Positions 1 through 64,000 of a DNA stretch of 64,000 bases are shown here, piece after piece. The translations under genes and the position numbers were made by a program. How positions within the stretch are numbered: the first letter of the stretch is position 1; each line of letters begins with the position of its first letter. Source of the DNA: Mesodorylaimus sp. YZB2_4 (Eukaryota; Nematoda; Enoplea; Dorylaimida; Dorylaimidae); contig JASANH010001153.1 of the NCBI GenBank assembly GCA_030248295.1, positions 62,001-126,000 of the forward strand, read 5' to 3'. The notes beneath the pieces were generated by a model. The model made no database searches. It was given only the letters and a program-made list of their open reading frames with translations, and was not told the origin of the DNA.

Positions 1-866
1 GGGCAGTTAGACAAGGACACGCAATTTATTCTTGTAGGTTAGTCAGTTTAGACGAAACACAGCACGGAGGCCAGGTTAAGAGGTTATAGCGAGGGACGAG
101 AATGACAAAACACTGTCCTGAGAATTACCTAAAAACAAGCATCAGCTGGTAGCTCTGCGACGCAGGAACAAGCCAAAGTGCCTGTCCGAGTGCCCTGTCG
201 TGCATCCAAAGATGGGGTTGTGCTGTTATTACCTGGTTGCTGAATAAGAGGCCTTTCAAGGACCTCAGGGGCCCTTAGGTAACGGATCGAATACCAAACA
301 GAAAGATATTGGGAGTCCAGTATTATCTGTTATAGTGGGAATCAGCGCCATGAAGGGATTCTACACGCCACCATATCACAAGTGCAGGGTACCCCATTTT
401 ACCTAGTAGGTTTTCTCAGGCTTCAGGCAGGTGGAGGATTTTACTGACGCAGAACATTGCAAGCGAGTTGTTGTTAGGTTTCAGCACTAGATAAGGTCCA
501 CTGTAGAAGGATGATACGGGAGCGCTGGAGTGGCCACAAAAGTTAGATGAGATATGAAATGCTTAGCGCCAGCAAGACTTCGGATATCATCATGGTTGCA
601 TCACAGAGTACAAAGCAGACGAGACAGTATCGGGCAATATAGGAATGGACATTTCGGCCTGGACACCCTCTCACTTCTGTCCAGCGGTTTGCAGTAGGCC
701 CTGACACCCAAGCAAGAGCAATACCGTGTAAAGGATCCACACTACGCATAAAACTAGTAGAAGCAGAGCAACGGTGTTTGATTTCTCCTCGCGGTCAAGA
801 CAGGCGAAACATAGCCCGGCAGGATGATTCACCCTACTCAGCTCGGTCCCAACCCTATGCCCCAAC
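1..866. other. Intergenic stretch, no gene recognised
   Basis: The open frames here are short, low in coding character and match no family I recognise. I see no splice-flanked exon. The last eight bases (859-866, GCCCCAAC) are the left target-site copy of the element that follows. Confidence 0.5.
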
Positions 867-1279
867 TAGACACCAGATCAGGTCGGGTTCAACCCGACCG
901 GAAAGCCCCCGAAGGGGTTGACCCGACTTTGTTATTAGCAGCTCAAGTTCCCCGCGATAAAAACCTTGCACAAATCCCCAGAACGTCGTGACGTTTCTGT
1001 AAAGATGACTGTGTGAAGATATTTCGATGGAGACATCTCATTAAATGGATCGATCGATGGATCTCGATGGATTGATACCACCCGAATTTTTATCTTATAT
1101 TATTACCTAGCAATGCTTAGTAAATAAAACAGCACCCCTTCATATTTCCCACAATAGTGGTCGAATAATTTTATAAAAAGCCTTTGCGGGGTCTTAAAGC
1201 GACCAAGGTCTGTCCGCTAGTCTTGCAAGATTTAATCAATCCTGATAATAAAGACTTGCATAACCTTTGGAGTCAGGGG

Positions 1280-1510
1280 CCATCCAGAAGCGTTTCCGAG
1301 GCCCAGCGGAGTTCCCCCAGCCAAAACCCATAAAAACAATTCCGCTGACTGTTTTCCTGTCAGCGGGTCAAGTTTTCCAGCGAGCTGAAAGGGTTTACAC
1401 AAAATGCTATTCCAGAAACTTTCCTTGGAGAAAAGTTCCTGCGAGTTTGACCACCTCGCAGGAAAAAACGTTTAGGTGGTCGAGAGCACCTAAAATCGGG
1501 TTTCCTGCGA
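1280..1510. repeat. Degenerate short-word repeat tract, probably nested element
   Basis: Short blocks such as tttcc, cagcgag, cctgcgagg and their reverse complements recur irregularly. A similar tract lies at 2610-2830, where ctcactggaa, agttcc and cttgaaggaa alternate on both strands. The two tracts may be the ends of one element nested inside the hAT-like copy. I could not fix exact boundaries. Confidence 0.4.
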
Positions 1511-2609
1511 GGTTTGTCAATGGTTTAACATAGTCGTGCTGCTAAAATGGATCTCGTTGAACTCGATGAGAACAAATATTTGTAGAACTCAAGGTCCAGC
1601 AATTTTTAATTACCGTATCGATTCGTACAATGGGTACGATGACCAAAAACGTATCACTCGCTATCGTTACGAAGGATGTAGGCAATCCCTTGTCATTCTT
1701 GCTTAGCCACGACCTCAGGCGAAAGACTCGTCGTCATAATGCTCTGCTGAAGAGTTGAGCAGCAGCTGCTTACTGCGCTTTGATTTTATGCAAGCAATAA
1801 GCCATATCAATTGCTCGATGGTGATTAGCCTAGCATTTCACAGCTACTGTAGCTCTACCGAAAATGATTACAGCTGTCTCCGAATCATTTTGCAAAAAAG
1901 TCAGGTACATTAAAGTTCCTGAAGGCGCTTATGCTCAAGAATGTGTGCGAGGTTGGGTGTGAGCAAATTTTGGTGAGGTTGGGCGGTTGAGACGTCTCGA
2001 GAAAACCCTAAGCAATATCGGAATCAAAAGAGTACCCGTCTGTCAACGTGAAAGTAGCTTGCGACCATCATTGTGAATTCACTAATATAATGTACATACA
2101 CAGTTGGAGTCATCCAACAACTCGCACATTTTTCGACAAAGCTGCCTGCGGGATATCGTGGAGGTATTACCAGCGGGGGATCATTTCAGTCGACTCGGCC
2201 TATCCATGCCGAAAATGGCTTCCAGTATGACACCATTCAAAGAGCCTCTTTGAAATGAGAGTCAACGGAATTATAACAAGGCTTACAAGAAAATGAGGGT
2301 GAGAATCGAGAACACAATCGACAAGTGGAAGCGGCAGTTTGAATGACTTCATTCTGGGTCTCGTTAGACACAAAACTGGTTGCATGGATATGGTTGGCCG
2401 CACGGTGCTTCGACTGGCACATGCCCGACTTTGTTGGAGAAAAAAACACAGATGAAGGACATCGTGATCGCTGATGACAACAAAAATGATCAACTGACTT
2501 TTTCTGGGCTTAGGCGCCGAGAATGACGCAGCTCCATTTCATCCCATATCATGAGTGAGTGCCTGAACATGTAGTAACTTGGTTGAAACCGTAACATCCA
2601 CTGAGCTAA

Positions 2610-2830
2610 TTCCTTCCAGCTCACTGGAAGTTTCCTTTGAGGTCACTGTGCTTCTGGAATAGGGTCACCTCACCGGGCGATTTTCCTTTAAGCTCACAGG
2701 AAAGTTCCATCGAGCTCCAAGAGATTTCACCCTGCGAGCTTGAAGGAAAGTTCCAGTGACCTTGAAGGAAAATTTTCCTTTCACCTCGAGGTTTCCTTCG
2801 AGTTTCTGGAATACGGCCTCAGATAAGACT
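2610..2830. repeat. Degenerate short-word repeat tract, partner of 1280-1510
   Basis: Dense alternation of ctcactggaag, ggaaagttcc, ccttgaaggaa and related words in both orientations, able to fold back on itself. Similar vocabulary to the tract near 1.4 kb. Confidence 0.4.
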
Positions 2831-3571
2831 ATTCTGCTTAACCTAAATATATATTAACTCACGTTAGAGTGTGCATCTAGTCTTCACAAAAGTCATATTG
2901 TGCAGAAAACTAGTTCCAATCAGAACCTGCTACTGATGGAGGAACGTGAGGGTACCTGTGACTTTTTCGCAATAAACTGTTTTGCAATGTAACATGAATG
3001 GTGGTCGAGGGGATTATTCATGCTCAGCAGATTTGGTATTTTGGCACAGACTAGATGACAGGCTTTTCGGGCCAGGTACAGTATACCCAAGAACTTATTT
3101 GTCTTTTCGGGCTAGGTGTACCCAAGAACTTACTTATATGCAGGAATCAAATGTGATTGTGGATACTCCTTCGACCTCTTAAAAATTATCAATTCTTTCT
3201 TAGATGGCTAGTCCCACCCATTCATCAGAGTTGCTGAGAATGTTATTGAGAATTCATGATTGAAACCCTTCCTTATGCAGAAACTACTCGGAAAATTTGG
3301 TGATTGTCACAGCTTACAATTTATCTGACATTCTTGGAAGTTACGCAGAATGAACATGTGGGATGCAAGACTTTATGCGTGCATGCATAAAGCAAATTCT
3401 TAAATTCCTGAGTTGAACAGAGATGAAAAGGTTTCTGTAAATAGTGGAATAGTGGAAACTTGCAAAATTGCTGTATGTGTTTTTGACCCGTTCGACCCGA
3501 TCTTTCATAAAAGTGACCCCATCCGATTTTGTCCCGACCCGACCCCACCCGATCCGGGGTCTAGCCCCAAC

Positions 3572-4601
3572 ATAATTTTCGTGCATAGGGTTAGGTCCAG
3601 CTATGATACCCGATAAGCCTTTTAAGAGACCTCTCCTATATGCTCTGGTAGAGAGTCTGATCGTGAGATCGCGCAGAAAACATGAGCCGAAGGGAAAAAT
3701 TGTTACGCTCCGGTCTGGTTGACTGAAAAACCGCTGGTCCTTGTCCGGTTCGGCCAGTCTGGTGTTTCAGTCGAAGGTGGTGCCGATCATAGAACATTAG
3801 AACAAGAGATAAAGCATCGCAAGACAAAAGAAAAATTATCACATATAACATAAAATGAGCACCCTATCCGCATGCTGTCAGAGAACCTTAACCAAAAGCT
3901 TCGCTGGCGAGGAGTACAGACTCAATTTCGTTGCGGTTAAAAATAGTCGCAAAGGCTCGCGTGGCAGCGGATCCGTGCCTTTCTGCAAGCCACCATCTAC
4001 CCGTATCTTTGATGGTTCTTAGCTTGACATGGCGCATAAGCAAATTAGAGTATCTTTGACTGGGATATCCATTACACAGGGGGGTCGATGCTTGGCGGGT
4101 ACGTGCTTTCATTTTTTTTCAAAACAAAATTTTGAGGTCAGCGAAAAACCTTGGTGGTTTATATTTTCGCTTTTTTACCCCTAAGTAGCGGTTCTCTATA
4201 TATGTATTTTACAGGCTGGCAGGACCTGTTCAGTGCATAATGCAAAGCGGTGATGCGTGCGTGGGCGGGCAAGTTTGACGAAGATGGCATAGTTGGATGC
4301 CCTAAAATTGGCCCTCTTCCTAATTCTTTCACACGCGCTCCCACTGTATCTCTTATACTCCCAGTCGTATGCCCGTGATGGCATTTCGACAGAAATTTTG
4401 CTGTTGACTCTAACTCCGTCCTATAGTCCTTGAAATACTGGTTCCTGTTTTGGCAGATTTAGTAGAAATATTTTTCCGCTGCGTTTCGCCATTGAAAAGA
4501 TTTTGGTGCGCGTAGTAAGAGAGTTGATGAAATCGTAGGCGGTCGTAAGCACTATTTCATAGATCAAAACGTGATATCTTCGCTTCTTATAATTCAGCAG
4601 G
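3572..4601. other. Intergenic, upstream of four-TM gene A
   Basis: No coding exon recognised. The final few hundred bases should contain the promoter of the gene at 4602, but no clear TATA box or initiator could be assigned. Confidence 0.4.
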
Positions 4602-5289
4602 ATGAGTGGCCATCGTGGTACTGTGGTCATTTCGAACACTTCTCACTTCGAGCCGAACTCGCCCCGTTTCCTGTGCTGTTGTGCCAGCTGCAAATCATGC
4701 TGCCATGTCCGCTTCGGGGTGATTCCTTTGAGCATATGGGAAGTTGTGTGTTGCCTCGCCGCTGTGGCTGCTCTCGCGGCTGTATTCGTTAATGCTGGTG
4801 GTTTCTCTGCTATGAATAATGAGGAGGATTATTCGGAGGCACGACGAAAGGAACTTCGCCAGTGGGCTGGTTTCACCTTGAGTGCTATAATTGCTACAGT
4901 GGCATTTGTGATCGCCAGCATCCTCACTTTTGTGGCTCTACGGCAAGAAAAGCCCGCACTATTAATACCACATTTGATACTGCAGGTGCGTATGAGCAAG
5001 TACCAGGCCTGACTCAAATTATCTTCCCTTTCTCTAGATTGTAGCAATCTTGATCATTTTGGGAGTCATTGGATGGTCCATTTATGGAATCATAATTTTT
5101 GCTGTTTACGGTTCATCGTTTGGCGTAGGCGGCGTCGCGGTTTTCTTCGCTGTCTTATTGGCCGTGTTCGTAGTAGCGTTGTGCTGGGAAATTTGGTTTT
5201 TCGTGGTCACTTTGAAATACTATCGATACCTGAATGAGAAACGTGAAGCTGTGGTCAGACAGGATTTGGAAATGGCCCGCGTCAAATAA
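4602..5289 (+). CDS. Four-TM, cysteine-rich membrane protein A (LAPTM/DUF7027-like)
   Basis: Two exons, 4602-4985 and 5038-5289, separated by a 52-bp GT-AG intron (gtgcgt...tctctag) in phase 0, give 211 residues. After a polar N-terminus comes a Cys-rich patch, CCCASCKSCCH (about 25-35), a likely palmitoylation or metal site. Four hydrophobic segments follow at about 38-60, 92-115, 129-150 and 160-182, then a basic tail (LNEKREAVVRQDLEMARVK). The topology and the WFFVVTLKYYRYL end resemble small lysosomal or vesicular four-span proteins of the LAPTM4/DUF7027 type; that family call is inference, the topology is direct. Gene B at 9689 is a paralogue with the intron at the same place, after the LIPHLILQ segment. 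An AATAAA overlaps the stop codon (5285-5290), so the 3' UTR may be very short or use another signal. Confidence 0.8.
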
Positions 5290-7009
5290 AGAAGATCGAT
5301 GGCATAAATTGGTCCAGTCAGAACGGAACTTCATATAAGCTTAGCTACAAAAATTAAAGCATTTCTGATAAAATTTGAATACTGTAAATCGGCATTTGGT
5401 ACCCCGTGCTATACTGGCCCATAGGATACTTTGATAACTGGAGACTTAATAGTAAAGATTGGGAGAGAGGGGTTAAATGAAAGGTACCTTTTTATTAATG
5501 CGTAATCCCCCTATCAATGTAGAACCTATTGATATGCTCTTTTGTTCGTGATTACAAGAAAAGTGATAAGGAACAGAAAATTTTAAGAAAAATGTGTGGG
5601 GAAATGGATCATCATCCTTTGGGTTTTGCCTTGTAGAAATATAGCGAGTTAAGGAAAATATTGGGAGCTCAGGCGTCCGACATGAAGGATATAATTGAGG
5701 ATTTACGGCGGGTAGGTATGTACGTATGTGTAAGCAATTGCCAGTCCTGTTCTTTCCTTGAATGTGTGCATGTTATTGCGCCGAGTCGTACATAGATGCC
5801 ACGGGTTGAATTTTAGTTTCTGCTGTGTATGGCGCGTACAGTAATGAGCTGGGTGGTGTAGCTCTTCTGGTACTGTACATGAGTGAGGTACAGCATGTGT
5901 TTGTGGTGCTTGATGTCAATGTTTCAGGTAAGATATTGCGTGGATGCGATCTGGGCCCAGTTTAACCGATGCACTTGAAAGTGTTACAAGCTCAACAAGC
6001 GACTTTTTACGAATGTCCGCGTTTCACCACGAACAAACTCATAAGTTAGCAATGCGAGCGTGTTAGGCGCCCCGTGACAAAAAGCCTGTGAGCCGCCCTG
6101 AAGAGTTGCAAGTATCAAGAAATATGGGCAACGAGTAACAAGCCCGACGGATGAGCGTTTCACCATGGTTTTGTCAGTCTTTGTAAAAACAGGGGCTCGG
6201 GGAAAGTGACTTGTGGAAGATCGAGGCAGAACTTATGAATAAGCCCAAATGCAGAAGGCAGCAGCTCATTAACCCTTTGGAAGGTGAAGGCGCAAAGTGC
6301 TTCGATAAGTTAGACACCTTTCGCAAGGCAGACCAAATCTGGTTTCCTGTCATCAGAATTGACCTGCTAAATGACGAAAAGAAAGGAGTCTATCGCAAAA
6401 AACACAGCGATATAAGTTCTGAGTCTTCGAAAATTCTACGCAAGTTACGAGTCTCCCCTCACTTTTTTTAAGGTCGTGAGGTGAGTTCGTGAAACTGAGC
6501 TGTCAATGTCAAGTGTGATATGTCTAATCTAATATATGCAGCCTTGACTATCACCTGAGCAAGTGGAATCTTTTTCGGACTCTCTAGTCAACAGCTGTAA
6601 GTTTCCAGAAACGATCTAGACACTTGGGGTCATGGTGTGAAGAAGTGCCTTGATGCAGATGGTTGGTATGTTGAAAAATAAAATCGCGCAGGCTTGTTTT
6701 TCCCGAGAAAAATAAAAATTTCCGTTACTTTTTGAAGCACCCTCGTAAAATTAGTAAGCATATACTCGTGCTGAAAAACACACCTGCAGCCAATGGGGCC
6801 AGGGTATTATCAGAGTAGACGATGGGATGGATAGAATCATCCAAATGAGCGTTATCTCTCCAGAGTACTTTCGCGACTAAATATGCGCGATAACAGCTTT
6901 GGGTCAGGTCATGCTCAAGTTACCGCAGGCATTGAGCAAGAAACGACCAGGAAAGCTTCATCGTCGAATCTTGTTCCATTTCAGCGATGCGCCGACCCAT
7001 TCCATGGAG
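5290..7009. other. Intergenic, no gene recognised
   Basis: Only short frames without splice support or family resemblance. The frame at 6211-6471 has an ordinary mixed composition and I cannot assign it. GTTGAGAG at 7010-7017 is the left target-site copy of the next element. Confidence 0.45.
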
Positions 7010-7017
7010 GTTGAGAG

Positions 7018-8190
7018 TAGACCCCGGATCGGGTCAGGTACTTTCGGGTCGGGTCGGGTCAAATTCGGGTCGGGTCACTTTTTTGAAAGATCGGGTCAAA
7101 CGGGTCAAAAATACAAAAATTTTGCAAGTTACTACTATTAGCAGCTACAGAAACCTTTTCACAGCTGTTCTACTCCAAGATTTGCAGGATATGCTTCATG
7201 CATGCATGCACAAAGTCTTTCATTCCCCTGTTTTCATTCTGCGTAACTTACGAGAATGTCACACAAATTGTAAGCTGTGAGAATGACCAATTTTTCTGAG
7301 TAGATAATTTCTGCAAAGGGAAGGGTCCATATGTGAGAGTTCGCATAAACATTCTTGTCAACTCTGATGTATGAGTGGGACTAGCCATACTCTAACATAA
7401 GAAGGAATTGATAACTTTTAGCAGGTCGTAGGTCGCAGGTCTACAATCACATTTGATTCCTGAATATGACATAGCTTCCTGGGTATACCTGGCTGGAAGA
7501 GCAGTATAGTCTGTACCCAAACACCAAATATGTACCAATAATAGCTCCCTTGACCACCATCTATGTCACCATTGCAGAACAGTTTGCTGTGCTCGAAAGT
7601 GATACGTACCCTCACATCCCTCCATAAGTAGTGAAGGTTCTGACAGGAGCTAGTGTTCGGCATCATATGACTTTGTGAGCAATATCTTTTGTGAAGACTT
7701 GATGCAACTGCAGCGTGGGGCTCGTATATATTTAGGTATTTTTTGTTTAACCAAGGATAAGCTGTCTCAGACTCCGAAAGTTATGACAGAGTTGTCTCTA
7801 TTTTTGACGCCTATCATTCGGATTGGTTAGAACTTGTCTCCAGTGGACAGACACTAGTCGCTCTTAGATCTGAGGTTTTTAAAAAATTATTTGACCGCTA
7901 TTGTGGGAAATATGAAGGAACGTTATTGCATTTACTGAGGATAACCAGGGAATAACAAAAGATGAAGATTCGCGTGCGTTGGATGCCTCCATCTCATATT
8001 TTCTCACAGTCAACTTTACACCAACGCCACCACGTCCTGCGGATTTGTGAATGGTTTTTATCGCGAGGAGCTTCAACTACTTATACCGAATTCGGGTCAA
8101 GCCGACTCGAAAATTCGGGTCAGGGACTTTCGAGTCGGGTCGGGTCGGGTCCCGACCCGTCGGGTTGAACCCGACCTGATCCGGTGTCTA
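7018..8190 (-). mobile_element. hAT-like non-autonomous DNA transposon, copy 2
   Basis: Starts TAGACCCCGGATCGGGTC at 7018 and ends GATCCGGTGTCTA at 8190. Perfect 8-bp target duplications GTTGAGAG flank it (7010-7017 and 8191-8198). It is the reverse-orientation relative of copy 1: its left end matches the right end of copy 1 and its right end matches the left. The word CGGGTC is reiterated near both ends (about 7020-7110 and 8088-8175). At 1173 bp it carries no recognisable transposase, so it must depend on an enzyme from elsewhere. Confidence 0.85.
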
Positions 8191-8562
8191 GTTGAGAGGA
8201 ACTTTCGACAAGATTTCTACTGGGAGACTTTTCTTTGTCGACCTAATTCTAGATAGTTTCTAGATTCTAGATAGTTTTATCAGATGTATTTGTCCCCATC
8301 ACATTAAAGGACTTTTTTGCGAGTCGATTTTGGACGTCCAGACTGATGGTATGAAAGGCTCTGAAATCAAGCGACACTGCCTTTCGCGGAAGTGGACAAG
8401 CCAATGACGACATCGCATGCAGGGCCATCTTGACCTAAATAGTTTGTGAAATGAAAAGACAATTCATATCTGCAGCTGCTCTTGTTTAATAGAGACATTT
8501 CAAGAACTTTTGAAGACCCCTCATCTGTAATTTACAAATTGGTAAAGTAAAGGATAGAAGGT

Positions 8563-8945
8563 CCATGCTGCTCATGAATAACTGTAACCACAACTTCTAA
8601 TTTTTTCATGAGAAGCTGATATTTTCGATTACGTTCCTATTCCTCACTAATATTTCTGCCGTCCGACTCAAAACTATTTGCAAATCTGATCGTCAGTCAC
8701 CGATGTTTTCTCTGGTCTCAAACAATAATAATGAGGCCGGTAACTGTAATTACGAGCAGAAAAATGAAGCCTCAATGCAGAATATTTATATCATCTCATT
8801 TATTACACTGGAGCGGTCGAAAAAAACTGCAATAGTGTTGTTTGCCAGCAGTTATTGGGAGCACCTGCGGCTCAGAGTTTCGGCTCTGATAGTTCAGATC
8901 GGATGATCCGATCGGAATTTTCAGGATGATGATTTGATCAGCCGT
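8563..8945 (+). repeat. Left arm of inverted repeat bracketing four-TM gene B
   Basis: About 380 bp here matches 11909-12320 in reverse complement with moderate divergence. For example, the tctcaaacaataataa block at about 8718 corresponds to the complement of 12180-12205. The arm ends in a GGATC-word tract (8905-8930) and GATCAGCCGTGA near 8945, similar to the TCACGGCCGGATC terminus seen at 22163 and 10657. It is probably a member of the GGATC-word element family. Confidence 0.55.
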
Positions 8946-9688
8946 GATGTGCGCACATCCTGTCTGGCCGTTGCAAGTCAGCTTTGAGCTGTGTTATTTA
9001 CGGATATTTATATATACCTTGTTAGTCCTCTTTAAAAAATTAATGAGTGTAGCCCTCTAATTTTCGGTCAAAATTAAAAAAGTGAAAAATTCACAGTAGG
9101 TACCGCCGCCTTAGATCTCTTATTGCCTATACAGGATGGGGTGCAACAAAGCACCTCCTGCAAACAGTAGTATTAACCTTGTGGATATAGTACCCTGTCC
9201 CCTCCGGATGGAGGGAGAGGGGAAGTAACAGCGCACGTTTTCACGCACCCCATCCAATTCAGCCATCATAATCCGTCGTTCACGCGGGAATCCAGTTATA
9301 AATATCATCATTTCCAGCGATCAGAATTGCCCTGATTTCGAAGTACGAGAACTTCGATAGTGTCTAACTGTCAAGTTATCCTAGATGCTGCGACCAGCCA
9401 AGTCAGGTGGTGGTGGAAGAATGTATAATGCTGAAGTATGCCGTATATATTCATTAAAACAACGAAAATCTGGTTTCGGCTGTTTATCGCGCAGTTAGTG
9501 AACTTCAATGACGTCTCCTGAATGTTTTCCATTTCAAATTATTCGTCGTGAGAATTTGCCACTATAAATATGTAGGTATATGTATACTGCTCACGATCGG
9601 ATACAAGACTACGTTAGTCAGAAATTTTGTGTGATTTGTTCCATCTTCATTTGATTTTGTACCATCAACTCTGCTCTTCTTTCCAAAT
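8946..9688. other. Intergenic, upstream of four-TM gene B
   Basis: No coding exon recognised. This interval should hold the promoter of the gene starting at 9689, but no specific element could be assigned. Confidence 0.4.
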
Positions 9689-11245
9689 ATGGGCCCGTAT
9701 CATCCCGTTATCAACTTTACACCGCATGGAAATTCTCGTTTTCTATGCTGTTGTGCGAGTTGCAAGTACTGCTGTCATGTTCGAGTGGGAGTAATAGCCT
9801 TGAGCATATGGGAACTGTTGTGCTGCATCGCCGCCTTGACCGCTCTGGCAGTCATTTTTGTTCAATCTGGTGGCATTGAGCGAATGAGAGGGACCTCCAA
9901 CGATGCTAATTTAGATCACGAGCGGGAGTTCAGTGGGTTTTCGCTACTTGCCATATTATCCACAATATCTTTTGTTATTGCGATTTTTTTGACTTTGATT
10001 GGACTTCGTCAGGAAAGATCAGCGTTCCTTATTCCACATATGATCCTTCAGGTAAGAAATCGAGGTTATCAAAACTTTTCGTAGGCGTTCGGGGTCGCGA
10101 CCGGATTGGATGCGGGTTTGTCGGATTGGATTGGATCGGATGGGAAAAATTTCCGATCGGATCATGTGAAAAAATATTTGAAATTTTTTTAAACAATCAA
10201 TAACGCATCAACTTTTTTCGAAAGGTTGCTCCACATGATAAACGCACAATATTCATTATCATGGTGCCATGGCACAAGCAGCTCCCCTCAAGGCTTTGCC
10301 ACACTGCTCCAAAGAGTTGCCTCACTAACAAGATGCAAAGATGATGCTCCCCTGGGCGTTTCTTGCTCAATGCCTACAGGAATTTGTGCACAGCTTGACC
10401 AAAACTAAGCTGTTGTCGCGCTTGTTTATGCTATCAGCTTGTAAAGTAAAGTCGATCCATGGCGAGCAGTGTGGCAAAGCCTTGAGAGGGCGCTGTTTGA
10501 GCCATTGCACCACGATAATAAATACTGTGTGTATGCTGATGATGGGGAGCGGCCTTCAGGAAAAAGTTGACGCGTTATTGAATCTTCAAAAAATTACAAG
10601 TGTTTTACATGATCCGATCCGACAACCCCCCCCCCCCCCCATCTGATCCGGCCGTGAATAGGTAGGGCCTGTCCTAAATTATGGAGTCATATACTGTATA
10701 CTGTAGGACCAATACTTTGATGCAGGATAATAATCAATAGAATAAGGCTGCATTACTTGCTCAGTAAGTTCTTACAGTAATTGACCAGCCCAAAGGACGA
10801 CAAGATAGGATTACTTCAATGAAATAATGAATGCACATTACAGTGTCATTCGTGGCACATATTTTGTACAGTAGGCGCGTGTATTGTTTTTCGAAACCAG
10901 GAAAATGTCCGAAGCCACTCGTGAAAAAAATTTGTAGGAGTTAAGTTCAGACTTGGGACGCTGACTGGGGGATTTTAGATGCAGTAAAGCAATCACTTTT
11001 TTCAGGTCATGTCGATTCCAGCAAGTTTGGGAGTAATTGGATTCATAATTGTTCAACTTGTCTTCCTCAGCATTTACGAGTCGTCGTCTTCATTTTTCAT
11101 TTCCCTCTCTGTCTTGCTGGGTTTGTTTGCGGGAGCGCTCGTCTGGCAAATTTGGTTTTTCATGGTGACCCTGAAGTGCTACTGGTATTTGAGAGAACGA
11201 CGCAGGGTAGTGGCAGAACACGACACGGAGATGAGGCATGCGTGA
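9689..11245 (+). CDS. Four-TM, cysteine-rich membrane protein B, paralogue of A
   Basis: Exons 9689-10051 and 11006-11245 join in phase 0 to give 200 residues. The Cys patch CCCASCKYCCH, the IWELLCC first membrane segment, the LRQER...LIPHMILQ motif before the splice and the WQIWFFMVTLKCYWYL fourth segment match gene A closely, and the intron sits at the same codon. The intron is 954 bp against 52 bp in A, and most of the extra length is a repeat element (about 10089-10658). The acidic loop after TM1 differs (ERMRGTSNDANLDHE). The two genes are the same strand and 4.4 kb apart, so a local duplication is likely. The function is as uncertain as for A. Confidence 0.8.
10089..10658 (+). mobile_element. 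GGATC-word hAT-like element inside intron of gene B
   Basis: The left end has ggattggat/ggatcgg words (10100-10165). The right end has catgatccgatccg, a run of about 16 C, then GATCCGGCCGTGA. That last string is the exact reverse complement of the TCACGGCCGGATC terminus at 22163. The target duplication is not clear here (only TAGG matches on both sides). It accounts for most of the length difference from the intron of gene A. Confidence 0.55.
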
Positions 11246-11908
11246 CAAAGAGAGATCACTCAAACAAGAAGCCACTGTTTGAATTTGATAGTGCTTTGTC
11301 TGCGATGTCATTTTGGCGTGTGCACACTACAGTAGGCGTAACACCCTTTGAAGAATACTAATTCATTGGGAGACTTACTAGAGAGCTGTGCTGAAAGACG
11401 TAAAACAACTGGCCATTGATCATTCACGTCGAGGACTTTAATAGCATCTAAGGGAAGCCAAATAGCGGTCAAAAATGCCTATCCCGGTTTGCTTTGCAAA
11501 GCTACATATAACCTCTTTTCTTTGAGAATATACGCGCCCTCCGCGTTACCGAATATAGGCCGCGTGTACGTTTCAGAAGAAAGCAGATAGTAGGAACAGA
11601 GTGCCTGGGTCGACAAAGAACTAGAGTATTTATAAGTACTTTTAAAAGCCCGGAAGTGGGTCGGTTTTCTTAACCGACTCGAGCTTTCGACGTTGGTCTC
11701 TTTGATGCAAAGATCTTTCGACTCACGATTAGACATACGCAGACTCAGACAGTTTGAAGCAAGATGTTTTCGTGCGGATGATAAGCCAGACAGTAGGAGA
11801 TCGTGAAAATGTGGACTGCACGTACCGCTGGCGTTACTTTCGAACGCTAGCGTATGTGACAGTCGCCTTCACCAGATTGGTCATCTTGCAATCGACGCTG
11901 CATCAATG

Positions 11909-12320
11909 GGGAAGACCTCACCGGATCCGGATAGGATTCCATCCGTTCGGATCGGGTATCCGATCCGATCCAATCCAATCCGAAAAATCACCAACCGAAA
12001 ATTCGGATCGGATCATCCGATCCGAAGTTCCGAGCCAATGGTGTTCAGAAAACCGCAGGCAAACAACTAGCTATTAAAATTTTCCCAACCCCTCTGTTGT
12101 GTAACGAATGAGATTAGATCAATATTCAGCATTGATGCTTCCTTTTTCCTGCTCACGAATAGAGTTACAAGTCATCTTGTCGTTATTATTGTTTGAGACA
12201 AAAGAAAACATGGATGACTCAGATTTTGCGAATACTTTGGAGCTAGTCGACAGAAATATTTGTGAGTGAGGAGTGGAAATATCCGTTTTTATAAAATAGT
12301 TTGAAGTTACTGCTACAGTC
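11909..12320 (-). repeat. Right arm of inverted repeat bracketing four-TM gene B
   Basis: Starts tcaccggatccgg and carries reiterated ggatccgat words (11912-12025), then about 300 bp that match 8563-8870 in reverse complement. The two arms enclose gene B as a 3-kb inverted-repeat unit; whether they moved together or inserted separately cannot be told here. Confidence 0.55.
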
Positions 12321-14158
12321 ATGAATTTTTTCCCAACATTTTTTCGATGTTAGCTATCATAAATCAATGCAGACACCATAAAAAACCAAGTTCTCCTAAA
12401 CTTACCAGTCCAGTATCGTTGCATGGCCCCGGTTGCCTTCGACACCTTTTTATCGACAAAGCGGTTACAAATGAGTTCGGTGCTCATTTTTTTTTAAAGG
12501 CAGGTTATCACCTATTCTAGCCCTAGAGGATGCTGATCCAGAAGCTCAAATTTAGCAGCTAATTCAGCTTTTCTGGTATCCTTATACAGTTGACTTGCGC
12601 AAGTTGTTTCAGTCCACGAGACCTGCCTTCAACAAAATAATCATAAGTATCGAATAAGCAGCATTATTCTGAAAGCCCAGACTGTCATTCCTACATTTGG
12701 ATATTTTAGGACCCCTGTTTCTTGTTCCTCTTTAACCCTAGTTTATTTACTTCACATATTGACTTTTGCTCGGTGCCAGAGTTACTGTAAGTGCCTAGAG
12801 ACTTCGGTCTCGACTATCTCCCGCCGCCTGGGTGCGCTGGTTACACCTGTGCTATTAGCGATGTTGTGTGAGAATAGGGCCAGGATCTGGTGCCGGGTTC
12901 GGCTGCTGACATGAGTAACAGACTAACAAGGAAAGCAGAACTGGACTAGATAAACGATCAATAAGACTAACAATAAAATATGTCGTTTTGGAATGTTATT
13001 TAACGTCGTGCCGTGTTATAGTAAAATGACCTTCAAAAAAAAACTAGATCGATAGACCAAAACGTTAAGTCAAGGACATAAGATATCTCGCTGTGTAAAA
13101 CTAGAAAAGTATCAGCCAGCCGTTCGTTTAAAAAATAACCTAAGCTACCCTTGTTTTGGGCATTGGTCAAGACGTGGCTCCGGCTCTATTGGAATCCCAG
13201 CCCCTTTTTATTGGGACTGGGATTGGGAACCTGTGCGAGCTGACACGATAAAGAACTTCTTGGCCCTGATGAGTGCCGAACTGATGTACCAAAAGTCTTC
13301 TCTTGCATTTTTGAAGTACAGAATATTCGCCGGGACTATTAAAATCCCATAACTCGCTCCTACTGATCTGCAGTACTCCGTAGTCTCTTCAAATGTGTTC
13401 CCTGGGCGGGTTTTACAGGGGGCTTGCAATTTCTAAATAAGACCTTAGATACGTCCTGGCAAGGCCCAAATTCAGATATCTTTCTCGGGAAGATTACTAG
13501 TTTGAAAAAACAGATACAGTACTGTTTTTCTCTTGGAACTTTTGTCCTAATTTCTTCTTTTTATGGGCACCACTAAGAACTTTGTTTGACTTGCATGCAG
13601 GACCAGTGCTTGGAGGGCTATATGCTGACAAACTTTCCAAACAGCCATGTGAGGGCGAGGGCGTTCACTCGGAGCGGGCTAGTTACTGTTACCCAGAGGC
13701 GTGGTTGGCATCGCGATCTCGCGCCTCATACGGATACTGTACCTCGCCTGACTTTAGCTTGATCTCACTAAGAAAACCGATTTTCTAATGGTCGCTCCAG
13801 GGAAGGATCAGTTAGTTAGGGAGCCTGAGCTCGGGAAACATCTTAACCTATTTGGTGGAATTAGTTGAAACTAATTACGTATATTAATCACCTCACACTT
13901 CTGCTCAGCCCTTTATTTGAGTACGACACACCTGTACGCTTTGTGCCCGCAGATGAAGGTTCGGTTTTGTTAATACCGACAATCAAACCCCCCCATAAAG
14001 TATTCTGTGAGCTGGTACCTACTAGCAGGCACTCGACAGAAACTGTCACAACTTCCACGTTCAACCAAATATCGGTGAATCACAGCTATCACACCTGAGA
14101 GGAGTAAAAACCATAGAATGACTAAACACAACACCAAGAGCATCTGTCGGCAATGTGT
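12321..14158. other. Intergenic, no gene recognised
   Basis: Frames at 13208-13429 (-), 13582-13788 (+) and 13865-14098 (+) are short and show no splice context or recognisable family. The region lies downstream of gene B and of the DEG/ENaC gene, which converge on it. Confidence 0.45.
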
Positions 14159-15964
14159 TCAAATAATCGGTGCCACTTTTGTCATCTTTTCCCGCTCTCT
14201 AAATCGCCAATAGCCATAAACAGCTAAGTAGAACGTAACATGAAAAAAACTGATGACCGACATGCCCCAGTAGAGGCCTACTACATTGCCTAGATCGCAG
14301 AACGTGAGGTAAGAATCCACCTCCTTCGTCTGCTCATACAGGCGATAACTGAGCTCGCTGTAGTACACATGCATCTTGCTGTACATGATATTCTTTTTCT
14401 CCTCCTCAGATTCCAAATCGGAGAAGCTGGGCATACTTGAATACGTCCAGTATCGACAGTGGCATGGACACTTCTGGCTGGTGGAAACTGAGCTACGTAG
14501 ACGACCTTCAATGTCCCTTGCGAGCTGCCTTTTCTGAAAATAGGTTTCACATGTACTGTTCAGTAACTAGGTATGTTTTGCTGATAAACAGGACCAGCCC
14601 CTGATAAGCAGAGCACGGTAAATTCCACCTTGCTTGCCTACAAACGCACTGCTCCAGCGTCCTGTAAAAAACCCCTTGCAATAAGATGAGTAAAAGAACA
14701 AAAAGTCCTGCGTACCAATTCTTTTGTCCTCTCATCATCGTTGTCACTCAGGCCAAGATGCTTCGCAAGATCAGGCGCAGCAATCACATCAGTCAAAGTT
14801 GACTGGACTATTGGACTGCAGACGGCGCTGACGTTGGGGTGATACAAGTAACTGCTAGGTTTACAACCTAAGTAGTCATACACCAAGTCATAGATTAGTC
14901 GTCCAGCACAGTTGATTCCTTGTGCATCGTAATAAAAGTCATTGCTTCCTTTCATGGACAGGTGGCCCGGTTGGGCGCAGTTGGAAATCAGCTTGTGCAT
15001 GACTGGTGTGACCCTGATAAAAGTTTGGGCCCTATCTGGGGCCGTCACCGGCGACTGCGTGGCGCTGTATGGCATAGCATCGACATAAACGCGGAACCCG
15101 TTGTCGGCGACCTCCTCCAACCACGGGAAATCTTCGAGACCCACTTCCGCCTCGATGATCAGACCGCCACTGGGACCCGGCCTGGTCTGCTGGAATGTCC
15201 GACTATGTGGCTGAGCGTTATCGCTGTCAAAATTAAGCTATGACGAGAAAAATATTAACACTGAATGCCTGGACAATATCAGTACTCACCATGAACACGT
15301 AGCATATGCCATCTTCATCCGTTGACTGTATCACGAGTGATGGATCGCAGCAATGGAATTCAACGCCGTTGAACCAACACTTTTTGAACATTTTTCCGCA
15401 GCTCAAAGAAGCCACGCTGGCAAATGTTGAATAGTCTAGCACTTGCGGATTGGCTTGGAGAATTCGCGCAAACTTGAGCAGCAATTTTTGAGAAAAGTGT
15501 CGAGGGCGCATGATCGGGGACATGAACAAGGCGAGCTGCCTGAAAAACTCGTCCCGGGGCAACTGAGTGCTTTCGATGACGGAGTCCGGCACGGTCAGAT
15601 TGTTCATTATAAAAGTCTGATTAAAATAGAGTTGGACGCAGATGGTGACATTGGAAAATGGCAAGGATTCGAGATTTACGAAATCTGCCACTTCGTCTTT
15701 GTACCCTGACTGAAGCCAGTTACGAATTATTTGGCGAATGTAAAATAGCGAGAAACATGATAAAACGGCCAAAGTGAGCAGAAATGTTGCACGAACGACG
15801 GGTATTTGATCACTCAGGGCTTCTTTCCAACCAGCGACACTCACTTTCTCAACGAGATCATCCCAGGCGCGAGTGAGAGGGTCTTTGGTAGGGTCCTCAC
15901 CAGTTTGACGCTCGGTGGTGCTAGTTGCAGGCTGAGGGGCTTCTTTGGCAGACATTGCGGGCAA
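14159..15964 (-). CDS. DEG/ENaC-type sodium channel subunit
   Basis: Exon 1 is 15964-15290 (225 codons), exon 2 15237-14716, exon 3 about 14661-14595 and exon 4 14533-14159, giving about 546 residues. Introns are 52-61 bp where certain. Exon 1 has an intracellular N-terminus, TM1 (about 56-77) and the start of the extracellular domain; a GICYVFM string ends it where family members have GxCYTFN. Exons 2-3 hold spaced cysteines, including CVCRQARWNLPC. Exon 4 has CPCHCRYW, then TM2 GNVVGLYWGMSVISFF with the G-x-S selectivity filter (GMS), then a short basic tail. The His-Gly gating motif before TM1 reads Ala-Gly (SVAGW, 44-45). Exon 2 as given ends in phase 0 but exon 3 needs phase 2. A GT-AG alternative (exon 2 ending 14748, exon 3 starting 14674) restores the frame. 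Confidence 0.88.
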
Positions 15965-16323
15965 ACGCTCCCCTAAAGCAAGCGTGCGGTAGGTGAAGTA
16001 ATAGGTGTATGTAGTAATAGATGATAAAAGGTGTTTTGACCGTGGGGGGGACTGTCCAAGCGCGCATCATTTGACGATAATTGGGTCTATTTGGGACGAG
16101 TGTTTTTCGCTGTTGCTGAGGATACGTTTGTCCGTACCGACAGGGTCATTTAATGTAGGCGATTGAGAATCCCGCGGGTTTGCAGGGCGACCAGTTTCGT
16201 AGGCTCGAAGCGGCATGCGTTTTCAGTAAGCTGATGAGATAAAGTTGATTTGACAAAGGTCAAGCGCTAAGTGTGAAAGTGGAAGGTGGCTTCTGCTAGA
16301 TTCCGATCTTTCCTATTCACGCG

Positions 16324-16920
16324 CAGACCCCGGATCATGTCGGGTCACTTTTTTGAAAGAGTTGGTCAAACGGGTCAAAATAAAGCAATTTAACAAGTTA
16401 CTGCTATCAGCAGTTACGTAAACCTTTTCATATCTGCTCGACTCCAGGATTTGCAAGAGTTTGCTTCATGCATGCATAAATTCTTGAATCCCACGTTTTA
16501 CTATCTGTTTTTATGAAGAATTTACACGCGGCCAATGCGGTAACGTGGAGGGCGTGTATAGTCTCAAAGAAAACAGGTTATAATTATGCGCAACTTCCAA
16601 GAATGCCCAAGATGTAACAAGCACAAGTTTTTCTGAGTAATTTCTGCATAAGAAAGGGTCTCAATCATGAGTTCTCATTCACAATGAGAGTCCTCATTAA
16701 CATTCTAAGCAACTCTGACGAACGGGTGAGCAAAAAAAGTCCAGGCAAGTCAAGAAGTTCTTCTCAGACTATGGCAAGTCCCACCCGGTGAAGTTCTTGG
16801 GTATATACCTTGCAGTAAAAGCCTGGTATTTACTTTGTGCCAAACCCATAAAAATTTGCCCCAATAATAATCCCCTCGACCACTTTACACGTTACATTGC
16901 AAAACAGTCATCCTTTGAAA
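16324..16920 (-). mobile_element. hAT-like element, truncated copy 3
   Basis: Begins AGACCCCGGATCATGTCGGG and continues with cgggtcacttttttgaaag, gtcaaacgggtcaaaa and the cttcatgcatgcata block shared with copies 1 and 2. The far terminus is missing; similarity fades near 16920. It lies about 360 bp upstream of the DEG/ENaC start codon. Confidence 0.65.
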
Positions 16921-17956
16921 ATAGCTTGTCACATCATTAGGCAGGCTACTAGGCAAAATTGTGAAGCGGATGAGGTCATTGAGCAGTGTGATGCTTGTTG
17001 GCGCAGTTCATTGGTTTGTCAGCTATTTGAGATACTGTAGCACGGCGTAGTAGGCTGTAGTAGCAAAAATTTTCGCCTTTCGTCGGAAAAGCACGAGAGA
17101 AGTTTTTAAGGCCAAAACTGTGGATCAAGCAATCCATCACTTAGACATCGAATATCCAAGCGGAATGGTCAAGAGGCTTGTGGCAGAATTTCAACTTTGC
17201 TTGTGCGGGCACATTTGGGCATCAAAGCCCACGCTTCCTGCGTCTAGCAAAAGGCGCTGCTACTCGTATCTGCAAAAACAGGAAACACATATGTTCCCCC
17301 CTCATGATTGAGTGCTTTGTTCAGGATGCACCCTAAAGCCCGCAGTATACTTCGATACGATGCGTCAAATAAGATTGGCATGTGACACTTTTGGGAGAAC
17401 CGACAATGTGCAGTAAAAGGGTGCCTAAAACCTCGCATCGAACTATGAATGATGAATCCGTAGTTTAAAACGTTTTTGGGTCGCTTGATTATTTTGCCCG
17501 CCATTATATGCCAATGTCGCTAATCTTGATTTGGTTGGCTTAGGACTGGACTCGTGACACCTTGGCTTACTTATATATTACGAGTGCCAAACCACGCTGT
17601 ATTATACAAGGCTGCTTGTGTCTTTTGCAAAGTGACAGGACTAGACCGAGCAGCAAAGTGTGAAACATTTTAGAAGTCAGTCTGAAATGGTCGTCTGCCT
17701 TTATAAACCCTTTAACTACGGTATGACATTGGATGGTAAAAAAGCACTTCCATTGGGCACACTAGACAGTCAGCTGGTGTGTAAACGCATCCTGTGCTCT
17801 ACTACTCTGAGATGTGCTCCGCAAACCAACTAAGCACAGACTGAACGCTAACCAACGCACAGTAAATTAGATAGCAGTGCCCTGTGACAAAAAAAACGCA
17901 GAAATAATACTACGCTGGGACTGCAATATCCCTACGGCAAAAAGACGTGGATTTGT
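16921..17956. other. Intergenic, no gene recognised
   Basis: Frames 17120-17311 (+) and 17244-17504 (-) overlap each other and resemble nothing known to me. No polyadenylation signal was found for the minus-strand gene that ends at 17957. Confidence 0.45.
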
Positions 17957-20295
17957 TCAAGCTTTTTTGTTCTCGGCCAGGGTCAGGTTGAAATTGTAAT
18001 GGACGTATGCTTCAGGGCAGCAAGGGTATACCGTCTGCACACGTTCGTACTTGACATCTGGAAAACAGAAACTTTTCAGAATTCCAAAGAGTCTAAGCAC
18101 CTGTAACCTGTCCTGGCAGGCGAAGGAGGGAGGAGGCCGACCGAAGTCAGCGCGACAAAACCCTCGACCGGAGCAGGCAAGTCTTGCGACTATACCTACG
18201 GCTGAAACATCAACCCGAGGGGTTGACTTATCCAAGCCAGGGGAGAGTATCGATTACTCTCTCCCACTCGCCATGGCCTACCAGGTATGAGGGTTACACA
18301 CCGCAGCATACAGAACTTGTGAATAGGGACCGCTTCGGTGCGACTTTGGATGCATGATTTGACAAGCTGTGCTGATTTCAGGGTGAAATTTTGTAGGGAT
18401 TTCAGTGAGGGAATTTTTAGGGGTAGTAGGGGGTTAATATCAAATTAGGCAGGCGCGCTTTATCGACTACCACCGTGTTCATGTACGTTTGACCTTGGCA
18501 ATCCCTAATGACCCGAGCAAAAACATAGGTTGCCCAGAAGCATTCAAAACGACGTGTGCATCACTTCCGCAACTAAATCCAAACCTAATCATAAGAAACC
18601 TCACAACAACGGCCAGTGTACCTGACAGCGTCCACTTATCCGAAGGTTTGGATACGATTAAATGGTCGATTGTTGAATTGCCGTGATCTTGGAGATCCAG
18701 CTCCCCCACGCTGTATACCCACGAGCCCAATTTTATACCGCAGGTCATATTCTTTGGTTGACCAGCAACTTCGGGTGCTGGATAGCAACGAATTTTAAGT
18801 TTTCGTAGTGGGATCCATGTGACCGATCCGTCGTGTGATATAACTACTCGAACTGTGGCGGTCGTGTCGAGCTCCATAGTCTCCCTAAAAATTTTTCGAA
18901 CTCACAAAAAATAGAAAAATCCAAAGAGAAATCAACAAGAACTTACCCCCGATAGAGAAATATATCTGGCAGCCAAATGACCGGATCCTTCGTCGCAGTA
19001 AAGGGCAAGATTTTGATGGAATGGATGTCCCCGTAATCGGATGGATTCCAGCGCAAGCTCACATCAGTCCAAATCTACAAGGCACAGGAGTTTATTGATT
19101 CGATGCCACCACTTCAGCATGCTCTTACCAGTTTTAACCAACTGTGTATATCAAACACGTTTCCTTGGGCCTGAAAATGATTCTGCTGTGAGAGTGCACC
19201 CATTTTCTGTTAGAGCCTTACTTCTAGGATGTCTACTAAGCCGATACCCAACTTGACAGTGACCGCGTCTTCGTGCGCCAGCACTGGGCGAACTCTCGGG
19301 TCGTAATCTCGCAACAGTCTTTTGACTAATTTCGTTTCCACATCGTTAGCAATGCCTGGAGATGAACAAAAGGGTTTGGTTTCATCGTACTATGTGCCCG
19401 CATTACTTTTGGGCTTATCGTTGCAGTATTTTTTCTACAACATGCGCCGACTGATCGGGATATCCCCACCTTTCATCCGGAGCTTAAACAAAATTTCTAT
19501 GTCTCCAAGGTGTCCGACCCCACAATTGACTGATCCGACAGGGTAGATCGTTCCCCCGTTCTGATCCGTCTGGGCGTTGGTCTGTTTTCCCGTGAGCCTT
19601 GGGAGGGACCATAATGGAGAGCGATTAGAAAAGTTTTGGGGGGGGGGGGGGCCCCGCGCAAGTTTTCTGCATCCTTGCTGAAATTTTTTTCCTTGGATAG
19701 GGTCGAGATAGGAATTTAGTCTGAAGGTCCAATCGGTTAATGCTCGGCCGACCTGGGGATGCTTGGCGACCTGGAGATAACGGGCGTACCCCACCATCTC
19801 CCCTCCCACTTCCCCCCCCCCCCCCCCCCCCGCGACAGAATGAAAGTGGAATCCCAATGCCCATGTGCAACAAATGTAGTGAAACGGAGGAGGTCCAAAT
19901 TACTGGCGGCAGCATCAGAAGCTTTCTGAATGTAGTGCCATCGGTCAATAGTTTTTCTTGCATGAGCTGCGTACCTCCCAAAAGCAAAATAGGGTCGTGG
20001 CCCAGCGGGTGAAGGACGTCTGCCTCTCTCGCTGGGTGCGCACTTACAGGGGAGGGTTCGACTACCCCCTCGGTACAAAATGATTATCAAATATGTGTTC
20101 CCTAGCCCTCGAGTGGACAGACTGGATGGATGCCTTGGCTGTGGATAAAGTAAGGCGTGACATGACAAATGAAGATTAAAATGTCCACATGGAAATAGGC
20201 ATACTGATTGTACTCGTGGAGTCCTTGTGGCACTCACCGTATGCACAAAGCAGAATCCCAACGAAAATGGAGACACGAAATGTCAAAGAAGTCAT
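17957..20295 (-). CDS. Secreted acetylcholine-binding-protein-like Cys-loop domain
   Basis: Six exons (20295-20238, 19355-19222, 19185-19129, 19074-18947, 18884-18622, 18057-17957) join in consistent phase to 741 nt, 246 residues. A signal peptide (1-19) leads into a complete nicotinic-type ligand-binding domain: LLRDYDPRVRP, IWTDVSLRWNPSDYG (84-98), WLPDIFLY (117-124), Cys-loop C159-C174, KLGSWVYS (177-184) and loop C YPCCPEAY (224-231). The aromatic box is intact: Y124, W181, Y224, Y231 and W85, with the vicinal C226-C227. The Cys-loop lacks the FPxD that receptors use to contact the pore, and the frame stops 15 codons after loop C, with no TM1 and no donor site in between. Known soluble AChBPs bind ACh as pentamers. 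N-glycosylation sequons lie at N171, N195 and N237. Intron 3 is 36 bp. Confidence 0.85.
18102..18300 (+). mobile_element. MITE with TGTAACC ends, in AChBP-like intron 5
   Basis: About 200 bp starting tgtaacctgtcctggcaggc and ending taccaggtatgagggttaca, so the ends are inverted. Internally it has ccgaccgaagtc, ctgaaacatcaacccgagg and the gagagtatcgattactctctc hairpin. Copies occur at 45735-45911, 51575-51772 and 57643-57833. Confidence 0.65.
19356..20237 (-). other. AChBP-like intron 1 with SINE and G/C homopolymers
   Basis: An 882-bp intron between the signal-peptide exon and the first domain exon. It holds a tRNA-derived SINE (about 19990-20165), a run of 13 G at about 19638-19650 and a run of 16 C at about 19815-19830. 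The long Gly/Pro/Arg-rich open frames across it come from the homopolymers and the SINE and are not exons. Confidence 0.7.
19990..20165 (+). repeat. tRNA-derived SINE, family 1
   Basis: An RNA polymerase III A box (gtggcccagcgggt, about 19995) and B box (gggttcgactacc, about 20053) are followed by a shared body: atgattatcaaatatgtg, agccctcgagtg, ggctgtggataaagta and a gacatgac tail. Similar copies lie at 24975, 46667 and 48805 (+) and 52640 (-). Confidence 0.65.
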
Positions 20296-21860
20296 TATGA
20301 AAAAGAGGTTTTAATGATAAGGTTCAGAATCGACTGACAAGTCGCTTTTGAGGCAAATTTTTCTGGCTTTACGCCTGGCTCACAAAAAAATCTCAAAAAG
20401 GTCAAATTTTTTGATCGAGCAATCTATCATTCAATTTGGATATTTTGTGGGGATGGTGGTGGGATTTCAACAACGCTTGGCTGCAATGTCTTCATTTTAG
20501 GACTAGCAGCTGTGCAGAAGAAAAGAATTTCTGAGCCTTGATCGAGCGATGCCAGCAACAATCACTCAACTAGGACGATGATGGAGTGCTGTTATGTTCG
20601 GTTTGAATATCGAGGATATAAGAAAACATTTCCAAAGACTGCTTGGGGTTTTTGCCAGGAGCTGGACTTGCTTACTGCGTATGTCGGTGTTATGGGAGGG
20701 CACAGCGCACAGTGCCATACAGTAACGTTATGCATGCTACTGTGGCTGCAGACCACAAAAATTGCACAATTTCCTTTTGCAATTTCTCAAGCCACTTTTA
20801 ACGAATGGGGTAGGCTTGCAAGCTCTTAGTATGTACCGTACATAGAGTGGATGTACCAGTGGCATCCATTTTACGCATGGTATTACACAGAGTGGATGCG
20901 GTCAGTAAATCGGACGCTCAGCTTCCGATCTATTGGGCAAAATACAGCTAAGGAGAAAAAAACCAAGGCCCAGCCCCGTTTTGCGTGGTCAAGGAAGGCC
21001 GCGCAGACGACACACAAGGTGAACGACCACTGCGCATCCATTTTGTCCTCCAGAGCTGACGATCAGCTTTGTGTTGCGAGACATAAATATGGCGCCAGTT
21101 GATAACTGCGTGGTAACACCACAAGGGCCAAAGGGCCGACCCTGTAGGCCCCAAGGACTATTGCTGGCCAGGTCCGACATTGGGTCCCAAAACCAAACCC
21201 ATTTTTTGGGTTTTCGGGTTGAGTTGGACTTTTTGGCAGAGTGGTTTTGGGTTGTGGAGGCTGACCTTTTGTCGAACCCAACCCAAAAAACCACTTTTCC
21301 ACTTGGGGTCAGTAGCATGCGGTTGCTTGGCACAGCGTTTTGAAGCCACTGCGACATGATGTCTGTTGGTTTCGAATCGGCAGATGCTGGTGTTTCAAAA
21401 AACTTTTTCACTGCCCCTAGCTAGTCTTTTCAACATGTCAGTCTGACTGCGACGGAACTGAAAAATCATCTGTCAGCAGATGATATCGAGCTCTGACCTG
21501 ATATCATGTCGACTCACAGTTAGAGATCAGGTCAGTCAGGTCCTAATTTTGAAAGTTTGGAAGCTTGATCGGTCAGAGCCCATGAATAAGCTTCTTGATT
21601 TTTAGCAGGGGTGGGCTTGCGTTTTTGGCTGGGTTTAGAGAGTGATTGAAACAGGTATTTCCTGCAAATTTATTCATAGAATAGTGTGAAATTATGTCTG
21701 CGAGAGGCCAGTTTTGCAAAACAATTGACTCCTCCTCACCCCATTCGGGCGATTTGCGCTTATCATTGAACTCTAAATTATAGCATATTTATGCAATTTT
21801 TTCTGTCGGCCCCCTGAAACCCCGAAATCCTGTGTACTCGAGTGAACTGACATGAGCCAC
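20296..21860. other. Intergenic, with AACCC-word tract
   Basis: No gene recognised. At about 21170-21310 the word AACCCA or TGGGTT is repeated in both orientations (caaaaccaaacccatttttt, gaacccaacccaaaaaa), like the other short-word element ends in this window. Overlapping frames on both strands at 20948-21411 are products of this tract. Confidence 0.45.
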
Positions 21861-21989
21861 TGCAGCTTTATTGGCGGGTGAATATGATGACGAGAGACCA
21901 GCATATCCTTGTTCGAGGAACAAGAATTGTGAGATTAGTGCCTCGCTCGAAAGCTCGTAAAGGGAATGGTCGTTGATATATGACCAGAA

Positions 21990-23245
21990 CACTTCTCAAG
22001 TTAATCATCTGTTTTTGATGGCTCACGGCCGCTGCGTGGACCACTGTTTTGTAGATCTTCCCCTTGAGCTTGTCCAGCATCCGTCGGTCGCAGAAGACAT
22101 CTATCTCCTGGCGCCACTTCATCCATTCCGCTTGTATTCTTGCTCAGACGTCAAACTGCAGCTCACGGCCGGATCAGTTCTGTATGTTTCGGTTAGGTTT
22201 CGGTTTCGGTTCGGTTCAATTTTTTGGTCCGGGAGCACTGGGTTTTTCCAGTGCAATTTAGCCTTAGCTTAGACCATTATCTGTGATATTTTACCTCCAC
22301 AAAACATGCTGCATAGCAAATCGCCATCATAGAAGATTCAAGCAAGCCACATTTTACGCTGAATAATTACATGAATTCTGATCAATCAGTACGTTCGCGC
22401 GTAAGCACACCTTCATTGCCACTAAGCTGGGGTTTGAGTCGAGCGAGCTAGGTGTTACCAGGTCTGAAACGCAATAATGCCCCAGATGCAGTTTCAGATT
22501 GCCCTAAAACTCAACTTCCAAAAAAATGCAAAGAAGGCCATTGAAAAAAACCGCTTCCCAGACGCCGAACAGCATTCTAAGCGAGCCATTATGGCCCATT
22601 TGAATACCATATCAGTATTAAAAGGCGCCTAAAACTTCCATTGCTTCGGCGAGATCCAGCCAGCGTCTCATCATTGAAAACACCCTTTGAATCAACGGCA
22701 TTGTCGAGAGAGCTAAGACAAAGTGCCAATATCTAAAGATGCCCTCAAAAAACCCTGGAAATCTCAGATTGCCCTACTGTAGAAGTGTCCTGCCCGAAAA
22801 AGTGCCCTGACAGGTTACAATTCCCCAGATGTAGGCGATTGCCCTGCACCTGGCGGCAACATTGCGGCCAGTGATCCGCTGCCTGCGTGCTGCTAGCGTG
22901 GTGGAAAGGCTTGTGTATCCATTGCTCCAGTGTTGCGCGACACCAGGTGCTTGGTGCGCCATGGAACCGAAACAATGTCGATTCGGTGCACCGAACCGAA
23001 ATCTCGGTTCCACCTCTTTCGGCTCGATTCTCGGAACCGAACCGAACCGAGAACCGAACCGATTGAACCGAACCGATCCGCGCGTGAACTGCAGCACTTC
23101 CGTCGTGGCTGATGATTGAACCCAGGAACTTGGATTTCTCACATTTCTTGACTTCTTCGTTATCGACTGATGGTGCCATCGGTCTAAGGCCACCCTCCAG
23201 GTTTTCTTGAGTAAGCTGTAGGCCATATCCATCTACCAATCTTTC
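21990..23245 (-). pseudogene. Non-LTR retrotransposon reverse transcriptase remnant
   Basis: Minus-strand translation of 23245-23096 includes LVDGYGLQLTQENLEG and KCEKSKFLGSIISHDGS. After the 925-bp insertion at 22163-23087 it resumes with EWMKWRQEIDVFCDRRM and LDKLKGKIYKTVVHAAA (22162-21990). These match the usual C-terminal part of LINE reverse transcriptases (YLGs.i..dG; klKgkiYrtvvrpa). An in-frame stop and the insertion show it is dead. Only this domain fragment is present. Confidence 0.7.
22163..23087 (+). mobile_element. CCGAAC-word hAT-like element nested in LINE remnant
   Basis: Starts TCACGGCCGGATC and ends GATCCGCGCGTGA (inverted ends). An exact 8-bp target duplication ACTGCAGC lies at 22155-22162 and 23088-23095. 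Subterminal regions are built from ggtttcggttcgg on the left (22188-22220) and the complementary accgaaccga words on the right (22970-23080). Length 925 bp, with no transposase. Removing the element and one target copy rejoins the flanking reverse transcriptase sequence. Confidence 0.8.
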
Positions 23246-23964
23246 CATAGCTGATTATCCCTCTGGGTCGCTGTTCAGGTCTCACTAGCGAGGAAAACAT
23301 CGCCGCTACCTATCTACCAGAAATTATTCTACAAAACCACTTGTTCTACAGTAAGGGCCGCTTAGCAACAGTTTCCCAGAATCAGGCACAATTTATTTTT
23401 ATGATCTCCGCAATCGACACATCCACGTGTTTTAAAACTCGCGCCAAGAGATATACATACAACTCAGACTGTTCGCCAGTCAATATCACTCACTAAGTTT
23501 TTTAATTGCCTGACTAATGTTAGAAAAAAAACAAGAAGTTGTAATTTTAAACAAACAGTATAACCGGAATTTTCAACAGTGGGAATTAACACCTGGAACT
23601 ATTAGAACTAGACGCAGTTTATTTACTAGGTGAGAAATACGCATTGACCCCGGGGTGAGGTGCCAGCCGCTATTTCGTTCGATACATGTGATGGAGACGG
23701 TGTTTGACAGGCGTGACCGAGAAACGTTCTCACTCATGCCATAACTGATCTTGTCGTGTTCTCGTCAGTGTCGCATCGCTGTTCGACATTTCACGCTTGT
23801 TTGCTTTTGACTAACAAGGCATTGCTATCAGTCTCCCACCCACAAAACTGCTCATTCCCATCTGTCGGACTCACTGCTGCACATAACATCGTAAAACGTG
23901 TCCTGGCTTGTTATCGGCCCAGGCATTCGGGCGACCACATATTTGTGAGTAGAGCGCTCGAAAA

Positions 23965-26900
23965 ATGCGTATTGCCGAATTCACAGTTGACGTTCCATTG
24001 GCTGATATCGATGACGATTCGCAACCATATGATTATGACTCTGATCTGCGTGGTGTGTTCGGTTTGATCGAAAGTATAAACGAAAATTGTGATAACAACA
24101 ACCATTGTGGTCTCAGCTCCGACGTTCTGCAACCGCGTCAATGTCATGATTTATCATCGAGCGGAACATACGGGAAAAAGGGCTTGATGGTGGCGAAACA
24201 ACAAGAACTCCAAAACTCCAGTCCAGATACGGAAACATTTTCGGAAACATTGGGTGGATCATTGGAAGATTTGGTCAGCCATTTTGATGAACAGATTTCC
24301 CATTGTTTCAAAGATTTGACTGAGAATACTGAAAATATCGCGCCTGTTCAAATGAGAACCCAAGAAGAAATCATGAGTGAATCCCAGTAAGTAGACACGA
24401 CGGGTGAAATCTGCAAGATGGCACCGAATGCACTTCACACTGCTTTAAGATCAAAGTATCCGGGTACTTGAGATGAGTTTTCCTTGAACACTACTAACGT
24501 CTTCTGCGGGAAATCCAAGCTGATGGTGTGGAGAGTGGCTCCAAGCCAATTAGTCTACAGGTTTGGTGGTGTTCAAGGTCGAGTGACTGGTGGCGTAAAC
24601 CTGCTCCCCCCCCCCCACTTTGCTCTGTGAGTACCTCTCCTTGTGCCATACATGCTTAGCACTGTGGTGCCGTACAGTGTGCAATGACATATTGATCGTC
24701 TGTAATTGATAGCTAGAATGTGGACAACGCTTCCTATTGTGCAGAAGCTCCTAGGTAACAAGTCACCGTTATGAGTTAATCAACGATAATCAGTCTTGGA
24801 GCTTATAATGAGGCTGGGTAATGAAGGCCCCTCTTGTAGGATCTGGTGGACATTGACGGGCAACTTCGGTAACATTTTACCTATCGATTGGTCGAAAAGC
24901 TACGCCCGGAAATTACAGTTGCCAGCTCTGCATTTGAGACCGAAAGAGGTGAGCTTGAGTGTCTTGATATGTGCCCAGGTCGTGGCCTAGCGGGTTTTCA
25001 AGCTGGGTGCGCACTTAGAGAGGATGGTTCGACTCCCGGCCTCGGTAAAAAATGATTGTCGAATATGTGTTCCTTAGCCCTCGAGTGCGCCGCATGGTGC
25101 TTGGCTATGGATAAAGTACATATGAAATGACATGTGTTGTAGCGTGAGCGTATACGTAGCACAAATGACTGTGTTGCTTCCTAGTCCGCACCATGAGGGC
25201 AAGTGTTTAGATTAAAATTAGATAACCTTGATTCGTGTTCTCAAGTCCCTAAAAGCTTGTGGAATGTTCCAGGAGGCACGTTGTTTTCACTGGTATCTTC
25301 TTTTGGTTTTCTCCCCGACTGCTTGTTTATTTCCAGGTTCGCTTGTGTAAAAAAGGAATAACATTAGTGAGTCATCCCGTCCTCAGACGTCGCCTAGAAA
25401 TTCAATGATGTAGGACAGTGGAGGAGTTGACGGTGTCTAAATTGGGAAAACATGTTCCCTGTCTGTTCCCACTTGAATCAATACGAGACTAGCTAGTAGT
25501 CTTGCTAGACCACTAGTTGCTATGTAATCGAACTGTCGTTTGCGTCATTCGTCCATGCGAGCTCGCACACTGCTTGTTCTTGAATTTTAGGACCTAGGGT
25601 TTTTGGTGTGAAGGAATGAGTTAAATTGAATATTGCGCGAACAAAATATTGAAAAGATGGTGACGCGAACAGGCACGAGATTTAAGTTCTAGGCTGCGTG
25701 TACTGTTCTGTCAAGTGTTTTCCAAAGGAGACATGAAAAATGTATAGCTGTGCAGAAAATCACTTTTCAATGCGCCCATAATGAAATCATGAATGAATTT
25801 GCTAGGAGTAGGCACAAATTTTTTGGCAGGTTTTCATGATGAAAATATTGTTTGATAAAAGCGCGATAACAGTGACCAAATTCGCCCAAGACACTTGCGC
25901 CATCATCATCATCATATTTTATTCTTGTGCAAACGCATATGCGCACTAGGAGCACAAGAAACATAAAACACCACACTCATGATACTAAAATGTGAGAGTG
26001 TTGCGCTTATCAGTCAACCATCCCTGGTTTAACTGCTACCCGACGTATGCACTAAACTATTTTACTCGACCACGAATCGAACCCTCAGCAGAAAATGCGC
26101 CCCCTGCGTGAGAGGCAGGCGCATATTGTATAGCTCTCTAGGCAGTGTAAAGTACCATTCGCGCATTTCAAGCTGATCGTGAGTCATGCAGTGGGTCTTC
26201 GTGTCATCACGTTGCCTGATCCCTGAAAAAAATGCGCAAAACGAAGATGCTTGTGTACCAGGTTCTGTTCTTATCAGATCAATCCAAGAAAATTATAGAC
26301 TGTTTTCCAAAAATCTACTGTAGTGGGCTGAAACGTCGTTTGTTCATGTCTCGATTGCTCAGTGTCTGTGAGAACAAAATCGATCCTGGATGGTCAGCTT
26401 TGAAAAGGAGAGCCTGCTTGAACTTTCATCAGCTGAAATTGTACAAGATAGGAGCAGCAGGTCGTTTTGTGTCATACCCAGTCGTTGAGGCACACGACCA
26501 ATTGAACTCGCCAAAAAAATGGCGTCTGGGAAAAATGACCTCTTCCTAATAGTTGAAGATAAAACGCTGAGACGGATTGGATCGGAGTACTCCAAACCTC
26601 TATGGCCCCAGGCCAGCATCGACTGAGGGGTGGATCGGTTCCCCATCCTATTCAACTGCTAAATCGGCCGGATCGGCAGCTAATATTTTTCGCATTTTAT
26701 CGCCTGGGAAATGATAGTGTGGCAAACTATAATGATAAAACACCTTTTTTCTCTCGAATCATATTTCAATCCCGCTTTAGGCTCTCCTTATCTCTCCTAT
26801 GTCCTTTGAAGTGTTCTAACAGAGCGTGACAGCGAGGAACCATGGCAGGTTGGTGAGGACGCAGTGCCAATCACGTCACCCCCATCTATCTTCGATTCTT

Positions 26901-29231
26901 TGAAGCGGATCAGCCGGATTGGATCGGGATCGGGATCCAGGCCTAGGGTCGGATTGGGAGATACTGGGCCCCAGGATGACGAAATTGTGAATTAGGGAAG
27001 CGATATTTGGCGCATGGAATGTTGTCACGGCAGTTGAATTAAACTTTTATATAAATGCGAGCTTTTTAGGGAGTTGCTTTATACAACCGCACATTTTTCA
27101 CAAACGCGGCAGCAGCCAATAAGACCCCGCATCGACCGATGTGCCCGGATCCCACTATATTCCAATATACGCCGATATGCCCGTATCCCAATCCCTATGC
27201 AGCATAGCCGACCCGCTTAAAAATAAAAAAATGATGGGGATGGGGTATTTAGCACTGCGCCCTCACCAACCTGCCCTGTTTCCTCGCTGTTTTTCAGACC
27301 CCTGCAAAGGACACAGAAGATCTAACCAGCGCCTAAAGCGGGATTAAATGCTAATTTGGGAGAAGAAGCTGGATTTTCTCATTATCGTGTGTTCATACCT
27401 TATCATTTTCCAGCTCAAAATATTAGTTACCAATCCTGCAGTCCGGCCAAATCGGTGGATCGGTCGATGCTAGAATGAGACCCTACAAACTTTATCTCAT
27501 TCCCCTTCCTATCCAGTTGTCCAATCATATCACATCTTTGGTTTTGCTGCCTTTCGAGTCCCTCCTCACATCCGCGGCAGAAATGCTTCCTTATTTTAGA
27601 CAGACGTGGAAGAAGATGCGAGCAGCAACGATTTGGACGTATCGGGCGACGAAGAATTGGCGCAGGCTTTGGATTTGCATAGCCTCATAGCATCGCAGCT
27701 CTCACCAATGGATCCTCCTCCACAAACTGCTGATGAAGTGATTGAAGAGATTGATGAAATCTATATGCAGGTTCGACTTTGTTCAGAGATCATCCCATCA
27801 TATTTTGATGGTTTCTCTGTTTCAGCAATCTTACACTTCGGAGTGGACAGCGTGCAGTGATTTAACAGCAGATTCGGCAGAATCTTTTTCGAGCTCCTCA
27901 ATGATGACATCACCAATGAACGTAATGACTTATTCGCTCCTGGGGCAAGATGGCAGCTGCTTGGAAGATCGGGTGCAAGATGTGGCCAGGGTGGCCACTT
28001 GTGAACAGAGTAAGTTCTTCCAAAGTGGATTTTAGAGCCAGCATTAACCAGGCAGTATGACGGGCACTGCGGGCGGGTGTCTTTATAGGGTCACGATCTT
28101 GTAGTACGGCTTAGGGACCTATTTTTCAAAGGAGGACCAAGTCATGACGAGCAAACAATGGCCGTAAAAGTTTACAAAAATTTTTGCGCGAAATTAAAAT
28201 TCCTGTCCCGTTTACACTGTCCTGCCAAAATTGCAAGATTAAAGGGAAACCTTTCCATTCCTCAGGTTACGAACTCCTGTTTTTCATTTTTTGTGAATTG
28301 GTAACGACACGCATGAAATTTGGCCAACTTTTTATTCGAATCTGTTTTGCATCGTGTAATGATTTCTGTCTCAAGTTGCGATCATGATGCCTCGTCAGCA
28401 AGTACAGCGCTGCTGTGATAAGATTCTCGTCAATGTAATTCTGGTGCATGCGTGCACAAGACACGAGGTCCGGTGTAACCCTCGTGATAGAAAGTTACTT
28501 ATCTCCCTTGCCTGGAAAATGGGAAATTGGGTTTGCTGTTTCAGCATCAGTGCTTAGCCTAGCTCCAATGGGAGTTTGTGTCCCGGGGCTTGAAGATTTC
28601 TCCCACTCAACTTTAACTATTCTTTACCAGGTCTAATGAAAATGCCGTACAAAGACTTGGTCGCTATGCACTCGGAACTGGAATCATTGATTCAGATCTA
28701 TAATGAAACGCTGGTGCAGGAGTTAGCATTCCGTGACGAATTAGAATACGACAAGGAGGTCAAGAACACGTTTATCGCGTTGCTAACAAGCGTTCAAAAC
28801 AAACGTCGTCAGTGGAATGCCGACAAAAAACGAAAAACGTCCGACGCGAAAACATCCCCAGCTACGTTCATGAATGGACAGAGTCTGCCTCAAGTTCGTG
28901 TCCTTAAAATTAATGGTAGTCTCGAAGTAGAACTATAACAAATTGCTACTTTTTAGTATTTGACGGCAATCATCCCGTACGATGAGGAGGCGGGACCTAT
29001 GGACAACACGACACTCGAACGTTTGATAAAAAGTAAGATTCTGCTAGTCTCTGTTTAATCAGGCTTATTAGGAGTGCCTGGGGAAATTTTTTATTGCGAG
29101 CAAGTTTTAAGCCATTATGACTCAGCTGACGATGAGGCATCTCTCACTGTATCACACCACTTGATGCAGAAATGAATGCTCCAGCTGTGCACGAGGCTCA
29201 TGTCACCCTTCTTTACATTTTACTTTTCTAA
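23965..29231 (+). CDS. unc-76: FEZ/UNC-76 family axonal transport adaptor
   Basis: Seven exons (23965-24386, 24840-24948, 27600-27770, 27826-28009, 28631-28893, 28957-29032, 29170-29231) join in phase to 1287 nt, 428 residues. FEZ landmarks appear in order: SLEDLVSHFDEQISHCF, APVQMRTQEEI, WWTLTGNFGNILPIDW (about 143-158), LAQALDLHSLIASQL, TADEVIEEIDEIY, the coiled-coil segment with NETLVQELAFRDELEY and KEVKNTFIALLTSVQNKRRQW, then YLTAIIPYDEE and a short helical C-terminus. The length suits the family (about 380-480). FEZ proteins are kinesin-1 cargo adaptors needed for axon outgrowth and fasciculation. The Ser-rich exon 4 looks lineage-specific. Intron 2 (2.65 kb) holds two SINEs and GGATC-word repeats. 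The start is the first ATG before the acidic N-terminus; further upstream exons are not excluded. Confidence 0.92.
24975..25135 (+). repeat. tRNA-derived SINE, family 1, in unc-76 intron 2
   Basis: A box tggcctagcggg at about 24983 and B box ggttcgactcccgg at about 25026, then the shared body (atgattgtcgaatatgtgtt, agccctcgagtgcgc, cttggctatggataaag) and a gacatg tail. Confidence 0.7.
25895..26150 (-). repeat. tRNA-derived SINE, family 2, in unc-76 intron 2
   Basis: On the minus strand a B box gggttcgattcgtgg (about 26075-26090) follows a tRNA-like head (gcgcctgcctctcacgca). The body ends in aataaaatatgatgatgatg, a trinucleotide tail. The 3' body differs from family 1. Confidence 0.6.
26560..27475. 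repeat. GGATC-word repeat tract in unc-76 intron 2
   Basis: Words such as ggattggatcgg, ggatcgggatcggga and cggccggatcgg recur at 26570-26680, 26900-26960, 27140-27200 and 27440-27470. The vocabulary matches the element in the intron of gene B. Termini and target duplications could not be fixed; several insertions may overlap. Confidence 0.45.
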
Positions 29232-29412
29232 AATTCTGGCTGCAAGTACTAAATTGGAGGCCAGCTCTTCCTTTAGTAGGCTCTTAGAAAAAACCACACT
29301 GGCGGTCATTGGAAACGTTAGAGGCATTACAATTTCTGATATTTGGCAGAAATTTTTGTGATGTGCTAAAAAATTAACAGAAACAAATGTTAGATTGCAT
29401 GCCGCCTAAGAA

Positions 29413-29905
29413 TTTCTCCAGTGATCAGTTTCCTCCAGTGATCAGTTTCCTCCAGTGATCAGTTTCCTCCAGTGATCAGTTTCCTCCAGTGATCAGTTTC
29501 CTCCAGTGATCAGTTTCCTCCAGTGATCAGTTTCCTCCAGTGATCAGTTTCCTCCAGTGATCAGTTTCCTCCAGTGATCAGTTTCCTCCAGTGATCAGTT
29601 TCCTCCAGTGATCAGTTTCCTCCAGTGATCAGTTTCCTCCAGTGATCAGTTTCCTCCAGTGATCAGTTTCCTCCAGTGATCAGTTTCCTCCAGTGATCAG
29701 TTTCCTCCAGTGATCAGTTTCCTCCAGTGATCAGTTTCCTCCAGTGATCAGTTTCCTCCAGTGATCAGTTTCCTCCAGTGATCAGTTTCCTCCAGTGATC
29801 AGTTTCCTCCAGTGATCAGTTTCCTCCAGTGATCAGTTTCCTCCAGTGATCAGTTTCCTCCAGTGATCAGTTTCCTCCAGTGATCAGTTTCCTCCAGTGA
29901 TCAGT
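29413..29905 (+). repeat. 17-bp minisatellite, 29 copies
   Basis: Unit TTCCTCCAGTGATCAGT repeated 29 times with no length variation (493 bp = 29 x 17). I see only one substitution, in the first unit. Each unit carries the palindrome TGATCA. There are no spacers between units. The array starts 182 bp after the stop codon of the UNC-76 gene. Confidence 0.95.
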
Positions 29906-29918
29906 GATCAGTCTTATA

Positions 29919-29960
29919 ATTGTGAAGCCGACTCCAGATATCTGGAGTCGGTTTCACAAT
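29919..29960. repeat. Compact near-perfect hairpin beside minisatellite
   Basis: attgtgaagccgactccaga is followed directly by tatctggagtcgg and tttcacaat, a stem of about 20 bp with one mismatch and almost no loop. A further gattgtgaaaccga copy lies at 30026. Confidence 0.7.
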
Positions 29961-30007
29961 CATAGGACATCATGATGTAGGATTGAAACTTGGGATATTT
30001 CAATATT

Positions 30008-30322
30008 TTAGGACGTTTCTTGACTGATTGTGAAACCGAGCCCTGGTATATATGTACTGTAGGCTCCAGGAATACACCGAGCAAAACAAGCAGTAACAGG
30101 GAATCTTTTTAGTACTTCGAGCAGTGGACGATAACAATCCAAGTGTTCCCAACATGCTGACAGATTACATTCTGAATGGTAAGGCCATACCCGAGTTCCG
30201 CTAAAATAAGTACTTGAATATTTTATTTCAGTGGTTTGTCCATCGGCCACCGCTTCGTTGTCCTTGTGGTAAATGAGAACCATGCTCACGATCAGCACAG
30301 TTAGTTCTGGCCATCCGTCCAT
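30008..30322 (-). CDS. Candidate small secreted Cys-containing protein (unassigned)
   Basis: An ATG-initiated 104-codon frame. The first 20 residues include LTVLIVSMVLIY, a plausible signal-peptide core. The second half has five cysteines (ECNLSACWEHLDC and TACFARC), a pattern seen in small secreted peptides. No family recognised. No paralogue or expression evidence is available; it may be chance. Confidence 0.25.
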   Translation of the reverse strand: MDGWPELTVLIVSMVLIYHKDNEAVADGQTTEIKYSSTYFSGTRVWPYHSECNLSACWEHLDCYRPLLEVLKRFPVTACFARCIPGAYSTYIPGLGFTISQETS

Positions 30323-30862
30323 CTGCTCATCATCTTTTTCGTGGGTCTTGTGATATTTCTAACCATGACTGGTTTTCCTGTTTACATTTATCCTTCCCCA
30401 TCAGTTGCACCAAAGTTAGGCTATTTCATGTTTCACCGCACGTATGTAACAAGAAAGCGGTGACATAGTGGTTATCCTTTCAAAAACTTTTCAGAATTCA
30501 GAATTTCGATTCATTTGTTTTTTCGATCTCTTATTTTTTTGTGGGAGTACTTTTATTTATCGTTGTTTTTAATCGACAGCAGTAATTAACAGTTTATTGG
30601 TACAGTGTGTCCAATGCATGAGCAAGTGTCTGGTTTTTCTCTTCCGCTTCATGGAGCTTGGTGCTTTCATAGCGACATTCCACAAAGCATTTCTCAACAA
30701 AATCATCCTCTCATGCTCGTGCTTTATTGTTCTCGGATGTCTGTTGGCCGTCCCGACAAGGGGCTGCTGTAACTTACAAGTAAACCTCTCAAAACCTCTC
30801 AAATTCTTTTTGGGTTGTGCCATTTTCCTCAAGGAACTCTCTTATTCTTGCGCTAACTCTGA

Positions 30863-31262
30863 TCGAGCGAATCCCCTTGGCAGTGGAAAATCGTTGTGGA
30901 TGGCACTGGCCGGATCGTGTGGTTCTTGAACTCCTAAGATCGATTCGACTTCATGCCGTTTTGTGGTGAGTGACCCGTTTCCTTAACTTCAGTTGTCGTT
31001 AGTAGGCAGCCAGCCTCCGACATACCCTGGTAGGCTGTACTCTTTTAAAGTAGCCCCCGTGGTAAAAGTGGATGCTATCAGAGTATGTCATAGGCTGGCT
31101 GCCTACTACCGACAACCGAAGTTAAGGAAACGGTTCTTACCCGGTAGAACACGGCAGAAAGTCGAATCGATTTTAGGAATACATGAATAACACGATCGAG
31201 CCAGTGCCATCCACAACGATTCTCTGCTGCCAACGGGATTCGCTCGATCAGAGGTGGTATGG
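30863..31262. repeat. Long inverted repeat with about 175-bp arms
   Basis: The left arm (about 30863-31038) and right arm (about 31087-31262) are reverse complements at roughly 85% identity, starting ctctgatcgagcgaatcc in each. The spacer is about 50 bp. Each arm, read inward, has an open frame (LIERIPLA, ENRCGWHW, DRV, SIRL) ending at a GT donor-like site (gtgagt or gtaaga). It may be a foldback element or two convergent exon copies. Confidence 0.6.
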
Positions 31263-34200
31263 ACGCACCAGTTCGTGCATTAAGTCATCAATGGCGACAA
31301 TTAGTATTAAAGGCATCAATCAACCTACGGCCATCCATAAAAGACTCGGCAACACTGATAGCGTGTGGTCAGGTTGTCTTATGCAGTTCCCCAAACCCCT
31401 GCTACTCATCATGTAATATTTGGTGGCACTTAATTTGCTGGTGTCATTGTGGTCCTTTATTTGGAAAATTGTGGTCCTTTATTTGGGAATTGGGTCCTTT
31501 ATTTTGATAGCATGCATGTATTTCCTTGGGCGGTGAGTAAAATACGAGTATAGCATCTGCAAATTGCGCGTATTCAGGTTTTCTAAGTTTGTCCGGTTTT
31601 CATTTCTTACCTTGACTGGCCGTCTTCGTCATTCCTGTTATTCTGTAAGTTATGCAGATGAAAATTATTTTTAACGCTTTCCATTTGAGTCATATTTGGT
31701 CTGTTGTTTAACAGCGCCCTACCATTCTTCGCAGCCACAAACACGGCTCTCAGCTCTTGCGTAGGAAAGTTCTGTTCTAATGGCCGAAAGGTCAAGGAGC
31801 TACTGTCTTTAGTAGTGCAACTTCCGCATGCCTGGTGTCTCATTTTCGAGAACACGCGGTCCAGGGCATATTATCACTCTATGCACCTATTGCTGCTCAT
31901 TATAGAGAAGTGAGCAGGTCATTGGGGGATTAAAATTAAACAAATAATTCATGGGTTCGTTGAGTGCTGCACGAGCGAAAGTTGTCAATTGACATATATA
32001 GATACGCGCTGTTCCGAGCTGAGTTCATAATAGCTACGAATCATTAGTAGAACGGTACCTTGTCGTTGACAGCAACCACGCCCCTAGTTATTGGACCATA
32101 ATTAGAACGGACGAACCCTGCGTGCAGTGCGTACACCTTACGAGTCTTTTGATGTGTGCTCGCATATCTTTCTTCATTTTCGTGGATTCCCTCGCTTGAG
32201 CAAAGCAGATTTTGACCTTCAGCTGCCCAGTGGTCAATCCTTCTAACGATAAGCAAGACACTGTAAAGACCACAAAACAACCCCCGACCCGTGTCGCTGG
32301 CTAGTTCAAGCCACCCCTCAAACCAGCAAAAATCGAACTCGTCTTGAAGAAGTAGGAGTCCAAAAGAACATGGTCAGTCCCCAAGTCGAAGTCGCGAGCT
32401 GCGGAATATGCCAATTAGGGTGTCCTGCTCGTGAGTTGTGATAAACCGGATGTAGGCAGGAAACCTCGAGCTCCGGTTAGGAAAGATGGGAACAAGTGTG
32501 CGGATGTCGATTAGCTACGATTAGTCGTCATGTGAGCATATCGCTAACAGCCTCGTGCCTACAGATCATCGGTATCGGAAATAAACGGGATCTTGTTGAG
32601 CAAAGTTTCCAAGTTACTGTATGCGCGCGCATTCGAAAAAATTTGGCAGGGACTCGTCTCACACCTTATTCGTGAGGGCGTGAGCTTTAAAGCCAATAAG
32701 TCCTCATCAAAGTCACTGCTTGCCAGTTTACACGTACTCCGTGCCATGCCATTCAATGCAGTGATACTACGCTCTACCGTTTTTTTACCCCAATGACTTC
32801 TTACTCCACTTAGATCTCTAAATAGAGCCTCTTTCATCAGCCTGCTGGCCATATTAGTACCGCTTTCAGAAGAAAGTTTGAAGAGCGAGAACACGGTCGG
32901 TTAGCAATTGAGCAAATGAACCCGCACTACTCATGCTCGCAGAAGCATAAGTGTGAATTAGAGCGAGAGTTGGAATCGGAGTTGGCTCTGGCTTGTCGAA
33001 CCTTTGACTTTGCTAAAGGCCAATGGAACTGGAATAGGCTAAGACAATATCAGCCTCACGGACGCGCTATTTTGCACACTGCATGAGCAGTAGGATCAAT
33101 TAGTCTGCTGGAAACACGGTACGATGAGGCTTACAGTTTAAAATATTCCACCACGGAAATTGAAGGAGACGAACAATGTCTCCAAATGTTCCAAATATGC
33201 ACATTTTTAAAGCCAGATCGCAGCTACAATACATATGTGGGGGTTGAAGTAAGAAATCTCGATTTCTGATTTTCTCTTTAGCGTTTTAGTTTCACTGTCA
33301 AATTGCGGTCTAGCAGTAACTGACAGGATAGATTAGAATATGCTAGCGCGTACGATTTAAGTAAATGTTTGGTTTTGGTAGCATTTTGCAGCAGTTGCGA
33401 AACGCTTTCATCAGAATCAGATTGTGAGAAATTTTTTGGATGCTTTATCGAATCCCGAAATCAGGTTTTCAAATTCACCCAAGCCTGTCCCCACTCTAAA
33501 ATGTCAAAACCTAACCTGATGGGACCAAAACTCAAATTTGACTTGAAACTCAAGTTTTGAGAAAGTTCCAAGCAACCAAATTCCAACTAGGATGACGCTA
33601 TGAGGTGCTTTAAGACCTGAACCTGCCTAATGGGCTCTTTGAGCCTCACATATGACTCGGCTGGCATACATAGGAACTCGAATAGGACGCAATAAATTAC
33701 AGTACTGTAGACACTTTACCGTTTTCTACGTCTTCGACCTGTAGCTAGACTGATAAAACCGCAGCACCCCTTTCAGTTAAAACAGATAGCCTCAAGGCGA
33801 ATGCTTTAAACTCGCTTCTTTTTGACCACTACATTACTGTACTGTATGTGAGAATTAAATTCTCAGTCGGCGACAAAACCGACCAGATAGGAATCGTTTT
33901 CAAGTGGGATTCGGGGGCACATCCTGGGTGTCAATCAGCAAACATTCACATATCCGAGAAGTGCTCGTAACTATAATGAAATCCTGTCTAAAATACAATC
34001 GAAAACAATTGTTGTTAACAACGTATCAAAATGTTCTGAGTTGGCCAATTTTTTGAAAGCCAGATGTGGAAATCGACTTGCTGCATTATTTAAAAGGGGT
34101 AATATGGCTAGCCGATAAATAACTATATCATATGCTAACTCACGCGCCTTATCTCCTTTTTGGAATTGTGAAGCCAGGAGGTCTTCATATAGAACAAAAT

Positions 34201-35110
34201 AGCGTTAGTAGAGGCTACTCTCAAACAGACCACGGCTCCATCTTGTTCTTTTCGAACTCTCTCTTGCTTTGGAGAATGTGCCAGGTGCGTGAGCTATAGC
34301 ACAATCACTTTCAAAGTTTTGCCTGCGAACTCTTCAGAAGACACAAATAAAGAAAATGTAGGACACATAAAGGGTGCTGCTCTCGCACCGTTAGTCCGTG
34401 GGCGAATGTTTCCCTGTATCATCACAGGCACATCCGCACCGACAAGTCTGGCGAAAAGTGGCAAACAATACATCGACTTTTCCTTCGTGCATCATCGGAT
34501 CACACTTACACACGGGGACAGAGACACACCTGAGAGGCAGGTAAATTATGCCAGTCGATAAGTCCTCAGATACCTCGGCTTTAACAGTGTTGAATAAGAT
34601 GGCACGAGAAGGTGCGAAGATGGCTGGGTGGCTGTTATACTCGCACAGTACATACGGCCTGACGATTTTGACTGGGTGATGGGTGTCATCCTCGATCGCT
34701 GCTCGAGCTAAACTGACGGATCTGCGTATTCTTCGTCCTGTTCATTGTCAACTAGTTTCATATTCTAGACACATATATCAACGCTCGTGAATCGTGATGG
34801 GTTCATGGGCCCATTTTGTGCACCAACTTGGGTGAAAATCTCGTAGCTAGCTTTGTAGTGTTGTAGCTAATCATTGTTTCTAATTGTTCTGTGCTGCGGC
34901 GATAGTTTGGAACGGCAGGTCAAGAGAATCTCTCATTTCGACCAAGTGTGTAAAGAACCTCGTTTGGGATGGGGTGAAAGTAAGCGTGAAGAGATGAACT
35001 AAAATTCCGCCAGAAAAAGCCCAAATGTTCTTACGGAGTGACCGCGGAAGTTCTCTTTTAACTTGGCGCTGAAATATTACACACAGTTTTGTACATCATT
35101 GTGACGACCG
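31263..35110. other. Gene-poor stretch with weak unassigned frames
   Basis: Unassigned open frames include 32559-32894 (-), 32044-32280 (-), 31607-31855 (-) and about 34120-34561 (+). Some end in donor-like sites (gtaaga after 31612 on the minus strand), so a multi-exon minus-strand gene of unknown type is possible. None shows a recognisable domain and several begin only at GTG or TTG. Confidence 0.3.
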
Positions 35111-35160
35111 ATCCGAATGAATATGTTTTGTTCAGAGTCGCTGGTCGCGGGCCGCGGGTC

Positions 35161-35200
35161 GAAACTTGGCGCTGGTCATTCGAGACCAGCGCCAAGTTTC
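35161..35200. repeat. Perfect 17-bp-stem hairpin
   Basis: gaaacttggcgctggtc, loop attcga, then gaccagcgccaagtttc. Perfect complementarity over 17 bp. Confidence 0.85.
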
Positions 35201-35253
35201 AGTCAATTGTTTTGTTTTGCTTCAATTTTTGCAATGGTTCGAAGATTTAGAAA

Positions 35254-35310
35254 GTCCTGCATTTTTCGATCAACAGAATCTCTTATTCTGTCGATCGAAA
35301 AATGCAGGAC
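35254..35310. repeat. 57-nt near-perfect hairpin
   Basis: gtcctgcatttttcgatc pairs with gatcgaaaaatgcaggac, and inside that acagaat pairs with attctgt around a ctctt loop. The stem totals about 26 bp, a pre-miRNA-like size, 53 bp after the previous hairpin. Confidence 0.85.
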
Positions 35311-35519
35311 AGAATGGTCCTACATCTGATTGTGAGATCAAGATATTCAAACTATGATAATTGGCAAAAGCTATGGACCACTTTAAAATTTTTTTGCTTT
35401 CACATTCTTATCGCAAAAGGGATTCTTCAAAGCGATTGGACGTTTTTCGTTTTTGACTCCGCCTACTTGAGCTGTGACCGTCTCGTCTGTGGCCAAACTG
35501 TAGTCGAACCGTAACCAAC

Positions 35520-36030
35520 AAGTTCTCAGGAACCCTTCCTTCTGGCCGTCCTTTTTCTCTCTTCCTCCGCTTTTTTTCTCCTATTTCCATTAGTTATTTT
35601 TAACGGAATATGGCATATAACTCTTTTTTTTATTTTTTTAAATTTTTTCCCCCCTTCCCCCTTTTCCTCCGAGTCTTAGCGGCGGGTTCAGCTTCCCTCT
35701 CTCCGCTTCCTCTCTCCTCCATCCCTGGGCGAGCTCTCCCCTTCGGGCTTTATCTCTCTCCCCCAGGCCCCAGGCAGGCAGCCTTTCTCTCCGCCTTCTC
35801 TCTTCTACCCCTTCCGCAGCTCCTCAGAGTCAAGCATGCGTTCTCTTTCCCTCAGAGCTACCGTAGGTGGCCTAGCTTCATTTCCCTCCCAGGAGGTTCT
35901 AGTCACCTCCCTCGTCATCTCCATAACCTCGTCTCCCTTGTTCTAGACTCATCCAGGTTTATGTTCAACCTATCAATTCTTTCCCTTCTTTCTTCTCTCA
36001 CCAATTTCGATACCGGAGACTAATAGAACA
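35520..36030. other. Pyrimidine-rich tract
   Basis: About 500 bp strongly enriched in C and T on the plus strand (blocks such as ttttccccccttccccctttt and ctctctccgcttcctctctcc). The 137-codon Ser/Leu/Pro/Phe-rich frame across it (35610-36023) follows from this composition and is not a convincing gene. Confidence 0.6.
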
Positions 36031-36702
36031 AACCAGTACTTCTTACTTTACTTCGTTAGCATCAGCGCCAGAAGCTTAACCTGACGAAAAATAATAGTTA
36101 CATTTTATCGTCCTCGCCCTTAGAGTTCGACTTTTACTCAGAATTCATTACGGGCTGGAAATTAGTTTGTCTTTTACACTTTTCGCCGACATTTAACTGA
36201 CTTATGCGATACTCGCCGTTAGTTCTTTCATCCTAGCTTTCCGACTTTACGTTAGCAACTTCCAACACGGGGAAGCTCCCATGTTGATGCCACCATCTCC
36301 ATCTTACCTTTGAGCTTTCCTCACTTGGCTGATTCCCTCTTCTTTTTCTGACCCTCTTAGCACCCCATTAGTCCCGTGGCTCCAGGATGAGGTTCGCTAG
36401 CGCCCGGAGCCCCTCGTTTCGATCTCCCCATTCATGGATAGCATCACGACATCCAATTATGCAGGGGCCGCTCTAGCCCACCCTTCCAGGGGCTCGATGT
36501 CAATAAGATATTACATGGTGAGCATATCTGACAGGATTGGCTATCGTTTGCCGCCCTTCCCTTTCGAGTTTAGGCTCATCATTGGGACGAGTCCTTGCGC
36601 TACAAGGTGTAGACAGGAGAAATGACTGAGCAGCAAATTATTCTCTCCGCTCTCCCTTTCGAAGCGAACCCTAATGCCAAAATCATCTTGATCCCCATCT
36701 AC

Positions 36703-37780
36703 CCTTCACGCTCGCCAAGGAATATTTGAGCGAATTTCAGCCAAGTACGGGCCATGAAGAAGGCTGAAACTCTGAAAGTAAGTACGGGTCCTGCTAACCT
36801 AACTTAGGCCAATGCAGTTCGCCCACGCAGCATTGAGCAGGCGCGCCTCTCGTTTCGCTCAGCTTACTTCCCATCGCTACAGTAATATCGGGCTTGTTTT
36901 TTAGGTCGCATGGGACTCGTCGCCTTCTCTTTTACTTCGTCCATATCCTACCGTAGATTTGGGTGGGGCAGTCGGGTTTGTGGCGCAGTGTACAATATAT
37001 AGAACAGAAGCTGCGACAGACCAGCTGCACCCAATCACGAAATTTGATAGATTTTTAAACGCGTCCGCGTAAACGAAACGCATATTTATCATGTACCTAC
37101 CATTTTCAGAATACCATTCGTCACACTCTGTCACGCTACAAAGTGTTCCGTAAAGTTCAACGCGGTCGTCAGAAGAAACCAAACTGGTGGACAGTGGACC
37201 AAGAAGCCCTTCACGCCACCAGCAATGAGGAGGGGCAAGTCGAATGGCGCGCTCATTCCCCCGTCTCGATCGGCCATCCGAGCCACCCGATACAACCGAA
37301 AAACTCTCCGTATTGCGTGGTGCCCACTTGCTTGCCCACTAGTCGGCCATTGGTTTTATTGGGTAACAGCTCGTTGGGGCATGCGTCGAGTTTCAAACCG
37401 GTTTCTGCGTTTCAAGAGCCAACCAAGTTTGGCCAAGTTTGCGGGTAAGAGCAGAGTCTACACGCAAGTTTCACACAACACCTGCTAATTTCAGCACCAG
37501 TTGCTTTGGCCAGCCGAATTCGACTCCGGCTCGTGTTGCTGGCATCAACGCGGTTGGTGCAGGTCGTCCATACGAGCAATCTTTTGCCGAGTTGCGCGCT
37601 CGTAGTGGCCACTACGTTATTTCAGTGGACGTAAGAGAAATCTGAATGGAATCAGGGAACAAATGGCATTTTCCTCGGCTTCTTTTTTAGGATTTCGCAG
37701 CGGCTGCTGCGTTGAACGCGACCACGTCGGCCATGTTGCCCATTCAGCCAGCGATCGCCTTTGATAAAAATACTGTGTGA
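36703..37780 (+). CDS. Divergent forkhead transcription factor, 3' part, 5' end not found
   Basis: Exons about 36703-36777, 37110-37444, 37495-37630 and 37691-37780 end in a stop at 37778-37780. The first gives IFERISAKYGP and MKKAETLK; the second opens NTIRHTLSRYKVFRKVQRG then PNWWTVD. This is the forkhead recognition helix and strand (N.IRH.LS...F.KV......WW or YW). The phases after 37110 are consistent. Between KYGP and MKKAE the frame shifts by one base, so either an indel or a break exists. The remaining about 150 residues are Pro/Ser/Ala-rich with no domain, as in forkhead activation regions. The first forkhead helix (RPPYSYxxLI in most families) was not located. The WW and RVQ-like strand recall FoxO more than FoxP or FoxN, but this is weak. 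Confidence 0.55.
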
Positions 37781-39781
37781 TCGTGGTGATGAGCTCTCAA
37801 TTTACGAGGAGCATATTTTAAGTTACTGGTCTATTCAGCCATCAGTAACCTCAGCTAAAAGTAAAAGAAGGTTTTTGTATTCATCCTTGCACTGTTTTCT
37901 TAAATTTCTTGGCTGTATGAGTTTTGTACCATCTCCTACAGTATTTCTGAGTTTCCGAACGACACGTAAAGTATGCCGGGTAATGCATCTTTTTTGTCAC
38001 CCTGCGCGAGCAGGTTGCCGCATTCATACATGGGTATATGAATTATTAGGCGTGGTTCATTATGTCACAGTAGTTTATTGTCGTATTGCCGTTTCCGCAG
38101 CTGTAAACATGTAAAATTTTGTGTTGTAAGTCTTGGTTTTTAGTTTTGATTGAAAAAATTTTTCGCGGTTTATTTCATTCATCTAATTTGAAAGGTGTCA
38201 ATCAATCCTGATAGTTAATGGTCAGCAGTCGTCAGAACCGTACAATCACGTACACTGAACTTGCGGCTAGCTTTTATCTACAGTATGTCACTATGGCGAA
38301 GGGCTCCTTGGGACAACTTTCGCTAGATATATCCGATTTTATCCGATATCCGATCTCGATCTCCCTCACAAACGCCCATGCACTTTAATCCTCCTCCGCG
38401 TGAACCTCACCGGATTTACGGAGGAGGGTTGTTGTTGTTGCCTAAAACCAGTTTTGGAAGGAGTGCCCTGCAGACCCTGGCGCAGGTATTTTACAGGCAG
38501 CTACTTACCGTAGCCGTTAGTTAGATAGCGCACCGCACAAAAAACTGAAAAAACTTCTAGAAACTCGAAAACTCAGTTGGACCGCCAGCTGAGTTTACGA
38601 GTTTCTAAAAGTTCCGAGTTTCGAGCTTTAGGAAATCAGGAGCAACGACGTGGACGCCTCTAGCAATCCTGTTCGAATGCGCACTTTACCCAGTCGAGGC
38701 GGTGTAACTAGAGCCAACAGAGACCTTTTAGCCCGCAACTGTTTCGACCAATGGTAAAGCGTTCTGCTCTACCAGCAGTATCATAGAATAAGAAAATATA
38801 TAAGCCTATTGTACATTCCGATACCCTTTCATATGCATGAGAACTTTGAGCTGTCCTCAGTCACGCCCTAAAACTCAATGGTTCTCATAGCTACACTATT
38901 ATTTTGTAGAGCCATTACTTGCGACTTTGTAGCTTTCTATAACTATTTCGTTTCGCAAAACAGTCTGCCTGTGAGTTATTGCACGCTGAGAAAGCACGCC
39001 TGACAGAAACAAGGTTTTTGTTAGAGCTGGGCAACCAAGGAAATACCAAACTAATAAGCCTAAGCGTAGGATGAGAAAAGGGATACTACACGTCAATAAC
39101 AAGAGAGTCGGATAATGCGATACCCACTAGAAATATATAACCCTTTTCACCTACTTACTTAGTCACTGTCCGTATGCAAATGTTAGGTATCATCAGTACA
39201 GAGCAAGCTTCGACCCACCCCGGAAAGATTTCCCTGTAAATAATTTAGTATGCACGGCACTTTTTTGGCATCTAAAAGGCGTTGGCATCGGCGAAGTATG
39301 TACACAATTGATAAACAAAGCATTCCTACTTCCTTGAAACGCACTCTTAGGCGAAGGAGTCCAGGCCTCAGAAAAACGAAAATATATCAACTGAGAGCTT
39401 TTCAGATAGCCGAGGTTAAAGTCAAGTGCTCGTGTATGCATGTACATGTATACAAGCATATGCTGTATACCTGCGCGACAGGCCTAGCGACCGCGCTCAC
39501 AATTCCGTTGCGGTCACAAACAATTGCTGCCGCCGCCTTTGACGCGTGCTCCCAGCAGGGTACAGATTCGAAATATGCGCCGCGCATAGAATCGTGATCT
39601 GTATGCGTCCGCTCTTACAGTCTCTCTTCGTCTGGTGTGAGTTTCTGTGCTTGCTTTCGATTCGCACTCTATCCCAGCTAATGAGGATAGATGAGTATGG
39701 TCGAAATGCAGGTTTTTTGCTTTTTTCCAGTAAGTGGCTTATTTTCATAAATATCTACAGGCCGAAGCCTTTCAAACTTAT
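37781..39781. other. Intergenic, no gene recognised
   Basis: Short frames only. A hairpin lies at about 38556-38612 (gaaactcgaaaactcag pairing with ctgagtttacgagtttc with one mismatch). Confidence 0.45.
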
Positions 39782-41089
39782 TCATAATTTATAATATACT
39801 CTGCTCCGAAATGTGATATTTTTTGTACCTTCGTTGCAATCTCTTTTGATCATATTTACCGACGTTGCATTGGCACATTTTCCGCTTTCATCACTTGTTC
39901 CTTCCATCAAAAATATGAAATACCCTGTGGCCAATATTGAGGAGATTGCGGCCAACGTCTCCTTGGCCACTTCGATCCAACCGCGAGCAGAAATATAAAT
40001 ATGACTGTTGTACATTTTTGTAAACAATATAGAAGTCTGTAATAATAATTTTTCAGTAATCGTTCCATCTGGTCCATCGATTTTTTTCAATTCAGAGTAA
40101 TAATGAATATAAAATACGTCTGCTATCTGACTTGAAGTCGTATTGACCATACATGCCGAAAAGAGTATGATTACAGAAATGAAGCTAAGAAGGCCAGAGG
40201 ACAGTCTAAGTCTTCAGTAAACCCTCGTCTGGCATATGAGCCGCAAAATATAGTTGTAAAAACAAATCAGGGACCGCCAATGTGATCATGACAAATGCGT
40301 AAAGACCATACACTTCGTTCACAGTGCCTGTCAGGTGACTCAATTGGGAATAAGTATCGGCCACTAACTGCAGAGTTTCCTGACTAAATCTAGATACTTT
40401 TGAATCATTCAGAGCTTGGATTTTCAACCCGAAACCTTTCCAAGCGTAACTCAAAGAAGTGCTCGTGACGCGCTACGTGCACGTAGAACATGTAGTACAC
40501 GAGTGACAAGGACATTGTACCATATATGGTGCCAGGCAATAGAATAAACATTTGCCGAAGATGGACAAAAAGGTAATTGTGAATTGATCGATTCCAGAAT
40601 TAGACCAAAAAATTCCAAAAATATTTCTCCCACTTCTGACATGATTACAATTACAATAAAAAGTAGAACTGGTGCAAACCATCGCCATTTGGTGCGTCCA
40701 AAATCGGCTTCACATACCAGATCATCGGCTCCACATTCGAGCCAGTTCTTTTGCAACTTTTTCAAAAAACCACATTTAGTAGAGTAAATGAGAAAAAGAG
40801 TGCTGAACAGTGTTTGCACGGAGTAAATGATGGAGAGGACAATGGAAGCCTTGGCCAAGTCGAACCTAGGGGACCAATCAATGGCGATCAGCAAGCGAAC
40901 GAGGCTGTATCCGACAAAACACACTGCAAGTAAAGTGTACAGGGAATACACCACCTTGCACACCTGACCACACGTCGAAGGCACGTGGCCGAATCCGAAA
41001 ACAGTGGCCAGATTTTGGGTGTGTTTGAGAGTAGTATTCAATGAAAAAGGGGTCTTATTGGCTTTGTCAGTGCGTTTTAGCGAAGCCAT
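39782..41089 (-). pseudogene. Gustatory-receptor-like 7TM protein with broken frame
   Basis: Starts at 41089 (MASLKRTDK). Seven hydrophobic segments appear in order: VVYSLYTLLAVCFVGYSLVR, VLSIIYSVQTLFSTLFLIY, WFAPVLLFIVIVIM, FILLPGTIYGTMSLSLVYY, YAFVMITLAVPDLFLQLYF, LLSFISVIILFSACMV and AISSILATGYFIFLMEG. The last resembles the TYxxxxxQF end of insect-type Gr proteins. Reading all seven needs three +1 frame changes, near 40570, 40445 and 40208. A GT-AG pair (gtttat at about 40533, ending cacgtag at about 40457) would bypass the first two but would delete TM4. Either this is a decayed gene or the assembly has indels. As a functional protein it would be a ligand-gated, inverted-topology chemoreceptor. 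Confidence 0.6.
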
Positions 41090-41749
41090 CAGGATTTAGG
41101 CGAAAATTGAGCGCTATTGGAGTCGAATTTTCAAGACACAGTGGAAACTGGCATTAAGCTAAAAAGGTGCCGCCGCTTTTCGGAATGGAGCACAAAGCGA
41201 CAGGTTAAGATGCCAGCCGCTCTCAAGTCTGTTAGGCTGCTTTGCTGGTGTACCACTGACTTAACGCTACTTGAAACAACTCGATGGTGTAAAACCTGTT
41301 TTGGCTGTAGAAGATGCATAGTCGGGGCCCATTGGCAAGTCGTTACCAAGCTGATTATGAGCCCAGATAAAGACACTAGCTTTAGCAATAAAAAGTTTCA
41401 GAAGTCTTTCGTCTGACGCAGACTCGTTTAGCGTCTCTGTTGTTGATCTCATTCTTCAGATGGGCCAGCTAAACGCAAAAACTTGCTATATTCTCAGTTT
41501 TCCGTCTATGCTTAAGCTATGAGATGCTAAGGTTTTACTGCTTTAAGCTTTGCATCTGATTATAAATGACTGACTGATAAGTCAAGGAGGAAGGAACACG
41601 AAAAGAAAAATAAGGGGAAACAGGAATAAAGGTGCCAGATGGGGCGTAAGAACATGAGTTATTCAATTTCGAATGAAAGTATGCGCCAGACTGGTTTGAA
41701 ATCCTAGAGATCCCTTACATGCCTTCCTGGATTTATATTCTTCACATTA

Positions 41750-42550
41750 ACACATTATTGATTTTGACATTGACTTTTACTGAGGGCAAAAATTTTTGCC
41801 ATTGACACTTTGGGGAGATTATAACGCCCGTCGGACACGCCGACCGAAGAAAATAGCGAATCGGGCTCTGCTCGAGAAATACATAATGTGAGGCGGCATT
41901 AAGTAGTTCGGCATTGAACTGAAAAGATTTTGCTGAATAACTTTGGCGTAAGAAAGTCGTACCTAATGGACTATTTATCTGCTGTAATCAGATCAACGAT
42001 CAAGTTGACTGATGTTGGTTCGACTCTTTGAAAATTTGACGGCGGCAAATCCAAAAGTGTGTCAGACCGTCAATGCAGTTTTTGTGTTTTTTTTTTTTTA
42101 TATTATGTTTTTTTTCCCTTTCTTTTTTTTTTTTTTCCTTTTTTACCTTTATTTTTATTTTTGTGGCCACACTTGACTAACGTTATATTGTTACGATCCC
42201 AAGATCTTGTTACCACTGACTTCCCTAAGATCTTGAGGTCGTAAAAATATGTTCAATATATCGACATCAAATGCAGCAATAACCAGAAGGGTCTGATTAT
42301 TGCTGCAATTGACGTCTATATCAAAGTCAACACGTGTCAGAATCGTCAAACTTAAAATCAACGTCAACGTCAATATCAAAATTCTGTCGAAATCGCATGT
42401 TTTTAAAATCTCGCCAAAGTCAATGTCAATGTCAAAACAATTTTTGGTTCCAGTAGAAGTCAATGTCAAAGTCAAATATCTGTCAAAGTCAAAAATCAAA
42501 ATTTGGTCGAAGTCAAGGTCAAAATTCTAGCGAGAAGTCAACAAATTTTT
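41750..42550. repeat. GTCAAA-word element with poly-T core
   Basis: The left side has attgattttgacattgac (about 41758); the right side (42300-42540) is a dense run of gtcaaagtcaatgtcaa words, with the complement on the left. In the middle is a T-rich stretch (42085-42165). It matches the architecture of the other short-word elements here, but no target duplication was identified. Confidence 0.5.
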
Positions 42551-43470
42551 GACATTTTGTGCATGCAGGTCTATTCGAATCCGCGAGTTCCAGACCAAGA
42601 GTTTAGTTGGGTTTCTCCTGCCAAACTCTCAGTATCTCATTTCAAATAGCTCTTTCCAATGTCGGGCATGTCTTTCCAAAGCATGCTGAACCCAACGATG
42701 TTACAGCTCTGTTTTAGTTCCACCAAATCTTATTGAAAAAATACATTTTGACTTTTTTCTTGTCCCAATGAAATCATTCCAATAAGTACCACAGACAGAT
42801 GCTACATAGGAAACGGGCTAACATCAGATATAAGATCCTACATAAAGTATGATGAGTCAGCTTATTCGGACTGGTTGTTTGACAAAACTTGTCTGGTGCC
42901 TCTGCAGGTCAGACCGGTCTATCAAAGTCAACTATCAAATTTTTAACCTTGGTAAGAACTGGTCTATCAGAGCAAATACAAACACAAAGAAAAACAGGTC
43001 CAAATCATTGGTGCAGGTGCAGTGACACAATGCAAAACGGGCCTGGCCCGCGATCCAGAACATATTACCTGTGCATGCCTGATTAAACATGACGAACTTG
43101 ACCTATCCTAACGGTGAAGATTCGTTGCTGATTATGACCTGGCAGCGCTTGTCACAGAAAGTGATTCTCAACGGAAAAATTGCGCGTAGAACTCGACTTC
43201 CAATAACCTTATCACAATACCTTGCTCTTTTCCTGCTAGAATCCCGCAAGTTCTTCAGATTCTTCAGACCCAAGCTCCTGCATAAACGATTTTCTAGTAT
43301 ATTGCTTGTAGAACTGTCAAAGATACGTGTCCTGGATCCTGTAATACCAACTCGACCAAGCGGAACCGAATAGACTTAGAATCCACCAAGTCCAGTTCTT
43401 TTCATAGTAAATTCAAACATTCATGTACATATGAAACAGTCGGGTCCTCGTGTGTACACACTGAACCAAC

Positions 43471-43874
43471 TGCGTTGTGGTGTGAGGTTCGAATCAAGCC
43501 ACGCAGCCCAGGTACTGGAATAGTTTATTGTACAAGTCCACTACGCCGGACCTAGGGACTCACGCAGGATCAGGAGAGCCAGCTACAAACGTCGGGTCGT
43601 CGAGGAATACTGATCGAGAGTGACTGATCCCCCCAGGCAAGGAGCAGGGCCTTTATATAGGCGATGCCCGGGTCCAAGGACTAGTCATATCAATCCCTCG
43701 CATGTTAGGAAAACCAGTCAGCTCGGCCTCTTGGCCTCGCTCGGTCCTGACCAGGGAGGGAGACAAATAGTCTGTGCCTCCCGTGCACACTAGATGTCTA
43801 ACAAATAGTCTGTGCCTCGTGCACACTAGATGTCCTATGCAAATAGGACAACCACTGAAGGCACCTATTACACA
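43471..43874 (-). mobile_element. LTR-like segment with promoter and poly(A) signal
   Basis: On the minus strand, from 43874: TGTGTAATAGG, two copies of a repeat containing gcacagactatttgt, a TATA box ctatataaag (complement of 43651-43660), an initiator TCAGTC about 33 bp downstream (complement of 43622-43627), AATAAA (complement of 43524-43529) and an end ACAACGCA. This is the order expected of U3-R-U5. No matching second LTR or target duplication was found. Upstream (43880-44165) is a 5' frame I cannot assign. Confidence 0.5.
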
Positions 43875-44802
43875 TATTTGGAGCTGCCAGTTGAACCTCT
43901 CCTGTCCCCTAAAGTACGGCTGAAAGAAACCTGATCGCAGCTTGCTTAATGCGGTTTTGAAGGTCTCCTCGTTTTCCTGGTCGTGCACTCTTTCAGCACT
44001 ACCGTGGTACTTGTCCTCGCAAATGCAAGCCTCGAGATTTCCATCAAAATTCCAGCTTTCATCACTTCCTTCAGAATTTGTGGCAGGCGCGAAGTAGTAC
44101 TTCCTTTTTATACTGCAGAAATTATTGCTTCGAGCACAACTTAGTACATGAGCCAGCACCTGCAACAGACCTTCTACTATTATCCTTATACGTTGACAGA
44201 GGAACAGCTGCTTCCGTATGGAATGATCTTTCGTCTGACGTAGCTTATCGTCACTAACTCGTTTTAAACATGCCGTGTCTGCACTAAAGTTCGGTGACTT
44301 GCGAGTTTTATCTGTATTGGTAAGTGTTTGGGTCTCTTACCTCTAGAGTGCGCAATCGCGTTTAGGTACGAGTAAACTATGTGTATGAGTATGAGTATGA
44401 GGAAAGTAGGAAAGACTTTTTCTGAAGTCATGTTTTATGGGTTGTTTTCTTTCGTCAATAAATAATATGTATGTATGTTGTATTAGGCCGCTGTTGCTCT
44501 ACTTTACGATTTTGCTCGGTTATTATTCTAGAGAAACGAGCGAAGCCTGGAGGACGATGCGCGCTTGAGTACTCGCAATCCCAATCCATTCAATGGAGTC
44601 AATCACAGAAAGACGTCCCGAAAACAAATGGCGCCTGAGGGATTGTTGAATACCCTAACAACAAGAACCGGTCAAACTGTTCAAACGCCATTAGTCGAAT
44701 CGAGCGCGCCAAGTCGCAAAAATCGAATTTATGTCATAGAGTTAAAAAACCGTTTCAGATTTTGCGAAATTGGTTTTTCCAACTCTGTGAAACAAATGAA
44801 TC

Positions 44803-47713
44803 ATGAGTTCAGATACGCCGTACCGAGTCTGCAAAAGGTTTCAGAATATGGTTCAAGGAGAAAAGTTTATGGAGCTGTTGCATTTGCCATATTTCTCAAT
44901 GGGTATGTATAACGTTACTAGCCAGGACTAGGCAAATGATAGAAGTCGATTTTGATTTCCATTTTGATTTTTTAAAGAATTTCTCAGTGAACGTTCCAAA
45001 AATGTAGCCAAGGCCATCGAGAAGGAGTTGTTTCACCTGCAAGAACACAAGGCTGACATAGCAAGGCGTGAATCTGAGTTGGTGTATATTCTGGAAGATA
45101 TGTGGCTCGAAGAACAAGTACGGCATAAAATTTTTACGGGAGGTGTTTTGGAAGAGAAGAAAGTATCAAAAAGAAGTTACCTCAATCTTCTTCTTCACCA
45201 TTTTAGGGAAGCAAGATCAAAGCCGAATTGCATGTATTGATGAGCAGATCAGAAAAGGAGAGCACTAAAGAAGATGTGGAGAAGGAGGAGGAACTAACGA
45301 GAATGCTCCTCGATTTAGTGGAGCAACGGGACAGGATGCTGCTCGATCTGGGTGAGTGACGGCTTTATCTCTTGCCTTGTCTTTATAAATATCAGGGTTC
45401 ACGAAAAGAATCTATTTCAACCAAATAGATTCTATCACGTTCACGAAAACGATGTTCACGAGCACAATATCTATTTCTACCACCACCTGGGAGCTGTTAT
45501 TTGGAGCACCTGGGCTACAGTACCTCGCGCGCAGTGCTTTGACCAACCTTTCTTTCCCAGCAGGCTGTACAGCGATAGTTACTGTGGTCTTTGGTGTTTT
45601 ATGGGAAAGGCTAAAAAGGCATAAAATCTAAGAAATAGTCAATGACCAATAAGGCAGGAAATCGATATGTCATAAATACACAAATAATCCCCTGGAAAAT
45701 TTTCAAGAGCTACCCTCCAAATGGCGGATGTGGCTTGGGGGAGAATGCGAACGACCGAAGTCAGTGGTGCAAAAACGCCTGGCTAGAGCAGGGCAACTCT
45801 TTCGAATATACCTGCTGCTGAAACATCAACTGGAGAGGTTGACGTCTCGAGCCAGGGGAGATCGATAATTCTCTCCCACTCGACATGGACCACGCAAGTG
45901 ACGAGGGTACACAAATGGGTGGTGTGTATAGTTCCCACGATCGAATGGGTAAGCCCGCAGTACTACCACCCGAATCTCGTCTGGATGAACGATTCGTCGC
46001 CCTATCCAGAATCTGTACCCGCTTGAATGCGCAGCCTCGCATGCACAACAGTCAGATGTATGAAGCATACAAATATGTCTGAGATCTATCTACAAGTCTT
46101 ATCTAAAAGTCGTGCGTCGAGTTTATTTAAATCCGTATCTAAAGGATTTTCGGAAAGTTGGCCCAAGTCCTCTTCGCTCTTCTTTCATGCTGTCCGCCAA
46201 GATCACCGCTCGTTCTGGTCCATGAAAGCCATTCTTCGATGGCCACGCTGTTCTTGATTCTGAAAGTCAACGATCCTATGTTTCCTCAGAATTCGCTCGG
46301 CGAATTGGTGCTCCTGTTATTCGAACGAAGCAAATTCGCATCTCTTCTTTAGCATCATGAACTCCTTCAGTTCCCGCTTGGTAGCTTTCTCTATTCGCAC
46401 TCGCGACGGCTTCAATCTCAGCATCACGGCTTATGTCATTCCCAAGATAACCGATCCGGTTCGCGGTTCGCCCGATGGCATCCCAGCCCACCCGTCATCG
46501 TCCGAATAAGTTGGAGTGCAGTCTAGGATGCCCTCGCGTGTAGGTGGTCGAAAGTGGAGACACGCAAGGGCTGTGTTTGCTGGTCCCCGCACAGCCCTGC
46601 TTATAAGGTTTGACTGCTGGCCGGCTAGAGGCAAAAAGGGTTTTGGCCCACAAAAGGCCCACACCGGCCTCGTGGCCTAATGGGTTAGGCGTCTGCCTCT
46701 CACGCCAGGTGCGCAGTTCCGGGGAGTGTTTGACTCGCGGGCCCGTAAATCATTTCGTGTAAAATGTGTCCCTTCACCCTCGAGTGCGCATAAGCGTTTG
46801 GTGATGTGGTAAAACATGAACATGAACATGAACCGTAGATTGAACCCTGGATGAGTGCAGCCATTCGCTCCCAAGCAACACGTAGAGACGAATGCTGAAC
46901 CGCTGCGCCACCGCCGCACCCTCTCATACGCCCGCCTTTCGGAGAGGTGCAGATCTATGATCTTGCACATTTCTGTCCAACAAGGGATAATGTGAAGAAA
47001 GAGCAATGTGATGTAGCGCTTACAATGCAAGCAGAAAATGAAAAATCATGTTACTGCTTCCATTGCAAGATTTTCTGCGCATTCGGTTTCATTAAACAGA
47101 AGTGTGCATATACTGTACTGTACACTCTAAACAGCCAGACCTCTGACCTCCAAGCCGCTACCTCTACAGTCAAGCCAGCCAGGCCAGAAAGGTGTTTAAG
47201 GAGGGCACAACAGAGCGAATTTTTCTCTTAACGCAAATTGTCTGTCCACTCCCCCCAACCATGACCTTGACCCGCCCCACTTGATTGAGATACAGATCTC
47301 CTTATGGGTCTACCTACAGGATGTATGGATCACTGTCCACAGTGAGTACTATCCTAGATGTGGAACGCCTACGCGAACGAGAAGAGACGAGTGAACTGCG
47401 TCAAGAGTACACTCAACAACGGCACAAGCATTGGGCCAAATGCGACGCCAACAACAACTCTGATCGTGAGTCACAGGGGCCGTCTGGATGTGTTTACCAC
47501 TCTTTGAAGGGTCTTTTGAATAACGAACAAACCAACGATCGATTCAAACTCGACCATGATTCTGATCCCAGTTTACAGGAAAGACCTGTGTGGCAAATGC
47601 CGAAGCTGAATTCTCTATTTTCACAAACCTCGTTGGAAAGAAAGTTCACTCGCTTACCTCAGTTTAAAGCTTTGTTTGGAGGTAGTTCGAAGGACAGATG
47701 CCGTGTTTCATAA
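44803..47713 (+). CDS. bMERB-domain protein (MICAL/MICAL-like/EHBP1 type)
   Basis: Exons 44803-44902, 44978-45117, 45207-45351 and 47358-47713 join in phase to 246 residues. They hold a bMERB coiled-coil domain: VAKAIEKELFHLQEHKADIA, RRESELVYILEDMWLEEQ, KIKAELHVLMSRSEKES, EEELTRMLLDLVEQRDRM and DVERLREREE. Those match the family strings KN.LVRRE.EL, LEE, EE.LL..LV..RD.LV and RLREREE. bMERB domains bind Rab8-family GTPases on recycling membranes. The about 105-residue tail is polar, with no domain seen. No CH, LIM or C2 domain was found upstream, so this may be a stand-alone bMERB protein or the 3' end of a larger gene. A possible upstream exon (about 44535-44740, joined by a 67-bp intron) would extend it. 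The 2-kb last intron is full of repeats. AATAAA lies at about 47857. Confidence 0.75.
45735..45911 (+). mobile_element. Diverged MITE copy in bMERB intron
   Basis: Shares gaccgaagtc, ctgctgaaacatcaac, gaggttgacgtc, ccaggggag and cgataattctctcccactcg with the copy at 18102. The 5' end is eroded; the 3' end reads gagggtacac. Confidence 0.55.
46120..46650 (+). pseudogene. BEL/Pao-type retrotransposon protease remnant
   Basis: The translated string GHAVLDSESQRSYVSSEFA followed by RRIGAPVIRTKQIRISS matches the Pao-type aspartic protease (DUF1758) pattern LLDSGSQRSFI...LAKRLGL. The catalytic D-S/T-G reads D-S-E, and stops and frame changes interrupt the flanks. Part of the downstream sequence (46497-46650) recurs at 50921-51055 and 52012-52040, so it is a dispersed repeat. 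Confidence 0.55.
46667..46835 (+). repeat. tRNA-derived SINE, family 1 variant, in bMERB intron
   Basis: A box gtggcctaatgggtt, then gcgtctgcctctcacgcc and a degraded B box (gtttgactcgcgg). The body tgtcccttcaccctcgagtg and cgtttggtgatgtgg is followed by a (aacatg)n tail. Confidence 0.65.
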
Positions 47714-48804
47714 AATATTTTATAATTTTGTCCTATATAAACCCGTTATCCATTTACCGAGGGGCAGTTTCGTGACCATACTGTAAGAGGTAGTAAGCGA
47801 ATGCTTTGGACATGCGAGCAAGTTAGTTTTATCTCTATCTTAAAAACAACGGGAGAATAAAATATATTTTGTGTAAAATGTTCTCATAGTCATATTTTTG
47901 ATCTTTGGTGTGGTCATGTATTTCTGCCATCGTTCGAAATCCAGCCACAAGTTACGCCTGGATTGCCGGGTCTAAGATTCTCTTTATGAGACTCTTCATT
48001 AGCTTATCGCCAGTTTCAACCTGCTCTCGGAAATAGTCCGCGCCATTGACGTCAATGAGCTACCCACCTGGAGATAAGGTAGCAGTTCCTGGTCTACAGT
48101 AGCCAGACTGCTCTCTGGAGCCAGAATAAAAACGGTTCTCAGTTTCTGCTTTATGCTGTCTCTGATTACTAGCCTCGAAGAGTGATAAGCTCGAAAAAAT
48201 AATAAGGAGTCCGAAGATGATAAACTGGGAATCTGAGGCTAGACCCCTCTACCGTGTGCCACGTCCCATTATACCAACAGCAGCTAGTAACCGTATCGAA
48301 GATGTGGGTCCTTGCATGCCGTCAAATGGCTGTCGGAGTTGCAAGAAAGAAGCTTTTTGCAAAATTTTGCACAAAACTGCAGTTTTGATTCGAGATGATG
48401 GCCCTCCTGCAAATTGAGGTTGGCTTGAATGATGACAAAATGTGGTCTGGAAATGAGTCATGAGTGCAAGTATGTATGGTGAATTGCAGTTTCTTACGCG
48501 CCATTTTCGCTATTAATAAACATTTTTACTAGTTTGCCTTTGATAAGGCCATAGTTCTAATTTGTGATCCCTCTAGAGCATGTGTGTAATTCCTCTAGTG
48601 CGCAAACTTACTGTACACCCGCCCTCTAACGTATCAAGCCACAGTCTAAGGTAGAGTACGCTTTCACTTCCAACTCTGTCAAGCAAGGAATCTTTAATGG
48701 TGCCCAGCGCTCATTTCAGTTCTGCCCTATGTGTCATTTGATCGTATCGAATAATCCATCATTGTATGCTTACTCCAGCTTATCGTAGACTCTCCACTGG
48801 GTGA
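47714..48804. other. Intergenic, 3' flank of bMERB gene
   Basis: Contains the AATAAA near 47857 that probably serves the bMERB gene. No coding exon recognised; frames at 48217-48504 overlap on both strands and are unassigned. Confidence 0.4.
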
Positions 48805-48952
48805 CTGTTGCACGTGCGCTGGGTGCGCACTTACAGGGGAAGGGTTCGACTCCCGCCTCGGTATGAAATGATTGCCGTTTATTGTGCTCTTTAGCCCTCG
48901 AGTGCGCTGTATAATGCTTGGCTATGGATAAAATATGACATGACATGACGTG
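48805..48952 (+). repeat. tRNA-derived SINE, family 1, 5'-truncated
   Basis: B box gggttcgactcccg at about 48843 and the shared body (atgaaatgattgccg, agccctcgagtgcgc, ttggctatggataaaat) with a (gacat)n tail. The A-box part is not recognisable. Confidence 0.6.
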
Positions 48953-49428
48953 CTCTTGTTGGTCACGTATGTCTTTCATATTCTTTGCCTCCACTTTGCG
49001 ATCGGCTGAAGGGAAGCGATGGTGGATCACAACCGGATGACCTCATTGATTTGACAAAAGTCCAAGTTAAAGAACCTTTTTCTGTAGCTAATGGGCTTAG
49101 CTGTGCGAAGGATAGCTGAGTTTTCCTTCATCAAAACATTTTCGGTTATGGTACCTACGTGCAACATCCAACAGAGCATCTACGGCGTTACCGCCAGGGC
49201 ACCACTCAAGACGGAGTGAATATTAAAGTCTGATGCAGGTGAAAAATACATTCTGTCAGGCGGTTATGGAGCTATCAAAGCAATCAATATAAGGGGGGGG
49301 GGGTGTCGGTGAAAAGGCAGTGCAAAGTGAGCACAATGTACTTGTCCGCCTGATCCAGATCGAGACTCATTCGAAAAAATTGTAGTTCCCACCAAATACT
49401 GCGAATACTCAATTAATGTCGTCGGAAA
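48953..49428. other. Intergenic, no gene recognised
   Basis: No frame with recognisable content. A run of 11 G lies at about 49293-49303. Confidence 0.4.
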
Positions 49429-50395
49429 TTATTTAAAGTGAATCCAAGGGGGAAATGTAATTCTTACCACATTTTGGAATCCAACTTCAAGATACAAAGA
49501 GGATTTGCAGAGCATATACCCAAACTCATGCACGGAGCTGAATTCATTTACGACCACCTCTTGCCTGATACCCTTGTTTCCATCAAAATCCATTGTAGCT
49601 GGGAGGACTGTTTGAATTGGACTTGTAACAAATGGGTAGAATGGCGCCAGAGGGTCCAGGTTTGACGGTGGGTTATAAACAACACGAATGAAAAGGGGAT
49701 GAAAACAAGTCTTAGAATACATTGATATCAAATGTCTGCCAGGAACATAAATCAAATACAGGACGATGATTACCCAAGAAGATTGGCGACAGCCCAAAAC
49801 AGCATCAGCTTGCATCACGCCCGCATTTACACATAGGTGCAATATCATGCCACGTCACATCAAAGTCAAACACATGCGCTTTGAATCTATAACTTGGCTT
49901 CCATTATCCTCACGGACGGATTTGTTCTTTTTGTACAATTAGTTCAGAGCTTTCGCATTTGAATAAGGTAGCATTTGCACGTGGAGTAAGCATGAAATTT
50001 GATTCGCTTAAATCGACAAGATTCGCCATTTCGATTAGAGAAGAAAGAAGAATAAGAGAAACTGACTGGCTGTTGTAGGTTGTGGAGCGGTTTGATCGAC
50101 TGGTGCCAAGCGGTCCATTTTCCGGCCATGTGGGACTCCTCCACTTACCCCACAAATCCTTTAACATTTGTCAGCCAGCGGGACAATCTGCGACTGGCTG
50201 CATTCGGCCAGGAAATACGCAATCACTAAATCTGTTGACAGACGATTTCTCAGTTCCTCCATAACAGCCGCCAGTATGTCGCAGCAGACAGCAAAGCGGC
50301 ACGTTGCTTGTACTATAGGTACAGCACTTGTAAATACTGTGCACACGTGTCGCGCATTTGTACGAGACCCGTGGCACCACATTATATCTCATTTC
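49429..50395 (-). CDS. Unassigned minus-strand exons, possible membrane protein
   Basis: An ATG-initiated frame at 49848-49429 (139 codons) contains a hydrophobic WVIIVLYLIYVPG and ends near a donor-like gtaaga at about 49466. Upstream, a frame at about 50382-50161 has hydrophobic stretches (VCTVFTSAVPIVQ, DLVIAYFLAEC) and is followed by a donor-like gtaagt at about 50145, with an acceptor-like caacag at about 50067. These could be exons of one gene, but the phases do not join cleanly and no family is recognised. Confidence 0.25.
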
Positions 50396-51574
50396 AAATA
50401 GGCTGGGCTGAAACACTGCTCGTGCATGCCTTTCAGTTGAGAGGGTGTGATCAAAAGAGATAGTTCGAAAGCAAGTTCGCCAAAAACATCTCTGAGTTTT
50501 TGGAATTTGGTTTTGAGGCTTTATGTATTGTGGGACCTGGTATGGGCCATTGGGAAACTATGAAACTTTAAGATACCAACGCTGAGGCGATAAACCGGAA
50601 TTGCCAGCAAGGGGTTTTATTGTAATACGTACCGGTATTCACGCATTAACTTTTGTCATATGGCCAGTCGAGTCAAGTGCTTTGTCACAGAAGCGGCCGC
50701 GGTGAATGAGCGGTTCGGCATTCGCCTACCCGTATTGCTTGCTAGCGAGTGGCCGGGTGCCTCGGAGGCCGGTTTCCGAACGAGCCATAAACCCTCGCTG
50801 ACCTTGGTACGCCAGGCCGTGGGTGACTCACCCGGTACCCTAGAGGTGCTCTGAATGGAGAGACGGAAGCCAAACGAGGGGGCAGTCTCGTATATCGAAC
50901 ACTGACAGAGTTCACAGCCTACCCGCCATCGTCCGAAGGTGTCGATGTCCAGCCCGGAATGCCATTGCGTGAAGGTGGTCCTAAGTGGAGGGAGACACAT
51001 GAAGAGATGCTGCTGTGTGAGCTGGTCTCCGCACAGCCTGCTTAGGGCTTGACTGCCGGTGTCATGTCAAAGTAACCGGGATAGTTCGACATGGGCAAGC
51101 GCCTATGTCAAAGTAGCCGGTCGGCTTCATTGACATATGCCGATGTAACCGGGTCATGCCAAAGTATCCAGGGATAATTTTTGAAGTTGCAAAATATTTT
51201 AGACCTGATATTTCTTTCCAACAAGCACCATCTTTGTTAACAAAGGCACATAATTTACAGTACATAGTAGACATTCAAAAGTGGAGGAACAAGTGTGAGA
51301 AAATTTGGAGCGAAGCCTAAATGCTGCCCAAATGGTATCGACTTCCAGCCTTTTTGACCTGATCACAAATAATCGCGCGTATCACGCTGAGGAAGAATCT
51401 CTTGACTTTTCTTATAAACCGTTGCTGTTGATTCCGAAAGAATCTAGACGACTGATATGCTGTCGAAATAGCTCCTTAGATACCAAGCTCCTCACGCATG
51501 TAACTTTCGAAATCATTGAATAATTCTTTGCGAAATTCTTCATCGGAGAATGCTCAAAATTGATTACTATCCTA
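50396..51574. repeat. Repeat-rich interval, retroelement-like pieces
   Basis: 50921-51055 resembles 46497-46620 (shared catcgtccgaa, ggtggtc..aagtggag, gcacagcc). 51060-51180 repeats acatg..ccatgtcaaagtagccgg words that recur at 51900-52010. No intact coding sequence seen. Confidence 0.4.
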
Positions 51575-51772
51575 GTGTAACCAAGCCTGGCAGGCGTAGG
51601 AGGGAGACGGCCGACTGAAGTCGGCGGGTCAAAAACTCCGACTGGAGCAGGCAAGTCGTGCGACTATATCTACGGCTGAAACATCAACCCGAGGGGTTGA
51701 CGTTTCCCAGCCAGGGGAGAGTATCGATTACTCTCTCCACTCGCCATGGCCTGCCAGGCACGAGGGTTACAC
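51575..51772 (+). mobile_element. MITE with GTGTAACC ends, best-preserved copy
   Basis: 198 bp from gtgtaaccaagcctggcaggc to ccaggcacgagggttacac, so the terminal inverted repeat is visible. Internal hairpins: aacccgaggggtt and gagagtatcgattactctc. Flanking bases extend the symmetry to CTAG on both sides. No coding capacity. Confidence 0.7.
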
Positions 51773-52639
51773 TAGACTGTGGACACGGTCTCATCGTCAG
51801 CTCAAGTACGAACGAACGAGCCGCATGGATGAGCGCAAAATTGCTGGCCGCTGGCCATCCGATAACTCATGTGGCATCACTTTATAGAACAAATGACAGA
51901 AATGCTTTGGCCTCGAGCGGTCACTTTGACATGACCTCGGCTACTTAGACATGGGCAAATATCCATGTCCCGGCTGCATTGACATAAGGGTGGTTTGACA
52001 TGCGACTCCGGCCGGCTAGAGACAAAACGGGCTTTAGCCCGAAACCATTTAAAAGAAAACTGCTTAGTCGACAAACTGTCCTCATCTATCTCGAAGTACA
52101 GTTCACTACGAATCGCCAACAGCTTTCCTTCTTGTCATGTGCATGCGATTGGGTCGGTCCTCCCTGGCACCATGACAGCAAGTAACCATTAGGATATTTG
52201 TTTTGTCTGTGGTCCCACTTCTTGAAACATACTGTAAATACCACATCCAACGTATTATCACAGCTGCATTTGCCTCTCAAATTCCTTATTTTCCGAATAA
52301 CTCAGGACTCTGAAGCCCACTTTCTTCAACCTTTTCTTTACCGCTTGTTTGGCCATTTCCAACTTTAGGTTGTTGTTGTCGATCTCTTTGTTGCGGACCA
52401 TATTGTCGTGGTTGTTGCTGCGACACTGCTATTTGTGTGTTTACTAGCAAGACCTGCAACGCATCTGCTCTTGACAGCTATTCGTCAATCCTCCCTTGCT
52501 ACAGTGCGACATGGGTGTCTTACAAATGGCAAGAGAGGGGCGCAGGATTTCGAACAGGTCCTGTACAAACTTAGATATTATATCCTCTCCTCTCATTCAT
52601 GATCCAAGGCTCATAATCAGATGACAATTCCAAGTAGGT
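51773..52639. other. Repeat-derived and unassigned sequence
   Basis: 51900-52040 carries the gacatg/catgtc words and ccggctagagacaaaacggg block seen near 51.1 and 46.6 kb. The frame 52408-52602 has a hydrophobic start (ATLLFVCLLA) but no further support. Confidence 0.35.
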
Positions 52640-52800
52640 ACAGCATTCATGTTCATGTTCATGTTTTACCACATCACCAAACGCTTATGCGCACTCGAGG
52701 GTGAAGGGACATATTTTACACGGAATGATTTACCGCCCCCCGGCCGACCACCCCCCCGCACCCCGCCCCGGCCGGAGGCACACACCCCCCATTCATTTTA
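52640..52800 (-). repeat. SINE family 1 variant, reverse orientation
   Basis: Complement of the 46667 copy: (catgtt)n tail, ccacatcaccaaacgcttat, cactcgagggtgaaggg. Where the B box should be, the sequence is instead a C/G-rich block (52732-52790), so the head is replaced or degraded. Confidence 0.6.
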
Positions 52801-55681
52801 CAACCAAAGAAGCTAGCTTCCTATACCAGTACCTGATATTCATTATTCAAAAGCGCCCGAAAGGAGTGGAATTCAAAAGGTAGGACTTAGGTTGAGTCAG
52901 ATGTACCTTACCATAATAAAAATAGCAAGCAGAGAAGTTCGCATCTTTCTGTGAAATAGTTGTCTCTTCTGACAAGAAAATAAAATGTTTGGTGAAGCAG
53001 ACTGGTGGAAATGTTTGGTGATGCAATGGCGTTAGAAGCGTATACTGGCATATTTGTACCGATTTCTACTGTAAATATGTGTTTTTGATTGCTTTCATTT
53101 TAGCAGCTTTTATTTTTAGAAAGCAATCTTCTGCAAAAACGCTGTCAAAATGCTGGAAAATGCTTCGACTTTTATGATTTGTAATGTCTGTGGGTGATAA
53201 AAAAAGACTTCGTTGTCAGTCAGTGCTGTCCATCCATCCTACGCTTTCCTAGCCGCTGCGTGCAATTGCTAATGTAGAAGATTTTGTCGACTTGCTGCAA
53301 CAGACGTTTTAAAAATAATAACTTTGAATTTCCCAAATTATGTGGGAAACCTAATGCTCACTTATATTTTCTTTGCGAGTACTGCATGTCTAACCGCACG
53401 TTTGGGTCAAACTTTTACTAGCATTAACGTAACATAACCACACAAAAATTAGCGGTGGAAAATCTGCTGTGGGTAGAAGTAAAGGTTCTATTCTATGTTA
53501 CTCTTCCCGAAGCACATGAATGAGCGCTCAAACCAGCAAGCACAAAGGATTCAGAATTCAAACATAAGTCAATAAAGTGAATATCTGTTCATCTGGGTTT
53601 ATTTGCCGCGCCTAAACCCTTCGTGCTTGTGGTCTTGACTAGAACCATGGAGTTCCCATGGTGGCCACAAACAGCGCGAGTAACGTAACTTGGTGTCAGT
53701 GATAAAGAAACGGTGAAAACTCAATTTACTCTTTGTACTCCAGAAAATATTGCTGTGACTCGCTGCCAGGATGTTATATGAAAGCTGAGTCGACTGCTAG
53801 CTTATTTACAACATGCAAAGGAAATTTACACACAGTTAATCGCGCGCTTAAAAATCTGTCATCTGTCCAAAAGTTTGATGCTTTCTCGGACGAGTAATGT
53901 GTCAGAGACACATCACTCGTCCGCCATTTTGATTGGAGTGAGAGCGAACTGGATGAGAAGTGGACAGGAATGGGAAGTAAAAGAAGGCTTTTTGGAGTAG
54001 ACGGCCTGTGGATGGCTCCAAAACAATTTACTGTACTTGCCTAAAAACCAAAACTGTTCTGTCGAAGGGAAGCCTGCTTTAGGCCTCACCGTCTGCATTA
54101 ACTATGAATAACTCCACGGTGTCCCAAAAGTCTTGATACGTATCTATCTTGGCTTTTCTCCTCGAGGAAACACTGCTGCGTATTTTAACTTTAGACCAGG
54201 AGTAATCGTTTCCATCACCAGGATTTCTTTGAGTTTGACGATCTGATTCCATCACGCCCGCTTCAAAAGTGCAGCCGCAGGGGGCAACTAACTATTGATA
54301 GACTGACACCGTGACACCATAGACATTAGTTACACTGTTCAGCGATAACATCAACTTCACACTACCTCTCCTATTAAGCGAACGAATTCAAAAGTAAAGT
54401 TGAATTAAGATTTTTTGGACACCGTGTACATTACTGTATTTACATGCAGTTTATTTACTTTGCGCTTGACCCGTCCCGACTGCTGCTCATTTGAATTTTC
54501 AAGTCTGGTGTTACCTCTTCTCGTGTGGAAGAGCTTTCAGCAAAGAAGTGCCAGAGGTCCCTGGCCCGACAAAATGTACTGCAACAGCAATCAATTAAAA
54601 AAGATGTCAAAGAAGCATGTGCATCAATGTTAGAAAACAGGTTTCATATCTGACGATGAGAGCATTGATATTATGACCAAGTAGTCATTACGTCTCTGCT
54701 CTCATAATAACAGAAAACTCCCTTCTTTCCATTATAAGCAGCTATGTGATACCGGTGATACAACATAACCAACGCTAGCTTCATTTTCTTGGTAATTACA
54801 GACGGTTCTGAAATATGAGATTAATCAGAGATTAGGGTGTACTATCCTCGCACATGGCATGCACTTTATGTCAGACATATATATTATAAGCATATTTTTC
54901 TGTTCGAGTGCCGCGAGCTCATTCTCGACAATCTATCGTTCCCTAAATCTACTTTTATAATCAAGAAATGCAATAAAAAAAACAAAGTTTAGGCCTGTTT
55001 TGCTAATGACGCATGCCCAAGCTATGAAATCTTCTAGAATGCTCACCCCGCGAGATGTGATGTGATTGGAAGATCTAGGATAATTGATGACCCGCCTTTT
55101 GGTGCACTGTGGCTGATTTTGCTCAAGTTTGTGAGTTCAGTAGGGAAGATTCGGTTTGGTTTGGTCGCTTCGTTGTGTTGATTCGCCTTGCTCGTATTTC
55201 ACTGGTTGAAGTGAAAAGAGGCGGTGTTGCGAGGCGAGAGGCGATTTGTGAGGCGACTAGCGGGGCGACGTGTGTGGAACCGAATCGGCGTGAGAGTTTC
55301 AAGTGGTCGACCGGCTTGGGACAAGGGCTTTCTAAAGCCATAGGCCCTGACCGTTGGAGCGCTTTGGCTCAGCCTCGGTTCACGGGTACCAGAGCTGTTG
55401 CGTAAGTTAAGTGGTGTGTTTCAACTCGCAGTGCTTCTTAGGTGGCCACTAATCATCTGAGTGGTGGCACCGTATTAGGTTAGGACAACAAAATCCTGTA
55501 AAGTTCAGCTACTCTTGGTTATACTGGATCACGCTTGAAAGGTTCTCTCGGGAGACACCCTACAATAGGTCGTCTAACACATACTGTACATATATCTATG
55601 TCGCACTTAGAAAAGTCAGAAGCATAAAAAATGTCAAGCACGGCAACATAGTAGTGCTTCTGCTCCAACAGTTGCTTTCCT
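52801..55681. other. Intergenic, no gene recognised
   Basis: No convincing exon. A hairpin lies at 53887-53923 (cggacgagtaatgtgtc, aga, gacacatcactcgtccg; one mismatch). A frame at about 55109-55405 has a gaggcgag-type repeated segment and is not assignable. Confidence 0.4.
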
Positions 55682-56731
55682 CTAGCCAAGTTGAGCACCA
55701 ACAGGAATTGGACTAACTTGCAAATTCAACCTTGGAAAAACACTACATATTAATTTTCTGAAACGCGTACTCAAGCCAAGTAACAAATACAAATCCAAGA
55801 CATCGATCAGGAGTAAAAATATAAAATAATACCTCGTGCACACTTGTAAACAATCAACAGTCACACCAGATAAGAAGTAAGGCGCCATAGTTAGCCCGCT
55901 CAATATCAAACCAGGGACAGCTGTTGATAGAGCCTGAAAAGTAACCACGAGAACAAGAGTAGTTTCCTCCTGTTTTTGTTTCAGTTGCTTTTTATATTCC
56001 GTTAGATTTCCAGCATTGATGTGAACCTGCTTATTGCGTTTTATAAAGTACTGAATCATCATTCCGTTGCAAACAAACAACGCAGCTAAGCACAATAGAC
56101 GAGTGATTAAACGAAAATATGTAAAAAACGCGCCTACTGGCCCATCCAGGATTTCGGAATTTCTCACGATTTTGTATTGATCCGCACCGTCATTAATCAA
56201 TCTGTATCGTATTGGTGTCTCACCGCCCATCAAATATCCGCCGACATAACACAAACTTATGGCTATGACTTCGTGGCGCCCATGATTTATATTTCGATAG
56301 ATAAATGGCTTTATAAAGGCAAAAAGGCGCTCGGCCGCCATGCTGATACTTAATAGCAAAGACACGTTTGCGAGAATACCACTTCCAGCAGCTGTGATAT
56401 GGCTGGTGAACCACATGAGAGGGTAAGAACGTCTGAACCAGGAGACACCGACGCTGGGGGCTGTTTGACCAGATAAGTACTCGTTACACAGCACAAACAG
56501 GCCAATGGCGATCATTTCTGAGAGACGATTCAGCACGAAGCACACTTGGTAGCGATAATTGTCTTGTATCTTTTTGTAGAAGGCGATCAGGACGAGAGTG
56601 TATGCAAAAATACCAGCAATAAGAAATATTGGGGTCAGCACTTCGTAGGACCCAAAGTAGATATTGTGGTTGGTATCAGGAGAGAAGCAGGTCGAAGAAC
56701 TGTTCAACGCCATCGCCACAGCAACATGCAC
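55682..56731 (-). CDS. Rhodopsin-type GPCR, single exon, orphan
   Basis: An uninterrupted 349-codon frame from ATG at 56731 (a second Met at codon 7 is possible). Seven hydrophobic segments are visible: TM1 about 31-52, TM2 63-83, TM3 108-132, TM4 151-168, TM5 205-228, TM6 259-283 and TM7 299-323. TM3 ends in E134-R135-L136 in place of DRY, followed by FAFIKPFIYR, the usual second-loop pattern. TM7 ends in DLYLLLGLSTRFRK instead of NPxxY, then helix 8 with a Cys. N10-S-S is a glycosylation sequon. I see no Cys at the top of TM3 or in the second extracellular loop for the usual disulfide. It is best placed among divergent invertebrate class A peptide-type receptors; the ligand is unknown. A single exon fits expansion by retroposition. 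Confidence 0.82.
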   Translation of the reverse strand: MHVAVAMALNSSSTCFSPDTNHNIYFGSYEVLTPIFLIAGIFAYTLVLIAFYKKIQDNYRYQVCFVLNRLSEMIAIGLFVLCNEYLSGQTAPSVGVSWFRRSYPLMWFTSHITAAGSGILANVSLLLSISMAAERLFAFIKPFIYRNINHGRHEVIAISLCYVGGYLMGGETPIRYRLINDGADQYKIVRNSEILDGPVGAFFTYFRLITRLLCLAALFVCNGMMIQYFIKRNKQVHINAGNLTEYKKQLKQKQEETTLVLVVTFQALSTAVPGLILSGLTMAPYFLSGVTVDCLQVCTRYYFIFLLLIDVLDLYLLLGLSTRFRKLICSVFPRLNLQVSPIPVGAQLG

Positions 56732-57642
56732 TGATGAGATCTTTGTTATTCACTCTAAATGACGGCGCTGTCAGAAGGCTGCTTCTTGATTTGATGTTGA
56801 AGGTCTGTCCCTTTTGTGATCTTGTGAATGATAGGGAAATTGCTCTCCCGAATGTTTAAAAGGAGATCCTGTTTTTCCAACATTGAAATAATGATAATAC
56901 CCAATTTGATAGTCGGACGCTGACAAACAAGTCAGACTGATGGCTCATCCTCAGGTTAGCTAATGCACTCAGCAAAAGAAAGCCTTGTGTCCACGGGGTA
57001 ATGGAAATGCACGTGAAAGGTTCGACCCCATGCACGGATCTGGGGAGGAGATAAACTATAATGTAGCACCAACAATGATCTAGATCTACTAACGCTACAA
57101 AAAACGAAAGAAACGAAAAAAGGTCAAACGAAAGAGCTCGTCAGCCATGAGTGCTGTAAAAATGCAACACTCGAACCCTTCTAGGAGTTTTAAATAAAAC
57201 AATGGCTTCGAATGCTGCCTGTGCACATAAATCTTCTCTTTGTCTCGCGGGAGTCTGCTTAGCAGTGAGTCTCTATGAGCTAGAGGAAAAAGCTCGCGTT
57301 CCGCACATAAAGAATCATCTTTATGAGACATGGTCATGGTATTTCTCCGCACTGGGTCCCGTCCCGCCATAGTTTCCTCATGGGACTTGTATCTCCTTTT
57401 GACTTTAGCCGGCGATCAGTTTCAAAGATACGCAAGGCTGAGAGGCGACCATCTCTCACTACAAGTTTCCTCGGACATGTCCGCTAGGAGCAACTCCTCC
57501 GAGGACCCTGTGACAGAACGGGTCGCAGCATGACACCGGGCGGGCAAGGGGGAGTGGTCCCGACAATTATTTGAGGACCAGTTTTCTCATTCTCAATTCG
57601 TCGATACCTTGTGGTTCGCCCAGAGCCAGGTGTGCAAGGCCA
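56732..57642. other. Intergenic, upstream of the GPCR
   Basis: Should contain the GPCR promoter. A possible degraded SINE with a B-box-like ggttcgacccc occurs at about 57018. No gene recognised. Confidence 0.4.
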
Positions 57643-57833
57643 GTGTAACCCCTACCGGGCAGGCGAGTGGTAGGGAGTAATCGATACTCTCCCCTGGCTG
57701 GGACGTCAACCCCTCGGGTTGATGTTTCTAGGTCAGGTATAGTCGCGAGACTTGCCTACTTCCAGTTGAAGTTTTTGTCCCGCCGACTTTGGTCGGCCGC
57801 ACTCTCTCCCACGCCTGCCTGCACGAGTTGCAC
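57643..57833 (-). mobile_element. MITE copy, reverse orientation
   Basis: Reads gtgtaacccctaccgggcaggcg at the left, then gagtaatcgatactctcccctgg and gtcaacccctcgggttgatg, the complement of the 51575 copy. The right end is eroded (tgcacgagttgcac). Confidence 0.6.
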
Positions 57834-58434
57834 CAGCGACGGACTAACGAAATATCTGCTGTCGTGGGTGGTTCCCACTCTAATCGTGAGTACAGGCTGC
57901 TAAACTGCTAAATTTTATCAAAGCGGCCTGGTGAATGACCAACCCAAAAGAAGTCATGGACATAGACTACGGAGTGTTCAAGACTGGCAATAGAGAAATG
58001 CTCATACTCGAAAAGGAGACCTTCTTATTCCCATACAGTAGGTTTCCGTAACAGTGGCCATGATGATCAGTGATCTATCGACATTAGATCTGTTCTCAGT
58101 CTCCAGTCGAATACAGGCGATCCTACGGAGAGACGTAGCGAGCGGATTATCCCCATGAAAATGCAAAAAAAAAGATAATCAGTGTCAACTTAGGGATCGC
58201 ATGATTGTCCTCAACCCAGCGCTAGTCTTTTTGTTGGGCCACGTAAATCGAGGGGCATGCCGCAGTATGGTAAAAAGTATGGTTCCTGAGGCTAAATAGT
58301 CTCTACTCAATCTGCTATTGCCCAACCTCACTCATTCGTAATTCCACATAAGACGATTGCCTGTGTTTTCGCATGTGCGTCAGACACGTCGTAAGTAAAA
58401 CAATCCAGTGGTTCTTATTGCTACTAACTATGTA
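57834..58434. other. Intergenic, no gene recognised
   Basis: No coding exon seen. TA at 58433-58434 is the left target copy of the next element. Confidence 0.4.
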
Positions 58435-59703
58435 CAGTGGGGAGGGGGGGGGGGACAAAAAATCACACTCAAACAATAAGCGGACTTCTCCGTCTTTTTT
58501 GCAGTATTGCGATTTCATTTCGCAACTCACAGCGATAAAAATGGCATAATTGGAAAGAGCTGTTTTTTTAGTCGATGCTGAAGTTCTGAGCAGGTTTCAT
58601 CGATTAGGTGATCTTATTCGTTTATAATAAAACAAGAAACCAAAAAAACTGTCTTCCAGCGTCTTCGCAAAGCCAAATTCAGATCCCGCATTGCCCAGAA
58701 GAAGTCATTTTTTTCACCCGCCACACGAAAAAACGCCTTCAATTCGATAGAGAACGCGTGGACAAGCCGCTAGAATTTTGGAGAGAGACTTTGTAGTCTG
58801 ACGAATCAAAGTTCAACCTCGTTTCATCCGATGGGCCGACCAAAGCGTTGAGGAATCCAGGTAAACCTTCAGTCTGAGCTGCACTCGAGGAACTGTCAAA
58901 ATTGATGGTAAGCGTGATGGTTTGTGGTGCATGGCGTACAATTGCAATGCACGATTGGAATTAATCGATGACCGAATGAATGCCGAACACTATTGCCGCA
59001 TCCTGGACAACAACCTCTCACACAGCCGACCAATTGGGCCTGCCAGGCGACTTTCTTCCAACAACATAATGACCATGAGCCCGAGATAGTCCAATCAATG
59101 GTTAGTCATAGTCATAGTCATATTTTACTCACCGCCCAAGCAAATACATGCATTCAAGGAGCGAGAGACACAGGATAGAACGGTTCGACGAATATGGCGT
59201 TCGGTTGCTAGAATAACCAGCTCAAAGTCTGGACCTCAATCCTTATTGAACATCTGCGGCACCAGCTCGAACAAGAATTGCAGATCGGCTGTTGAAGTCG
59301 AAGGACGAGTTGAAAGCTGCCTTGACCACTGCGTGGACGCGGTTAAGCTTCCAAAATGATCAGAAATTTAGTCGACTCGATGCCACGACGTTTGCAAGCC
59401 GATAGGTGGTCCCTTAAAATACTGATTGATCAGAATCGGGTGATTTTTGTGGGAAAGTGCAACTGTGTGATTATTTTTGACCTAGACATTTTCCGAATAA
59501 CTGTAAAAAAACGAACTGGTCGAACGAATCTTTGAGTTTTAAGAAAAATTCCTTTTTCCTATGTTGATCAGCACTAAATCACAAAACACTGCTAGAAAAT
59601 GCTATTTTCAAGATTATATGCCTCACGCGGTGGATAAATAAAGGACAAAAACCGTCGTAACCTCCCTTTCTCTCAGATGTGTGATTTATTTTGTCCACCA
59701 GTG
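58435..59703 (+). mobile_element. Tc1-like transposon, defective
   Basis: 1269 bp. The left end is CAGTGGGGAGG..., then gacaaaaaatcacactc; the right end, complemented, is CACTGGTGGACAAAATAA then atcacac. TA lies on both sides (58433-58434 and 59704-59705), the Tc1/mariner target. Transposase fragments run 58620-59410: KKRLQFDRERVDKPLEFW, SDESKFNLV, MVSVMVCGAW, then LNPY and ALTTAWTRL-type strings. Stops and frame changes throughout. A small insertion with three agtcat repeats (59100-59160) interrupts the catalytic region. Confidence 0.85.
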
Positions 59704-59705
59704 TA

Positions 59706-60300
59706 TGTAATTATCATATTCAACATCTGTTTAAAAAGTGAGAGTGAAGAAAAATTCTGGGAGTTGATTCCTGTATTTGTACTTACCTGGAGTGCTAGAA
59801 CTGATGATAATGATAAATGGGAAGGTACAATCCATTGGTTGTACATACAGACGTGGTTGTGAGTCTCAAAATGAAATAAAGCTGCGCATTGCGAGGAAGT
59901 ACATACTAGCAGTATCTGTTTAATTGAAGGCCCTACAGTAATCATGGACAGCTTTGCTGCGATGGGCTGTGATAGCGATAAAAATGATGACGGCGGGTCA
60001 AGATCAAATTGAAATTATGAATTATAAATGATTATAAATTATGAAAACTAAATCATGCGACGTATGTATAGGTTTCCAAATTTCACATCAGGTTTCATCC
60101 CTGGTGATGCTAGAGGATGTGACAATTATCAAAGCCACGGAAGGGCGTCTGTTGTAAGTTGTGAAAACCAATGCTCCTTGATTTTAACCTCATCTCTTCT
60201 GATGTAATAGTTATTGGTGATACCTGTTTCATATTCCAAGCACCGATTTTTTCAGAATAACTAACTCATGCCAAGGCCTTTCATTCCATCACATTAACAA
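59706..60300. other. Intergenic, no gene recognised
   Basis: No coding exon seen; frames at 59673-59945 (-) and 59677-59862 (+) overlap each other. Confidence 0.4.
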
Positions 60301-62175
60301 TTAGCGAAAAAATTCATGAAATGAAACTAGGAAAGGTAGTACATGTGGTTTGATGCGCCTTCGGAGCAGGCCGGTCCAGGCTGACAAAAGGTGATCAAGA
60401 AAGATCCTGCCTGGCTACTGGCTGGTCACATGTGCTCGCGGGTTTTTAGGGTTGACAAGAACAACTAGCCTCATTTATGTCACAAGCTTGGGGAAGGTGG
60501 CTCCTAGAAGATGCTCACATCTGCACTTCTTGTATAGTGGATATTCCATGGACTACGTAATGCAAAATGCTATTACTCAGGACAGCGCTTTCAATTTCAT
60601 CATCTCTTGCTTTAGGCAGGAATTTCGAGGAATCTGCATCTTCGCTGGACTTGCTTGCAGCTATTTGGCGCATCGAGTCGCAGGGATGTACAGTATTGCA
60701 TGCCTGTCACTTTCGAGCCGATGCATGGAGTTTATGCTGATGAATATTGGTAGCTCCTCTTTGAAAGTAAAAAGGATTTGCTAATTCATTGCAAGAATGA
60801 GCTTTAATAGCCTTTAATGCAGGTCTTCCCCACATCTTTAAAATTTATTTGGCGGCCATGCAAAGCTGAATAGATAGGTCAAGGAGCTAGGATATAACAC
60901 ACGCTTGAAATGGCGAACGCTCAGGAGGAATCCCAGAAGACATCATTTTAACGTTACACAACTCGGGAAAACATTTTTGTCAGTCGCGCTAGTAAGGGTT
61001 GGGCTTACAATTGGAGTCATAGTTGTTGTAGTGAGTTTATCAGTTCTGTCGTCTGTCTTAATGCCTAAGAACATTGATATGCGGGGCTGGGTGCGAAAAT
61101 TATAATGACAGCGATTTGAAGCCAATATACGTGATTTATTACAAATTGCTATCAGAACTGCTCATGAAAGTTTGCTCCATCTCAATGACTCGGACATGAA
61201 GGAATCATGTGTATATGTTGGGCGTACAAACGTGGATAAGCCTCATTCGGTATGTCCGTGCAAGCCCTTAGTGACACTGCTTATAACACTGGAGTAATCG
61301 AATTTCCGTTGCCTCGTGTCGGTGGGACGGGATAATCTTGTCCTGATCTACATTACCCTGCTTTGCTGAACAAGTTTCTTCATGCTTGTTGTACTTGTTT
61401 GGTAGCACTTTTTAAACTCTGGGGCTCAATGCGAAAACGTCGTGATTTTGTTGCACTGTGATCCAGTTTATGATAAGGCATAGGGAGATCATGAAACAAG
61501 CTCTCTCCTCGCTCTCAAACCATTTTGCTTTGTGCGAATGCTAACTGCGTACCTTCGAGGTCTGGTCAGTCAAGAGCACTAAGCTAGATCTAGGTACATT
61601 ATCTAAACATTTTTGAGACCAACATTTTTGGAGTTTTGGACGGGTGTGCACCTTTTGGGGTCTATCGTCAATGAGTGAAGATATTACTCCCCTGGTGCCA
61701 AACGCTGTATTGTAAAATTCGCATCCTTGGCATTCGAAGAGAGCGAGTGAACATTTGACCACATTGTTGGTGATAGCAGAGAAGAAACTTTGGCTCAGTA
61801 AACTATGAAATGCGCATTCTCCGATGTCTAGATGGGCTTATTCCACGCAAAATGAGGTGCCGCATTTACTTCTTGTGATTGATTATCATTAGCCATCAAA
61901 TACAAGGCATGCCAGATCCTCAATTCCATGAACAATCTGCATGCAGTGCCATTCAAGGTCTAATGAGTGTCACCAGCCGCACCCCGTGACATAAATGAGG
62001 CTAGTTGTTATGGTCTCCTTGTCAACCGTAAAAACCCGCGAGCACATGTGACCAGCCAGTAGCCAGGCAGGATCTTTCTTGATCACTTTTTGTCAGCCTG
62101 GACCGGCCTGCTCCGAAGGCGCATCAAACCACATGTACTACCTTTCCTAGATTCATTTCATGAATTTTTTGCTAA
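60301..62175. mobile_element. Foldback element with about 185-bp inverted ends
   Basis: The left arm 60301-60483 and right arm 61986-62175 are near-identical in reverse complement (ttagcgaaaaaattcatgaa to agcctcatttatgtcac). The interior is about 1.5 kb without a recognisable transposase; frames at 60452-60784 and 60905-61105 are unassigned. No clear target duplication at the outer edges. The class is unknown. Confidence 0.7.
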
Positions 62176-64000
62176 TTTCACTACTTTTTCAGTCCTGACT
62201 CTTTTCCACCTGCCCACGATACCCCCTCGAGGACTGGCCGCGTTCGAGCACATGCAATCTCGAGTGCAAACAGCACCATTCTTCAAAATCTGCCGCCCTC
62301 CTCTTAATCTTCCTCTAAATTCCTCAGTGTGACATTAGCTCGACTAAGATTAGTCCTTTCCCCATGTATGGAAAATAAATATTTTATTTTGGTGGGTGAC
62401 AAGCTTTCGTTTAGAAAACATGATTTAGTATTTTAAAAAGGCGGTAGTAAAAAATCAACATTGGGTTTTTTCAAATATTTTGCAGCATTTTTTTCTTACA
62501 ATATTTGCATGCTGTCATTGGCGGCATAAGATTTAAAAAATTTTTGTCGGCGCATCCTTCATTCTTAATTTTAACCTAAATTTTCTGCCGTTTACTCGCC
62601 AAGTTTTTAATTCCAATGCGAAGGAAAAACACTTTTTTATTGCATGTTACTCTTCTTGACTCTCTTGACCTCGTTTGTATCCTTAACAAATTAAGTTTCA
62701 GTTCGAATTTGAATTTCCCGCCTTTAAAGTTTCATGCTCTTAGTGCTACATTAGGAAGGAAAGGGCTAGGATTTTAGATCCACTTTCACATGTCTGTGTA
62801 ACTATGAATATCACGTCGGCGCATTGCATGGCTCATGCAGCGACCCCGTTTTGCTTCTGACACGCGCAAGTATAAAGGAAAATGCGAGCTCTCACAAACC
62901 ATTCCTTCTGTCATCCGCTGTTCACTCTTCATAACACTCCTTTTCTCTATAAACACCTTTCTTAAAAGTAGTAAGAGAATTTCCCGCTTTTTTGAAATTT
63001 TTTGTATAACCTGATCCTTCAAGTATTATCATTGTTGTGCATAGACAGCTTTCAAAATGAACAAAAAAATGTTGATTCTCATTTTTTGAATTTCGTGCTT
63101 TTTTAAAACTATATAGCTTTTTCGTGTGTATTTATTGAGTTGATAAGGGTTTCCATAAATCCTTTGATCTCGATCAATCAATGAGCCATCAAGTCATATC
63201 CTGCAGACTTTGTCCGCGTTTTTAAATTTTTTCAGTTTTTCTTTTCAAATTGACCCCCAACAAAAACCGAAACTTTAAACTTTTGTAATAAGTAACATTT
63301 TTCAGTCAGCAATTGCTCCCCGCACCTCCCTGATTCGATTAAGCTATAAAAAGTTGCCCCGCGCCTCTCCAGATGGTTTTTATGAGGTCTAAAAGTGCAA
63401 AAAATGATAATTTCACCCGAGTCCCCTTCGGAGCACCCTACAACAATTTGAGGCAATACGTGGTCAAAATCAATGCCAAAAGGCACCAGCAGATGTTGCC
63501 CTGTCGTTTAAACATATAGCTGGATCCCCCGCTCTCACACAGCTCCCGATCGGCGTTGTGATCTATCGGGTCCATACATACACCCCACTAAAGAAGGTCC
63601 ATAACATGGAACACGGCCAGGGGCTTAGGAATAAAAACAAACCTGCCACCATGAAAAACCTGAAAAATTTTCCTACCATCACGAACTCATCTATTCCTAA
63701 GCCCTGACATGCGTTTGCTATAGATGTAATGTGGGCAATATATATATTGCGTGGCGAGTCATAGTGCATAAAAGCATGTGCGAGATTTGTCGAGCACGGT
63801 CGGTAAGCGCGTTGCAGTGTTATGGGTTTGTTACAGTGAGGTGCAGGGTTTTGGTTGGTGGTGCAATTAAACTGTGCATTCGGTAAATGGTTAATCGGTT
63901 TTTTCGTGTAGTCAAGTTAGGTTTGCAAATTGTAGGTGAATGAATGCGATGGTAACAGCGGTTATAAAAAATGTGTTTTGTAGCTGTAGTGTTAAAGAAC
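62176..64000. other. Intergenic to window end, AT-rich, no gene recognised
   Basis: Short frames on the minus strand (62786-63022, 63232-63486, 63563-63769) lack splice or family support. gggcttaggaata at about 63624 is repeated in inverse (tattcctaagccc, about 63691). Confidence 0.4.

Follow-up and report, generated by a model that had tools for sequence, protein, structure and literature searches.

Soluble acetylcholine-binding proteins (AChBPs) are on record for molluscs and for a single annelid, with a spider providing a putative further case (PMC4569296). The account of the molluscan proteins given in the spider paper is that they are reportedly secreted by glia and are believed to buffer acetylcholine; its authors doubted that the spider protein acts as such a buffer, in view of the four cholinesterases that the spider possesses (PMC4569296). 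A snail AChBP circulates in the haemolymph, and toxin binding as well as a calcium-carbonate-binding relative (ACCBP) have been described (PMC3423370). The putative spider AChBP (CsAChBP of Cupiennius salei, 246 amino acids), which is known from transcripts, is a stand-alone ligand-binding domain in an ecdysozoan with an atypical Cys-loop of 16 residues, and the annelid protein from Capitella teleta is a soluble ligand-binding domain outside the molluscs. We liken the protein studied here to these two through the published description of the former (PMC4569296) and through papers citing the latter (PMC4569296, PMC3423370).

The same domain with the same binding residues is found in nicotinic alpha subunits (alpha7, alpha1 and the nematode DEG-3/ACR groups). 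Nicotinic receptors of nematodes have been much studied, since cholinergic drugs against worms act on them. The gene described here, from the dorylaimid nematode Mesodorylaimus sp. YZB2_4, codes for an AChBP-like protein in a phylum from which we found no earlier report: in the open-access literature, covered by titles and abstract openings (subscription papers lie mostly outside this scope), there was no nematode AChBP, and the nematode cholinergic papers found in this way dealt with membrane channels or with secreted cholinesterase. In one nematode paper, the AChBP term occurs only in a reference title (PMC5089771). The gene lies in a stretch of 64,000 nucleotides (contig JASANH010001153.1, positions 62,001 to 126,000), which we call the window and whose own coordinates are used below.

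Gene structure and product

The gene occupies positions 20295-17957 on the minus strand, and its six exons join in frame to a product of 241 amino acids. The five introns are all of the GT-AG type, with phases 1, 0, 0, 2 and 1. A sequence-only reading of this DNA had proposed a stand-alone ligand-binding-domain gene at 17957-20295 with six exons spliced in phase, and both the observation as a whole and the clean splicing were confirmed. Exon 1 (20238-20295) carries the start codon and a segment resembling a signal peptide (MTSLTFRVSIFVGILLCAYG), which was recognized by eye and by hydropathy; the best 11-residue hydropathy window at the N-terminus was 2.81 here and 3.08 and 2.88 in the two sister genes described below, whose first exon is likewise short, hydrophobic and followed by a phase 1 intron. 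Exon 2 (19222-19355) codes for the N-terminal helix and the first strands (IANDVETKLVKRLLRDYDPRVRPV...DILE), exon 3 (19129-19170) for AQGNVFDIHSWLKL, exon 4 (18947-19074) for the part from Trp80 in loop D to Tyr119 in loop A, exon 5 (18622-18884) for loop E, the Cys-loop and Trp176 in loop B, and exon 6 (17957-18057) for loop C, the last strand and the stop codon. These positions follow from the spliced gene model and the alignment, with the loops named A-E as is usual for this domain.

The product contains a single Pfam domain, Neur_chan_LBD, at residues 26-233, a range that includes exon 2. Since the E value over this range is 5e-34, chance is excluded for the identity of the domain, and the proposed nicotinic ligand-binding domain was borne out. 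The product length needs a correction. An acceptor lies in frame 15 bases upstream of exon 3, so that this exon has 42 or 57 nucleotides, as compared to 45 in each sister gene, and the 246 residues counted previously presumably result from beginning exon 3 at that upstream AG. We favour the shorter exon because of the sister genes and of a decayed paralogue on contig C49; the earlier length was probably five residues too high.

Binding site and Cys-loop

The aromatic box is complete (W80 in loop D, Y119 in loop A, W176 in loop B, Y219 and Y226 in loop C), and loop C contains the vicinal cysteines C221-C222; the stretch Y219-P-C-C-P-E-A-Y226 is encoded at 18005-18028 on the minus strand. In the alignment, each of these residues is the one common to all five of alpha7, alpha2, alpha1 and the AChBPs of Aplysia and Lymnaea. 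All the binding residues and the cysteine pair that the sequence-only reading had named are present, with numbers lower by five throughout, including the Cys-loop, now C154-C169.

The Cys-loop (18740-18787, minus strand; CYPAPEVAGQPKNMTC) has 14 inner residues with a mean hydropathy of -0.85 and no FPxD, and its N-M-T motif is a candidate glycosylation site by the general rule for such sites. It thus differs from the nAChR type, which has 13 inner residues with FPxD, and in length also from the molluscan AChBPs with their 12. The FPxD motif is absent from all three soluble genes of this nematode and from the Aplysia and Lymnaea AChBP rows, and is present in the three solved-structure receptor rows, in P0001, in the LGC rows P0003 and P0015 and in the four local receptor rows containing the loop (the pieced row L018, whose Cys-loop is missing, is not counted). 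The loop had also been called hydrophilic as a hallmark of AChBPs. It is hydrophilic, with the same mean value as in Aplysia AChBP (-0.85), yet hydropathy draws no clean line between the groups: the local receptor L031 has -1.1, P0003 -0.69 and Lymnaea AChBP -0.34. The absence of FPxD is the firmer criterion. Judged by its residues, the Cys-loop of the window protein is no longer of the pore-coupling type.

Sister genes in the same genome

In the genome (145 Mb, 1067 contigs), the window protein matched two places: contig C62, weakly, and contig C49, more strongly. The C62 stretch contains two tandem genes on the plus strand, C62A (C62:384353-385325) and C62B (385719-386761), with six exons each and with the intron phases of the window gene, 1, 0, 0, 2 and 1. 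Intron 2 of C62A has a GC donor, and all other introns of the two genes begin with GT. The products of 232 and 228 amino acids have a hydrophobic N-terminal segment and Neur_chan_LBD as their only Pfam match, and they end where the window protein ends, after the last strand; no channel-part match was found behind the two genes with the channel profile in this stretch. Their identity to the window protein is 34% (C62A) and 29% (C62B). The equivalents of W80, W176 and Y219 are kept in both, whereas Y119 is replaced by W in C62A and by F in C62B, Y226 by F in C62B, and the vicinal cysteines by Y-E in C62A and H-E in C62B.

The C49 match is made up of exon-like pieces, one 57% identical and another 47%; the latter is interrupted by an in-frame stop, and later exons did not turn up. 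Judged from these pieces, it is a decayed fourth member of the family. Protein searches of the genome with all three soluble genes revealed no further confirmed soluble candidate.

Database relatives and phylogenetic position

Among solved structures, the window protein matched an AChBP/receptor chimera best (120 bits, 9e-34), followed by AChBPs with at most 99 bits and, close behind, alpha7 with 94 bits. With a profile of the three-protein family, 22 AChBP or chimera chains (147 to 114.1 bits) ranked above the first receptor chain, alpha2 (114.0), although one protein, in repeated copies, accounts for most of these chains and the lowest of them is 0.1 bit ahead of the receptor. Identity to the window protein was 30% for Aplysia AChBP, 22% for Lymnaea AChBP, 30% for alpha7 and 31% for the local receptor rows L021 and L018. 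In the protein database, the window protein gave one hit at E ≤ 1e-5 (223 candidates) and the family profile four at E ≤ 0.001 (2384 candidates), and no named nematode was among their sources. Because hits must share 5-residue words in this search, a low number does not mean that relatives are absent. The best hits to the profile, P0123 (295 amino acids) and P0124 (269 amino acids), have the ligand-binding domain and vicinal cysteines, and Pfam detects no channel domain in them. P0123 scored 167 bits against alpha7 versus 127 bits against AChBP, and P0124 lacks both Cys-loop cysteines; these proteins are possibly further soluble binders, or fragments.

The sequence-only reading had suggested a protein search and a phylogeny to see whether the protein groups with AChBPs or with local receptor subunits. 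In a tree of 21 rows, the three soluble genes grouped together with supports of 96/93 and joined Aplysia AChBP with 96/91 (ultrafast bootstrap/SH-aLRT). For a second alignment of 18 rows, L026_C41, L036_C88, P0010, P0069, P0115 and P0125 (long, partial or redundant) were dropped and Lymnaea AChBP, alpha2 and alpha1 were added; the grouping with both molluscan AChBPs was supported by 91.2/94 (SH-aLRT/ultrafast bootstrap). This support decreased to 77.5/78 when the Cys-loop was masked and to 63.8/65 when the last strand was masked too, and the grouping was still the best tree, as it was in all four runs. In the approximately unbiased (AU) test, two of five alternative placements were rejected on the full alignment and none of the five with the Cys-loop masked; out of 123 domain clusters, the test included five local receptor genes, some of which had been pieced together incompletely from exons.

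These trees bear on a competing evolutionary explanation, that a local nicotinic subunit lost its pore independently and that the likeness to AChBPs is convergence, which arose once the Cys-loop no longer touched the membrane. The stepwise fall in support on masking and the failure to reject any alternative placement with the loop masked speak for it; the constancy of the best tree and the two rejections on the full alignment speak against it, and we give it about an even chance. Because the support drops when the Cys-loop is masked, common descent of the nematode family with the molluscan AChBPs, the nearest known group in the best trees, is favoured, not established. The occurrence of a stand-alone ligand-binding domain in a different lineage, a nematode, holds, whereas the independent loss of the pore, which had been offered as one reading of it, does not stand as established.

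Ligand of the soluble proteins

The lack of vicinal cysteines in the C62 genes makes the window gene the only good candidate for classical acetylcholine binding, and since two of the three members are without them, not all of the family has to be cholinergic. The C62 proteins probably bind other ligands or act as complementary subunits, to judge from their site residues. The window protein, too, could be a soluble ligand-binding domain with a non-cholinergic function, such as a secreted effector, a scavenger of compounds from plants or microbes, or a mineral binder. The C62 genes point in this direction, and molluscan ACCBP, as described in the paper cited, suggests other uses of such proteins (PMC3423370), but the aromatic box and the vicinal cysteines are kept in the window gene, and we regard a non-cholinergic role of its product as unlikely.

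Integrity of the gene and search for a channel part

A decaying nicotinic receptor gene with lost channel exons, or a cut made by the assembly, could also leave a lone domain. The decayed relative on C49 with its in-frame stop and a repeat within intron 1 are in line with decay. Against it stand the six in-frame exons with clean splice sites, the two C62 genes, which agree with it in phases and stop position and are not followed by a channel match, and the invariant residues common to the three genes despite their low identity, and we consider this explanation improbable. A lone truncation or assembly error was likewise rejected as unlikely, since there are three intact genes and one decayed copy and the C62 genes share phases and stop position with the window gene.

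The intron 1 repeat itself (19992-20085, plus strand) is short and dispersed and looks like a tRNA-derived SINE by its promoter-box motifs, as judged by eye. With 40 of 1447 candidates scored, there were at least 40 matches, of which one is the intron copy and the other 39 have 93-94% identity. No tRNA gene in the window is called by ARAGORN. Intron 1 also contains a G run (19638-19651) and a C run (19812-19831), and four more runs of this kind, of at least 10, occur elsewhere in the window.

The stop codon (17957-17959) lies 19 residues past C222, directly after the last strand, and no TM1-TM4 follow the domain as they do in nAChR subunits. Between the vicinal cysteines and the stop codon, a GT occurs just once, in the first two bases of the Val227 codon (TAC-GTC); it is not donor-like, and there are a few GC dinucleotides. 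Five of the 25 open reading frames listed downstream were tested, and none had a Pfam match at E ≤ 1. When the window's reading frames of at least 20 residues were searched with an LGC-type channel profile, no channel part was found behind the gene; the profile's sole other hit with E below 1 is on the plus strand at 8601 (0.65, chance level). The receptor seed L018 had no match in the window, and seed L031 had one at 0.78 on the plus strand, again at chance level; two further seeds, both from L029, proved not to be receptor frames and carry no weight. Over the five frames, the profile and the two receptor seeds, hidden channel exons downstream are thus unlikely, and the stop right after loop C, as read previously from the sequence, was upheld by the lack of both a good donor before it and a channel-domain match behind it. 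That the soluble form is one isoform, with other transcripts joining exon 5 or 6 to remoter channel exons, has in its favour the GT and GC dinucleotides before the stop and the GC donor used in C62A, and is made highly improbable by the negative frames, profile and seeds, by the DEG/ENaC-type gene that comes next at 16066 and by the Cys-loop without FPxD.

No AATAAA was found within 1600 bases past the stop codon of the window gene, where TATAAA occurs at 251, whereas C62A has AATAAA 114 bases past its stop; this is a small point against the proposed reading. The DEG/ENaC (amiloride-sensitive sodium channel) domain frame lies downstream on the same strand at 15233-16066 (minus), perhaps continuing to 14638. 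Elsewhere in the window, an open frame of 355 residues (55682-56749, minus strand) has the look of a seven-helix receptor by eye and no Pfam match at E ≤ 0.001.

Census of Cys-loop receptors in the genome

The Cys-loop receptor family of this nematode is very large, with at least 150 ligand-binding-domain hits, as listed, in 123 clusters. A listed channel-domain match lies within 8 kb on the same strand in 85 of these clusters. Among the other 38, 18 were inspected: channel coding was found behind 15, one (C795) is cut by the contig end, one (C1:916705) is a lone fragment, and one belongs to the soluble pair on C62. A large number of soluble genes within the local family was therefore not supported. 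The census is incomplete for soluble genes, since the window gene and C62A are absent from the 150 listed hits, and the matches of the local domain profile to the window exons are no independent evidence, since the window protein was included in building it.

Several further observations concern the genome as a whole. An LGC-50-like gene on contig C214 is a single open frame of 567 residues; its protein had 425 database matches, of which 120 were listed, and all listed ones with an organism shown were from nematodes. The best named match among those listed was Romanomermis culicivorax (Enoplea, Dorylaimia; 72% over 55% of the query), with four others higher. The nematode cuticle collagen domain had 133 matches in the genome, and the arthropod cuticle domain none, in a search without a positive control. 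These matches mark the genome as that of a nematode, and the single LGC-50-like protein places it probably on the Enoplea side. A mitochondrial-like COX1 on contig C73 (G000:C73:251445-254668, L022 and neighbours) reads through in code 5 (invertebrate); it is preceded on the other strand by a 16S-like sequence, recognized by eye, and accompanied by partial COX1 matches facing the opposite way. To judge from this arrangement, it is either a copy inserted into the nuclear genome or an inverted duplication of mitochondrial DNA within the assembly.

Discussion

The most likely explanation, in our view, is that the window gene codes for a secreted, soluble AChBP-like ligand-binding domain and belongs to a set of three or more intact soluble genes in this nematode. 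The gene models establish, at the level of predicted proteins, a lone ligand-binding domain without the channel part, with an architecture and a stop position common to the three genes and with the full set of site residues in the window gene. As far as gene models can tell, the worm therefore probably secretes several related acetylcholine-binding-like proteins in free form. What the sequence-only reading had put forward, a stand-alone nicotinic-type domain with a full site in this organism, gains strength from the two sister genes, which are truncated in the same way; its residue count is probably too high, its independent pore loss is not established, and its cholinergic sink stays a proposal.

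The closest described counterparts are the molluscan AChBPs of Lymnaea and Aplysia, which also consist of the ligand-binding domain only, have the same site residues with vicinal cysteines in loop C and no FPxD, and are the best solved-structure matches; the Biomphalaria protein is likened to ours by its description. The nematode family differs from them in its occurrence in a nematode, in having sister genes without vicinal cysteines, and in that the pentamer and ligand binding are predicted only. According to the mechanism that we propose, the window protein would be exported and would assemble into a five-membered ring, in which W176, Y119, Y219, Y226 and C221-C222 of one subunit would meet W80 of the next. 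Acetylcholine or other cholinergic ligands may be bound at these interfaces and would thereby be buffered or scavenged in body fluid or secretions. By analogy, the buffering, haemolymph, toxin-binding or mineral-type roles of the known AChBPs could apply to the window protein.

A wider and rather doubtful proposal is that AChBPs are an old family predating the nematode/mollusc split, which was kept in some early-branching nematodes and lost towards C. elegans, and which would here have diversified into a cholinergic branch, the window gene, and branches without vicinal cysteines that bind something else. If descent is shared with the molluscan AChBPs, the age of the family far exceeds what its patchy record implies. 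An exported, soluble protein that binds cholinergic ligands, if true, would be a new element of cholinergic signalling in worms that could scavenge such ligands, and would also offer a soluble nematode template for structures.
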